Assembly (NCBI GenBank): GCA_016213895.1
Contig: JACQZJ010000123.1
Coordinates: forward strand, 1-46,830
DNA: 46,830 nucleotides
From: Planctomycetota bacterium
GTDB lineage: Bacteria; Planctomycetota; B15-G4; JADJEK01
Direction of reading: 5' to 3'
The position numbers were made by a program, and so were the translations under genes. The notes beneath the pieces were generated by a model that was given only the letters and a program-made list of their open reading frames with translations, did not search any database and was not told the origin of the DNA. This document shows, piece after piece, positions 1 through 46,830 of the stretch (position 1 is its first letter; every line of letters begins with the position of its first letter).

Positions 1-986
1 GCCCGACAGAGAAAGAGCCCCGGATGGAAGACGACAACCTGATGCGCGCGAGGCGGCCCGGCGCCGCGACGAGGAGAGTCTCGCCCTGCCCCGCCGCGTC
101 CTGGCCACGGAATTCGCAGGGGGGTACGCGCTTGTTCCGGGACTAGCGTACGCTCCCAGTCCCTAGTGATGCTCGCGAAGAAAAGGCTGCCGTCGGTACC
201 CAACCACTCACAACGGTAAGGACCGGTCCCGAGGACATCGATGTCCCGGGCTCCCGGAAACTCCTCCACGGGCAAGGTGCACGAGTGGAGCACGATGCGA
301 GCCATCCGGACACGTCTGTCGCGCGGACATCCGTTCGACAGCTCCTTCCCAGCCCGCTCTCTGCGCTGCACCTGATCGCGCGGCACGACACAGCGCCGAA
401 GCACAACCAACCTGGACAGTATCCAAGGCGTGCTCCCAGCTACGATGTCCGCGGGGGGCGTACCCCCCAGATCCTCACATCCGTACAAGTCAGCCAGTGC
501 CTCACGAGCCTCCAGTGCAACCTCCCGGTCCTGGTCCTGCGCGAGAGCAGCGACGAGGCCGAAGTCCTCGCTGCGTCCCGTGCGCTGGACCAGCCGGACG
601 GCGAGCCGCCGCGCCTCGCGAGCGCCATCCGCCAGGCCCAAAACCAGCTCGTGGACCCGCTCCTGCCGCTCCCAACCGCACCAAGCCACCGCATCGACCA
701 TCGCCGCCGCCCGCTCGGTGCGTCCCTCGCCCACGAGGCGCACCACCTCGTCGGTAAGCACGTCAACGATCCACGGATGGTCGTTGCGGTTCACGGACGT
801 GGCGAAGGCGGCGACCTGGTCATCGGCGCTACTACGGATCCGGTCGGCGAGCTGGGCCGGGGAGTACTGCGTGGCTTTGACCTCCTCCAACCACACCCCC
901 TCATCGTACACGCCACAAGCGCTGAGCCCGGTGCCCAGAAGGGCCGCGACGCAACCCAACGATGTACGTCTGATCTGTCGTCTCAT
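1..986 (-). CDS. Putative lipoprotein, partial (runs off left edge)
   Basis: The reverse-strand frame is open from an ATG at 986 to the window edge with no stop, giving at least 328 residues, so the 3' end is missing. The N-terminus has two arginine pairs, a short hydrophobic stretch and a lipobox ending LSAC with Cys24, so it is probably exported and lipidated. Residues about 55-165 look helical and repeat-like (runs such as AREARRLAVRLVQ and ALEAREALADLYG), suggesting HEAT-type repeats; the rest is not recognisable. An in-frame ATG three codons upstream (995) is an alternative start. The start codon overlaps the stop of the small ORF upstream (TAATG), so translation is probably coupled. Codon third positions are less GC-biased than in most of the window. 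Function unknown. Confidence 0.6.
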   Translation of the reverse strand, partial: MRRQIRRTSLGCVAALLGTGLSACGVYDEGVWLEEVKATQYSPAQLADRIRSSADDQVAAFATSVNRNDHPWIVDVLTDEVVRLVGEGRTERAAAMVDAVAWCGWERQERVHELVLGLADGAREARRLAVRLVQRTGRSEDFGLVAALAQDQDREVALEAREALADLYGCEDLGGTPPADIVAGSTPWILSRLVVLRRCVVPRDQVQRRERAGKELSNGCPRDRRVRMARIVLHSCTLPVEEFPGARDIDVLGTGPYRCEWLGTDGSLFFASITRDWERTLVPEQARTPLRIPWPGRGGAGRDSPRRGAGPPRAHQVVVFHPGLFLCR

Positions 987-1339
987 TAGGACCATCCCTT
1001 GACCCACCTGCAGCATTTTACCGCCTTGTCCGCGCCCCTGCCGACAGCCATGCAGCCACCCTCCAGCAGGTTCCACTTACCCATCTCAGCCTTGACAGCA
1101 TCCCTCGCCGCACTCCACTTCGAGTCAACCTGAGGCAGATTGTCAGTCTGCCCCGAGATCGTTCCGGATAGTCGCTCCCGAATCCGGCGTGTGTGCTTCT
1201 CCGGCTTCGTGACCAGCACACTGCGACGAGCAGGGCTCGGTTCCTTCGCTTCCGGCGCCGGCGGGTCTCGGTGTTGCTTGCGGCCCGCAGCGCACCCTCG
1301 AAGCGGATGCGCCGGCCGATCCGGCACCCGAGCCACCAC
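986..1339 (-). CDS. Small hypothetical ORF coupled to the lipoprotein gene
   Basis: This 117-codon frame opens with a GTG three bases after the stop of the ATP-grasp gene and ends in a TAA that overlaps the ATG of the downstream lipoprotein gene (TAATG). That tight packing is the main reason to call it. The first half is Pro/Arg/Ala-rich and could be non-coding; the second half (KWSAARDAVKAEMGKW, then a Cys-containing tail) looks more like protein and uses varied third codon positions. The true start may therefore be internal. I recognise no family, and no signal peptide or membrane segment is visible. Confidence 0.3.
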   Translation of the reverse strand: MVARVPDRPAHPLRGCAAGRKQHRDPPAPEAKEPSPARRSVLVTKPEKHTRRIRERLSGTISGQTDNLPQVDSKWSAARDAVKAEMGKWNLLEGGCMAVGRGADKAVKCCRWVKGWS

Positions 1340-1342
1340 ACA

Positions 1343-2251
1343 TCACGCCTGCTCCTGCGCGGCCGCGCGCACGCGCGCCTCCTTCGTCCCGCGCAGCGCG
1401 CCGCACACCGCGTCGGCGAAGCGCGCGGCCGCCTCGCGGCAAAGAGCGAAGTGCAGGCGCGGCTCGACCAGCTCGTACTCGTTGAGGCGCAGCTCGCCGG
1501 CACCGTCCTCCAGGATGTCGACGCGCGCGTAGAGCGGCCCGCGCGGGCCAGCCTCGAGCACGCGATCCGCGACCAGGAGTTCGGAGGTGCGCGGCCGCAC
1601 GCGCTCGATGGAGCCGCCGTACAGGCCCTGCACGCGGAAGTCGCCCGCGGCCGGGCGGCGGCGCAGCGCGTGCGAGTAGACGCCGGCGATGTAGACGAGC
1701 GACACCTCGCCGCTGTCCGTGACGCCCGCCATGTACGCCTGGACGAGCGCGTCCTCGGCGGCGACGAGCCGTTCGAAGCGCTCCTGGGCCGAGGCCAGGT
1801 CGCCGCGCGCCGCCTTGAAGGTCTCGCGGCCCGAGGCGGAGACGGCGGGCTTCACCACCGCCTCCCTCCAGCCGCGCGCGTCCATGAGCTCGGCGAGCGA
1901 GAGAGGCGTGCCTCGATCGACGAACTGCGTGGGCACGATGTGCACGCCGCGTTCGTCCAGGTCGCGCAGGTAGCTCTTATGGGAGGCCCAGCGCAGGGTC
2001 GGCGCGTCGTTCCCGAGGCGCGTGACCGCGGCCACGCGCTCCGCCCAGGCCAGGAACTCGGCGCGGCGCAGAACGTAGTCCCAGGTCGCCCGCACCACGC
2101 ACAAGCGGAACGCGGACCAGTCCACGGCCGCGTCGTCCCAGACCACGGGCCGCGCGTCGAGGCCGCGGCGCGCGAGCTCCACGAGGAACAAGGCATTGTC
2201 CGGGTCGAGCCCGGGAGCGGTCGAGTCCGTGGCGACGGCGACGTCCATCAT
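1343..2251 (-). CDS. ATP-grasp domain protein
   Basis: The 302-residue product has the layout of an ATP-grasp ligase related to the glutathione synthetase/RimK fold. Residues about 50-110 form a preATP-grasp part with an RATWDY motif. K134 in VVKPAVSASG is the likely ATP-binding lysine followed by the small-residue loop. ARVDI (242-246) and NEYELVEP (257-264) carry the acidic and Asn residues expected to bind Mg-ATP. Such enzymes join a carboxylate to an amine or similar nucleophile through an acyl-phosphate; the substrate cannot be read from sequence. It is probably cytoplasmic, with no signal peptide. Two consecutive ATGs stand at the start. It lies 16 bases downstream of the secreted-protein gene ending at 2268, so is likely cotranscribed with it. 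Confidence 0.85.
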   Translation of the reverse strand: MMDVAVATDSTAPGLDPDNALFLVELARRGLDARPVVWDDAAVDWSAFRLCVVRATWDYVLRRAEFLAWAERVAAVTRLGNDAPTLRWASHKSYLRDLDERGVHIVPTQFVDRGTPLSLAELMDARGWREAVVKPAVSASGRETFKAARGDLASAQERFERLVAAEDALVQAYMAGVTDSGEVSLVYIAGVYSHALRRRPAAGDFRVQGLYGGSIERVRPRTSELLVADRVLEAGPRGPLYARVDILEDGAGELRLNEYELVEPRLHFALCREAAARFADAVCGALRGTKEARVRAAAQEQA

Positions 2252-2267
2252 GCGCGCGGAGCCCCGC

Positions 2268-3221
2268 TCAGCCGCCCGGCGCGGCCGTCTGGTTCACCCA
2301 GATCGCCAGCAGCGTCTCGATGTCCTCCTGCTCGCCGTACGGCAAGAGGATCGCGAAGCCATCGCCGAGATCGAACGTCACCGTGGCCTCGACGGCCTGC
2401 GTCGTGAGGGACGGCTTCTCCGTCTCGCCGCTCTCGGATTCGCCGGCCGCGGCTGGACGCACGACCGTGAAGATCTGCATGTCGAGGAACAGGCGCACGC
2501 GCGGCTTCTTTCCGGCCTCGGCCGGCAAGGGCAGGAAAACGCCGGAAACCGCGAGCCCTTCTGGCAGAACCCCAGCCTCAAACGGAGGTACGAAGCCGGC
2601 CGCGTCGGCCTCGCCGCTCGGCTCCTCCTGCCAGGAGTCAGGCACCGCTCTCGCGTCGCTGAAGACCAGGCGCTGGAGCGGCCGGTGCGGCGCCCCCTCG
2701 ATCGAGGAGAAGTCGCCGAGCGCGGCGTCCTTCAGGTCGATGCGCCCGCTGCTCCCCTCCTCCGCGCCGAGGACCACGACCTCGAGCGGCGACTCGCCCA
2801 GGGCGCGCGCCTGGACCTCGAGTCTGCCGCTTCCCTCCACGGCGACGAAGCGCACGGCCTGCGCCGGTTCGCCGTACTGCCCGCGCGGCGTCTCGCCGCG
2901 CACGGACAGCACGCCGTACTCGTCTTGATCCGGTTCGCGGGCCTGCCGCAGGAAGGCCTCCACCGCGGCGTGCTGTGCGGAAGAGCCCCGCACCAGGAGA
3001 TAGCCGCCTGGAGCGAGATCGACCTCGCCGCCGCTGCGAGCGAGCACATGCTCCCGCAGCACGCGCGCCAGCATCTCCACCGAAGGAAGATGCCGGGCCT
3101 CGACCGCGCTGGTGGCGGCGCACAGGTCAGTGAGGTCGTATATGCACGGGAGCGCGGCAGCGCCTTCGGAGTTTTCGACTTGCGGGAAGGCAAGGGCTGC
3201 CAGGAGCACCACGTTCCACAT
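2268..3221 (-). CDS. Secreted hypothetical protein
   Basis: This 317-residue protein starts best at the ATG at 3221, which gives a short signal peptide (MWNVVLLAALAFPQ). An upstream ATG in the same frame would add 16 residues encoded by the hairpin stem at 3255-3292 and is less likely. The mature part mixes beta-rich and acidic segments, including LEVQARALGESPLEVVVLG and a C-terminal VTFDLGDGFAILLPYG, and may be an extracytoplasmic beta protein. I recognise no catalytic motif or named family. It sits between the duplicated Cys-motif protein upstream and the ATP-grasp gene 16 bases downstream, all on the same strand. Confidence 0.7.
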   Translation of the reverse strand: MWNVVLLAALAFPQVENSEGAAALPCIYDLTDLCAATSAVEARHLPSVEMLARVLREHVLARSGGEVDLAPGGYLLVRGSSAQHAAVEAFLRQAREPDQDEYGVLSVRGETPRGQYGEPAQAVRFVAVEGSGRLEVQARALGESPLEVVVLGAEEGSSGRIDLKDAALGDFSSIEGAPHRPLQRLVFSDARAVPDSWQEEPSGEADAAGFVPPFEAGVLPEGLAVSGVFLPLPAEAGKKPRVRLFLDMQIFTVVRPAAAGESESGETEKPSLTTQAVEATVTFDLGDGFAILLPYGEQEDIETLLAIWVNQTAAPGG

Positions 3222-3254
3222 GTCAACGACCCTCTCGCGGCCACAGGAGAGGGA

Positions 3255-3292
3255 CCCGAAGTAGCGCACGGCGGACCGTGCGCTACTTCGGG
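3255..3292. repeat. Perfect 17-bp inverted repeat (hairpin) spanning a stop codon
   Basis: The left arm cccgaagtagcgcacgg (3255-3271) is exactly complementary to the right arm ccgtgcgctacttcggg (3276-3292), with a cgga loop. The TAG stop of the 3283-4200 gene lies inside one arm and the next gene starts 34 bases beyond the other. No T-run follows on the minus strand, so it is not a classical intrinsic terminator. It could act as an mRNA 3' stabiliser, a partial terminator, or a structure that sequesters the next gene's ribosome-binding region. Confidence 0.85.
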
Positions 3293-4200
3293 CCGGCCAG
3301 GATCCAGAAGACCTGGTCGTAGCAGAAGAAGCCGTTCATGGCCAGGCTGATGTCGATGCGCGGCATCTGCGCGCCGAGCACGACGCCGCTGTCGTAGCGC
3401 TCGTCGGTTCCGCCGACGTTCAGATCGAGGAGCATCCGGTGCAGGCCGCCCGAGAAGCTGCCCTGGACGCGGTAGATACCCGCGCCCGCGGCCGGGATGA
3501 AGGCGGGCAAGGGCGGCGGGAAGGCATGCAGCGCCCAGTCGACGTTCACCACGCCGAACTCGACCCAGTCGCGGCCCTGGAACACGCGCACCAGGTCGAA
3601 GGTGCCGCTCACAGGGATGGGCGCGTAGGTCGGGCAGTTGCAGGGCGGCAGGCAGCCTTCCTGGTACGAGCCGAGCACGACCTTGTAGGAAGTGATGGCG
3701 GAGAGCGGCGCCGCCTTGGCCTGCACATGCATGAACGTGCCGAAGCAGGCCACGCTCGCCGCGCTGAGCGGCAGGTCGATGTCCGGGTGGCTGCCGCCGC
3801 TCCCGCCCGGCAGGAGCCCGCTGTCGTAGGTCGTGAGCGGATCCGCGCCCACGCGCAGGTCGAGCACGAGCTGCTGCACCAACGCGCCCGCGGGCGTGCC
3901 CACCCGGTACGAGCCCGCCCCGACCACGCGGATCTCGCTCTCGGGCGGCCCCGCCAGCCAGTTGACGTCCGTGATGGCGTACTCCTCGAAGGCCGGATCG
4001 GAGCTCACCGTCTTCTCGAGATGGAATGTCCCGCGGAAGTCCGGGACGAGCCACACCGGACACATGCAGGGCGGGATGCACCCCTGCGCGAACTGGCTGC
4101 CCTTCCTCAGCACGTAGGTGGAGGACAGGGCAGGCCCCTGAGCTGAGGCCGTGGCCGCGGCCAGCAGGACCGCGGCGATCGAGATGAGCAGTTTCTTCAT
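3283..4200 (-). CDS. Secreted protein with two copies of a CxPPCxCP domain
   Basis: The start at 4200 gives a clear signal peptide (MKKLLISIAAVLLAAATASA) and is preceded by an AGGAA site. The 305-residue product is an internal duplication. Each half opens with an LRKGS/VVLGS strand, then GCIPPCMCP or GCLPPCNCP, then GTFHL/GTFDL, then a VNW/VDW motif, YRV, an LDL strand and a YDSG motif. Each half closes near a further Cys (ASVACF and NGFFCY). The Cys arrangement suggests disulphides or a metal site. No catalytic motif is evident; a beta-sandwich-like secreted or surface role is inference. A candidate minus-strand -10 (TATCAT, 4235-4240) lies upstream. Confidence 0.8.
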   Translation of the reverse strand: MKKLLISIAAVLLAAATASAQGPALSSTYVLRKGSQFAQGCIPPCMCPVWLVPDFRGTFHLEKTVSSDPAFEEYAITDVNWLAGPPESEIRVVGAGSYRVGTPAGALVQQLVLDLRVGADPLTTYDSGLLPGGSGGSHPDIDLPLSAASVACFGTFMHVQAKAAPLSAITSYKVVLGSYQEGCLPPCNCPTYAPIPVSGTFDLVRVFQGRDWVEFGVVNVDWALHAFPPPLPAFIPAAGAGIYRVQGSFSGGLHRMLLDLNVGGTDERYDSGVVLGAQMPRIDISLAMNGFFCYDQVFWILAGPK

Positions 4201-4234
4201 GGCGAACGTTCCTCCGCCGGCGACGGCAACGAGA

Positions 4235-4240
4235 ATGATA
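4235..4240 (-). promoter_or_regulatory. Candidate -10 element TATCAT
   Basis: On the minus strand the context is GGGTATCATTC, 35 bases before the ATG of the gene at 3283-4200. No good -35 stands 16-18 bases upstream. It is supported mainly by similar GGTAnnAT elements in front of other genes in this window. Confidence 0.25.
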
Positions 4241-4276
4241 CCCTCGCCCGCCGCCTGGGAGCGGCGAAGCAAGCTC

Positions 4277-5113
4277 ATGCAACCGCAAACGGTGGAATGC
4301 AATGCTGCAAAGCCCGTGAAGTGCCGGCCGCTCCTTGCGGCCGCGTGCCTTCTCGCCGTCCTCTGCCTGGCGCAGGGCTGCGATCGCGCCGGCTCGGGGC
4401 CCTCGGCATCCGCCGATCCGCCCGTGGCGCTCATCGAGGCCGGGGCGGAGCCGCGCCGCCCGCTCCGGCACGAGGCAACGCCGGGCGCGCTCTGCCTGGC
4501 CTTCACCATCGCCAAGGCGGAGGTCGCGGGCCAGGGCAGCGACACCGCGCGGCTCCGCGAGATCGAGAGCGACCTGGCGCTGCAGAACCCGGCGGGGATC
4601 ACGGGCGGCCTGACTCGCTCCTCCCGCGGGCACGTGCGCGCGCTCGACCTCGAGATCCTGCGCGGGGCGCGCCCCACGCTGCGCAACTACTTCGGCAACC
4701 TGCGGCAGGCGTTCTTCGAGCTGGCCGTGCCCCTGCCCGAGGAGGCGATCGGCGCGGGCGCGCGCTGGCGCGCGGTCCAGACCGTGGAGATGGCGGGCCT
4801 GAAGGTGACGCAGAGCGCCGAGTACTGCCTGCAGACGCTCGCGGGCGACGAGGCCACGGTGGAGATGGACGCGCTCCTGCTGGCGGAGCCGCAGACCTTC
4901 CCCCTGCCGGACCTGCCCCCGGGCGCGCGCTGCGAGCTGGTCGCGTTCGAGGGGACCGCGCGCGGCGAGCTCGTGCTCGACCTGAAACGCGCGCTCCCGG
5001 CCGCCGGCGAGCTGCGTTGCGTCCTGGACATGCGCCTCGCCATCCACGACCCGAACAGCGGGCCTGCGCAAGCGGCTTCCCACCTCGAGATGAAGTTCAC
5101 GGTAGAGCGCTGA
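4277..5113 (+). CDS. Putative lipoprotein, hypothetical
   Basis: The 278-residue product starts at the ATG at 4277; the frame extends further upstream, but only this start places the signal peptide correctly. A hydrophobic segment ends in the lipobox LAQGC (Cys35), indicating a lipid-anchored extracytoplasmic protein. The mature part contains an alternation of strand-like segments (GARWRAVQTVEMAGLKVTQS, then YCLQTLAGDEATVEM), somewhat like DUF6263-type bacterial lipoproteins, but this resemblance is weak. It is transcribed divergently from the Cys-motif gene across a 76-base gap and converges on the HEAT-repeat gene 39 bases beyond its stop. Confidence 0.75.
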   Translation: MQPQTVECNAAKPVKCRPLLAAACLLAVLCLAQGCDRAGSGPSASADPPVALIEAGAEPRRPLRHEATPGALCLAFTIAKAEVAGQGSDTARLREIESDLALQNPAGITGGLTRSSRGHVRALDLEILRGARPTLRNYFGNLRQAFFELAVPLPEEAIGAGARWRAVQTVEMAGLKVTQSAEYCLQTLAGDEATVEMDALLLAEPQTFPLPDLPPGARCELVAFEGTARGELVLDLKRALPAAGELRCVLDMRLAIHDPNSGPAQAASHLEMKFTVER

Positions 5114-5152
5114 GGCGCGCGGCGCAGGGCGCCAGGCGCGGAGGGCGGGCTC

Positions 5153-5902
5153 CTAGGGCCAGGGATTCGGCTGCTTGGTGTACTTGAGGCCCTGCTTCTT
5201 GCCCTCGTTCTCGATCCAGTCGATGGCCGTGTCCGAGTTGAAGAAGCGCTTGCCGGTGATCGACTCGAGCGAGTTGATCGCGTCGTCCTTGAAGTGGATC
5301 CACTCGTCGTACTTCTCCTGCCAGAAGGACGGCGGCGGGTTGTTCGGGTCGTTCGGGTCCTTGGGGATGGGCTGATCCAGCACCGCGATCAAGAGCGAGA
5401 CCGCTTCCTTTTCCTTCTGGCGTCCCACGGCCTCGATGATCGCCTTGCGCACCTCCTTCGCGCGCTGCTTCCAGAACAGGTCCTCGAGGATCTTGAAGCC
5501 GCTCTTGCCGTAGCCCACGTAGCCGAGCGAGCGCACCGCCTCGGATGCGTTCAGCAGGTCGAAGGAACGCCCGGCCGTGACGATGGGCAGGAGGGCCTTC
5601 TGCACTTCCGGGCCGCGCTGCGTGCCGAGGAGCTGGACGGCGACGAAGCGCACGGTGCGATCCTTGTCCTTGAGCGCCTTCACGAGCTCCTTGACGATCG
5701 CGTCGTGGCGGCCGGCGGCGAGCTTCTGCAGGGCCGCGACGCGCTCGAGCGCCTCCTTGCAGCGCATCCCCTCGCGGCAGGCCGCGGCCAGCGGCTCCGC
5801 CTGCTCGCGGGAAAGCTCCGGCAGCTCCTTGGCCCGCGGATCCTCCTCCCCTTCCGCGCCGAACAAGACCAGCGCCAGCAAGCCGGACAGGACGGTGATC
5901 AC
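5153..5902 (-). CDS. HEAT-repeat protein, probably exported
   Basis: The 249-residue product probably starts at a GTG at 5902, five bases after a GGAGG site, giving a hydrophobic N-terminus (VITVLSGLLALVLFGAEG) that would act as a signal peptide or anchor. Residues about 55-190 form helical pairs typical of HEAT repeats (IVKELVKALKDKDRTVRFVAVQLLG and later RKAIIEAVGRQK), a scaffold for protein contacts. The C-terminus (ITGKRFFNSDTAIDWIENEG) resembles the tail often seen in secreted planctomycetal HEAT proteins. The partner is unknown. A TATGAT -10-like element lies about 75 bases upstream. Confidence 0.75.
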   Translation of the reverse strand: MITVLSGLLALVLFGAEGEEDPRAKELPELSREQAEPLAAACREGMRCKEALERVAALQKLAAGRHDAIVKELVKALKDKDRTVRFVAVQLLGTQRGPEVQKALLPIVTAGRSFDLLNASEAVRSLGYVGYGKSGFKILEDLFWKQRAKEVRKAIIEAVGRQKEKEAVSLLIAVLDQPIPKDPNDPNNPPPSFWQEKYDEWIHFKDDAINSLESITGKRFFNSDTAIDWIENEGKKQGLKYTKQPNPWP

Positions 5903-5975
5903 GACGCACCTCCGATGTCCCTGCACACCGCCCGGCGGCCGCGTCGCCCGCGCGCCGCTCGGGCTCGTCACGGCA

Positions 5976-5981
5976 ATCATA
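5976..5981 (-). promoter_or_regulatory. Candidate -10 element TATGAT
   Basis: Minus-strand GGTATGATTG lies 74 bases upstream of the GTG start at 5902. A weak TTCCAG stands 18 bases further upstream as a possible -35. Support is the match to the consensus and recurrence of similar elements upstream of other genes here. Confidence 0.3.
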
Positions 5982-6024
5982 CCGCGCCGCGCGCCCGCCC
6001 TGGAACGGCGCCGCGGGTGCGCTC

Positions 6025-7653
6025 TCACCACTCCTTGACGATCACCACGTCCTTCGCCCCGCAGAGCACGGAGCGCTTGAACACAACCACTGAGCCGCCG
6101 GGCGGAAGGCCGTTGACCGAGAAGCTCCCGTTCTTGTCGGTCTTGGTCTTGAAGACCCGGCCGAGAGGATCCTCGAACTTCAGCAGCCCTTCCTCGATCA
6201 CGCCGCCGCGCCGGTGGTCCTCCGTCCTGCCGGAGATCCTCGAACCCTGTCCGACGGGCACGGTGATGGAGCACGGCTCCGTGACGATCGCGTTGATCTC
6301 GCCCCAGAGCGACGGGGCGTCGGGCGCGGCCCGCAGATCGTTGTTCGAAGCAGCGATGACGTAGTTCCCCGGGGGGATCCTGAGTTCGCGGATGACTCTC
6401 CCGTTGAAGATGCGGACGCGCGCCGTGAACAGCCTGCCTCCCTCCTGCTTGGCCCAGACGGTGAAACGCCCTTGAGCCTGCTCAGCGGGAGCGACCTCTA
6501 CTCGTACGTCGACGACCGCTGCGGCGACGAACACGATCGTGGTCTTACCGGGAACGGCCACTTCCTCGCGGAAGATCGTGTCCTGCACCAGGTCGAGTCC
6601 GGCTTTCAGGGGCGGCCACCCCTCCAGCGCCTCGCTCGCCTCGACGCAGTACTCGCCCTGAGGGAGCCCGTGGATCCTGGTCACGCCGGCTGAGACGGTC
6701 AACGTCTCCGCGACCACCTCAACCATCGGCCGGTCGTCCGCGGCGACGACCTCGAGCAGGAACCTCGGGGCCTCGGTGAAGGCATCGATGGCCTTGCCCT
6801 GCGCGTCGTGGATGGCGACCTCGACCTCCAGCACTGACTCGGGCCGCAGGACGATCGCGCCAAGGTCCTTGACCTCTCCCTGCTCGAGCGTGAAGAGCCG
6901 GCGGGCCGTGAATACGTCGTCGCCATCCCGCGCGGTGATCCAGAGCACCTTCTCATTGCGATGCTCCTGACCATCCAACACGTAGCTTCCGCTGGCGCGA
7001 ATCCCGGAGAGCTCGAACGACCCGCTGTACTCCCCATTCACCTCGTCGGGCCAGCCCTCCGCGTATTGTTTGCCCGAGGAAGGCAACCTGACGTGTTGGG
7101 ACTTCAGGTGCAGATCGTAGCTCGGCACCAAGGCGCCCCATTGATCCACCACTGTCCCACGAACCACGCAGGAGCCCAGCCGCATGGTGAAGGCGGCAGT
7201 CTCGCCGAACCGGATCTCGAACTCGGCGGATGTCCTCGACCAGCCCTCCTCGAGCTCAACCGCCACGTCCGCCGGCTTGACCGCGAGGGACAAGTCCGAC
7301 ACCAGGGTCCAGCGATACACACCATCTGGGAGATCCTGTGTCACCGTGCCACCGTCGTCAGAACGGCCCGGGAAGCTCCCGGCCGCGCCGTCGATCACGA
7401 CCTCCACCCCCGGGACCGGCTTCTCGTCGCGCAGGAACTGGAGGACGAGCCGGCCTGGTCCGATGGTCTCCGGCGCGGGGCTCTCCGGCGCCTGCTCGGT
7501 AAGGACGGGATCCGATGCCGCGGTCTCCTCCGATTGCGTTCGGGCCGGGATCTCGACGGACCCCGAATCGCGGTCCACGGTGATTCGGTAGACCGCGATC
7601 ACCAGGGCCAGAACGAAGAGCGTCGCCGCGAGGAACCTGATGCCTTTCACCAT
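6025..7653 (-). CDS. Membrane-anchored protein with carboxypeptidase-regulatory-like domains
   Basis: The 542-residue product begins with an N-terminal membrane segment (residues about 5-24) followed by an extracytoplasmic Glu/Ser/Pro-rich linker. The rest is a series of beta-sandwich modules of the carboxypeptidase regulatory-like type: LVLQFLRDEKPVPGVEVVIDG with a DDGGTVTQDLPDGVY loop near 70-115, a central set around 165-330, and a C-terminal FKTKTDKNGSFSVNGLPPGG module. These domains are adhesive or structural, not catalytic. The ATG at 7653 follows a GGAGG site and lies only 6 bases after the stop of the small membrane-protein gene, so the two form an operon. Codon third positions are less GC-biased than in neighbours. 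Its domain type recurs in the C-terminal part of the sigma factor at 22193-24913. Confidence 0.8.
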   Translation of the reverse strand: MVKGIRFLAATLFVLALVIAVYRITVDRDSGSVEIPARTQSEETAASDPVLTEQAPESPAPETIGPGRLVLQFLRDEKPVPGVEVVIDGAAGSFPGRSDDGGTVTQDLPDGVYRWTLVSDLSLAVKPADVAVELEEGWSRTSAEFEIRFGETAAFTMRLGSCVVRGTVVDQWGALVPSYDLHLKSQHVRLPSSGKQYAEGWPDEVNGEYSGSFELSGIRASGSYVLDGQEHRNEKVLWITARDGDDVFTARRLFTLEQGEVKDLGAIVLRPESVLEVEVAIHDAQGKAIDAFTEAPRFLLEVVAADDRPMVEVVAETLTVSAGVTRIHGLPQGEYCVEASEALEGWPPLKAGLDLVQDTIFREEVAVPGKTTIVFVAAAVVDVRVEVAPAEQAQGRFTVWAKQEGGRLFTARVRIFNGRVIRELRIPPGNYVIAASNNDLRAAPDAPSLWGEINAIVTEPCSITVPVGQGSRISGRTEDHRRGGVIEEGLLKFEDPLGRVFKTKTDKNGSFSVNGLPPGGSVVVFKRSVLCGAKDVVIVKEW

Positions 7654-7659
7654 CCCCTC

Positions 7660-7983
7660 CTACGTGATGCGCAAGAAGGCGAACATGTGCCCCGTGAAGA
7701 ACCAGAGCAGGACGCCCAGGTACCCTCCCAGGCGCAGGACGAAGAAGCGGCGCCAGTAGACCGCCGACCCGACCAGCAATACGGCGGGCAGGCCGAAGAT
7801 CAATCCAGCCTCCAGCACGTCGTGCCAGCCGCCATGCCAGCCGCCGGAGCTCGGCGGCACGAACGTGCGGAAGTCGGCGGTGAGCCAGAACCACAGGTCC
7901 AGCGCCACGAGCAGGGCCGTGAAGAGGCCGAGTCGAAGGCTCATTCGCGCGATGGTCACCTGCTGTGGAGCTCGGTCATCCAT
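7660..7983 (-). CDS. Small integral membrane protein
   Basis: The start ATG at 7983 follows an AGGAGGGA site. The 107-residue product has three hydrophobic segments (about residues 17-36, 57-77 and 81-104) separated by a Gly/Trp/His-rich loop (SSGGWHGGWHD) that would face outside or the periplasm. The family is not recognised. Its stop is 6 bases from the ATG of the carboxypeptidase-regulatory-like protein, so the two are very likely cotranscribed and may work together at the membrane. Confidence 0.65.
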   Translation of the reverse strand: MDDRAPQQVTIARMSLRLGLFTALLVALDLWFWLTADFRTFVPPSSGGWHGGWHDVLEAGLIFGLPAVLLVGSAVYWRRFFVLRLGGYLGVLLWFFTGHMFAFLRIT

Positions 7984-8244
7984 GCGCCATTCCCTCCTGC
8001 CGTGCTCCCCCGGTCGATCGTCCTGGATCGCTGGACGGCGCCCGCAGTCGCTCATGACGTGGAAACAGGCACGGCCCGAGGCGATTCTGTCGACGCGGCC
8101 TCCGAAATCAAGGACGGTCGCCTGGCCACGCCGAGCCGCGCCGTTGTGTTGTGCGGGCATTGCCGCTAAGGTCACTGGGGGGTGGGCGCCCCGATCGCTG
8201 GTCGCCGGTCCACTGGACGCGTCCGGTGGCGGGAGGTCGTGACC
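7984..8244. other. Divergent intergenic region
   Basis: These 261 bases separate the minus-strand membrane-protein operon from the plus-strand secreted-protein gene. They must hold both promoters, but I cannot identify convincing -35/-10 pairs. I see no small ORF, no strong hairpin and no direct repeat. Confidence 0.4.
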
Positions 8245-11001
8245 ATGTCCTGCCTGTCGGTCTCGTCGCGCGCCCTGCCGCGGATCGCGGCCGCCGCCGC
8301 CCTGTTGATTCCCGCCGCGACGGCCAGGGCCGGGGATCTGCACTACAGCCTCTCGCTGAACGAGCTGGAGATCACCGAGGGCTACCTGCCTCCCCTGCGA
8401 TATGCAGCCTGGCCGGTCCGCTACCTCTCCGACCCGGAGGCGCTGATGCTGCCGGCCGTGCTTCTCGATGGGCCGGGCGAGGCCTTCCTCGTCGACCTGC
8501 GCGGCGCGGGCGTGTGGAAGATCCAGTTCGCCGCGCGCGTTCCCCATGCGGAGGACGTCACTGGCCGGCTGGTCGTGCCGAGCACTGGCTCGGAGAAGCG
8601 CATCGACGTGCGCTTCCGCGTGCCGGCCAGCCGCGGCAGCGCGGATCCGCTCGCCTTCGGCAAGGTCATGGAGCTGCGCTGCCACTGCCTGGCGAAGCTG
8701 GCCATTCCCGGCGCAGGGTGGTTTCGCTGCAGCTCGCGCGGCGGTCTCGTCGAGAGAACCCCGCACCCGTCGAGCGACGGCACCGGACTGGACGCCACGC
8801 TCGCGCTTTTCACCGGCGCCCGGACCCTCGCCGAGCACCTGCAGCTCGATCACTTCCTCAGAGTGACCGATCAGGACGAGGAGACGGTCGCCCTCGACAC
8901 GATCGGGGGGATCGCCTTGCCGAGGCACGTGTGGAAGGACGAGGAGAGCGGCCCGCCGCCAGCCGCGGACCCCCTGGCGCGGCTCATCCCGGCAGACCAG
9001 CACGCGATCTTCTTCCCCAGCTGCCAGGCGCTGCTCTCCCTCATCGACGAGGCGCACTCGACCGGCACGCCCATCCTGCGGCTGTTGGAGGAAGCGGCCA
9101 TCGAGACGGACGCCCGCGGCCGCTACGAGAGGCAGCTTTGCCTCGAGCCGGACGAGCTGGCGCGGGAGATCGGGCCGCTGCTCGTGGACAGCGTGGCCGT
9201 CACCGGGTCCGATCCCTACTACCGCACCGGTTCGGACGTGGCCGTGCTGTTCGAGAGCGAGAAGGCCGCCGAGCTGGCCGCCTGGTTGGAAGCCCGGCAA
9301 CGCACCGCGGCCTCGTCCGCGCCCGGGGCCGAAACCCTCGCGGGCGAGACCAAGGGCGTGCCCTGGGTCTCGGTCCGCACGCCTGACCGCACGCTCTGCT
9401 CCTACCTGGCGCGCCAGGGAAGCGTGGTCCTGGTCACCAACTCGCTGGCGCAGGTCGAGGCGTTCGCCGGCGTCCTCGCTGGCAGCAGGCCGGCGCTCGA
9501 GAGCCTGCCCGAGTACCGCTACTTCCGCACCCGCTACGCGCGGGGCAGCCCGGAAGAGACCGCGCTGTTCGTGCTCTCGGACGCGACCATCCGCCGCTGG
9601 TTGGAGCCGCGCTGGCGCGTTGGAGCATCGCGCCGTATCCGCGCCGCGGCAGGGCTGGCCCACGAGCGTGCCCGCCAGGTCGAGCGGCTCGGGCTCGCCG
9701 CCGCGGACGCGCCGCCGGAGGACTCCGCGCTGGCAGCCCAGTACGGCAACCTGGCGTTCATCACCCCGGTCGCGGAGTTGTCCGTGGAGCGCGCCACCCT
9801 GGAGGAGGTGGCGGCCTACGAGAGGTTCCGCGTCGCGTACGAAGGACGGCGGTGGACGTCCTTCGATCCCATCGCCGTGCGCCTGTCGCTGGCCGAGGAC
9901 GGCCTCGACAGCGACGTGACGGTGATCCCGTTGAGCCGGACCTCGGACCTGCAGCAGCTTCGGCAGCTCTGCGGCAGCGCGAGCATCGCCGCCGGCGCCG
10001 GGGATCCCCATCCCGGGACCATCCTGCACGTCGCGCATGCCCTGAACCTGTTCTGGCGCGGCAGCAGCCTGAGGTTCTCCTCGTTGCTCACGGGTAGCCT
10101 GGCCGAGATGGCGCTGCGGCGCGGGCCTTTGCGGTATCCGGTGTCGATGCTCTGGGACATCCTGCCGTCGTCAAAAAGCCAGGCCATCGTCTGGGTCGGC
10201 AACTGTCTCTCCCTCTACCTGGACGCCGATCCGCTCTGGGAGGAGCTCAGCCGGGCCGCCGACCTGGAGGACTTCATCGAGGAGCACTTCAGCCGCCTGC
10301 CGTTGGCCTTGACGCTCGAGGTGAAGGACGCGGAACAAGCCGCGCGCGCCCTGGCGGCCGCGCAGGCGTCCTGGACCAAGGGGGGCTCGCGGAGCTTCCG
10401 CACCGACACCGTGACCTGGCGCGGGATCGAGGCCGTGCGGCGCACCGAGACGCAGGAGGCGCACCGCAGGCGCGCCGCGCCCGACGACTGGAGCCCGCTC
10501 ACGCTCTTTTGCGCCGTGCTCCCCGGCCGCCTCGTCATCACGCCGTGCGAGGCCGTGCTTCACTCCGCGATCGACCGGGCGCTCAGCCCCGGGGCGGTCG
10601 ACGCTCCTTCCTGGCAAGGGCAGAGCGTGGCGCTGCGTCTCGAGCGCGAGGTGCTCGACGCCGTCCAGGCCTTCCTGGGCGAATGGGAGGAGGAGGAGCG
10701 GCAGAAGGCCTCGTGGCGCAACCTCCCCATCCTCAACGAGTGGAGGCGGCTGTTCCCCGACCAGGATCCTGTCCTGGTCCACAGGCGCCTCTTCGACGAG
10801 GAGCTGGTCTGCCCGGGCGGCGGCGCGTACGTCTGGAGCGAGGAGTGGCGCACGATGGAGTCCACGGCGTACGGCTGCCCGCTCGCGCCGCGCCAGGAAC
10901 CGCGCCTGCCCTCGGTGCTCGACGCCGTCGAGACCGTGGAGGCGGGCATCACGTTCGAAGGCGACGGCCTGCGCGCCAAGCTCCGGATCAGGCGCCGGTA
11001 G
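8245..11001 (+). CDS. Large secreted DUF3352-like protein
   Basis: The start at 8245 follows a GGGAGG site and gives a signal peptide (residues about 10-30, ending TARA). The 918-residue product is not clearly recognised, but its middle follows the pattern of DUF3352-type proteins. The pattern runs LIPADQHAIFF near 250, GPLLVDSVAVTG near 310, GSDVAVLFESEKAAELAAWLEA near 330, GSVVLVTNSLAQVEAFAGV near 390 and LPEYRYFRTRYARG near 420. A second half appears to repeat this logic (FCAVLPGRLVITPCEAVLHSAIDRAL near 775). No catalytic residues are evident. Its 3' end is 8 bases from the convergent Rieske oxygenase gene. Confidence 0.7.
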   Translation: MSCLSVSSRALPRIAAAAALLIPAATARAGDLHYSLSLNELEITEGYLPPLRYAAWPVRYLSDPEALMLPAVLLDGPGEAFLVDLRGAGVWKIQFAARVPHAEDVTGRLVVPSTGSEKRIDVRFRVPASRGSADPLAFGKVMELRCHCLAKLAIPGAGWFRCSSRGGLVERTPHPSSDGTGLDATLALFTGARTLAEHLQLDHFLRVTDQDEETVALDTIGGIALPRHVWKDEESGPPPAADPLARLIPADQHAIFFPSCQALLSLIDEAHSTGTPILRLLEEAAIETDARGRYERQLCLEPDELAREIGPLLVDSVAVTGSDPYYRTGSDVAVLFESEKAAELAAWLEARQRTAASSAPGAETLAGETKGVPWVSVRTPDRTLCSYLARQGSVVLVTNSLAQVEAFAGVLAGSRPALESLPEYRYFRTRYARGSPEETALFVLSDATIRRWLEPRWRVGASRRIRAAAGLAHERARQVERLGLAAADAPPEDSALAAQYGNLAFITPVAELSVERATLEEVAAYERFRVAYEGRRWTSFDPIAVRLSLAEDGLDSDVTVIPLSRTSDLQQLRQLCGSASIAAGAGDPHPGTILHVAHALNLFWRGSSLRFSSLLTGSLAEMALRRGPLRYPVSMLWDILPSSKSQAIVWVGNCLSLYLDADPLWEELSRAADLEDFIEEHFSRLPLALTLEVKDAEQAARALAAAQASWTKGGSRSFRTDTVTWRGIEAVRRTETQEAHRRRAAPDDWSPLTLFCAVLPGRLVITPCEAVLHSAIDRALSPGAVDAPSWQGQSVALRLEREVLDAVQAFLGEWEEEERQKASWRNLPILNEWRRLFPDQDPVLVHRRLFDEELVCPGGGAYVWSEEWRTMESTAYGCPLAPRQEPRLPSVLDAVETVEAGITFEGDGLRAKLRIRRR

Positions 11002-11009
11002 CCGCGCCT

Positions 11010-12116
11010 TCAGCGCGCGCCGCGGCCTCCCGCCATCCAGCCGGCCAGCAGGCGGTGGAAGTGATGCACGCACTTCTCCGAGGCGGGGGAGTAGCGCCCG
11101 CCGCGGTACAGGCGGGACTCCACCCCCTGCTGCACGCTCCGGATCACCACCGCGTCCTCCTCGGCGGTGCGGCGCAGAGCCTCGAGCGTGCCCGGCGGGC
11201 GCAGCTCCGTTGCGGCGGCGAACGACCTGAAGCAGACGCGCGTGCGCCGCTGGCCGGCGGGCTGCAGCGCGTGCAGGGCGAGGCCCCAGGGATAGATGGT
11301 CAGGAAGGTCGCCGGGAACAGCCAGAAGTGATACGCGGCAATGCGCTCCCCGCGATCAGGATGCCCTTCCGGCAGGTCGAAGACGGGATCGCCCTCCGAG
11401 CCGGGATCGGTCTGCAGCGCGCCGTGCTCCCAGAGCTCGGTGCGCGGCGAGGGCAGAATGCTCCTTCCGGAAAACGGCGAGTGGATGTGCGGAGTATGCA
11501 GCCCCTCCAAGCCGTTCTCGCAGCACAAGACCCAGTTCGCCTCGATCTCCAAGTCGTATCCCGCTTCCGGCTCGAAGGTCCACTCGCCGTACCGGGTGCC
11601 GGCGACGCGCTGTTCGACGCGCGCGACCACCTCGTCCGCGCCCACCGCGGGCGCGAGGCTCGCGAACACCAGGCCGCGCCAGGCGGCGATCGGGATCCTC
11701 GGCAGGTAGTCCTTCTCCGAGGGGAACTTCTCCGCCTCCTCGAAGCCTGGCATGAAGGCGAAGGTCCCGTCCAGGTGGAAGCGGCGGCCGTGGTAGCCGC
11801 AGCGCAGCGAGTCCAGGGTCCACTCCCCATCCACGATCAGGTTGCCGCGATGCGTGCACACGTTCGACAGGCAGTGCAGATCGGCCTGCGCGTCCCTGAC
11901 CAGGAGGAGAGGCTCGTCCAGGCAGCCCGGAAGGAGCGTCACGGGACGGGCCTTGCCCGGCTCGTCCAAGCCGAAGGCGTGCGAGAAGTAGTGCCACGTC
12001 CGGGAGAACACGCTCTTCTTCTGGGCGTCGTAGACCTTGGCGTCGCAGTAGAGCGACGCGGCCGGCGTGTGCGCCCGCCTGATGTCCTCGTCCACTTCGA
12101 ATCGGGGCCTCACCAT
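11010..12116 (-). CDS. Rieske [2Fe-2S] aromatic-ring-hydroxylating-type oxygenase, alpha subunit
   Basis: The 368-residue product has both hallmarks of the Rieske non-heme iron oxygenase family. The Rieske cluster motif is C87-T-H89 with C106-G-Y-H109. The mononuclear iron site is E204-G-L-H207 followed by H212 (GLHTPHIH), with an acidic residue near 319-321 in AEEDAVVI, followed by the family's VQQGVESRLY segment. Such enzymes hydroxylate or demethylate small organic substrates using electrons from a separate reductase. No reductase or ferredoxin is encoded nearby. The enzyme is cytoplasmic (no signal). Its ATG overlaps the stop of the CAP-domain gene (TGATG) behind a GGAGGG site, so translation is coupled. 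The substrate is unknown. Confidence 0.92.
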   Translation of the reverse strand: MVRPRFEVDEDIRRAHTPAASLYCDAKVYDAQKKSVFSRTWHYFSHAFGLDEPGKARPVTLLPGCLDEPLLLVRDAQADLHCLSNVCTHRGNLIVDGEWTLDSLRCGYHGRRFHLDGTFAFMPGFEEAEKFPSEKDYLPRIPIAAWRGLVFASLAPAVGADEVVARVEQRVAGTRYGEWTFEPEAGYDLEIEANWVLCCENGLEGLHTPHIHSPFSGRSILPSPRTELWEHGALQTDPGSEGDPVFDLPEGHPDRGERIAAYHFWLFPATFLTIYPWGLALHALQPAGQRRTRVCFRSFAAATELRPPGTLEALRRTAEEDAVVIRSVQQGVESRLYRGGRYSPASEKCVHHFHRLLAGWMAGGRGAR

Positions 12117-13900
12117 CACTTCCCTCCGGGCGCGACCGGGGTCTGTCCCTGGCACCACTTTTCCCACTCGTCGACCACCCTGACCCGCTCCGCGACCGGG
12201 AGATCCCAGGCGTAGCCGAAGTCCCGGCCGAAGAGGGAAAGCGCCTTGCGGTGCGCGTCGATGCGCGTGTTGAGATCGTCGCTGCGCAAGCCCTTGAAGA
12301 GCGCCGGCACGCCCGCGGCGTCGCCCAGGCGCCAGAGGGCCGCGGCCGCGGCGTGCGCAACGTAGAAGCTCCGGTCGCCGAGCAACCCGGCGAGCGCGCC
12401 GGCCGCCTCGGTCGCGCCGAGCCGGGCGAGGGCGTCGCACGCCTCCGCGCGCACCTCGGACGCGCCGTCCTTCAGGGCCGAGACCAAAAGCGGCACGGCC
12501 TTGCGGTCGCCGGTCTGCTCGATGACGCGCAGCGCCGCGAGCCGCGTCTCGGCCGCCTCCGCGCCGAGCCACTTGCCGGCCTCGGCCAGCGCCTCGGCCG
12601 CGCCCTGGTCGCGCAGGACCGCGAGGAGCTGCTCCTCCGGCGTCACCCAGAGGCCGTCCTTGCGCACGTGGCCGAGAAGGAGGTGCGCCTTCCGGTGCTG
12701 CGCGTCGAGCGCGACGACCTCCTCGAGCAGCTTCCTCCCCTCGTCGCGCATGTCGTTCTTCAGGCACCAGCGCGCCAGCGCGAAGCGCGTTTCGACGTCT
12801 CCCGGCTGCAGGCTCTCCGCGCGTTTCAAGTAGAGGAGCCGGGGAGCGTCGCCCTGGCGCTTGCCCCTGAGCGAGTCCGCCGACCCGGCCATCAGCGTCC
12901 AGTGGTGTCCGCGCGCGCCGCCCTGGCCGACCGAGTGGCCGATGCCCACCTGGGCCGCGCCCGCGCCGACCAGCAGGCGGTGGTGGCCGGAGGAGTTGTA
13001 CCAGCCGTCGAACGCGTCCTGGGCATCGCCCGAAACCGCGCAGTTCTCGCCCACGCCGCCGCCAAACCCCTCCCGCGCGGCGCGCATCTGCGGTGTCCTG
13101 TTCTCCGAGACCGGCGACTCGTGCGCGAAGTAGCCCAGGTCCTGCATCTCCTGGCTGTGCTTGCGGCAGGCGACCACCAGGCGGTCGTCCATCTCCAGGC
13201 ACCTCAGCCCGAGCATGACGCGGTAATCGTTAAGGATGCGCACGAAGCGGCGCTCCTCGTCGCTGGCCGTGGACGCGCAGGTGGCGTTGTACTCGTACAG
13301 CTCCTCGATCTTCTTCTGCTCCGGCCTGGAGTAGGCGAGCGACATGCCGTCGAACACCTCGTTCAGGTCCTCATACGCCCCCTTCAGGTCCTCCTCGTAC
13401 CAGTTGGGGCTCCTGCCGGCCCGCTTCAGGTAGCGGGCGGCCTCGCGCACGTAGTACAGGGCGTTGTTGACCTCGGGGACTTTCTCGATGAACAGGCGCC
13501 CCGCCCCAAGCCAGAGCTGGCGCAGCGCCGCGACCGCGCTGTCCACCCGCGGCTGTCCCACCGCGCCGTGCGCGTCGTCCGGGTAGGCGTTTCCGTCGTT
13601 GATGATGCGCAGAGCCTCCTTGCGCGCCTCCTTGATGTCGGCCGCGAGCTGGCGGCGGAAGGCCGCGGCCGCGTCCGAGCGCGCGAAGGCCAGGAAGTCG
13701 GCGCGCGCCTTCTCCTCGGCGTCCCGCAGGATGGGCTCGAGCACGCGGATCCCCTCCGGCCCGAGCGCAAGCAGCCGGTCGTACGCCGCGAGGCGCACCG
13801 GGGAGCTCTTGCTGCGGGCGTCGCGGGCGAGGGCCGCGAGGTCGGCGTCCCCGGCGGCAGGGGCCGCGAGCAGGCAGAGAAGCGCGAGCGTCGAGATCAT
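12116..13900 (-). CDS. Secreted CAP (SCP/PR1) domain protein with TPR and HEAT repeats
   Basis: The 594-residue product begins with a signal peptide (MISTLALLCLLAAPAAG). Residues 30-210 are helical. Residues 215-340 form a CAP domain: ILNDYR, GYFAHESP (256-263), GENC (284-287), WYNSSGHH (300-307) and a VGIG strand follow the CAP order, with His residues placed as in the usual cavity. Residues 355-410 look like one or two TPR units and 450-550 are HEAT repeats. CAP proteins of bacteria are extracellular, with poorly known activities. Coupling to a cytoplasmic Rieske oxygenase is unexpected. A TAAGAT -10-like element lies upstream (13948-13953). Confidence 0.88.
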   Translation of the reverse strand: MISTLALLCLLAAPAAGDADLAALARDARSKSSPVRLAAYDRLLALGPEGIRVLEPILRDAEEKARADFLAFARSDAAAAFRRQLAADIKEARKEALRIINDGNAYPDDAHGAVGQPRVDSAVAALRQLWLGAGRLFIEKVPEVNNALYYVREAARYLKRAGRSPNWYEEDLKGAYEDLNEVFDGMSLAYSRPEQKKIEELYEYNATCASTASDEERRFVRILNDYRVMLGLRCLEMDDRLVVACRKHSQEMQDLGYFAHESPVSENRTPQMRAAREGFGGGVGENCAVSGDAQDAFDGWYNSSGHHRLLVGAGAAQVGIGHSVGQGGARGHHWTLMAGSADSLRGKRQGDAPRLLYLKRAESLQPGDVETRFALARWCLKNDMRDEGRKLLEEVVALDAQHRKAHLLLGHVRKDGLWVTPEEQLLAVLRDQGAAEALAEAGKWLGAEAAETRLAALRVIEQTGDRKAVPLLVSALKDGASEVRAEACDALARLGATEAAGALAGLLGDRSFYVAHAAAAALWRLGDAAGVPALFKGLRSDDLNTRIDAHRKALSLFGRDFGYAWDLPVAERVRVVDEWEKWCQGQTPVAPGGK

Positions 13901-13947
13901 CTGGGGAAGTGGAGTCCGTTCTCCAGAGCAGCGGCCAGGCGCCGCCC

Positions 13948-13953
13948 ATCTTA
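13948..13953 (-). promoter_or_regulatory. Candidate -10 element TAAGAT
   Basis: Minus-strand GGTAAGATGG lies 47 bases upstream of the ATG at 13900, within the 105-base gap that separates this operon from the divergent GH2 gene. No clear -35 is visible. Confidence 0.2.
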
Positions 13954-14005
13954 CCGCGGCGCGCGGCTGTGGTGCTCGCGTCCCTCCAGCGCTAGAACGG
14001 TGCCC

Positions 14006-16954
14006 ATGCTGCACATCCTCCTTCTCCCCCTGCTCGCTCTCTTCCCCGGAAACCGCGCCGAGCTCTCTCTCGATGGCGCCTGGGAGATCACCAGCGATGA
14101 TCCAGTCACGCCCCAGGCGGCCTGGCGCCCGATCGAGGTGCCTTCCTCGTTCGAGACGGCGCTTGGCGTGCGCTTCGACGGCGTGGCGACCTATCGGCGC
14201 GCCTTCACCATCCCCGAGGACTTCGCCGGCCAGCGCCTCGTGCTGCACTTCGACGCGATCGCCACCGAGGCGCACGTCTGGCTCAACGACGAGCTGGTCG
14301 GCACGCACCTCGGCGGCTGGACCGCCTTCCGCATGGACGTCACCGCCGCTGCAAGGCGCGGCGCGGAGAACCGCCTCTTGGTGATGGTCGACGAGAAGGT
14401 CGGCCACAACACGCAGGGCTTCCTGCCGATCATCGCCCCGCACTTCGGCGGCATCTGGCAGTCCGTGCACCTGCTCGGCCTCTCCGACCCGTGGATCAAC
14501 GACATTGCGGCCCTGGCCGCGGGCGACGCCGAGAACGGCACGCTGCTGCTCGAGGCGCCGCTCGTGGGCGACGCGACCGGCTGCCGGCTCGAGGCCGAGG
14601 CGACGATCGGCGAGCAGCGCTTCAGCGCGACGCTGGAAGGCGGCCGCCGCGCCCTGCACGTCGAGGGATTCGAGCCGTGGGACGTCGGCCGGCCGAACCT
14701 CTACCCGGTGCTGTTCCGCCTGTTCGACCCCGCGGGCCAGGAGATCGACTCCTTCCAGACCTCGGCCGCCTTCCGCAGCGCGCACACGGACGGGCGGCGC
14801 CTGCTCTTGAACGGCCGGCCGCTCAGCGTGCGCGGCATGCTGGAGTGGGGCTACTACGCGCCGCTCCTCGCTCCCGCCCCGCCCGAGGAGCAGATGCGCC
14901 GCGAGATCGCCGAGTGCCGGGCGCGCGGCTTCAACCTGGTGAAGTTCTGCCTGTGGCTGCCGCCGCGACGCATCCTGCGCCTCTTCGACGAGGCCGGCAT
15001 GCTCGCCTGGCTGGAGTACCCGACCTGGCACCCGAACTTCGACGAGGCGCACCGCGCCGACCTGGTGCGCGAGTTCGAGGAGTTCTACGCCCACGACCGC
15101 AACCACCCGTCCGTGCTGCTGCGCAGCCTGACCTGCGAGACCGGCCCGTCCGCGTCCCTCGAGGTCATCCAGGACCTCTACGACCGCGCGCACGCGCGCG
15201 TGCCCGGCGCCCTGGTCGTGGACGACTCCTCGTGGATCTCGTGGAACCGCGTGTTCGACTTCTACGACGATCACCCCTACGGCAACAACGACACCTGGCC
15301 GGCGGAGCTGGACGCGCTCAACCGCTACATCGACGAGCGCGAACAGAAGCCCCTGATGCTGGGCGAGGCGATCAGCGCCGACACCTGGCCGGACCTGCTG
15401 GCGCTCGCCGAGGCGGCCGCCCTCAGGGAATGGTGGGTCCCCATCCACTTCCGCTCGCAGGCGGCCTGGGAGGCTGCGCTGGCGGCGCGCTCCGGCGGCG
15501 CGACCGCGGCCGCGCTCACCCCCCACTCGCTGCGCTTCGGCCTGAACCAGCGCAAGGACCAGATCGAGGCCTTCCGCCTCATCGTCCCGGACGGAGGCTA
15601 CGTGGTGTCCGTGGCGCGCGACGTGACCGTGGCGAGCATGGGGCTTTCCGACCACCTGAACCGCTGGAAGTGGGCTCCAAGGGACTGGACCTGGCAGGGC
15701 GACACCATGCTGCTGCTCGGGCGCGGCACGCCGCGCTCCTGCGCCTCGGGCGGGACGCTCGAGCTGCCGGTCTTCGCCGCCCATCACGGCTTGGAGCCGA
15801 TCGAGGCCGGCGCGCTGCACTGGACCTGCGGCGGCGCGGACGGCGCGCTGCCGCATCCGGAGCTGGCGCGCGGCACGGTCACGGAAATCGGCACGATCGT
15901 GCTGCGCGCGCCGGAGGTCGAGGCGCCCGCAGGCGTCACGCTGCGCGTCGGGCTCGACGACTGGCGCATCGCCAACGAGTGGACCCTCTGGATCGTGCCC
16001 GGGGCCGCGGGCGAGGAAGACGACGGCGTGATCGTGGCCGAGGCGCTCACGCCCGAGCTGCTCGGAAAGCTCGCGGCCGGGGCGAGGGTCCTGCACCTCG
16101 CCGGCGGCGCGCCCGGCTCCTTCGTGGTGAGGCCGCTCTGGTTCCTGCGCGGCTCGGTCTGGTACCCGCCCCACCCGTTGCTCGAGGTCGCGCCGCCCGA
16201 CTTCTTCACCGACCTCGTGGTCAAGGACCTGCATCCGCCCGGACTCCTGCCCATTCACGTCGTCGCCGGGCAGGTCGACCCGATCGTCCCCTTCTGGGAA
16301 ACGCACGACATCAAGGAGGTGCGCGACTGGGCCATGGTGTTCGAGACCGGCGTGGGCAAGGGACGGCTCCTGGTCTCGGCGCTGCGCCACGAGGGCGCAG
16401 CCGGCCGCTACCTGGTCGCGCTCTTCCGCCGCCACCTCGCCGCAGGCCCCGCGCCGCGAAGCGCCCTCTCGCCCGAGACCGTGGCGGCGATCGGCGATCG
16501 CCTGGTGGCGCGCACCATGGATCTCACCGCCCGCGAGTGGCAGTTCCGGCCCGACGCAGAGGAGGGCGCGGAAGTCCCGTGGGTTCCCCTGCGCGTGGGA
16601 CAGAGCTGGGAGGGACAGGGCTTCGGCGCGCTCGACGGCTGGGCCACCTACTGCCTCGAGGTCGACCTGCCGGCGGACTGGGGCGGGGAGCCGCTCTACC
16701 TCAACTTCGAGGGAGTGGACGACGCGTTCGAGGTGTTCTTCGACGGCGCGAAGAAGGGCGCCGGCGGCGACATCGAGAAGCGACTGACCGCCTTCGACAC
16801 GGCCTCGGCCCACCTGCTCGGCGAGGCGGTGGCGGCCGGAAGCCACGCCATCGAGGTGCGCGTCTTCGACTGGTACGGGGCCGGAGGCATCCACCGCCCG
16901 GTGAGCCTGTCCACGCGGCCGCTCGGGCCCGCGGCCGACTTCATCCAGAGGTAG
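14006..16954 (+). CDS. Secreted glycoside hydrolase family 2-type protein
   Basis: The 982-residue product has a signal peptide and the GH2 order. The N-terminal jelly roll (20-160) carries SLDGAWEI, ATYRRAFTIP and AHVWLNDELVGTHLGGWTAF. An immunoglobulin-like domain follows, then a TIM barrel from about 265 (RLLLNGRPLSVRG, then RGFNLVKFCLWLPPRRILRLFDEAGML). The usual acid/base Asn-Glu is here Cys377-Glu378 (HPSVLLRSLTCETG); Glu454 in PLMLGEAIS is the likely nucleophile. Residues about 870-975 form a second lectin-like sandwich (YLNFEGVDDAFEVFFDG). GH2 enzymes release beta-linked sugars; the substrate is unknown. Its last 14 bases overlap the convergent DUF1848 gene. A GTG two codons upstream is an alternative start. 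Confidence 0.88.
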   Translation: MLHILLLPLLALFPGNRAELSLDGAWEITSDDPVTPQAAWRPIEVPSSFETALGVRFDGVATYRRAFTIPEDFAGQRLVLHFDAIATEAHVWLNDELVGTHLGGWTAFRMDVTAAARRGAENRLLVMVDEKVGHNTQGFLPIIAPHFGGIWQSVHLLGLSDPWINDIAALAAGDAENGTLLLEAPLVGDATGCRLEAEATIGEQRFSATLEGGRRALHVEGFEPWDVGRPNLYPVLFRLFDPAGQEIDSFQTSAAFRSAHTDGRRLLLNGRPLSVRGMLEWGYYAPLLAPAPPEEQMRREIAECRARGFNLVKFCLWLPPRRILRLFDEAGMLAWLEYPTWHPNFDEAHRADLVREFEEFYAHDRNHPSVLLRSLTCETGPSASLEVIQDLYDRAHARVPGALVVDDSSWISWNRVFDFYDDHPYGNNDTWPAELDALNRYIDEREQKPLMLGEAISADTWPDLLALAEAAALREWWVPIHFRSQAAWEAALAARSGGATAAALTPHSLRFGLNQRKDQIEAFRLIVPDGGYVVSVARDVTVASMGLSDHLNRWKWAPRDWTWQGDTMLLLGRGTPRSCASGGTLELPVFAAHHGLEPIEAGALHWTCGGADGALPHPELARGTVTEIGTIVLRAPEVEAPAGVTLRVGLDDWRIANEWTLWIVPGAAGEEDDGVIVAEALTPELLGKLAAGARVLHLAGGAPGSFVVRPLWFLRGSVWYPPHPLLEVAPPDFFTDLVVKDLHPPGLLPIHVVAGQVDPIVPFWETHDIKEVRDWAMVFETGVGKGRLLVSALRHEGAAGRYLVALFRRHLAAGPAPRSALSPETVAAIGDRLVARTMDLTAREWQFRPDAEEGAEVPWVPLRVGQSWEGQGFGALDGWATYCLEVDLPADWGGEPLYLNFEGVDDAFEVFFDGAKKGAGGDIEKRLTAFDTASAHLLGEAVAAGSHAIEVRVFDWYGAGGIHRPVSLSTRPLGPAADFIQR

Positions 16955-17894
16955 GCGCGCGCTCGAAGAGGCACGGCGACTCGGGATCGTGGCGCGCGAA
17001 GTTCTTGCGCGCGCCGCGCTCGTTGCAGCTCCCGTAGCTGTAGCGGCAGCCGAGAATGCACGTCTCGTAGGCGCCGATGTCGACCTCGGCGCTGCAGCCG
17101 CAGTCGCCGCGGCACGGCCTGTTCTTGAGAGGCGGGATGGCGGCGAGCGCTGGATAGACGCGGCGCGCCCAGGCGAAGCTGTTGCACTCGCTCTGCGCCG
17201 CGCCGAGCGCCTCGCGCACCTCCTTGCTGCAACAAAGGGTCAGCGGCACTCCGGCCGCGGCCGCGATGTCACAGAGTTCGCCGGCCAGGTCCACGCGCTC
17301 GGCGAGCGGCGGGTCCGCGACCGCGTCGCCCGTCTCGCGCTCGTACGCCTTTAGGTCCGGCACGACCTGGCGCGGATAGCGGTGGACGAACGAGATCGCC
17401 GCGCGGTCCACGTGCCCGGCGAGCGCGCCCACCAGCCTCCGGAACGTCTCCAGGTGGTGGCGGCGGTCGTAGCGCGCCGAGAGGAACACGGGGTCGTAGC
17501 GCCACTGGATGGCCGCCGGAGGCACGAGGCGCGCCAGGGCGAGCAGCGCCGCCACGGCGCGCTCCAGCCTGGGGGCGTGCGGCTCGACCAGCGTGCCGCC
17601 GAGCCCGGTCACGGTCACGTTCCAGAGCACCGGGTAGCCCGCGGCCAGGATGCGCTCCAGCACCGAGAAGAAGGGCCGCGGCCACTTCGACCAAAAGGTG
17701 AAGTGCGTCACGTCCTCGGGCCGCAGGCTGCAGCGAATGCGGCGCGGCGGCCCGAGCGGCACGTACTCGGCGAAGCCCTCGTCCAGGCGCCGGCCGAACC
17801 AGCGCGGGAAGAGCGCCGGGATGTCGGTGCGGCGGCTGGCGCTCACGCTCCGCGCCGAGGGCTCGAGCCGCTCCGCGCTCCACTTCCCGTCCAT
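16941..17894 (-). CDS. DUF1848 family protein
   Basis: The 317-residue product shows the DUF1848 signature. The N-terminus has SVSASRRTDIPALFPRWF and the VTHFTFWSKWP region. The body contains NVTVTGLGG and IQWRYDPVF, and the C-terminus has a cysteine cluster C261, C265, C267, VDIGAYETC279, C283 and C290. Known members usually end in a C-x3-C-x2-C arrangement reminiscent of an Fe-S site; here residue 286 is Ser (CRYSYGSC), so one ligand is replaced or shifted to Cys290. The biochemical role of the family is not established; an Fe-S or radical chemistry role is inference. The gene follows the SGNH hydrolase gene by 20 bases and probably shares its transcript. Confidence 0.88.
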   Translation of the reverse strand: MDGKWSAERLEPSARSVSASRRTDIPALFPRWFGRRLDEGFAEYVPLGPPRRIRCSLRPEDVTHFTFWSKWPRPFFSVLERILAAGYPVLWNVTVTGLGGTLVEPHAPRLERAVAALLALARLVPPAAIQWRYDPVFLSARYDRRHHLETFRRLVGALAGHVDRAAISFVHRYPRQVVPDLKAYERETGDAVADPPLAERVDLAGELCDIAAAAGVPLTLCCSKEVREALGAAQSECNSFAWARRVYPALAAIPPLKNRPCRGDCGCSAEVDIGAYETCILGCRYSYGSCNERGARKNFARHDPESPCLFERAPTSG

Positions 17895-17914
17895 GCGAGC
17901 CTCCGCGTGCCCGG

Positions 17915-19618
17915 TCAGCGCGCATGCTCCAGCACGTGCGCCGCGACCAGGTCGGCGATCACGGCGTAGCCCGCGTCCGTGCAGTGCCCGTCCGCGATGA
18001 ACAGCTCCGCGCGCGGGCGCGCCCGCAACAGCTCGGCGAACGCCGCGCGCACGTCGATCAGATCCACGTCCTGCTCACTGGCCACGGCGCGCGCCGCGCT
18101 CTCGACCGTGTCCTGCTGCTCGGGATAGACGAGCAGCGCAAGCACCGCGCCCTCGGCGCGGCATTTCGCCGCGATGCGCCCGAGATGCAGGGCGAGCGTC
18201 TCGCGCACTCTGTCCTCCGGGGCGAGCGCCCGCTCGAAGAGGCGCGCGGCCTCGCCGCCCGCCACACCTGCCGCGACGAGCGGCTGGAAGGCGGCGCGAA
18301 GAGCCGCCCGATCGCGGCCGAGTGCTGCCGTGCTGAGCTGCTGCACCGTGGAACGTGCGTCACCATCCACGGCGTACGCCTCGACGATGAGGCGGAGCGC
18401 CTCCGCCAGGCGCTCCGGCGCAAGCAGGCGCGCGGCGACGCGCAGAAGAACCGCGCGCTGCGAGTCGGTGGAAGGCAGCAGGCCGGCCGCGCGCTCGAGC
18501 GTGGCCGCCCCGCGCGCCCGGTCCTCGGCTCGCTCCGCTTGGCGGAAGACGACCTCGAGCGCATACAGGGAGCGCGGCTGGCGCGCGAGCAGGTCGCAGG
18601 CCAGCGCCAGGGCGTTTCCGCCGCAGCACTCGCGCGCGCGCATCAGGAGCTCCGCGGAGCGCTGGTCCGTTGCAGCCGCAAGCTCCGACTCGAGCTTCTC
18701 GAGCTCGGCGCACGCCTCGTCCTGGCGGCCGGCCGCGCACAGCGACTGGATCGCCTCGAGCCGCGCCCGCGCCGGGTCGTCCGTGCCCTGCGGAACCGGA
18801 CCTGGCTCGAGCAGCCGCAGCAGCCCGCTGCACGCCTCTTCCAGCAGGATGGCGTCGCCTTGCGACCGCAGCCGCGCGCGCCACGCCTCTTTCTGCCCAT
18901 GCTGGCGGATCAGAAGCTCGTCTCCCTCGCACGTCCAGAGGAACTCCGCGCCGTTCAGCAGCAGGCGGCCGCCGGGCGAAAACGTCGCCTCGATGGGCCC
19001 GACGTGCCAGGTGCCGGCGAGGGACGGGACGAGCGGCAGAGCGCTCTCGCCGTCCCTGGCGGGCTCCGATCCGCGCAGTTTGGCCGCAAGCCAGAGCGTC
19101 AGGCGGCGCGTGCGCCAGAGCAGCGGGAACGAGCCGGAGGGAGCGCCGGCCTCCTCCTCCCCTTCTGCAAGCGGTTCCGGCAGGGACCAGAAGTCGTTGA
19201 TGCCTACCAGTACGTACACCAGTTCGGGCTTGATCGCATCCAGGTCGGTGGAAAGTGCGCCGAGCACGTCGCGCGAATCCCGGCCCGGCCAGCCACGGTT
19301 CGCCACGGCGAAGCAGCCGGGGCGGCGCTGCTCGAGCAGGCGCTCGAGCTGGGCCGGATACGAGGCTGAGGGCACGGACGAGCCGAGGCCGAAGGTGAAG
19401 GAGTCGCCGGCGCAGAGGATCGCGCGGCGCCGCGGCCCGGTGATCCACTCGGCCGGCCTGTGGCTCCTCCACACGGCGTAGGCTGCCGCCTGGAGGAGGA
19501 CCTCGAGCAAGAGCAACGCAAGCGCCGCGCCGCCAAGCACGAGCGCCGCACGCGCCGCGAAGCGGCGCGCAGCCGGGCTCGCCTGACCGGCGGGGGATGT
19601 CTCGGGAACGGGCGTCAT
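17915..19618 (-). CDS. Membrane-anchored SGNH-type hydrolase with a large internal insert
   Basis: The 567-residue product has a membrane segment at about 23-48, then the SGNH block I GDSFTFG (Ser73) and a block III GIND (Asn141). The closing Asp/His block (IADGHCTDAG, Asp543/His545) comes only at the C-terminus. Between them, residues about 165-460 form an insert: a beta-rich piece (GTWHVGPIEATFSPGGRL to AILLE, about 202-260) and then a long helical, TPR-like stretch. SGNH enzymes are esterases, lipases or O-acyl transferases; membrane-anchored ones often act on extracellular glycans, which is inference here. The gene leads a probable operon with DUF1848. Confidence 0.8.
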   Translation of the reverse strand: MTPVPETSPAGQASPAARRFAARAALVLGGAALALLLLEVLLQAAAYAVWRSHRPAEWITGPRRRAILCAGDSFTFGLGSSVPSASYPAQLERLLEQRRPGCFAVANRGWPGRDSRDVLGALSTDLDAIKPELVYVLVGINDFWSLPEPLAEGEEEAGAPSGSFPLLWRTRRLTLWLAAKLRGSEPARDGESALPLVPSLAGTWHVGPIEATFSPGGRLLLNGAEFLWTCEGDELLIRQHGQKEAWRARLRSQGDAILLEEACSGLLRLLEPGPVPQGTDDPARARLEAIQSLCAAGRQDEACAELEKLESELAAATDQRSAELLMRARECCGGNALALACDLLARQPRSLYALEVVFRQAERAEDRARGAATLERAAGLLPSTDSQRAVLLRVAARLLAPERLAEALRLIVEAYAVDGDARSTVQQLSTAALGRDRAALRAAFQPLVAAGVAGGEAARLFERALAPEDRVRETLALHLGRIAAKCRAEGAVLALLVYPEQQDTVESAARAVASEQDVDLIDVRAAFAELLRARPRAELFIADGHCTDAGYAVIADLVAAHVLEHAR

Positions 19619-19678
19619 GCGCGTCCAGTATTGCCTGGCTGCGCACGCGCGGCAAGGTCCGGCGCGACCGCGGCCCGC

Positions 19679-21319
19679 TCAGGAGAGCCGTTTGTGCTGA
19701 TAGAGCACTCCATCGGCGAAGCCGCGGCGCCGGTAGTAGTCGCGCGTGCCCACGGCCGAGATCACCGCCATCGCGCTGCGGCCGCGGCGCAGGGCGAGCT
19801 CCTCCGCGCGCTCGAGCAGACGGCTGCCGAGTCCCTGATGCTGGCTCGTCCCCTCGCGATCGCGCTCGAACCCGGCCACCACGCCGTAGACGTGCACCTC
19901 GCGCACGAGCGCGCTCTCCCCCAGCTCCGCCACGCACGAGGGCTCTTCCGGCAGGAAGAGGCGCAGGAAGCCGACCAGCTCATCCTGCTCGGTCTCGCCC
20001 TGCAGGAAGACCTCGCGGCCGCCCCCTGCCTCGTACTCGACCTCGCGCAGGCGCACGGCCGCGAGATCAGAGAGCGGCCGCCGGATCTGGCGCGCGCGGA
20101 TGTCCCGGCCGCGGCTGCCGCGCCGCCGGAGCTCGGCCTCCACGCGCTCGCGCAAGTTGCCAGCGCGGTTGCCGGCGAGCACGTCGTGCGCCGGGATGTC
20201 GCGCGCGATGCGCGAGATACGGCAGTACTCGGGCGTGGCCGCGGCCATGGCGACGAGCAGGTCGAGCAGCACACCTTCGTCGTAGGGACGCCACTTCCCC
20301 GCGCGATGCAGGGACGCGAGCGCGCTCGAGGCCAGCAGGCAGCACGGGTAGATCTTGATCTCGTCCGGCCGGAAGTCGGGATCGGCGAACATGTGCTCGA
20401 AGTCGAGAAGGTCCTGCCTAGCATCCGAGCCGAGGAGGTTCGGCATCCAGTGCGCCTGGATCTTGAAGCCCGCCGCGCGCAAGAGGAGCGTGGCGCGGCG
20501 CGTGGCCGCCACGTCATGCCCGCGCTCGTTTCGCTCGAGCACCTCGTCGTCCAGGCTCTGGTAGCCGAGCTGCACCTTGGTCGCGCCGAGCCGGCGCAGC
20601 TCCTCGACATCCGCCGCGCAGGCGAGCGCGTCGGGCCGGGTCTCCACGCTCAGGCCCACGGCGCGGCAACGCGCGGTCTCGTTCGCCCGCTGCGCCGCCG
20701 CGAGCTCGGCCAGGTCCGCCTCGTCGCCCGGCGGCGCTGGCGGCTCGTCCTCGCCGCCGTCGAAGGCGTTCAGCGCCTGGAAAGAGCGCGTCACGAACCA
20801 CAAGCGGTAGGCCTGCGGGTAGGAGGTCCAGGTCCCGCCAAGCACGATCAGCTCGACCTTGTCCGTGCGGTGGCCGTTGTTGTCGAGCGCGCGCAGGCGG
20901 TTCCAGACCTGGCGGAAGGGGTCGAAGCCGTAGCGCGCCGCGCGCTGCGCCCCGGGCTCGAGCGAGACGTAGCTCTTGGGCATGAGCTCGTCGTCCGGGC
21001 AGAAGAGGCAGCGGCCGGGGCAAGGGTGGGGACGGGTGAGCAGCGTGACCGGCGCCACGCCGCTCTGCGTGCGGATCGGCTTCATGCGCATGCGCGCCAC
21101 GAACGCGTCCTCGCCCTCGCTCCAGCCCCGGCAATCCGCGAGGCGGCGATAGGCGAGGATGACCTCGCTCTTCGCGAACAGACCGCCGCCGCGCCGATCG
21201 TGCTTGCGGCTGATCCGTTCGTAGGCCCGCTCGTCGCCTTGCGGCGCGACGCGCAGCTCCTCGATCAGAGCCACGAGCCGCTCCTCGTCCTCCCGGAGGT
21301 CGCGAGCGCGTTTCCACAT
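19679..21319 (-). CDS. elp3: Elp3-like tRNA wobble-uridine modification enzyme (radical SAM + GNAT)
   Basis: From the ATG at 21319 the product is 546 residues, the usual length for Elp3; a TTG four codons upstream is possible. The radical SAM part has a [4Fe-4S] motif with three Cys near residues 100-107 (PCPGRCLFC). It continues with family blocks DKVELIVLGGTW, SVETRPD, LGYQSLDDEVLERNERGHDV, AHWMPNL and RPDEIKIYP, then RIARDIPAHDVLAGNRAGNLRE. The C-terminal GNAT lobe carries LVREVHVYG, the acetyl-CoA loop SQHQGLGSRLL and AVISAVGTRDYYRRRGF. Elp3 adds a carboxymethyl group to uridine 34 of tRNA from acetyl-CoA and SAM. The Cys spacing (C-x3-C-x2-C) is shorter than in eukaryotic Elp3. The gene is divergent from a Trm9-like methyltransferase gene only 28 bases away. 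Confidence 0.93.
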   Translation of the reverse strand: MWKRARDLREDEERLVALIEELRVAPQGDERAYERISRKHDRRGGGLFAKSEVILAYRRLADCRGWSEGEDAFVARMRMKPIRTQSGVAPVTLLTRPHPCPGRCLFCPDDELMPKSYVSLEPGAQRAARYGFDPFRQVWNRLRALDNNGHRTDKVELIVLGGTWTSYPQAYRLWFVTRSFQALNAFDGGEDEPPAPPGDEADLAELAAAQRANETARCRAVGLSVETRPDALACAADVEELRRLGATKVQLGYQSLDDEVLERNERGHDVAATRRATLLLRAAGFKIQAHWMPNLLGSDARQDLLDFEHMFADPDFRPDEIKIYPCCLLASSALASLHRAGKWRPYDEGVLLDLLVAMAAATPEYCRISRIARDIPAHDVLAGNRAGNLRERVEAELRRRGSRGRDIRARQIRRPLSDLAAVRLREVEYEAGGGREVFLQGETEQDELVGFLRLFLPEEPSCVAELGESALVREVHVYGVVAGFERDREGTSQHQGLGSRLLERAEELALRRGRSAMAVISAVGTRDYYRRRGFADGVLYQHKRLS

Positions 21320-21347
21320 GGCAGCCGACAACGTAACGTCTCGGGCG

Positions 21348-22115
21348 ATGGACGCGGAGACCCTGCGAGCCCTGAAGCGCGTGAACCAGGAGTTCTACGA
21401 GCGCCACGCGCTCGCCTTCTCCGCGAGCCGGCGCGGGCCGTGGCGCGGCTGGCGCAGGGTGGTCGAGGTCCTCGTGGAGCGCCGCCCTGACCTCGACGCC
21501 CCGCGCGTGCTCGACGCCGGCTGCGGCAACGGCCGCTTCGCCGAGCTGCTCGCCGCGCGCTTCGGGCCCGCGCTCTCCTACCTCGGAGTGGACGCGAGCG
21601 CCGCCTTGCTCGAGGAAGCGGCGCGGCGCAGCCTGCCGCAGGGCACGGCCGCGTTCCTGCGCCTCGACATGCTGGAAGGCGAGGAGCGCCGCGCGCTCGC
21701 GGGCCGGGAGTTCAACCTGATCGCCGCGTTCGGCCTGCTGCACCACGTTCCCGGGCAGGAGACGCGCGCGCAGCTCCTCGCGGCGCTCGCCGGCCTCTTG
21801 GCCCGCCGCGGCCTCTTGGCCCTTTCCTTCTGGGACTTCGCGCGCGCCGAACGCCTGCGGCAGAGGATCGTGCCCTGGAGCCGGCTCGCTGCGCGCGGCG
21901 GTCCGGACCTCGATCCGGCGATGCTCGAGCCGGGCGACCACCTGCTCGCCTTCGGCCGCGGGGAGGAGGCGCTGCGCTACTGCCACGTCGCCTCGCCCAC
22001 GGAGCAGCGCGAGCTCGTCGCCGCCCTGCCGCTCGCGGTGGTCGCCGACTTCCGCGCCGACGGCCGCGAGGGCAGCCTCAACCGCTACGTGGTGGCAGAG
22101 CGCCTGGCGCCCTGA
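21348..22115 (+). CDS. Trm9-like class I SAM methyltransferase (candidate cm5U34 tRNA methyltransferase)
   Basis: The 255-residue product is a Rossmann-fold methyltransferase: motif I VLDAGCGNGRF (54-64), an acidic residue after the second strand (LGVDAS), RLDM, then FNLIAAFGLLHHVP and an LLALSFWDF strand. Before motif I, FSASRRGPWRGW (24-35) matches the FSxTRxxPWP block typical of eukaryotic Trm9/ABH8 methyltransferases, which esterify cm5U34 made by Elongator to mcm5U. The C-terminal ALRYCHVASPTEQRELVAAL also parallels the Trm9 RYYHLYREGEL segment. Residency next to elp3 supports this role, but the function remains inference; no Trm112-like partner is visible in the window. An ATG at 21318 would overlap the elp3 start. 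Confidence 0.8.
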   Translation: MDAETLRALKRVNQEFYERHALAFSASRRGPWRGWRRVVEVLVERRPDLDAPRVLDAGCGNGRFAELLAARFGPALSYLGVDASAALLEEAARRSLPQGTAAFLRLDMLEGEERRALAGREFNLIAAFGLLHHVPGQETRAQLLAALAGLLARRGLLALSFWDFARAERLRQRIVPWSRLAARGGPDLDPAMLEPGDHLLAFGRGEEALRYCHVASPTEQRELVAALPLAVVADFRADGREGSLNRYVVAERLAP

Positions 22116-22192
22116 GGCGCGCGCCCGCTCGGAGGCGGAAGTTCCCCGAGTTGCTTGCGTCGATCCACGGATCGGCGGCATCCTGTTCTCCG

Positions 22193-24913
22193 ATGACGCC
22201 CTCCACGCACGCTCGTGACGTCGACGAGCTGCTCCGGCATTCGGACTGGGTCCGGTCGCTGGCGCGGCGGCTGGTGGACGACGACGCGACCCGGGACGAC
22301 CTGGTGCAGGAAACCTGGCTGGCGGCGCTGACGCGGCGGCCCGCGGTCGTCCTTGACTGGAGGAAGTGGCTGGCCGCGGTGCTGCGGAACGTCCTCCTGC
22401 AGCGCCGCCGCTCGAGCGCCCGCCGGCGAGTTCGGGAAGGCCGCGCCGCGGCCCCCGAGGCGTTGCCCGGCGCCGCCGGCCTGGTCGCCGAGGCGGAGCA
22501 GCAGAGGGAGCTGGTGGGAGCCGTGCTCGCGCTCGACGAGCCGTACCGCGGCACGCTGCTCCTGAAGTACTTCGACGACCTCTCCGCCGTGGAGATCGCG
22601 AAGCGCGCCGGCATTCCCACGTCCACCGTCCGGAGCCGCCTGAACCGCGGCCTGGCGCTGCTGCGGGCCCGCTACGACGAGCGCTTCGGCGGCGATCGGC
22701 GGGCGTGGGTCTCGCTGCTGCTGCCGCTGGCGCGACGCGGCGAGGTGGCGGGTTCCCTGTCGCTAAAGGTCCTGGCCGGAGTGCTGCTCATGAACCTGAA
22801 GCTGGCGGTGACGGCGGCCCTGGTCGTGGCGGCCGGCGTCTCAGGTGTGCTGTGGACGATGAACGATCGTCCGACTCGCCCGCACGAGATGCCGGAGTTG
22901 GGGAGCCAGGCCACGCCGCCGGCCGTCGACACGCCGGCCGTCGCCGCGGCGACGGCCGCGCGAGAGAACGAGGCACCGGCGGAGCGGGAGGAGGCCTGGG
23001 CCGAAGTGGCAGCAGCCACGGCGGCCGCGGCCGATGCTTCCGACCGCGTGGGCTACGCCGGCACGGTCATCAAGGCCACCGGCGAGCGTGTCCTGCTGCC
23101 CGGCGTGAAGATCACGGTGGTCGCGAAGGACGCCGAAGGCAGCTACGGCCGGACCGAGCACGTCGTCTACTCGGACGAGCACGGCGCCTTCCACGTTCCC
23201 CAAGAGGTGCCGCGCGACGGCTCCTGCCGGCTCCTCGCCGAGCTGAAGGGATACGTGGCGACGAGCAGGGCGTACCTGAAGGACGTCCTGCCGCTGATCG
23301 CCCTCGAGCGCGGCGCAATGGTCTACGGCCGGGTGCTGAACCGCGACACCGGGAATCCCATTGCCGGGGCTCGCGTCGAACGGGCAGGACCGGAATCGTC
23401 GTGGCTCGAACCAGCGGTCGCCGACGCGTCCGGCGCCTACCGCATCGAGGACGTGCCCTGCGGGACCTTCGAGTTCTCGGTCTCGCCGCCGGGAGGATGT
23501 GCGCTATACGAGCGCATCGAGCTCGGCGGTCCGGGAGAGCACCGCCACGACATCGGGATCGCGGTCGGACCTGTGCTTCGCGTTCGAGCCACCGACCTGG
23601 AGACGGGACTCCCCGTCGCCGGCGCGAGCGTCTTCGCCAATCACCGTCTCGCCGGGAGGACGGACGGAGCCGGAGTGCTCGATCTGTCCATGCCGTCGGA
23701 CCGGGCGATGCACATCGACGTGACTGCCGACGGCTACTGCGGCTGCGGGCGCAGGTTCGACCCGACGGCCATGGACAGGAACGGCGAGGCGCGCTTTCCT
23801 CTGCTGCGCGCCTGCACGCTGGAAGGCATCGTGGTCGATCCGGACGGAAGGCCGGTGAAGGGCGCCACGGTGTCGGTGGAGGGATTCCGCGCGGAGAAGG
23901 CCGTACTGAACGATCCGCGCGTGAAGGCGGTGTTTCCGGACGATGCCGTCATCAGCTTGCTCAGCAGGTCGTTCCCTCGCACCGACCAGGAAGGTCGCTT
24001 CACCCTCGCCGGCCTGTGTCCGTTCGTCGACTACGAGACCATCCAGGTCAGGGAGCGACAGGAGCGGTACTCCACGACCCTGGATCCGATCCGCTTCGAA
24101 CGTTCCGGCGAGACCCGCTCGATCACCGTGCAGTTCCGGATCGCTGCCGTGGTCTACGGCCGGGTGACGTGGAACGGCAAGGGAGTCGGGGCTTCCATCG
24201 ACACCATCGACGACAAGGGCCGGGCGGTGGCCGGCGAGGATGGCCGGTACCTCCTCGAACTGACCAAGTCCGGACCGGTGAAGATCTACGCGCATGCGTC
24301 CGCGATCTACTGTCAGCGGTTGGTGGAGATCGACGTCGCGCCTGACGAGCGGCGACAGCTCGACTTCGCCTTCCAGGGAGAGCTGAGCCGAGTCGAAGGC
24401 AGGCTGGTGGATTCGTCCGGGCGACCCGTGGCGGGTAAGCAGGTGAACCTGAAGTGGGAGGGCGGTCCCGTGGGAATCGGCAACTTCTCGGATCAAGATG
24501 GTCGCTTCTCTGACGAGATCCCCTTGAGCCCCGGTCAGACCTTCACCGTCCTGGTGTCTCACGGGCCCGTGCGTTTGTCCCGCGACGGGCTGGTCGCCGG
24601 CGCGCCTTCCGTCGACATCGTCCTGCCCGACCTGGGGAAGGCGATCCTGAGAATCGTCGAGGAGCCGGCCTGCGCGCTCCTCACCGCAGTGGCGTGCGAC
24701 TGGCGCGCCGCCGGCACGGATGACGAGTACCGGTGGTTGAGCTGCGTCGAGGAGCGAGCTGACCAAACGCTGGCCCTGACCCTGCCGGTCGGCGTAGTGG
24801 ACCTGCGGATCAAGCGTCCTCTCACCGGCAAGCTCCTGGCGAGCGTCGAGGGAGTTCGGGTCTCCCTCGATCCCGAGCCGACCCCAATCGATGTGCGGAT
24901 CGCCGCGAAGTAG
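22193..24913 (+). CDS. ECF-type sigma factor fused to a membrane anchor and carboxypeptidase-regulatory-like domains
   Basis: The 906-residue product has three parts. Residues 10-75 are sigma region 2 (RRLVDDDATRDDLVQETWLAAL, then DWRKWLAAVLRNVL). Residues 105-160 are sigma region 4 with its helix-turn-helix (LSAVEIAKRAGIPTSTVRSRLNRGLALLR). Residues about 197-221 are a hydrophobic segment that should span the membrane. The remaining 680 residues are repeated beta-sandwich modules with GNPIAGARVERA, GLPVAGASVFANHRLAGRTDGAG, GRPVKGATVSVEG and GRPVAGKQVNLK motifs. ECF factors direct RNA polymerase to dedicated promoters; a fused extracytoplasmic sensory or adhesive tail is plausible but unproven. 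No anti-sigma gene is adjacent. The start at 22193 lacks a strong ribosome-binding site. Confidence 0.85.
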   Translation: MTPSTHARDVDELLRHSDWVRSLARRLVDDDATRDDLVQETWLAALTRRPAVVLDWRKWLAAVLRNVLLQRRRSSARRRVREGRAAAPEALPGAAGLVAEAEQQRELVGAVLALDEPYRGTLLLKYFDDLSAVEIAKRAGIPTSTVRSRLNRGLALLRARYDERFGGDRRAWVSLLLPLARRGEVAGSLSLKVLAGVLLMNLKLAVTAALVVAAGVSGVLWTMNDRPTRPHEMPELGSQATPPAVDTPAVAAATAARENEAPAEREEAWAEVAAATAAAADASDRVGYAGTVIKATGERVLLPGVKITVVAKDAEGSYGRTEHVVYSDEHGAFHVPQEVPRDGSCRLLAELKGYVATSRAYLKDVLPLIALERGAMVYGRVLNRDTGNPIAGARVERAGPESSWLEPAVADASGAYRIEDVPCGTFEFSVSPPGGCALYERIELGGPGEHRHDIGIAVGPVLRVRATDLETGLPVAGASVFANHRLAGRTDGAGVLDLSMPSDRAMHIDVTADGYCGCGRRFDPTAMDRNGEARFPLLRACTLEGIVVDPDGRPVKGATVSVEGFRAEKAVLNDPRVKAVFPDDAVISLLSRSFPRTDQEGRFTLAGLCPFVDYETIQVRERQERYSTTLDPIRFERSGETRSITVQFRIAAVVYGRVTWNGKGVGASIDTIDDKGRAVAGEDGRYLLELTKSGPVKIYAHASAIYCQRLVEIDVAPDERRQLDFAFQGELSRVEGRLVDSSGRPVAGKQVNLKWEGGPVGIGNFSDQDGRFSDEIPLSPGQTFTVLVSHGPVRLSRDGLVAGAPSVDIVLPDLGKAILRIVEEPACALLTAVACDWRAAGTDDEYRWLSCVEERADQTLALTLPVGVVDLRIKRPLTGKLLASVEGVRVSLDPEPTPIDVRIAAK

Positions 24914-24944
24914 CGGCGACTCCGGCGGCAGGGCGCGCGCCCGC

Positions 24945-25367
24945 TCAGTCCTGGCCCTTCTCCAGCAGCATCTCCTCGAGCGCGGCGAGCAGGTCCTGCG
25001 CGGAGAGGATTCCCACCAGCTCGCCCTTGCGGTTCAAGACCGGCAGCGCGCCGTAGCGCCGCTCGCGCAGGATCTTCACCGCCGTCAGGATCTCGTCGCG
25101 CGTGCACACCGTCTCGGGGTTCTTGGTCATCACGTCGCCGACCTGCAGGTTCTCGTCGATCTGGTAGTAGCTGGTCCAGTCGTCGAGGTCCTCGGCCCAC
25201 TTCGGCCGGCGCAGGTCGCGGTCGCTGATGATGCCCACCAGCTTGTCGCCGTCGAGCACCGGCAGGTGGCGCACGCGGCCGCGGCGCATGGTGAAGAACG
25301 CCTCCTTGACCGACATGTCCGGCTTGGCCGTGATCAGCTTGGAGGTCATGTACTTGCTGACGTTCAT
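24945..25367 (-). CDS. Tandem CBS domain protein
   Basis: The 140-residue product consists almost wholly of two CBS domains. The first is KYMTSKLITAKPDMSVKEAF with LPVLDGDKLVGIISDRDL (residues 6-52). The second is DVMTKNPETVCTRDEILTAV with LPVLNRKGELVGILSAQDLL (78-126). CBS pairs bind adenine nucleotides or SAM and act as energy or ligand sensors. As a stand-alone pair it probably regulates another protein in trans; the partner is not apparent among its neighbours. The start at 25367 follows a GGAGAC sequence. It is convergent with the sigma factor gene, 31 bases away. Confidence 0.92.
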   Translation of the reverse strand: MNVSKYMTSKLITAKPDMSVKEAFFTMRRGRVRHLPVLDGDKLVGIISDRDLRRPKWAEDLDDWTSYYQIDENLQVGDVMTKNPETVCTRDEILTAVKILRERRYGALPVLNRKGELVGILSAQDLLAALEEMLLEKGQD

Positions 25368-25468
25368 GCAGGCGTCTCCGCGCGCTTGAGGATCGAGCGC
25401 TCCTTCATCGCCCCGCCAGTGTACCAGGGCCTCCGCCCGCGGCCGCGCGGCGCTCCCGCCAGCGGGCG

Positions 25469-25624
25469 TCAGCCGTCTTTCAGGCGGCGGCGGGCGGCCC
25501 GCGCGGCGGCGACGCGGTCGTCGCCTTGCTGGGACTCGCTTCCCGCGGCCGAAGCCACGGCCGTCAGGGTGAGGACGAGGAATCGGAGCGGAAGGCGCCG
25601 GACGGAGAAGGACCACGGATTCAT
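25469..25624 (-). CDS. Possible small secreted peptide
   Basis: A 51-codon frame starts at an ATG at 25624. It has a good signal-peptide pattern (RRLPLRFLVLTLTAVASAAGS) followed by a short charged tail rich in Arg and Ala (DDRVAAARAARRRLKDG). The frame could extend upstream to 25750, but only the internal ATG puts the signal at the N-terminus. No strong ribosome-binding site is seen. I recognise no family. It may also be chance, since antisense frames here are often open. Confidence 0.35.
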   Translation of the reverse strand: MNPWSFSVRRLPLRFLVLTLTAVASAAGSESQQGDDRVAAARAARRRLKDG

Positions 25625-25779
25625 GCAGGGACTCGACCTGGCTGGAAGACGAAGGACCGCCACCGCCTGACCATACGGCCGAGAGCTGGCTGCGGTTGGA
25701 TCCGACTCGGCGGCCGGCATCCCGCCTGCGGCGAGCGAACGCTTCTTCAACGGCCTGCCGGCCCTTCCCTGCTCCGGCC

Positions 25780-26493
25780 TCAGCGCCGCGCGCGGCCCGG
25801 GAAGTACGCGGCCACGGCTTCGAGGCGCTCGGAGCGCACCACCACGTCCGCCGCCGCCTCGATCTCCGGAGCCTTGGGGTTGAAGGCGATGCTGAACCCG
25901 GCCTCGCGCGCCACGGCCACGTCGTTGACGTGATCGCCGACGAAGGCGCAGGCCGCGAGCGGCACGCCCGCGCGCTGCGCGAGATCGGCGAGCGCGTTCA
26001 CCTTGCCGTCCATGTCGTAGGGCGTCGCCTCCCAGCCCGAGAGCCGGCCGCCGGAGTCGAACAGGATGCGGTTGGTGAACACCGCCTCGAAGGGATGCGC
26101 TGGAAAGAACTCGTTCAGCACGATGTCGATCGTGCCCGAGATCACCGCCAGGCGGTAGCCGCGCCCTCTCAGGCGTTCGAGCACCTCTGACGCTCCGGGC
26201 ACCGCCCTGAGCCGGCGGACCTCCTCGAGGATCTGCTCGCGCGTCGCCCCGGCCGCGATCCAGTCCCCCACGTCCAGCGCCACCCAGGTGGCGTAGTCGA
26301 ACTTGCCGGCGGCGTAGTCCAGGTAGCGCCGGTGCGAGAGCCGCGCGTCGCCCGTAAAGCGCCGGTTGAGCAGCTCCCAGATCACGAGCTGCTCAGGGTG
26401 GCTGACCAGCGTGCCGTCCACGTCGAAGGCGATGATCTCGATGTTCGCGGCGTTTCGGGCCGGGGCGTTCACGCGTTTCTCCTGGCGGCTCAT
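25780..26493 (-). CDS. HAD-superfamily phosphatase (HAD-IB, SerB-like)
   Basis: The 237-residue product has all HAD motifs. Motif I is FDVDGTLV, with the nucleophile Asp24 and Asp26. Motif II is VISGT (Ser119), motif III is Lys164 in MDGKVNAL, and motif IV is GDHVNDVAVA (186-195). The helical cap between motifs I and II resembles the phosphoserine phosphatase-like HAD-IB group. It would dephosphorylate a small metabolite; the substrate is unknown. The ATG at 26493 overlaps the stop of the upstream toroid gene (ATGA). A GTG at 26472, preceded by AGGAG at good spacing, is an equally plausible start. Cytoplasmic. Confidence 0.9.
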   Translation of the reverse strand: MSRQEKRVNAPARNAANIEIIAFDVDGTLVSHPEQLVIWELLNRRFTGDARLSHRRYLDYAAGKFDYATWVALDVGDWIAAGATREQILEEVRRLRAVPGASEVLERLRGRGYRLAVISGTIDIVLNEFFPAHPFEAVFTNRILFDSGGRLSGWEATPYDMDGKVNALADLAQRAGVPLAACAFVGDHVNDVAVAREAGFSIAFNPKAPEIEAAADVVVRSERLEAVAAYFPGRARR

Positions 26494-28841
26494 GGCGCGG
26501 GCACCCACGATACCCGGACGTCGAGGAAGCTCGCACCGCCCGTGTTGCGGCAGTGCACGGCGAGCACGTTCTCGCCCGAGGGCAAAAGCGCGGCCTGCGC
26601 CGCGGGGAGAAGCGGCAGCGAGGAGTAGCGGCCATCGGTGAAGGCCGGCAGCGCGGCCGCGAGCACGCCGTTCAAGTAGATCTCGGCCGTGTCGTCGCAC
26701 CTCACCTGCAAAACGAGCCGGCCGGCCGCGGCGGGCGGAACGGCGAACCGCGCCCGCAGCCACATCTCCGGCCCGAGCCAGGCCGTGCCGGGCTCGGCGA
26801 GGCCGCTCAGGAACGGCGCCTCGCCCGTGCGCCAGGCGCCGTCCTGGAACTCGGGCAGGAACCACTCCCCGGGCGGCGCGCTTTCCCTGTAGCGCCACGC
26901 GGTCTCGCGGCCCGGGCAGGGCAGGAGCGGTTCGCTGCGGGCGCCGGCCTGGAAGTCCTCGGGGTGCGGGGCGGCGAAGAGCCCGATCTCCTTGAAGCCC
27001 GAGGAGGCGCTCTCCCGCGCGCCCGGGTACACGCTCTTCACGGTGATGCGCAGCGAGCGCAGCGCCCCGCACTTCAAGGGGATGCTCTGCGGCACGCGCA
27101 CGCTGTCGATCAGCAGGAACCTCTCCGGCCGGCCGCCGTTCACGCGCACGTCGATCTCCCGCGGCCGCGCCCAGTCGGCCTCGCCGTCGAGGAAGGGATG
27201 CGCCGCGCAGACCTTCAGCACCGCGGCCTGGACCGGCCGCTTCAGGAGCACGCTGATCCAGGGCTCGCGGTCTTCGGCGGCCGCCCGCCAGCTCGTGCCG
27301 CAGCGCAGGTCCACGGCCATCTCTGGCGTGTGGCCGGGCGCGCTCGAGCTGGCCGCGACCTCCACGCCGCCGGGCTCGATGAGGTTCGCGGCCGCGTCCC
27401 GCATGGCCTCGCGGTCGCCGGGCTCCTCGACGCCGTCGGCGGTCACGGCGAGCGCCGCAGAGACCTCTTCGCCCGCGGGCTCCCCGGTCGGATCGAGGAA
27501 GGACATCACGGCCTGCACTGCGTGGCGGCCGTTGAAGGGCAGCGCGTGCCGGAGAGAGAAGCGCTGCAGGCGGACGTCGACCTTCTCCTCCGGGGCGAGG
27601 CGCGCCACCGCGAGACCATTCACGCGCCACTCCACCGCTGCCACGGTCTCCCCCGACTCGAGGCGCGCCTCGATCGCCGCGCCCAGGTTCCTCACCCAGA
27701 GCGCCAGCGGGTTCAGGCCGTTCGTGCCGATATCGAACGCGGCCGCCGCGGCGGCGGGCTCGCCCGCGGCGCGGCGCGGCGCCGGCTCGGTCGTGGCCGT
27801 GCCGCGCACCAGGAAGAGCAGGGCGAAGCAGGTGTTGGTGTCCTCCTCGCGCCAGGGCGTGCCCCACGAGCCGTTGCCGTTCTGTGCGCCGATCAGGAAG
27901 CGCGCGCCCTCGGCGTACCAGTCGTGGCGGGCGAGGAAGCGCTGTCCCGAGAGCGCGCCGGCGCGCTCCAGGCCGTGCAGGTAGTAGTCGAGCCAGCGGT
28001 TCGAGCCGGAGTTCTCCTGGCGCGGCGGCTCGAGGTTCTCCTTGACCGACCAGTTGCGCGCGAGCCACTCCTCGGCGAGCCGGCAGGCCGCGCGCAGCCG
28101 GCGCGTGAAGGAGCCCGTGTTCGGCTGCTTCTCGAGCTGCTCGGCGCAGATGAGGAGCGAGGTGATCCCGGCCACGGTCATGCTCGCGGTGGGCTTCCGT
28201 CCCTTCAGGTAGCAGAAGCTGCCGTAGTCGTCCTGCAGCTCGAGCACGCTCTTGCCCACCTGCTCCCAGAGGACCGCGGGCACCTTCTCGCCGCAGTTGG
28301 CGGCGGCGCGCAGGCCGAGGAGGGCGTACTGCGTGTTGGAGAGGTCGGTGTAATTCGGCGGATCGGCGGGCATGAAACCGAACGGGTAGCCCCAGAGCTC
28401 GGCGTTGGCCGTGGTGCCATTCCCCATGGTCTCGATGAGCTGGCGCGCGAGGAGGCGCACGCGCTCCTTGGGTCGGTCCTCCCCGAGCGCGCGCAGGAGC
28501 ATGAGGGTGCAGCCCACGTCGTAGGTGCGGTGGCAGGGACGCGCCGCGACGAAGGCGAGCGCCGCCTGGATGGCGGGATGGTCCTCGGGAACACCGCACT
28601 GCAGCAGCGTGTAGGCGGCGAGCGCCGTCATGCCGTAGTAGAGGTTCCGGTCCATGCCCGCCCAGGAGCCGTCCGCTTCCTGCGCGCGCAGGAGGAAGGC
28701 GATGCCGCGCTCGGTCGCGCGGTCCACCTCCTCGGGCGTGGGAGGCTTTTCCTCGGCTTCCTGCGCCGCGGCGCGGGCGCCAAAGGTCGCGGCCAGGCAC
28801 AGGGCCAGAACACAGGCGGGGCGGCGTCGTGTGGCTGTCAT
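26490..28841 (-). CDS. Secreted alpha/alpha-toroid (squalene-cyclase-like) protein with discoidin-like C-terminal modules
   Basis: The 783-residue product has a signal peptide (residues 1-27). Residues about 40-350 are alpha/alpha-toroid repeats of the prenyltransferase/squalene oxidase superfamily, shown by ATERGIAFLLRAQEADGSW, MTALAAYTLLQCGV, LSNTQYALLGLRAA, FLIGAQNGNGSWG and NTCFALLFLVRG. There is no DxDD catalytic motif, so it is unlikely to cyclise terpenes. Residues about 495-630 look like an F5/8 type C (discoidin) fold (CGTSWRAAAEDREPWISVLLKRPVQAAVLKV, then SLRITVKSVYPGARESASSGFKEIGLF). The last 130 residues are a second beta sandwich (VLQVRCDDTAEIYLNGVLAA). Carbohydrate or surface binding is inferred. 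Its stop overlaps the HAD gene start. Confidence 0.8.
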   Translation of the reverse strand: MTATRRRPACVLALCLAATFGARAAAQEAEEKPPTPEEVDRATERGIAFLLRAQEADGSWAGMDRNLYYGMTALAAYTLLQCGVPEDHPAIQAALAFVAARPCHRTYDVGCTLMLLRALGEDRPKERVRLLARQLIETMGNGTTANAELWGYPFGFMPADPPNYTDLSNTQYALLGLRAAANCGEKVPAVLWEQVGKSVLELQDDYGSFCYLKGRKPTASMTVAGITSLLICAEQLEKQPNTGSFTRRLRAACRLAEEWLARNWSVKENLEPPRQENSGSNRWLDYYLHGLERAGALSGQRFLARHDWYAEGARFLIGAQNGNGSWGTPWREEDTNTCFALLFLVRGTATTEPAPRRAAGEPAAAAAAFDIGTNGLNPLALWVRNLGAAIEARLESGETVAAVEWRVNGLAVARLAPEEKVDVRLQRFSLRHALPFNGRHAVQAVMSFLDPTGEPAGEEVSAALAVTADGVEEPGDREAMRDAAANLIEPGGVEVAASSSAPGHTPEMAVDLRCGTSWRAAAEDREPWISVLLKRPVQAAVLKVCAAHPFLDGEADWARPREIDVRVNGGRPERFLLIDSVRVPQSIPLKCGALRSLRITVKSVYPGARESASSGFKEIGLFAAPHPEDFQAGARSEPLLPCPGRETAWRYRESAPPGEWFLPEFQDGAWRTGEAPFLSGLAEPGTAWLGPEMWLRARFAVPPAAAGRLVLQVRCDDTAEIYLNGVLAAALPAFTDGRYSSLPLLPAAQAALLPSGENVLAVHCRNTGGASFLDVRVSWVPAP

Positions 28842-28896
28842 CGCGATGGAACGTGGCGACTGTACCGCCGGCGCGCGCGCCGCGCCAAGGCCGCGC

Positions 28897-28926
28897 TTGC
28901 CGATGCGGCCGGGGCGCGGTTATGTT
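28897..28926 (+). promoter_or_regulatory. Candidate promoter for the TAT oxidoreductase gene
   Basis: TTGCCG (28897-28902), an 18-base spacer and TATGTT (28921-28926) resemble a sigma-70-type promoter in an otherwise very GC-rich divergent gap. Transcription would begin near 28933, about 45 bases before the ATG at 28979. Confidence 0.3.
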
Positions 28927-28978
28927 CTCGTCAGTCCGTCCCTTCACCAGAGCGCCGCCCGGCGCGAGGAGGTCTCGC

Positions 28979-30328
28979 ATGAGCCAGGAGAGAATCGCCC
29001 GCCGTGACTTCCTGAAGGGCGCCGCCCTCGCGACCGCGGGCCTGGCCGCCGCCGGCAGCCAGGCCTGCGCCGTGCTGCGCCCGGGACCGCGCAGGATCTC
29101 GCCCAACGAGAAGCTCAACGTCGCCTGCATCGGCGTGGGCGGGCGCGGCCACGACAACGTGCACGCCATGAGCGGCGAGAACATCGTCGCGCTGTGCGAC
29201 GTGGACGACTCGATGGCGGCCGAGGCCTACGCCGCGTTTCCGAGCGCGCAGCACTTCCACGACTATCGGCGCATGCTCGACAAGCTGGAGCGCTCGATCG
29301 ACGCCGTGGTCATCAGCACACCCGACCACATGCACGCCCTGCCGGCCTTGACCGCGATGGAGATGGGCAAGCACGTCTACCTCGAGAAGCCGCTGGCGCA
29401 CGACGTCTTTGAGGCGCGGCGCCTGGCCGAGACCGCGCGGCGCTATGGCGTGGCCACGCAGATGGGGAACCAGGGCACGGCCGACCCGGTCTTCCGCAAG
29501 GGAGTGGCGGCCATCCGCGCCGGGGTGATCGGCGCGGTGCGCGACGTGCACATCTGGACCAACCGGCCGGTATGGCCGCAGGGCATGGCGCGGCCTGACG
29601 ACACGCCGGAGGTGCCGGAGACGCTCAAGTGGGATCTCTGGCTCGGCACCGCGCCGTGGCGGCCGTACCATCCCTCCTACCTGCCGTTCAACTGGCGCGG
29701 CTGGTGGGACTTCGGCACCGGCGCGCTTGGCGACATGGGCTGCCACACGGCGAACCTGGCGTTCATGGGCCTGGGACTCGGCTCGCCCATCAGCGCCCAC
29801 GCCGAGAACTCCGCGTTCAGCCGCGACTCCTTCCCCACCTGGAGCGTCATCACCCTGCATTTCCCGGCGCGCGGGACGAAGCCTCCGGTGCGCTGGACCT
29901 GGTACGACGGCTCGGACCAGAAGCCGGCCTGGGTGCTCGAGCGCTTGCGCTCGCTCATCCACGGCCAGGAGCTGTCGGACAGCGGGATGGTCATGATCGG
30001 CGACAAGGGCACGCTCTACTCGCCGCACGACTACGGCGCGCACTGGCTGCTCCTGCCCGAGGAGGACTTCGCCGGCTACGAGCCGCCCGCGGAGGCCCTG
30101 CTCGCCGAATCGCCCGGCCACCATCAGGAGTGGATCGACGCGTGCAAGGGCGGCAAGCCGGCGCTCTCGAACTTCTCCTACGCCGGCCCGCTCACCGAGG
30201 CGCTGCTCATCGGCAACATCGCCATGTACTGCGGCGAGATGATCCTCTGGGACGGCGAGGCCTGCCGCGTGCGCGGCAACCAGCTTGCGAACTCGCTGGT
30301 GCGGAGGGAGTACCGGCACGAGTGGTGA
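28979..30328 (+). CDS. TAT-exported Gfo/Idh/MocA family oxidoreductase
   Basis: The 449-residue product starts at 28979 behind a GAGGAGG site. It opens with a twin-arginine signal (RIARRDFLKGAALATAGLAAAG). The NAD(P)-binding fold follows: NVACIGVGGRGHDNV (47-60), ALCDVD and VVISTPDHMHALPA. The family's EKPLAHD (136-142) contains the conserved Lys of the substrate site. The C-terminal half (WDLWLGTAPWRPYHPSYLPFNWRGWWDFGTGALGDMGCH) is typical of the periplasmic planctomycetal/verrucomicrobial subgroup. These enzymes oxidise or reduce sugars or cyclitols with a bound nucleotide; some act in glycan breakdown. The substrate is not known. The gene is divergent from the toroid gene. Confidence 0.92.
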   Translation: MSQERIARRDFLKGAALATAGLAAAGSQACAVLRPGPRRISPNEKLNVACIGVGGRGHDNVHAMSGENIVALCDVDDSMAAEAYAAFPSAQHFHDYRRMLDKLERSIDAVVISTPDHMHALPALTAMEMGKHVYLEKPLAHDVFEARRLAETARRYGVATQMGNQGTADPVFRKGVAAIRAGVIGAVRDVHIWTNRPVWPQGMARPDDTPEVPETLKWDLWLGTAPWRPYHPSYLPFNWRGWWDFGTGALGDMGCHTANLAFMGLGLGSPISAHAENSAFSRDSFPTWSVITLHFPARGTKPPVRWTWYDGSDQKPAWVLERLRSLIHGQELSDSGMVMIGDKGTLYSPHDYGAHWLLLPEEDFAGYEPPAEALLAESPGHHQEWIDACKGGKPALSNFSYAGPLTEALLIGNIAMYCGEMILWDGEACRVRGNQLANSLVRREYRHEW

Positions 30329-30404
30329 GTGGGAAAGCCCAGGGCCTCACCGATGGTTCGACGACCGGAGAACCGGGTCGCCGCCGATCCAGGCGGACAA
30401 GAGG

Positions 30405-30878
30405 ATGGCCTCTGAGAACAGGTAGTGGCTCGAGCGGATCCTTGCTCCCTCGCTCAGGCTGCGCGGCTTCAAGAAGTCGAGAGCGACGTGGCGGAAGGAA
30501 GACGATGAGGCCATCGCCGTCCTCAACGTTCAGGGATCCCAGCGGGGGCCGTCATTCTATATCAATCTCGGCGTTTACTTCCACCTCCTCGGCGACCGCC
30601 ATCAGCCGACCGAGTCCCATTGCCACGCCAGAACACGCCTTGACGTACTTGTGCCCGACCCACACCGGCTGCACGCGCTTCTTGACTTCGAGAAGTCGAT
30701 CCAGAGCGAGATCCGAGCAGCCGACCTTGAGGCCTTGGTTGTCGCCCGCGCACTCCCCTGGCTCGAAGCGGTCTCCACGATTCGGGGCTTGCTGGAGTAC
30801 TGCGGTGCCCGATCCCCAAGGTCGCTCTACCTGTCAAAGGAAGCCAGAGAACTCTTGCTTGCGCAGGATGGACCCTGA
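30405..30878 (+). pseudogene. DUF4304-like gene interrupted by an in-frame TAG
   Basis: An ATG at 30405 begins a frame (MASENR) that meets TAG at 30423-30425. The same frame then runs without another stop to the TGA at 30876-30878, encoding a DUF4304-like protein: WLERILAPSLRLRGFKKS, WRKEDDEAIAVLNVQGS, GPSFYINLGVYFHLLG, CHARTRLDVLVPD, LLDFEKSI, LPWLEAVSTI and YLSKEARELLL. Total length would be 157 residues, about normal for the family. A single C-to-T change of CAG would create the stop, so this looks like a recent nonsense mutation. Alternatives are a sequencing error or initiation at an unusual downstream codon. DUF4304 proteins are small and poorly characterised. Confidence 0.7.
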
Positions 30879-31327
30879 CGCGCCCTCGTCGACGGGCTCG
30901 TCCGCTGACAACCCGCCCGCGCTGGCTGGCGCCGGACAACGCAATGCTTCCCCCGCCGCAGCTCACCGGCACGGCCGGGCGGCCGAAGCCGCGGGTGGAG
31001 CGTGCCTTCTCTGAGCCCCCAGGCAAGATACGTCGAAATCGACAGCACCCAGCCCCTGGCGCTGAGAAACGCCGAAACGGGCCTGGTCCGTTACCCGCAC
31101 AGAATGTCGAAGCCCCCTTCTCGGCCAGCAGCGGACTGACGCTCCACATCCAATAGGCCGCGTTGGCCCTCGGACGCACCGCGGCGTCGTCTCGACGCGG
31201 TTGCCGGATCGTCCGTCGCCAGGCCTATCCGTACTCGCCTGGTCTCCGAGCAGGCTGCGGGCGCAACGTGTGGCCGCCGGCAGGATCCCGGTCATCCTGG
31301 ACCCCTGCTCAGCCAATCGAACGACTA
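30879..31327. other. Non-coding stretch with no recognised feature
   Basis: About 450 bases between the broken DUF4304 gene and the convergent membrane-anchored hypothetical gene. Several short frames are open on both strands, but they are rich in Pro, Arg, Ser and Gly and have no recognisable domain or ribosome-binding site. I see no terminal inverted repeats, transposase fragment or tRNA. It may be debris of decayed sequence. Confidence 0.4.
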
Positions 31328-31948
31328 CTATCTACTAAAGAAGTCCGTGCGCCTCACCGAACCGCCTCGCAGGTAGAAGCGGACCAACCCTACATTCGGC
31401 ACCAGGTACATCCACACCTCGTCTTCTCCGTCGGTCGACATGGAGTTCGGCAGGCCATAGGTCTCGTACAGGCGTCGCGCCGTCCAGCAGAAATGCCTCG
31501 CGTCTGTCGCCGTGCGATCCCCCACGAGCTGCTCGAAAACCGCCGTCACCGCGCTGGTGTTGGTCGGGACGTACCCCGAGTCGGCCGGGGACAGGGAATC
31601 CGGGTGGATCTCCGGAGAGGTGTTCCGCATCACCTCTATCAGAGTGTCGATCTTGCCTACCAGTTCCTTCAGGGACTGGGCGGGCGCCGCGGCCCCCGGA
31701 ACTTCCTCCCTCTGAAGAGCCTCGCCGCCTCCCTCACCGCGCTCCAGCAGCGCCGAGACGGCCCGTTCGATCCTGTCGAACTGCGCCTGCGTCTCTCTCG
31801 GCACGCCGAGCCCGCCCGTGCTCGAGCGGTCTGTTTCAGAGGATGACGCACTCTGCGGCTCCTCGCGCAGACCGAGCGTGGTTCCGACTCCCAAGACCGC
31901 ACCGACGAGCATGCCGCCAAGAGCAGCGGCGACGTATGGGGCCTTCAT
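31328..31948 (-). CDS. Membrane-anchored hypothetical protein
   Basis: The 206-residue product starts at the ATG at 31948. An N-terminal membrane segment (YVAAALGGMLVGAVLGVGTTLGL, residues 5-27) is followed by a Ser/Glu-rich linker and a predicted helical coil (about 50-115, FDRIERAVSALLER to LIEVMRNT). A compact C-terminal domain (about 140-206) ends VWMYLVPNVGLVRFYLRGGSV. The last part resembles small beta-rich domains that recognise partners, but no family is clear. Codon third positions are more mixed than in flanking genes, as in other accessory genes of this window. Confidence 0.65.
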   Translation of the reverse strand: MKAPYVAAALGGMLVGAVLGVGTTLGLREEPQSASSSETDRSSTGGLGVPRETQAQFDRIERAVSALLERGEGGGEALQREEVPGAAAPAQSLKELVGKIDTLIEVMRNTSPEIHPDSLSPADSGYVPTNTSAVTAVFEQLVGDRTATDARHFCWTARRLYETYGLPNSMSTDGEDEVWMYLVPNVGLVRFYLRGGSVRRTDFFSR

Positions 31949-32025
31949 CGTTCTTCGCGCGCCTCCAGCTTCCTGGCGGCACATCGTAGCCCCGCGCGGG
32001 CGGGTCGAGACTTCGGACGCGCGCG

Positions 32026-33084
32026 TCAGCCGAAGATCGCGCCGAGGTTGCCCTTCAGGTAGCCGGCCTTCACGGCCTCGAGTAGCGGCTTGCGGTAGCC
32101 CTCGGCCAGTTCGAGCGCGGCGAGCGCCGGGTACTCGAGGAGGGACTCGTACTTCTCCTCCTCGCCGCAGGAGAGGTAGAGGTCCTGGCGATGCGCCAGG
32201 TTCACGAGCGCGGCGCTCTTCAAGAAGCCCGCGTTGGCGCCGAAGTCGTGGTGGCAGCCCGAGACCTCCACGACCTCCTCGGGCAGGTTCCAGCTCGCCG
32301 TGAGCCTGCGGCCCACGCGCTCGTGGAACGTGCCGAGCGCAACGCCGACGAAGGGCTTGCGGAACGCGAAGGAGGGAGGAGCCTCCTTCCGCAGGATGCT
32401 GAGCAGCGGCACCTTGCCCACGTCGTGTAGGAGCCCCAGCACGAACACGCGCTCCGGGTCGAGGCAGAGCGGCACGGCCAGAGCGCGCGCCGCGCCAGCC
32501 ACCGAGCGCGCCTGCCGCCAGATCTCCTCGGCGTACTGGTCGAGGCCCTTGGCGCGGAAGATCACGCTCTTCAGCGAGCAGGTGTAGAGCGCCGAGCGCA
32601 GGCCGCGCAGGCCGAGGCGCAGGATGGCGCCGCGCACGTCCTCGACCTTGCGCGTCCCGCCGAAAAGCACGGAGTTCGCCGCCCTGAGGATGGTGGCCGT
32701 GAGGGCCAGGTCGGCGGAAACCTGCCGCTCGACCTTGCCAATATCGGCGTCCGGGTTGGATGTCAGCTCGAGCAGCATCATCTGCGTGGACGGGAGATGC
32801 GGCAGTTCGAACTTCCCCTCTTCCACGCGTTCCGCGACGCGCGCCAGCCCTCCCTGCTCCTCGCGCGCGAGGCCGTCTCTCAGATCCTGGAAGAGATCGA
32901 TATTGCCGATGCCTCCGACCGGCTCGGGAAAGGAGTGCTCGGCCGCCGGGGCCTCGGCGGCCGGCGGCTCGGGCCGCGGCGCGGGGCCCTCGGCAGGACG
33001 CACGGCCGGTTCGGCCGGCCGCGGGGGCTCCGCGCGCGCGCGGAGCAGATCGTTCGGCAGCTTCTTGAAGAGCGAGAAGGCCAT
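32026..33084 (-). CDS. HDOD domain protein
   Basis: The 352-residue product starts at 33084 behind a GGAG site. Residues 1-60 include a Pro/Ala/Glu-rich low-complexity stretch. Residues about 90-290 form an HDOD domain: LPHLPSTQMMLLELTSNPDADIGKVERQVSADLALTATILRAANSVLFGG, then VEDVRGAILRLGLRGLRSALYT, FVLGLLHDVGKVPLL, GTFHERVGRRLTASWNLPEEVVEVSGCHHD. HDOD is a relative of the HD phosphohydrolase fold, usually without catalysis, found in signalling proteins that control motility, competence or the cell cycle. Here a GLLHDVG motif is retained. No GGDEF, EAL or receiver domain is attached. Cytoplasmic. Confidence 0.9.
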   Translation of the reverse strand: MAFSLFKKLPNDLLRARAEPPRPAEPAVRPAEGPAPRPEPPAAEAPAAEHSFPEPVGGIGNIDLFQDLRDGLAREEQGGLARVAERVEEGKFELPHLPSTQMMLLELTSNPDADIGKVERQVSADLALTATILRAANSVLFGGTRKVEDVRGAILRLGLRGLRSALYTCSLKSVIFRAKGLDQYAEEIWRQARSVAGAARALAVPLCLDPERVFVLGLLHDVGKVPLLSILRKEAPPSFAFRKPFVGVALGTFHERVGRRLTASWNLPEEVVEVSGCHHDFGANAGFLKSAALVNLAHRQDLYLSCGEEEKYESLLEYPALAALELAEGYRKPLLEAVKAGYLKGNLGAIFG

Positions 33085-33149
33085 GTCGAGAGACTCCAGG
33101 GACGGAGGACGGCGCCGCCTTTCCTGTATCGGCTGATCGCGCCGCTCGA

Positions 33150-33180
33150 TTGACCTCGGCGCGGCGCAGCCACCTATAAT
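33150..33180 (+). promoter_or_regulatory. Strong-looking sigma-70-type promoter (TTGACC/TATAAT)
   Basis: TTGACC (33150-33155) and a perfect TATAAT (33175-33180) stand out in this GC-rich sequence. The spacer is 19 bases, longer than the ideal 17, so the pairing is approximate. Transcription would start near 33187 and read into the zinc-ribbon protease operon at 33428, with a leader of about 240 bases. Confidence 0.45.
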
Positions 33181-33307
33181 GCAGGGAAGCCGGGAACCGC
33201 GCGGCGCCTTCGCGCCAGAGGATCCGTTCACGCGCCGCTTCCAGACCATCCTGCTCGGCAAGACCGACGCCGTCCTCGCCCTGCGCACCGAGAGGTTCGA
33301 CCAGTAG
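33179..33307 (+). CDS. Possible 42-residue ORF in the leader region
   Basis: The ATG shares its first two bases with the end of the TATAAT box. The frame runs 42 codons to a TAG at 33305, with protein-like content (EDPFTRRFQTILLGKTDAVLALRTERFDQ region). If TATAAT is used as a -10, the ATG would not be in that transcript, so an upstream promoter would be needed. It may be a remnant of a longer gene. No family recognised. Confidence 0.25.
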   Translation: MQGSREPRGAFAPEDPFTRRFQTILLGKTDAVLALRTERFDQ

Positions 33308-33427
33308 CGCGCCGCCGTGCGCCGTGGCCCAACAGGAAAGACCCCGCGCGCGTTTCAACGGACTCGGCCGGACACGGTAGGATCTTCTCCGCTCGCGGAT
33401 GCACGGCCACGTGATCGGAAGTTGACC

Positions 33428-35188
33428 ATGATCGCTCAGTGTGAATCCTGCCACGCGCAGTTCGACGTCACCGGGAAGACGCCCGGAGCCCTCTTCCAGT
33501 GCCCCAAGTGCAAGCAAGGGCGCATCCGCGTCCCGCTCGAGGAGTTGACCCTCGCGGACGAGATCCAGGAGCTGCCCGAGGCTGCTCCGGAGGAGCTTGC
33601 CGAGCTGGAGGAGGTCGTCGAGGCGCCGGCGGCGAAGCCCGCGCCGGCGGCGGCGCCCAAGGCCCCGCGGGCCGCCCAGGGACCGCCGCGATCGGCGGGC
33701 GCGGGCGCGCCGCGCTTTGCAACGGGCCGGGCCCGCGCGCCCCGCGAGCGCGAGCGGCCGGCGGGAACGCGCCTCTCGCCGGCGGTGCTCGGCGGGATCG
33801 CGGCGGCGGTCCTGGCGATCGCGATCGGCGGCTACTTCCTGCTGCGCGGGGACGGCGAGAGCGGCGGCAAGGCGGACAAGGGACGGGCGGGCGGCTCCGC
33901 GCCGGCCAAGACCGCGGCCGGCGCCCCGGGCCAGCCGCAGAACCCGCGCGCTCTCTACGAGGAGCGCCGCGCCGCGCTGGAGCGCTTCGACGCCGCGAGC
34001 CGCGCCAGCCTCGCGGCCTTCTGCTCGGAGAACCGCATGAAGGTCGAGGCGCGCGACCTGAACCGCGAGGCCCTGCTGCTCGATCCCTGGAACGAGCAGG
34101 CGCGCCTCGCTCTCGGCTTCCAGAAGTACGAGGGGCCGGCCGCGCAGTACCAGGGCCGCTGGCTGAACCGCGCCGAGCACGAGTTCGCCAAGGCGGCCGA
34201 GCGCTTCGCGGGCGGCGGCGGGCTCTCCGCGGCCGCGACCGCCGCCGACGTCTTCCTGCGCGAGGCGGACGCGACCAAGGGCGGCATGCTGCGCGAGTTC
34301 CCCGAGGATAGGTGGCTCTACGCCTTCGGCGCGGACCTGATGCCGCAGCCGTTCTTCGTGGTCATCGAGAAGGGAGGCGACGCGGCCAAGGCGGACGGCT
34401 ACCGCAAGGAGTACGCCGAGGTCCTGGGCACGCTCTACGAGGCGTTCTACCAGCGCTTCCAGGAGCTGTTCCAGCTCGAGGCGATCACGCGGCCGATCCG
34501 CGTAGTCATGTTCGACAGCAAGCGCTCCTACGCCGCGCACCGCGAGAAGCACCCTGAGAGGGACTACGCCGACCCGACCTTCATCGGCGGCTACTACCAG
34601 CCGCAGGAACAGCGGCTCATCATGTGGCGCCAGCCCGGCCTGCGCGGCGTGCTGTTCCACGAAGGCACGCACATGTTCGTGCACTACGCCTTCTCCGGCC
34701 GCGGCTTCGAGCCGAGCAACGAGTCGCCCTGGTTCCAGGAGGGCTTCGCCGAGTACTTCGGCGGCTACAAGGTCGAGAGCAAGGTCGTGGACGGCGTGAA
34801 GCAGCGCACGTTCATCGTCGGCCAGTTCCTGGCCGAGCGCTACGTGCAGTACCGCGACCTGGTGCAGCGCGGCCGCGCCCTCCCCATCCGGGACCTGGTC
34901 AAGGTCAACCACCTCCAGTTCAACGACGCCAAGGGGAAGCAGCCCGAGCAGGAGGCGGTGGACCTCATCGCCAACGTCTACGCCACGGGCTGGGCGTTCA
35001 TCATGTACCTGAACAGCGCCAAGGGAGGCGCCTACCGCAAGGTCTTCGACGAGTACTTCAAGCGCGAGACCCAGGGCGCCGGGCACTGGGGCTCGCTCGC
35101 CGAGCTGATGAACATCGAGACCGACCAGGAGTGGACCGACCTGAACGACGACTTCACTCACTGGGCGATGAACGAACTGAAACCCTAG
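33428..35188 (+). CDS. Zinc-ribbon, transmembrane, DUF1570-type metalloprotease
   Basis: The 586-residue product has an N-terminal MJ0042-like zinc ribbon (C5, C8, C25, C28 in CESCHAQFD and FQCPKCKQG). An Ala/Pro/Glu-rich linker follows, then a membrane segment at about 117-141 (AVLGGIAAAVLAIAIGGYFLL) and a long extracytoplasmic part. Residues 395-445 contain the zinc-protease motif HEGTH (411-415) and the downstream PWFQEGFAEYF, where Glu438 is the likely third ligand, as in DUF1570/peptidase-MA proteins. It should be a membrane-anchored metalloprotease with its zinc ribbon in the cytoplasm. It heads a plus-strand operon with the HlyD-like and toroid genes, ending 30 bases before the former. 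Confidence 0.85.
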   Translation: MIAQCESCHAQFDVTGKTPGALFQCPKCKQGRIRVPLEELTLADEIQELPEAAPEELAELEEVVEAPAAKPAPAAAPKAPRAAQGPPRSAGAGAPRFATGRARAPRERERPAGTRLSPAVLGGIAAAVLAIAIGGYFLLRGDGESGGKADKGRAGGSAPAKTAAGAPGQPQNPRALYEERRAALERFDAASRASLAAFCSENRMKVEARDLNREALLLDPWNEQARLALGFQKYEGPAAQYQGRWLNRAEHEFAKAAERFAGGGGLSAAATAADVFLREADATKGGMLREFPEDRWLYAFGADLMPQPFFVVIEKGGDAAKADGYRKEYAEVLGTLYEAFYQRFQELFQLEAITRPIRVVMFDSKRSYAAHREKHPERDYADPTFIGGYYQPQEQRLIMWRQPGLRGVLFHEGTHMFVHYAFSGRGFEPSNESPWFQEGFAEYFGGYKVESKVVDGVKQRTFIVGQFLAERYVQYRDLVQRGRALPIRDLVKVNHLQFNDAKGKQPEQEAVDLIANVYATGWAFIMYLNSAKGGAYRKVFDEYFKRETQGAGHWGSLAELMNIETDQEWTDLNDDFTHWAMNELKP

Positions 35189-35218
35189 CCGGGACTTCCC
35201 CGCGAGGAGGCTGCCTTG

Positions 35219-36664
35219 ATGCCGCTGCTCTTCCTGCCGCTCGTTCTCCCGCTCTTCCTGCCCGTTCCGCGCCAGGAGCAAGCCCAGGCGGACGGCGCGT
35301 GCATCATCCGCCTGGAGCGCCGCGACTTCACCGAGGAGGTGAGCTGCGAGGGCGCCTTCGTGCCCTGGGAGGCCGACGAGATCGCCCTCTGGCCCGAGGC
35401 CTTCCGCGGCGAGCTGGTCCTCGTCGACGTGCGCCCCTCAGGCAGCTACGTGAACGAGGGCGACGCCATCGCGCGCCTCGACACGAGCGCCGTCGACCGC
35501 GAGATCCACGCCGCCGAGCTGGAGGTGCGCTGGGCCGAGACCGCTCTCATGAGCGCCGAGGCGCGCCTCGAGGCGGACGAGGGCGCGGCGCGCGAGGTCG
35601 CGGAGATCGCCGCGGCCGCGCTCGAGCGCGCGCGCCGCGAGCTGCTCGGCTGGCAGGAGCGCGAGCTGAGCCTGCGCGCCCGCGAGCTGGACCTGCGCGA
35701 CCTGTACACGCAGCACTCCATCGAGGATCAGGAGGCCGAGCTGGCCGAGCTCGAGTCCATGTACCGCGAGGACGAGCTGACCGACGCCACGGAAGAGCTG
35801 GTCCTGAAACGTTCGCGCCGCAACCTCGCGGCCACGTACACCAGCCGCGACCTGGCGCAGGAGCGGCGCGCCTTCGAGGACGCCTACGAGATCGTCACGC
35901 AGACCGAGCTGAAGGAAGAGTCGGTGCGCCAGCACGAGGGCGCGCTCGCGCGCCTGCTGCGCACCCAGGAGGGCGAGGCGCGCGCGCGCGAGGACGCGGT
36001 GCTCGCCGCAGAGGAGGAGCTGGCGCGCAAGAGGGAGCAGCTCGAGCGCCTCGTTGCCGACCGCGAGGCCTTCGAGGTGCGCGCTCCGCGCGCCGGCCTG
36101 CTGGTGCACGGCGCGCCCGCGCACTACGAGCCGGGCGCGGTCGCGCCACGCCACGCGGCCGGACAGTCTCTGCCTCCGCGCCAGACGCTCTTCACCGTGC
36201 TCGAGCCGGACCGCTGCGCGCTCGTCGTCAACGTGCCGGAAGGGAAGCTCTCGAGCGTGCGCGACGGCATGGCGGTGAAGGTGGTGCCGGCCGCCGCGCC
36301 CGGGACCACGCTCCTCGGCAATTTGCGGCTCGAGCGCTGCCCGCAGCCGGACAGCGCGCAGGCGGCGGAGAACCGCTTCAAGGGCACGGTCGCGTTCGAG
36401 GCGCCGGCGTACGGCATGGTGCCGGGCATGCGCGCCGGGGCGGCAATCGTCACCGAGACGCGCACCGCGGCGTTCGTCCTGCCGCGCAGCGCCCTCCTGG
36501 GCGAGGGTGCGTCCCTGCATTGCCTCGCGGCCGGCGAGGACGGCGAGTTCCGGCGCGTGGATCTCGCGCCGGGCCCGGGGACCGACGCCGAGATCGTCGT
36601 GACCGGCGAGCTGGCCGAGGGCATGCGCGTGCTCGTGCCGCGCCCTGAAGCGGCGGGCCGATGA
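35219..36664 (+). CDS. HlyD-like periplasmic adaptor protein
   Basis: The 481-residue product starts at 35219 behind a GAGGAGG site. It has a short hydrophobic signal (MPLLFLPLVLPLFLPVP), a first half-lipoyl strand set (ELVLVDVRPSGSYVNEGDAIARLDTSAVDREIHAAELEV, about 60-105), and a long Glu/Arg/Leu coiled coil (about 85-285). The second half-lipoyl (FEVRAPRAGLLVHG) and beta-barrel parts (PEGKLSSVRDGMAVKV and TAAFVLPRSALLGEG) follow. This is the membrane-fusion adaptor order used with ABC or RND exporters. No transporter gene is next to it. Its TGA overlaps the ATG of the downstream toroid gene. Confidence 0.88.
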   Translation: MPLLFLPLVLPLFLPVPRQEQAQADGACIIRLERRDFTEEVSCEGAFVPWEADEIALWPEAFRGELVLVDVRPSGSYVNEGDAIARLDTSAVDREIHAAELEVRWAETALMSAEARLEADEGAAREVAEIAAAALERARRELLGWQERELSLRARELDLRDLYTQHSIEDQEAELAELESMYREDELTDATEELVLKRSRRNLAATYTSRDLAQERRAFEDAYEIVTQTELKEESVRQHEGALARLLRTQEGEARAREDAVLAAEEELARKREQLERLVADREAFEVRAPRAGLLVHGAPAHYEPGAVAPRHAAGQSLPPRQTLFTVLEPDRCALVVNVPEGKLSSVRDGMAVKVVPAAAPGTTLLGNLRLERCPQPDSAQAAENRFKGTVAFEAPAYGMVPGMRAGAAIVTETRTAAFVLPRSALLGEGASLHCLAAGEDGEFRRVDLAPGPGTDAEIVVTGELAEGMRVLVPRPEAAGR

Positions 36665-37803
36665 GCGCCGCGTGGCGCAAGCAGGCGCCGCTTCTCGCCG
36701 CGGCGCTCTGCCTTCTCCTTGCCGCGCGCAGCGGCGCTGCGGAGGCCGCGACCGCGGAGCGCACGCAGCTCATCCACGCGGCCGTCGAGTGGCTGGTGAA
36801 GAACCAGAACGCGGACGGCGGCTGGGGCGGGCGGCAGACGGCCAGCCTGGACTGGGCGGCCTACACGCGCGGCTCGCTCGACGCGTTCGAGGTGGCGAGC
36901 GCGGCGCTCTGCGTGAGCGCGCTCGCCGCCAGCCCGGAACAGACGGACGCGAGCCGGGAGGCGGCGTCGCGCGGCATCGACTTCCTGCTCGAGAACCACG
37001 ACATCAAGCGGCCCAACGGATTCGAGCACTTCGGCTGCTGGGCGCACGCCTACGTGCTGGAGTGCCTGGCCGAGCACCTGGCGGCCGCGCCGGACGACCC
37101 CCGCGCCGAGCGCATGCGCGCGGTCTCTGCGCGCATGGTGGAAAGGCTCGAGACCTTCCAGGCGCTCGACGGCGGCTGGGGCTACCTGAGCCTGGAGCCG
37201 CCGCGCACCTTCCGCCCCAGCTTCACGTCGATGAGCTTCACCACCGCGACCTGCCTGGTCGCCCTGGCGCGCGCGCGCGACGCTGGCATCGCCGTGCCCG
37301 AGGCGATGGTGGAAAAGGCGCTCCGCTCGGTCGAGCGCTGCGCCACACCCGCCGGCAGCTTCACCTACGGCGAGTACTGGCGCCGGGCTCCGGCGCAGGG
37401 CATCAACCAGCCCAAGGGCTCGGCCTGCCGCACGCCCGCCTGTCTCCTCGCCCTCGACCTCTGGGAGCGGCCCGTGGCCAAGGACGCCCTCCGCCGCGCC
37501 CTCGAAAGGCTGCTCGAGGACGACGCCAGGCTGCAGATCGTGGCCTTGCGGCGGCCCGTTCCGCACGAGTCCCACTATTCCATCTCCGGCTACTTCTACC
37601 TCTACGGCCACGCCTACGCCGCGCGCCTGTTCGAGCGCCTGCCGCAGAGCGACCGCCAGCGCTTCGCGCCGCTCCTGGAGCGGGCGCTCCTGCCCTGCCG
37701 CGAGCCGGACGGCTCGTTCTGGGACTACCCCTTCTTCCACTTCCACAAGCCGTACGGCACGGCCTACGCCCTCCTCGCCCTGTCGCGCATCAGCAACGCC
37801 TGA
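36661..37803 (+). CDS. Secreted alpha/alpha-toroid (prenyltransferase/squalene-oxidase-like) protein
   Basis: The 380-residue product has a signal peptide (about residues 8-29). Toroid repeats follow: LIHAAVEWLVKNQNADGGWGG, FEVASAALCVSALAA, CWAHAYVLECLAEHL, MVERLETFQALDGGWGYL, FTTATCLVALARARDAGI, HAYAARLFERLP and PDGSFWDYP. No DxDD or other terpene-cyclase acid motif is seen, so a non-catalytic or different catalytic role is likely. The ATG overlaps the stop of the HlyD-like gene (ATGA), so the two are translationally coupled. A distant relative at 26490-28841 carries extra C-terminal modules. Confidence 0.82.
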   Translation: MSAAWRKQAPLLAAALCLLLAARSGAAEAATAERTQLIHAAVEWLVKNQNADGGWGGRQTASLDWAAYTRGSLDAFEVASAALCVSALAASPEQTDASREAASRGIDFLLENHDIKRPNGFEHFGCWAHAYVLECLAEHLAAAPDDPRAERMRAVSARMVERLETFQALDGGWGYLSLEPPRTFRPSFTSMSFTTATCLVALARARDAGIAVPEAMVEKALRSVERCATPAGSFTYGEYWRRAPAQGINQPKGSACRTPACLLALDLWERPVAKDALRRALERLLEDDARLQIVALRRPVPHESHYSISGYFYLYGHAYAARLFERLPQSDRQRFAPLLERALLPCREPDGSFWDYPFFHFHKPYGTAYALLALSRISNA

Positions 37804-37959
37804 CGCCGCCCGGCGGCCCGGCCGTGTTGCAGGCATGAAACCGGACCGCTGCGCACGCGGGCGACCGGCGCTGCCTGCTGGCCGGCGCTCGGCACACGCA
37901 TGCTACGGTCTCGCCCGGCACATCGGAGTGCTTGCAACCGGAGAGGGACTCCGCCGCTC

Positions 37960-38331
37960 ATGGAACCTGCGCGCATACTTCTCGTCGAAGACAATCAGGT
38001 GAACCAGAAGGTCGCCGCGATCCACCTGCGCAAGCTCGGCTATCAGGTGGACGTGGTGGAGAACGGGGAGCAGGCGCTCGTCGCCCACGCGACCGGCGCC
38101 TATGACGTCATCCTCATGGACTGCCAGATGCCAAGGATGGACGGCTACTCCGCCGCGCGCGCCATCCGCGCGCGGGAAGGCGACTCCAGCCACACGCCGA
38201 TCATCGCCCTCACCGCCTTCGCCATGGAGGGAGACCGCGAGCGCTGCCTCGAGGCGGGCATGGACGAATACCTCAGCAAACCGATCGACCTGGCGCAGCT
38301 GCGCCGCACGGTGGAGTCCTTCCTGAAGTGA
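37960..38331 (+). CDS. Stand-alone response-regulator receiver domain
   Basis: The 123-residue product is a complete receiver domain with no output domain. It has the acidic pair E10/D11 (LVEDNQVNQKVA), the phospho-acceptor D54 in LMDCQMPRMDGY, T85 in IALTAFA and K107 in YLSKPID. The VEDNxVNQKVA pattern is typical of receivers from hybrid histidine kinases, so it may take phosphate from such a kinase and pass it on or bind a target directly. No histidine kinase is nearby. The GTG of a 117-codon open frame overlaps its stop (see the gap entry). Confidence 0.93.
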   Translation: MEPARILLVEDNQVNQKVAAIHLRKLGYQVDVVENGEQALVAHATGAYDVILMDCQMPRMDGYSAARAIRAREGDSSHTPIIALTAFAMEGDRERCLEAGMDEYLSKPIDLAQLRRTVESFLK

Positions 38332-38875
38332 CGGTGTCGCGGCTGTTTGGCTGGGATCCAGAGGGGGTGGTGAGTGGAGCGATCGCGGTCGTTTCCCCGG
38401 GTCCGGGGCCGGATCGCGACTCCCGGTGCATCGTGTGCCCGACGAACGCGCAGGGACTCGTCGAGGCGAAGGTCGAGGCGAAGGCGATGCTGGCGGTGCA
38501 GTGTCGTGAAGGAACGCCGGGTGAGAGTGGAACGTCGTCGCTGCCGGCCCCTCAACCGGGGAAACGCCGCTCCGCTCGGCAAGCGCGCCACCTCGATGCT
38601 CAGGTCAAGGCGGGCCTGCTCCTGAACAACATACTGCAGGTAGGCGGTCGCGGGCCGCAGCCCGCTCCCGCCCCGGAATGAGCGCACGGCAACACGGCTG
38701 AGCCGCGGGCGCTGCGCCGGAAGGATCGCGCCGCTCCGGCGCCCCTCACCCAGCCGATTGCCTCCAACGCACCGGGCGCGGCTGCGTAGCAGGTGGGCAC
38801 GCGCCGCGGTCCAGCTTCCTGCCATAAGGGACGGACCGCGGCACCTTCTCGGCACCAGGATCAGGAGGAAACCCC
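38332..38875. other. Intergenic stretch with a weakly supported coupled ORF
   Basis: These 544 bases lie between the receiver gene and the TPR-DUF2911 gene. One frame (38328-38681, 117 codons) starts with a GTG overlapping the receiver stop (GTGA) and contains a cysteine pair (CIVC), but its Pro/Gly-rich composition and unlikeness to any family make coding doubtful. The rest is GC-rich and has no recognised structure. A good AGGAGG stands just upstream of the next gene. Confidence 0.35.
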
Positions 38876-39898
38876 GTGAAACCCATGACCGCTCTCTCCC
38901 TCGCGCTACTCGCGCTCCTCGCGTTCCCCGCCGCCCGGGCGCAGGAGGGCGCGCCTCCCTCGGCCTCGCAGCTCACCAAGACGATGAGCGCGCAGCTCCA
39001 GAAACAAGACTGGGCGGGCGCCATGCAGACGGCCAAGTCGCTGCTCGAGATCGACGAGAAGAACGGCCAGGCCTGGCACGGCCTCGGCCTCGCCTTGCAT
39101 TCGCTGGGCAGGCTGGACGAGGCGCTCGAGGCGCACGTCAAGGCTTCCACCTCCTCCAATCCCAACATCGGCCCGGTCGCCTGCTACAACGCCGCCTGCG
39201 TGCACGCCCTGAAGGGGCAGAAGGACGAGGCCTTCGCCTGGCTCGACAAGGCGCTGAACGCCGGCTTCACCGGCTTCGACCACATGGCCACGGACCCGGA
39301 CATGGACGGCCTGCGCGACGATCCGCGCTACCAGAAGTTCGTGGAGGAGTCCGGCAAGACCGCGGCCAAGGGGGGCATCAGCGCCTTCTCCGGCACTTCC
39401 CCGCGCGAGAGCTGCCGCGTGCGCTTCTGGTCGCAGGCCAAGGGCCCGGTCGGCCAGATCGTGATCGACTACGGGCCGGTGGCCTGGAAGAAGGAGTACG
39501 AGGAGAAGCTCCAGTCCGCGGAGTTCAAGGACACGCGCTGGCGCCTCGGCAGCGACCACTGGACCAACCTCGACGTCAACGTGAGCGTGCAGATCGGCGG
39601 GCAGGACGTTCCCGCGGGCCTGTACTACGTCGTGCTCGAGCGCAAGGAAGGCGACACGTACAGCCTCGTGCTGCTCGACCCGGAGGAAGTGCGCGCCAAG
39701 CGCCTCGATGCCTACCTGGCGCAGTACACGACGGGCGGGATCGTGGTGCCGCTCGAGGTCGTTGAGACCGAGTCGGTCGCCGACGCGCTCACCATCGACA
39801 TCAACGTCGACACCAAGAAGGACAACACGGGCAAGGTCGTGGTCCACTTCGGGCCGCACATGCTGGCCGCGCCCGTCAAGGTCCGCCTGGAGAGCTGA
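38876..39898 (+). CDS. Secreted TPR protein with C-terminal DUF2911-like domain
   Basis: The start is a GTG at 38876, chosen because AGGAGG precedes it at ideal spacing; an ATG three codons on is possible. The 340-residue product has a signal peptide (MTALSLALLALLAFPAARA). TPR units at about 33-120 follow (WAGAMQTAKSLLEIDEKNGQAWHGLGLALHSLGRLDEALEA, then AACVHALKGQKDEAFAWLDKAL). The C-terminal half follows the DUF2911 pattern: VGQIVIDYGPVAWKK, WRLGSDHWTNLDV, VQIGGQDVPAGLYYVVLERKEG, VPLEVVETESVADALTIDI, VVVHFGPHMLAAPVKV. DUF2911 is an extracytoplasmic beta-sandwich domain of unknown function. Its stop is followed by an 8-bp hairpin. Confidence 0.85.
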   Translation: MKPMTALSLALLALLAFPAARAQEGAPPSASQLTKTMSAQLQKQDWAGAMQTAKSLLEIDEKNGQAWHGLGLALHSLGRLDEALEAHVKASTSSNPNIGPVACYNAACVHALKGQKDEAFAWLDKALNAGFTGFDHMATDPDMDGLRDDPRYQKFVEESGKTAAKGGISAFSGTSPRESCRVRFWSQAKGPVGQIVIDYGPVAWKKEYEEKLQSAEFKDTRWRLGSDHWTNLDVNVSVQIGGQDVPAGLYYVVLERKEGDTYSLVLLDPEEVRAKRLDAYLAQYTTGGIVVPLEVVETESVADALTIDINVDTKKDNTGKVVVHFGPHMLAAPVKVRLES

Positions 39899-39918
39899 GC
39901 GCGCGTCCGGCGCGCGCT
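39898..39918. terminator. GC-rich hairpin between convergent genes
   Basis: agcgcgcg (39898-39905) pairs with cgcgcgct (39911-39918) across a tccgg loop, placed between two convergent stop codons. It could end both transcripts, but no T-run follows in either direction. Confidence 0.35.
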
Positions 39919-42900
39919 ACTTCTCGAGGAAGCGCGGGAAGGACGCGCGCAGCCGCGCCAGGGCCGCGTTCGCCTCCGCGGGCCGCCCGGCCTCTTCCAG
40001 GGCGCGCCACGCCAGGAAGAGGCCGGCGCCGCAGCCGGACACCTCGGCGAGCACGCGCTCGGCGCGGCCGCGCTCCGCGGCCGGAGCAGCGGGCGCAAGC
40101 AGCGGCGCGGCGAGCCGCGCCCACCTGGCGATGCGCTCGCGCTCGCCGGGCTCGAGCAGGCGGATCGGGGCCGCGGCGCGCTCCAGCTCCGGCAGCACGC
40201 TCGCGGCCCGCGCGCGCGCCATCTTCTCCATCCAGTCGAGGCGCTCGCCAGCGGGCCCGTGGCAGTAGAGCACCTTTGGCAGGAAGGCCGCGGCCTCGTC
40301 CACGTCGCCGCGCTGCAGCAGCAGGTCGAAGGACTCGCCGACGAGCATGCCGAGGAACTCCTGCTCCGCGACCATGTCGTTGATCTGCTCGATGCCCGCG
40401 CGAAACGCGGCGAGCGCCTCCGCGGAGCTGCCGGCGGCGCGCAGGCGCCTGCCCTCAGCGAGGCGTATCCCGGCCTGGCCCGCGGCGCGGAAGGCACCGT
40501 CCGCGTCCGCCGCGGGCGCCGCGGCCAGGGGCTCGGAGGCGCCGCCTCCCCGCCCCTCAGCCTGCCGCTGCGCGAGGATCTCGATCTCCATCACGTCGAG
40601 CGGCAGCCAGCGCGTGCCGGAAAGCGCGCGGTGCTGGTCGATCACCGCCTGCGCCTGGTCCAGGCAGCCGAAGCGCAGGTAGATGCGCGTGGCCGCGCTC
40701 GCGACGCGGCGCGCCTGCACCGGATCGCTGGCGCAGAGCGCGCGCAGGAGGTCCGTGTTCGCGGCGATCACCTCGTGCAGGCGCACGGTCGCAGCCCCGT
40801 TCCGCGAGGACACCGCCCACTCGCCCGCTGAGTCGCGCCCCCACTCCAGGCGATCGGGCGCGTAGTGGTCGAAGCGGAAGGCCTCGGCCAGCGCCCGGAG
40901 CGCGGCCTCGCGCTCGCCCTCTTCCAGGTGGATGGTGGCCTCGCGCAGGGACCACTCCGCGGCGAGCGGGCCCGTCGGGTCGAGGCGGCGCGCTTTCTTC
41001 GCCGCCTGCAGCGAGCGCGGCAGGCGCCCGCGGTCGAGTTCCAGCGAGGAGATCATCTCCCAGGGAACGGGGGAAAGGGGATGGCGCGCGGCGAGGGTCT
41101 CGCAGAGTTCGAGCGCGCTCGCCTGGCGGCCCATCACCTGCAGGACCTGCGCGCGGCGCCGGCCCAGCTCCAGGCTGAACGGGTTCACGCGCAGCGCGGC
41201 CGCGGAGAGGCGGTCGGCCAGCACCAGATCGCCCTGGTGGAAGCGCAGCAGGGCGCGCGCCGAGAGCCGGTCCGCGGCCAGGGACCAGCTCGCGAGCAGG
41301 ACCACGGCCAGAGTCAGCACGAGAAGCACGCGCGTCTGGGAAGCGCGCGCGGGGGCTTCGGGCCGCGACGCGGCCGCGCGCCAGAGGAGCGCGCCCAGGC
41401 CGAGGAGCAACCCGAGGTGCAGGGGAAACGGCGTGCCTTGCGCCAGTCCTTGGTCCAGCATGTTGGCGAGAAGCAGGCTCGCCGCGCTCGCCAGCACGGC
41501 GGCGGCGAGCGCGCGGTCGCGGCCCTCCTCGAGCCGCGCGGCCGCGCGCAGCATGCGCGCGGCGAACAGCGCGAGCAGCCAGAGGAAGGCTGCCGCCGCG
41601 CCGAGGCCTCCGCCGAGCGCGAGCGCGAGCACGATGTTGTGCGGATGGACGTTCTTGGTGCGGCCGTCGAGGTCGGAGGGCTGCGCCTGCGCCGCGAGCG
41701 GCTCGCCGTTCAGGAGCCCGTAGCCGAGGAGGGGCCGCTCGACGATGGCGTCGAGCGCCGTGCTCCAGATGTACGCGCGGAACTCCATGGACGAGTCAGC
41801 GAGCGCCGCGGCAGCCTTGTCCCGGACGAGGACGAGCCCGCCGCCGAACGCCAGCAAGACGGCCGCGCCGAGGAGGACCGCCGTGGAGCGGCGCGGCCTC
41901 TGGCGGTACAGCCAGACGACCGCCAGCACGCCGGCGAAGACCAGGAGCCCGGCCGCGGCCGCGGCGAGCGCCGCCCGCGAGCGGGTCAGCCAGAGCGCCC
42001 AGAGCGCGGCCGCGAGGCAGCTCGCGTACAGGAAGCGGCTGCTCCGGCGGCGGCTCGCGAGCAGCAGCGCGAGCAACAGCGGCGGCGCCACGGTGAAGTA
42101 GGGCGCCGCGAAGTTCGGGTGGATGCCGAACAGGTGGAGGCGCGTCTTCAGGGCGTGCAGGAAGGCGAAGTGCGTGCCCGCCTCGCAGAGCGCGATGGCC
42201 GCAGAAAGCGCGCCCGCGAAGACCGCGGCGGCAAACGCCCGCAGCAGGACGCGCGCGCGCTCGAGGTCGCGCGCCCCGAGCCCGAGCACGAGGAGCGGCG
42301 CGCCCGCAGCCCCCGCCCGCGCCAGGGCGGCGAGGTGGCGGTCGAGGTCGGCGGCGACCAGGGTCGAGGGCAGGAGCGCGAGCAGGAACACGAGAAACGC
42401 CAAAAGGAACGGCGTCTGCTGCCAGGAGCGCGGTTTCGCGCTCGCGGTCCCGAGCGCCGCGACCGCAGCAAGCAGGATGAAGAGCGGGTAGAAGTCATCG
42501 AGGCGGCGCGCGAACGGCGCGCCGCCGAAGGCCGAGAAGAGGACGAAGAGGATGAGCGCGGCATCCGCGCCCGAGCGGCCGCGGGCCGGCGCGAGGAGGA
42601 TCCCGCCGCCCAGAAGAGCGAGCAGCACGAGGAAGAAGCAGCGGCTGCGGCCGAAGGAATCGATCGCCGCCCAGTGCGGCAGATCGGGCAGGCCGCAGAG
42701 GACGATGCCGGCCGCGGCGAGCGCGGCCGCGAGAAACAGGACGCCGGTGCGGCCGCTTCGCAGGCGCGCGCCGACGAGGGCGGCGAGCGCCACGACCAGG
42801 GCGGCGACGAGCGGACCCCGGCCGCCCCAGACCGCGGCAACCTCTCCTTGGCGCAGCACGCCCGACGCGAGCGCCAGGGCGCCGCACAGGAGCGCAAGAA

Positions 42901-42952
42901 GGAACGCGAACCAGGGGGCGCGCTCTGCGGCAAGGCGATGCGGGGCGGCCAT
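39917..42952 (-). CDS. O-antigen ligase/polymerase-like membrane protein with C-terminal TPR region
   Basis: The 1011-residue product has about twelve hydrophobic segments in its first 540 residues. The O-antigen ligase (Wzy_C) hallmark region lies around 300-420, with LWLTRSRAALAAAAAGLLV, EFRAYIWSTALDAIVERPLLGYG and VHPHNIVLALALGGG. The long C-terminal part (about 580-1011) is helical and TPR-like (RFHQGDLVLADRLSAAALRVNPFSLELGRRRAQVLQVMGRQASALEL). Such proteins join or polymerise undecaprenyl-linked glycans at the outer face of the inner membrane. TPR tails occur in some family members. It is divergent from the GT-C gene at 43116. Confidence 0.85.
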   Translation of the reverse strand: MAAPHRLAAERAPWFAFLLALLCGALALASGVLRQGEVAAVWGGRGPLVAALVVALAALVGARLRSGRTGVLFLAAALAAAGIVLCGLPDLPHWAAIDSFGRSRCFFLVLLALLGGGILLAPARGRSGADAALILFVLFSAFGGAPFARRLDDFYPLFILLAAVAALGTASAKPRSWQQTPFLLAFLVFLLALLPSTLVAADLDRHLAALARAGAAGAPLLVLGLGARDLERARVLLRAFAAAVFAGALSAAIALCEAGTHFAFLHALKTRLHLFGIHPNFAAPYFTVAPPLLLALLLASRRRSSRFLYASCLAAALWALWLTRSRAALAAAAAGLLVFAGVLAVVWLYRQRPRRSTAVLLGAAVLLAFGGGLVLVRDKAAAALADSSMEFRAYIWSTALDAIVERPLLGYGLLNGEPLAAQAQPSDLDGRTKNVHPHNIVLALALGGGLGAAAAFLWLLALFAARMLRAAARLEEGRDRALAAAVLASAASLLLANMLDQGLAQGTPFPLHLGLLLGLGALLWRAAASRPEAPARASQTRVLLVLTLAVVLLASWSLAADRLSARALLRFHQGDLVLADRLSAAALRVNPFSLELGRRRAQVLQVMGRQASALELCETLAARHPLSPVPWEMISSLELDRGRLPRSLQAAKKARRLDPTGPLAAEWSLREATIHLEEGEREAALRALAEAFRFDHYAPDRLEWGRDSAGEWAVSSRNGAATVRLHEVIAANTDLLRALCASDPVQARRVASAATRIYLRFGCLDQAQAVIDQHRALSGTRWLPLDVMEIEILAQRQAEGRGGGASEPLAAAPAADADGAFRAAGQAGIRLAEGRRLRAAGSSAEALAAFRAGIEQINDMVAEQEFLGMLVGESFDLLLQRGDVDEAAAFLPKVLYCHGPAGERLDWMEKMARARAASVLPELERAAAPIRLLEPGERERIARWARLAAPLLAPAAPAAERGRAERVLAEVSGCGAGLFLAWRALEEAGRPAEANAALARLRASFPRFLEK

Positions 42953-43040
42953 TCGTCCTCGAGGTGATGTTCGAACCGTGGCGCCAATCTACGCGGCGAG
43001 CGGGACTGGCGCCATCGACGCGCCCGCGCGGCCGCGTCGT

Positions 43041-43069
43041 TTGGCCGGGCGCGCTCTTGCCGCTATGGT
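43041..43069 (+). promoter_or_regulatory. Candidate promoter for the GT-C gene
   Basis: TTGGCC (43041-43046), a 17-base spacer and TATGGT (43064-43069) fit a sigma-70-type promoter. Transcription would begin near 43076, about 40 bases before the ATG at 43116. Confidence 0.35.
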
Positions 43070-43115
43070 GTGATGAACGCGCTTGGTCCGTTTCGTCAGC
43101 CAGACCCGGAGTCGC

Positions 43116-44816
43116 ATGCCGGCGCCGCTCTCTCGCATCCTGCTCTTCGCCCTGCTCGCCGGCCACTTCGCCTGGCTCCTCTCCCACTTCGAGCCGGCCT
43201 ACTCGTCGCCGGACGCGAGCGGCTACTTCGTGCAGGCGCGGCTCATCGCCACCACCGGCTCGACCGCGCTCAGGCCGGAGTCGCCGCTCCAGTACACCGG
43301 CGTGCCGTGGCTCGAGACCGCGGACGGGGACTTCGAGAGCCGCTACCCTCCCGGCCTGCCGCTCCTGCTGGCTGCCGTCTTCTGGCTCCTTGGCCCCACG
43401 GCCGCGCTTCTCGTGGTGCCGCTCCTGGGGACGCTCTCGGTACTGCTCGTGTTCCTGTTCACGCGGCGGATCGCCGGCGAGCGGCACGCGCTCCTGGCCG
43501 CGCTGCTCTTCTCCGTGGTGCCGATCGCCAACCGCCAGGCCCTGCACGCGGACGCCCACTCCGCGGCCACGGCCTGCCTTGTCGCCGGGCTGTGGCTGCT
43601 CTTGCGCTGGGCCGAGCGGCCGTCCGTCCTGCGCGCCCTGCTCGCGGGCTTCGTTTTCGGCCTCTTGCCAGCCATCCGCTACCCCGAGGGCCTCGCTGGA
43701 CTCGGCGCGCTGCTCTTCCTCGTGGGGCACGCCCTGCGCGAGCCGCGGAGGTGGCGGGCCGTCGCGGCGGCCGCGGCCGGCGCCTTGGCGCCGCTCCTGC
43801 TTCTCGCCGTGCATCAGCGCCTCGCCTTCGGCGCGTGGGGAGAGACCGGCTACGCGCTGACGAACGAGCAGAGCGCGTTCGCCTGGGAGGCTCTCGCCGG
43901 GCACCTCGCGCCCTACCTGGGAGCGCTGTTCCGCGAGGGGCTCGGGCTGTTCCTGCCGCTCGGCCTCGCGGGCATGCTCGTGATGCTCGCCTTGCGCGAA
44001 AGCCGCGTGCTCGGGGCCGCGCTGCTCGGCAGCGTGCTGCCGCTCTTCCTGCTCTACTCCGCCTACTACTGGGGAAGGGCCGGCGACCCGACCATGCGCT
44101 TCTTCCTGCCGATCCTGCCGCTGTTCTTCGCCGCGGGCGTGTGGCTCTGGCGCGAGGCGGCGAAGCGGACGAGGTTCCGGCGCGCGGCGTACGGCGCGCT
44201 CGTCGCGCTCGTGCTCGCGCACGTTGCGGCCGGCGTCCCAGGCTCGGCGCAGCGCATGGCGCGCGAGGAAGTGGGCACCGGCCGCGGCGCCGCGATCGCT
44301 GCGTGGCTCGCGGAACACGCGCGGCCGGGGGACGTGGTCATCGCCAACCGGGCGGTGCAGGGTTCGCTCGAGTTCTTCGGCACCTACCGCCTGGTCGACG
44401 ACCGCTTCCTGCCCGGCGGCCCGCGCCGCGCGGAGCTGCGCACCACGGACCCGGACCTGCGCTTCCTGCAGGACGCGAGCGGCGAGGAACGGCCGAGCCC
44501 GCAGCAGCACGCCAAGGGGGCGCGCCTGCGCTGGAAGTACGCGGGGAAATCGGAAGCGGAGCAGGCGTCGCTCGCGGTCGCCGACGTCCTGGCCTGGGCC
44601 GCGGGAGCCGACGTCTATTGGATCTCTGCGCCGCTCGAGGTCGAGCGCTTCGAGGAGCTGCTCGGCCAGGGCGGCGTGTTCGAGGCAGTCGCCGCGATCG
44701 CCCTGCCCGGAGCGCGGAGCCGGCTCTGCGATCTGCTCGGCGTGGACCTCGCGCAGCTCCGCCTGCCCTACTGGGTGGCGGAGGAACCGCTCGTCGTGCA
44801 TCGCTGGCGGCGCTGA
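43116..44816 (+). CDS. GT-C family glycosyltransferase (ArnT/PMT-like)
   Basis: The 566-residue product begins at the ATG at 43116, which follows a GGAG; a TTG 11 codons upstream would extend it. It has about ten membrane segments in residues 1-340. The first outer loop contains SSPDASGYFVQARLI, with the acidic residue placed as in GT-C enzymes, followed by ESRYPPGLPLLLAAVFWLLG, the YPPGxPxLL block of this superfamily. The C-terminal part (about 365-566) is soluble and extracytoplasmic. GT-C enzymes move sugars from polyprenyl-phosphate donors to lipid or protein acceptors outside the cytoplasm. The acceptor is unknown, but the O-antigen-ligase-like neighbour suggests a surface glycan. Confidence 0.85.
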   Translation: MPAPLSRILLFALLAGHFAWLLSHFEPAYSSPDASGYFVQARLIATTGSTALRPESPLQYTGVPWLETADGDFESRYPPGLPLLLAAVFWLLGPTAALLVVPLLGTLSVLLVFLFTRRIAGERHALLAALLFSVVPIANRQALHADAHSAATACLVAGLWLLLRWAERPSVLRALLAGFVFGLLPAIRYPEGLAGLGALLFLVGHALREPRRWRAVAAAAAGALAPLLLLAVHQRLAFGAWGETGYALTNEQSAFAWEALAGHLAPYLGALFREGLGLFLPLGLAGMLVMLALRESRVLGAALLGSVLPLFLLYSAYYWGRAGDPTMRFFLPILPLFFAAGVWLWREAAKRTRFRRAAYGALVALVLAHVAAGVPGSAQRMAREEVGTGRGAAIAAWLAEHARPGDVVIANRAVQGSLEFFGTYRLVDDRFLPGGPRRAELRTTDPDLRFLQDASGEERPSPQQHAKGARLRWKYAGKSEAEQASLAVADVLAWAAGADVYWISAPLEVERFEELLGQGGVFEAVAAIALPGARSRLCDLLGVDLAQLRLPYWVAEEPLVVHRWRR

Positions 44817-44834
44817 CGCCGTTCCGGGGAAGCA

Positions 44835-45962
44835 CTAGCGGCCGGGGGCTTCTGTCAGCAGGCCGGCGTCCCGCAGGGTCTGACCGACGAGGGCCGCGTA
44901 GATCGCGTGGCCGCGCGCCGAAGGGTGCCACGGATCGATGAACAGGGTGGAGCGGGCCGCAATGGCCGGGTCCTGGTGGTCCTCCCCCAGCTCCTCGCGA
45001 TCCCGTTCGCGCAGCGGCCCGCGCACGTCGGCAAGGGGCAGGCCCAGCTCCGCGGCCGCTCGCTCGATGGCGCCCGTGTATTCCAGGGTGATCGGGTAGC
45101 GCGTCTCGCCGTCTTGGCGCCGCGGCGGCGACACCAGCACCAGGCGCGCGCCGTCGGCCTGGACCTCTCGCGCCAGGTCCCGCAGGCGCGCCTCGAACAC
45201 CGCGATCGGCACGCGATTCGTCACCAGGTCCCCGGCCGGGGTTGCCGGCGCCGCTGCCTTGGCGTCGGGCTCCAGCCAGTGCTCGAGCAGCCGAAACGTC
45301 TCGTAACGGCGCAGGAACACGCGCAGGCGGTAGGTCCGCTGCGAGACGAGCGCGATCTTCTCCTCGTCGGTGAAGCCCACGGGCGCGGGGATCACGTCGT
45401 TCGCCGCGCCGAACGACGCGATGACCACGTCCGGCCGGTAGCCGCGCACGCGCTCCACGTAGAGCCGGCAGCCCTGCGCCACGGTGAAGCCGATGACGCC
45501 GAAGTTCAAGACCTCCACGTCGTAGCCGTTCTCGCGCAGCACGGTCTCGAGCACGCGGCCCCACACCTGGGACTCGGGCAGCCCGTGCCCGAACGTGGAG
45601 GAATCGCCCATGACGGCGATGCGCGGCCGGCTGCTCCTCGCGCGCGCGTAGTACGTCCCTCGATACCCGCCCTCGTTGATCGCGTCGCCCCAGAACACGG
45701 CTCCCGGTCGCGGCTCCCAGAGCCAGTGCGGGTGGAACTCGAACCGGCCCTTGCCCTCGGCCAGCTCCTGCTCCTGGCTCTCGTTCCAGAGCACCAGCGG
45801 ATCCGGGGCCGGCGGCGCCGCCCCGCTCGTGGCCACGATCAGCTCGGTCAGGGCCAGAAGCAGCACCGGCACCGCGACCGCGAGCGCCGCGCGCGCGATG
45901 AGGCCCCGCGGTCCCGCCGTTCCTCGCCGGTCGCTCGCGCTTGTCACAGCCGGTTCCGTCAT
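44835..45962 (-). CDS. Membrane-anchored SGNH hydrolase/acyltransferase-like protein
   Basis: The 375-residue product has an N-terminal membrane anchor (about 22-46). Its SGNH motifs follow: IAVMGDSSTFGHG (Ser121), VEVLNFGVIGFT with a Gly in block II, SFGAANDVIP (Asn188) and FIDPWHPSARGH (Asp343, His346). All four catalytic positions are present, so the enzyme should be active. It would hydrolyse or transfer acyl groups outside the cytoplasm. Adjacent surface-glycan-like genes make O-acetyl removal or addition on a polysaccharide a reasonable guess. Its 3' end converges on the GT-C gene, 18 bases away. Confidence 0.88.
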   Translation of the reverse strand: MTEPAVTSASDRRGTAGPRGLIARAALAVAVPVLLLALTELIVATSGAAPPAPDPLVLWNESQEQELAEGKGRFEFHPHWLWEPRPGAVFWGDAINEGGYRGTYYARARSSRPRIAVMGDSSTFGHGLPESQVWGRVLETVLRENGYDVEVLNFGVIGFTVAQGCRLYVERVRGYRPDVVIASFGAANDVIPAPVGFTDEEKIALVSQRTYRLRVFLRRYETFRLLEHWLEPDAKAAAPATPAGDLVTNRVPIAVFEARLRDLAREVQADGARLVLVSPPRRQDGETRYPITLEYTGAIERAAAELGLPLADVRGPLRERDREELGEDHQDPAIAARSTLFIDPWHPSARGHAIYAALVGQTLRDAGLLTEAPGR

Positions 45963-46177
45963 GCCTTCGCACCCGCGCCCGGTCGTGAGCGCGTGGATCC
46001 CGCGCTGACCCTGGCGGCGGATGGAGACTACCAGGCCGGCGCGTGCTTCGCGCGGGCGGGGAGCGCGCCGCGCACGGGAAGCCGGCGAGATCGCGAGGAA
46101 ACGTGCTATTTTCGCGAAGCGGACGCCTCCGGGATGCGCTTCAGCTCAGGACGACGATCCGAATGCGGAGCGGGACG
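45963..46177. other. Divergent intergenic region
   Basis: These 215 bases separate the SGNH gene (minus) from the partial secreted-protein gene (plus). A TATTTT element near 46107-46112 could be a -10 for the plus strand, but no -35 is clear. Nothing else is recognisable. Confidence 0.3.
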
Positions 46178-46830
46178 ATGTTGATCTCCCTGACCCTGCT
46201 CTTCTGTCTTGCCCTGGTCCCGGCGGGCGAGGGCCAGGCGCCAGACCAGTTGCCTGGCGCCGCGCCGCCGGCGCAGGCCGCGCCGGTTCCCGCGCCCTTC
46301 GGGGAGATCCCGGGCCTCCAGGTCGAGGGACCGCCCCCGGACTGGATCCGGCCCGGACTGCGCCTGACCTACCGGCGCGACGCGGCCTACATCCCGAGCG
46401 CGAACGAGATGCTGGTCGAGGGCGTCACGCGGAACATGTTGGACCTCGCCAGCTCCTCGACGACCGGCAAGAAGTACTCCGTCGAGGCCCTGCCGGGGAC
46501 CGGGTCCGCGGGCTACCTCCAGTTCAACGTCTTGGCGCTGGACGCCAAGCAGGCGGTGATCCAGACGGACTTCCATCTCTTCGATGGACTCGACGCGTCG
46601 GCGCCGGTGCAGAAGCTCGAGTCCGGTTTCGTGGCTTCGGCAAGCATGGGCGGAGACCTCTGGATGCACCCCGATGCGCTGCAGAAGCTCGCCGGAACCG
46701 ATTCCGAGGCGCGGGCCGGGCGCGCTCCCGCGCAAGGCTCGGCGATCACGCGCGTGGAGTACAAGCTGGGCGAGGCCCTGTACCAGGCCGCGCAGATCGT
46801 CCAGGGCTCGCCGGCGTCCCAGAGCTTCAG
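46178..46830 (+). CDS. Secreted hypothetical protein, partial (runs off right edge)
   Basis: The frame starts at an ATG at 46178, eight bases after GGAG, and is open to the end of the window (217 residues, C-terminus missing). A signal peptide (MLISLTLLFCLALVPAGEG) is followed by a Pro/Ala-rich linker. A domain beginning near residue 55 follows: WIRPGLRLTYRRDAAYIPS, GYLQFNVLALDAKQAVIQTDFHLFDG, SGFVASASMGGDLWMHPDALQKLAG. The pattern GLRLTYxxxxA may belong to an extracytoplasmic beta-rich domain, but I do not recognise the family. Confidence 0.65.
   Translation, partial: MLISLTLLFCLALVPAGEGQAPDQLPGAAPPAQAAPVPAPFGEIPGLQVEGPPPDWIRPGLRLTYRRDAAYIPSANEMLVEGVTRNMLDLASSSTTGKKYSVEALPGTGSAGYLQFNVLALDAKQAVIQTDFHLFDGLDASAPVQKLESGFVASASMGGDLWMHPDALQKLAGTDSEARAGRAPAQGSAITRVEYKLGEALYQAAQIVQGSPASQSF

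Follow-up and report, generated by a model that had tools for sequence, protein, structure and literature searches.

A probable bacterial counterpart of the eukaryotic tRNA methyl ester pathway, suggested by an elp3 gene back-to-back with a Trm9-like methyltransferase gene

The window, i.e., the whole stretch of 46,830 nucleotides that was analysed, comes from a metagenome-assembled planctomycete genome, where it is located at G000:C92. It contains an elp3 gene and a gene encoding a class I SAM methyltransferase, which are arranged head-to-head (Table 1). This divergent, back-to-back arrangement had been described in the first-pass annotation and was confirmed, both open reading frames being found at the positions and spacing given in the table. 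The elp3 reading frame extends up to a TTG at 21331 (19679-21331, minus strand), giving 550 aa, and the protein read from the likely ATG begins with MWKRARDL; the start codon is contained, on the minus strand, in the CATG at 21317-21320. For the methyltransferase, an upstream ATG at 21318 would give a protein of 265 aa (21318-22115, plus strand), but the downstream start is preferred because ATG 21318 is not kept in the orthologue of genome G001, which is 80% identical to the window protein and conserves the MD- start. No consensus sigma-70 promoter or terminator was found at the junction. Elsewhere in the window, positions 22196-24913 (plus strand) encode a protein of 905 aa in which an ECF-type sigma factor is fused to several carboxypeptidase-regulatory-like domains, and positions 16941-17894 (minus strand) encode a DUF1848 protein (199.8 bits).

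Table 1. Features of the elp3/methyltransferase locus (window coordinates)
Feature	Position	Strand	Remarks
elp3 (radical SAM + GNAT)	19679..21319	minus	likely ATG start at 21319, stop at 19679
Head-to-head junction	21317..21347	no strand	about 28 bp separate both likely start codons
Trm9-like class I SAM methyltransferase	21348..22115	plus	255 aa from conserved ATG at 21348
FSASRRGPW motif	21417..21443	plus	R28 = Trm9 R29; R invariant in 25/25 family members
HH pair	21741..21746	plus	= Trm9 H115/H116; first H invariant in 25/25
RYCH motif	21975..21986	plus	R210 = Trm9 R241; C212 at the Trm9 Y243 position
N245 in DGREGSLNRY	22080..22082	plus	= Trm9 N271 (DNW); invariant in 25/25

The minus-strand gene is, as initially claimed, a full-length single-subunit Elp3. 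The protein scores 471 bits against TIGR01211, well above the curated cut-off of 350, and carries the rSAM, Radical_SAM_C and GNAT domains of Pfam, the GNAT match being located at the C-terminus. It aligns end to end with the Dehalococcoides enzyme DmcElp3 and the archaeal enzyme MinElp3 (E ~1e-92), and its cysteine cluster CPGRCLFC aligns with CPGKCIYC of DmcElp3. The functional residues K150, K266, Q461 and Y517 of the MinElp3 KAT site (PMC6367351) correspond to K, K, E and Y in the window protein, the glutamate at the Q461 position being shared with DmcElp3. The activity of DmcElp3 is very weak, and direct evidence for cm5U-type nucleosides is absent in Dehalococcoides (PMC7663514).

The methyltransferase was compared with Trm9 (represented throughout by the 5cm2 chain) at the level of motifs, profiles, phylogeny and fold. 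Searches against NCBIfam and Pfam return generic methyltransferase matches, with no NCBIfam model reaching its curated cut-off. The two motifs announced as parallel to those of Trm9 could be located as FSASRRGPW and RYCH; an HH pair and LNRY, the latter starting at 22077, are present as well. These motifs are carried by 24/24 family members tested and by 0/20 control methyltransferases, and are not due to chance. In Trm9, mutation of R29, H115, R241, Y243 or N271 weakens tRNA binding and catalysis (PMC5372719), and Y243 is required for activity in yeast. Four of these five substrate-site residues (R29, H115, R241 and N271) are matched invariantly in 25 family sequences, while the equivalent of Y243 is usually Cys, as in the clade of the window protein; in ACT2, an Elp3-linked bacterial subgroup, two members have Tyr or Phe at this position.

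A profile built from the 25 family members ranks Trm9 first in the PDB (59.8 bits, next match 38.2), with an alignment that extends into the flanks. Trm9 remains first (40.0 versus 31.0 bits) when the four sequences closest to it (ACT2, L110-L113) are removed, and is one among many class I matches when the profile is reduced to the three planctomycete sequences. Used as a single query, Trm9 scores the window's group no higher than the best generic methyltransferases, while ACT2 members reach 63-70 bits, the next match being at 27.8 bits; ACT2, which is also linked to elp3, is by these sequence comparisons clearly Trm9-like. In hhalign comparisons, no proteins other than Trm9 and ACT2 align over the flanks, and the controls, either generic methyltransferases or E. 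coli enzymes (CmoM, CmoA, CmoB, UbiG, BioC and Tam), align mostly over the Rossmann core alone. A kinship with CmoM was considered and rejected on these grounds, the alignment to the E. coli enzyme being restricted to the core and its sequence lacking all flanking motifs (hhalign score of 55 versus 94 for Trm9).

In phylogenetic trees, the window protein, the other planctomycete sequences and the larger Actinomycetota clade form one clade (99/99), and Trm9 forms another with ACT2 (99/96). The junction between the two is unsupported in a first tree and becomes a single clade (86/83) when fewer long branches are included. The methyltransferase does not group with small-molecule or quinone methyltransferases, a placement that the first-pass annotation had named as refuting its proposal, and Trm9 ranks first in profile searches; as for its affiliation with Trm9 itself, the tree gives moderate support, and we thus use the name Trm9-like rather than Trm9 orthologue. 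An AlphaFold2 model computed from the 25-sequence alignment has a pLDDT of 94.4 (a model from only three sequences reached a pLDDT of 62 and was uninformative in fold searches). In a Foldseek search with the better model, Trm9 ranks 26th; the matches span numerous unrelated families and include, at an equal TM-score, the tRNA C32 methyltransferase METTL6. This low rank reflects the generic nature of the class I fold, within which Foldseek does not discriminate.

Elp3 is rare among Planctomycetota, being found in four of the 392 genomes (G000, G001, G009 and G117). Full-length methyltransferase orthologues occur only in G000, G001 and G009, the remaining matches among the 392 genomes being partial (<=49 bits). 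The methyltransferase is thus present in 3/4 Elp3-positive genomes and in 0/388 others (Fisher p 4e-7, with genomes treated as independent and shared ancestry ignored). In all three genomes, which represent two families, the two genes adjoin each other in divergent orientation; this includes G009, at only 43% identity, whose family differs from that of the window but lies within its order. The fourth planctomycete carries an archaeal-type Elp3 (G117:C22:18942-20552, L070; CPHGKCTFCPGG), with neither a Trm9-like methyltransferase nor MnmE or MnmG.

The pair recurs in Actinomycetota, where Elp3 is found in 28/376 genomes. Applied across the genomes, the profile of 25 sequences detects the methyltransferase in 27/28 Elp3-positive and 0/348 Elp3-negative genomes (Fisher p 2e-40, again on counts that treat genomes as independent and ignore shared ancestry). 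At the 28 elp3 loci, an intact methyltransferase gene adjoins elp3 in 24 cases and a fragment in one, and the three others are located at contig ends. In these three genomes, the methyltransferase gene is on a different contig, 47-489 bp away from its end and facing outwards, as fits an assembly break between adjacent genes. The only Elp3-positive genome of this phylum devoid of an intact methyltransferase is G588, where the gene beside elp3 (L134:6533-6727) is, in that frame, a C-terminal fragment resulting from gene decay or a frameshift. Most pairs are divergent; two loci of one lineage (L132 and L135) have both genes on the same strand with the methyltransferase directly after elp3, which suggests that the linkage has survived at least one rearrangement. 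One genome carries a second copy of the Trm9-like gene on a contig other than that of elp3 (G683:C4:255276-256094).

Altogether, the pair is seen in both phyla and falls into two distinct clades, for Elp3 as well as for the methyltransferase. The distances among Elp3 proteins parallel those among the methyltransferases (24 pairs, r 0.91), also when only the larger clade of Actinomycetota is considered (r 0.75, with 0/1000 permutations as high). The first-pass annotation had made recurrent elp3 linkage a check of the pairing, and the outcome is positive, the two genes being linked in both phyla and co-occurring almost perfectly. Outside these genomes, no near relative of the methyltransferase was found in plasmids; a tblastn query with one ACT2 member brought up nothing but methyltransferases of less than 60% identity, and searches of viral contigs with the methyltransferase gave weak partial matches only (24-35% identity). 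A contig scan with a three-sequence query yielded a Nesterenkonia match, which proved spurious, and otherwise only the two known orthologues.

Most bacteria modify C5 of the same wobble uridine by means of MnmE-MnmG, which produce cmnm5U/mnm5U34 through other chemistry and other enzymes. Neither MnmG (0/32) nor MnmE (0/32) was detected in the Elp3-positive genomes tested (4 Planctomycetota and 28 Actinomycetota), while MnmG is present in 13/41 Elp3-negative genomes tested, i.e., 7/30 Actinomycetota and 6/11 genomes of the window's order (Fisher p 3e-4). The 2-thiolase MnmA is found in 31/32 Elp3-positive genomes. On gene content, Elp3 occupies the place normally held by MnmE/MnmG in Elp3-positive genomes, and, with MnmA kept, split-box tRNAs are predicted to carry mcm5s2U34 as the final product. 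Five other genomes of families f1 and f3, some of which are incomplete assemblies, lack MnmG, MnmE and Elp3 altogether (G002, G003, G005, G007 and G011).

Eukaryotic Trm9 acts together with Trm112. A Trm112-like zinc-knuckle gene is found in G000 and G001, and a partial match only in G009. Among the 28 Elp3-positive Actinomycetota, no full-length, strong Trm112p domain (PF03966) was found; a full Trm112p domain occurs in about half of the Elp3-negative Actinomycetota tested. Since the Elp3-positive Actinomycetota show only short or weak Trm112p matches, their methyltransferases probably work without Trm112.

The reactions catalysed by Elp3 and Trm9 are known from archaea and eukaryotes. By analogy, bacterial Elp3 would use SAM radical chemistry and acetyl-CoA to carboxymethylate U34 at C5, giving cm5U34. 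The methyltransferase would then esterify the carboxylate of cm5U34 with SAM, as yeast Trm9 does, to give mcm5U34 (5-methoxycarbonylmethyluridine), and MnmA would add the 2-thio group in the tRNAs for Lys, Glu and Gln to yield mcm5s2U34. This route would replace that of MnmE/MnmG. We consider it quite probable that the two genes form such a two-enzyme wobble-uridine pathway in place of MnmE/MnmG, in which Elp3 makes cm5U34 and the methyltransferase converts it into mcm5U34. This estimate takes into account the replacement of Y243 by Cys, the 86/83 join of the tree, the single-query scores of Trm9, its Foldseek rank and the weak activity of DmcElp3; also, to our knowledge, no product has been demonstrated for any bacterial Elp3.

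The proposed pathway resembles that of eukaryotes, in which Elongator is followed by Trm9-Trm112 or ALKBH8-TRMT112, in that Elp3 is combined with a methyltransferase bearing the FSxTRxxPW, HH and RYxH motifs and a C-terminal Asn. The bacterial pair differs by its single-subunit Elp3, its bacterial host, the Cys found in place of Y243, its adjoining genes and, in Elp3-positive Actinomycetota, the lack of a detectable full-length Trm112. Judged from published descriptions, it is also similar to the archaeal systems of Haloferax volcanii and Sulfolobus solfataricus, where a single-subunit Elp3 coexists with a Trm9 homologue and the genes are clustered in at least one archaeon. Indeed, clustering of elp3 and Trm9 has been noted in S. 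solfataricus and mcm5U-type pathways have been proposed for Haloferax (PMC2584109 and PMC5372719, neither of which reports a counterpart in bacteria), mcm5U34 being documented in H. volcanii (PMC7663514). No methyltransferase was seen among the annotated neighbours of the elp3 gene of a Natrinema plasmid. Within bacteria, the CmoA/CmoB/CmoM system (mcmo5U34) offers a further parallel, since it also ends with a wobble-uridine methyl ester formed by a class I methyltransferase, CmoM.

It is rather unlikely that the methyltransferase works after Elp3 towards an end product other than mcm5U, the ester being, for instance, an intermediate to the amide ncm5U, or the methylated nucleoside being some other Elp3 derivative, further modified or different. 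The strict co-occurrence of the two genes demonstrates a shared pathway only, the Cys at the Y243 position suggests that the pocket may differ from that of Trm9, and an extra step has been proposed for the synthesis of mcm5U in yeast (PMC3110198). However, R29, H115, R241 and N271, which orient cm5U34 in Trm9, are all kept, and no further gene was seen recurring beside the pair in the neighbourhoods, which were viewed unsystematically.

It appears highly improbable that the methyltransferase acts on another tRNA site or another component of translation and owes its linkage with elp3 to a common role in translation. Class I methyltransferases are versatile, as illustrated by the unrelated families and METTL6 that Foldseek returns at an equal TM-score, yet an enzyme devoted to an Elp3-independent site would not disappear with Elp3, as it does in the 348 Elp3-negative Actinomycetota, and the motifs in the flanks match those of Trm9. 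Finally, the view that an unrelated small-molecule or quinone methyltransferase lies beside elp3 by chance, to which the generic NCBIfam/Pfam matches would lend themselves, is refuted by the co-occurrence in Actinomycetota (27/28 versus 0/348) and the adjacency at elp3 loci, together with the recurrence across both phyla and both types of Elp3, the re-arranged orientation and the mirrored trees.

Searches of the open-licence literature retrieved no description of an Elp3-Trm9 pair or of mcm5U from bacteria. According to one review, cm5U and mcm5U belong to archaea and to eukaryotes, not to bacteria (PMC7694415), and bacterial homologues of Trm112-dependent methyltransferases could not be detected in another study (PMC5372719). 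The distribution of the pair and its similarity to known systems point to a eukaryote-like tRNA methyl ester pathway in bacteria. It seems fairly likely that mcm5(s2)U34 of the eukaryotic type is used for decoding in two or more bacterial phyla, where it would be made by single-subunit Elp3 and a Trm9-like enzyme, Trm112-free in Actinomycetota, in replacement of MnmE/MnmG. The association of Elp3 with a Trm9-like enzyme in genomes devoid of MnmE/MnmG provides a concrete predicted product for bacterial Elp3, and such pairs would be simple two-gene systems in which to study the Elongator reaction. If this is true, two mutually exclusive pathways would solve one and the same decoding problem within bacteria.
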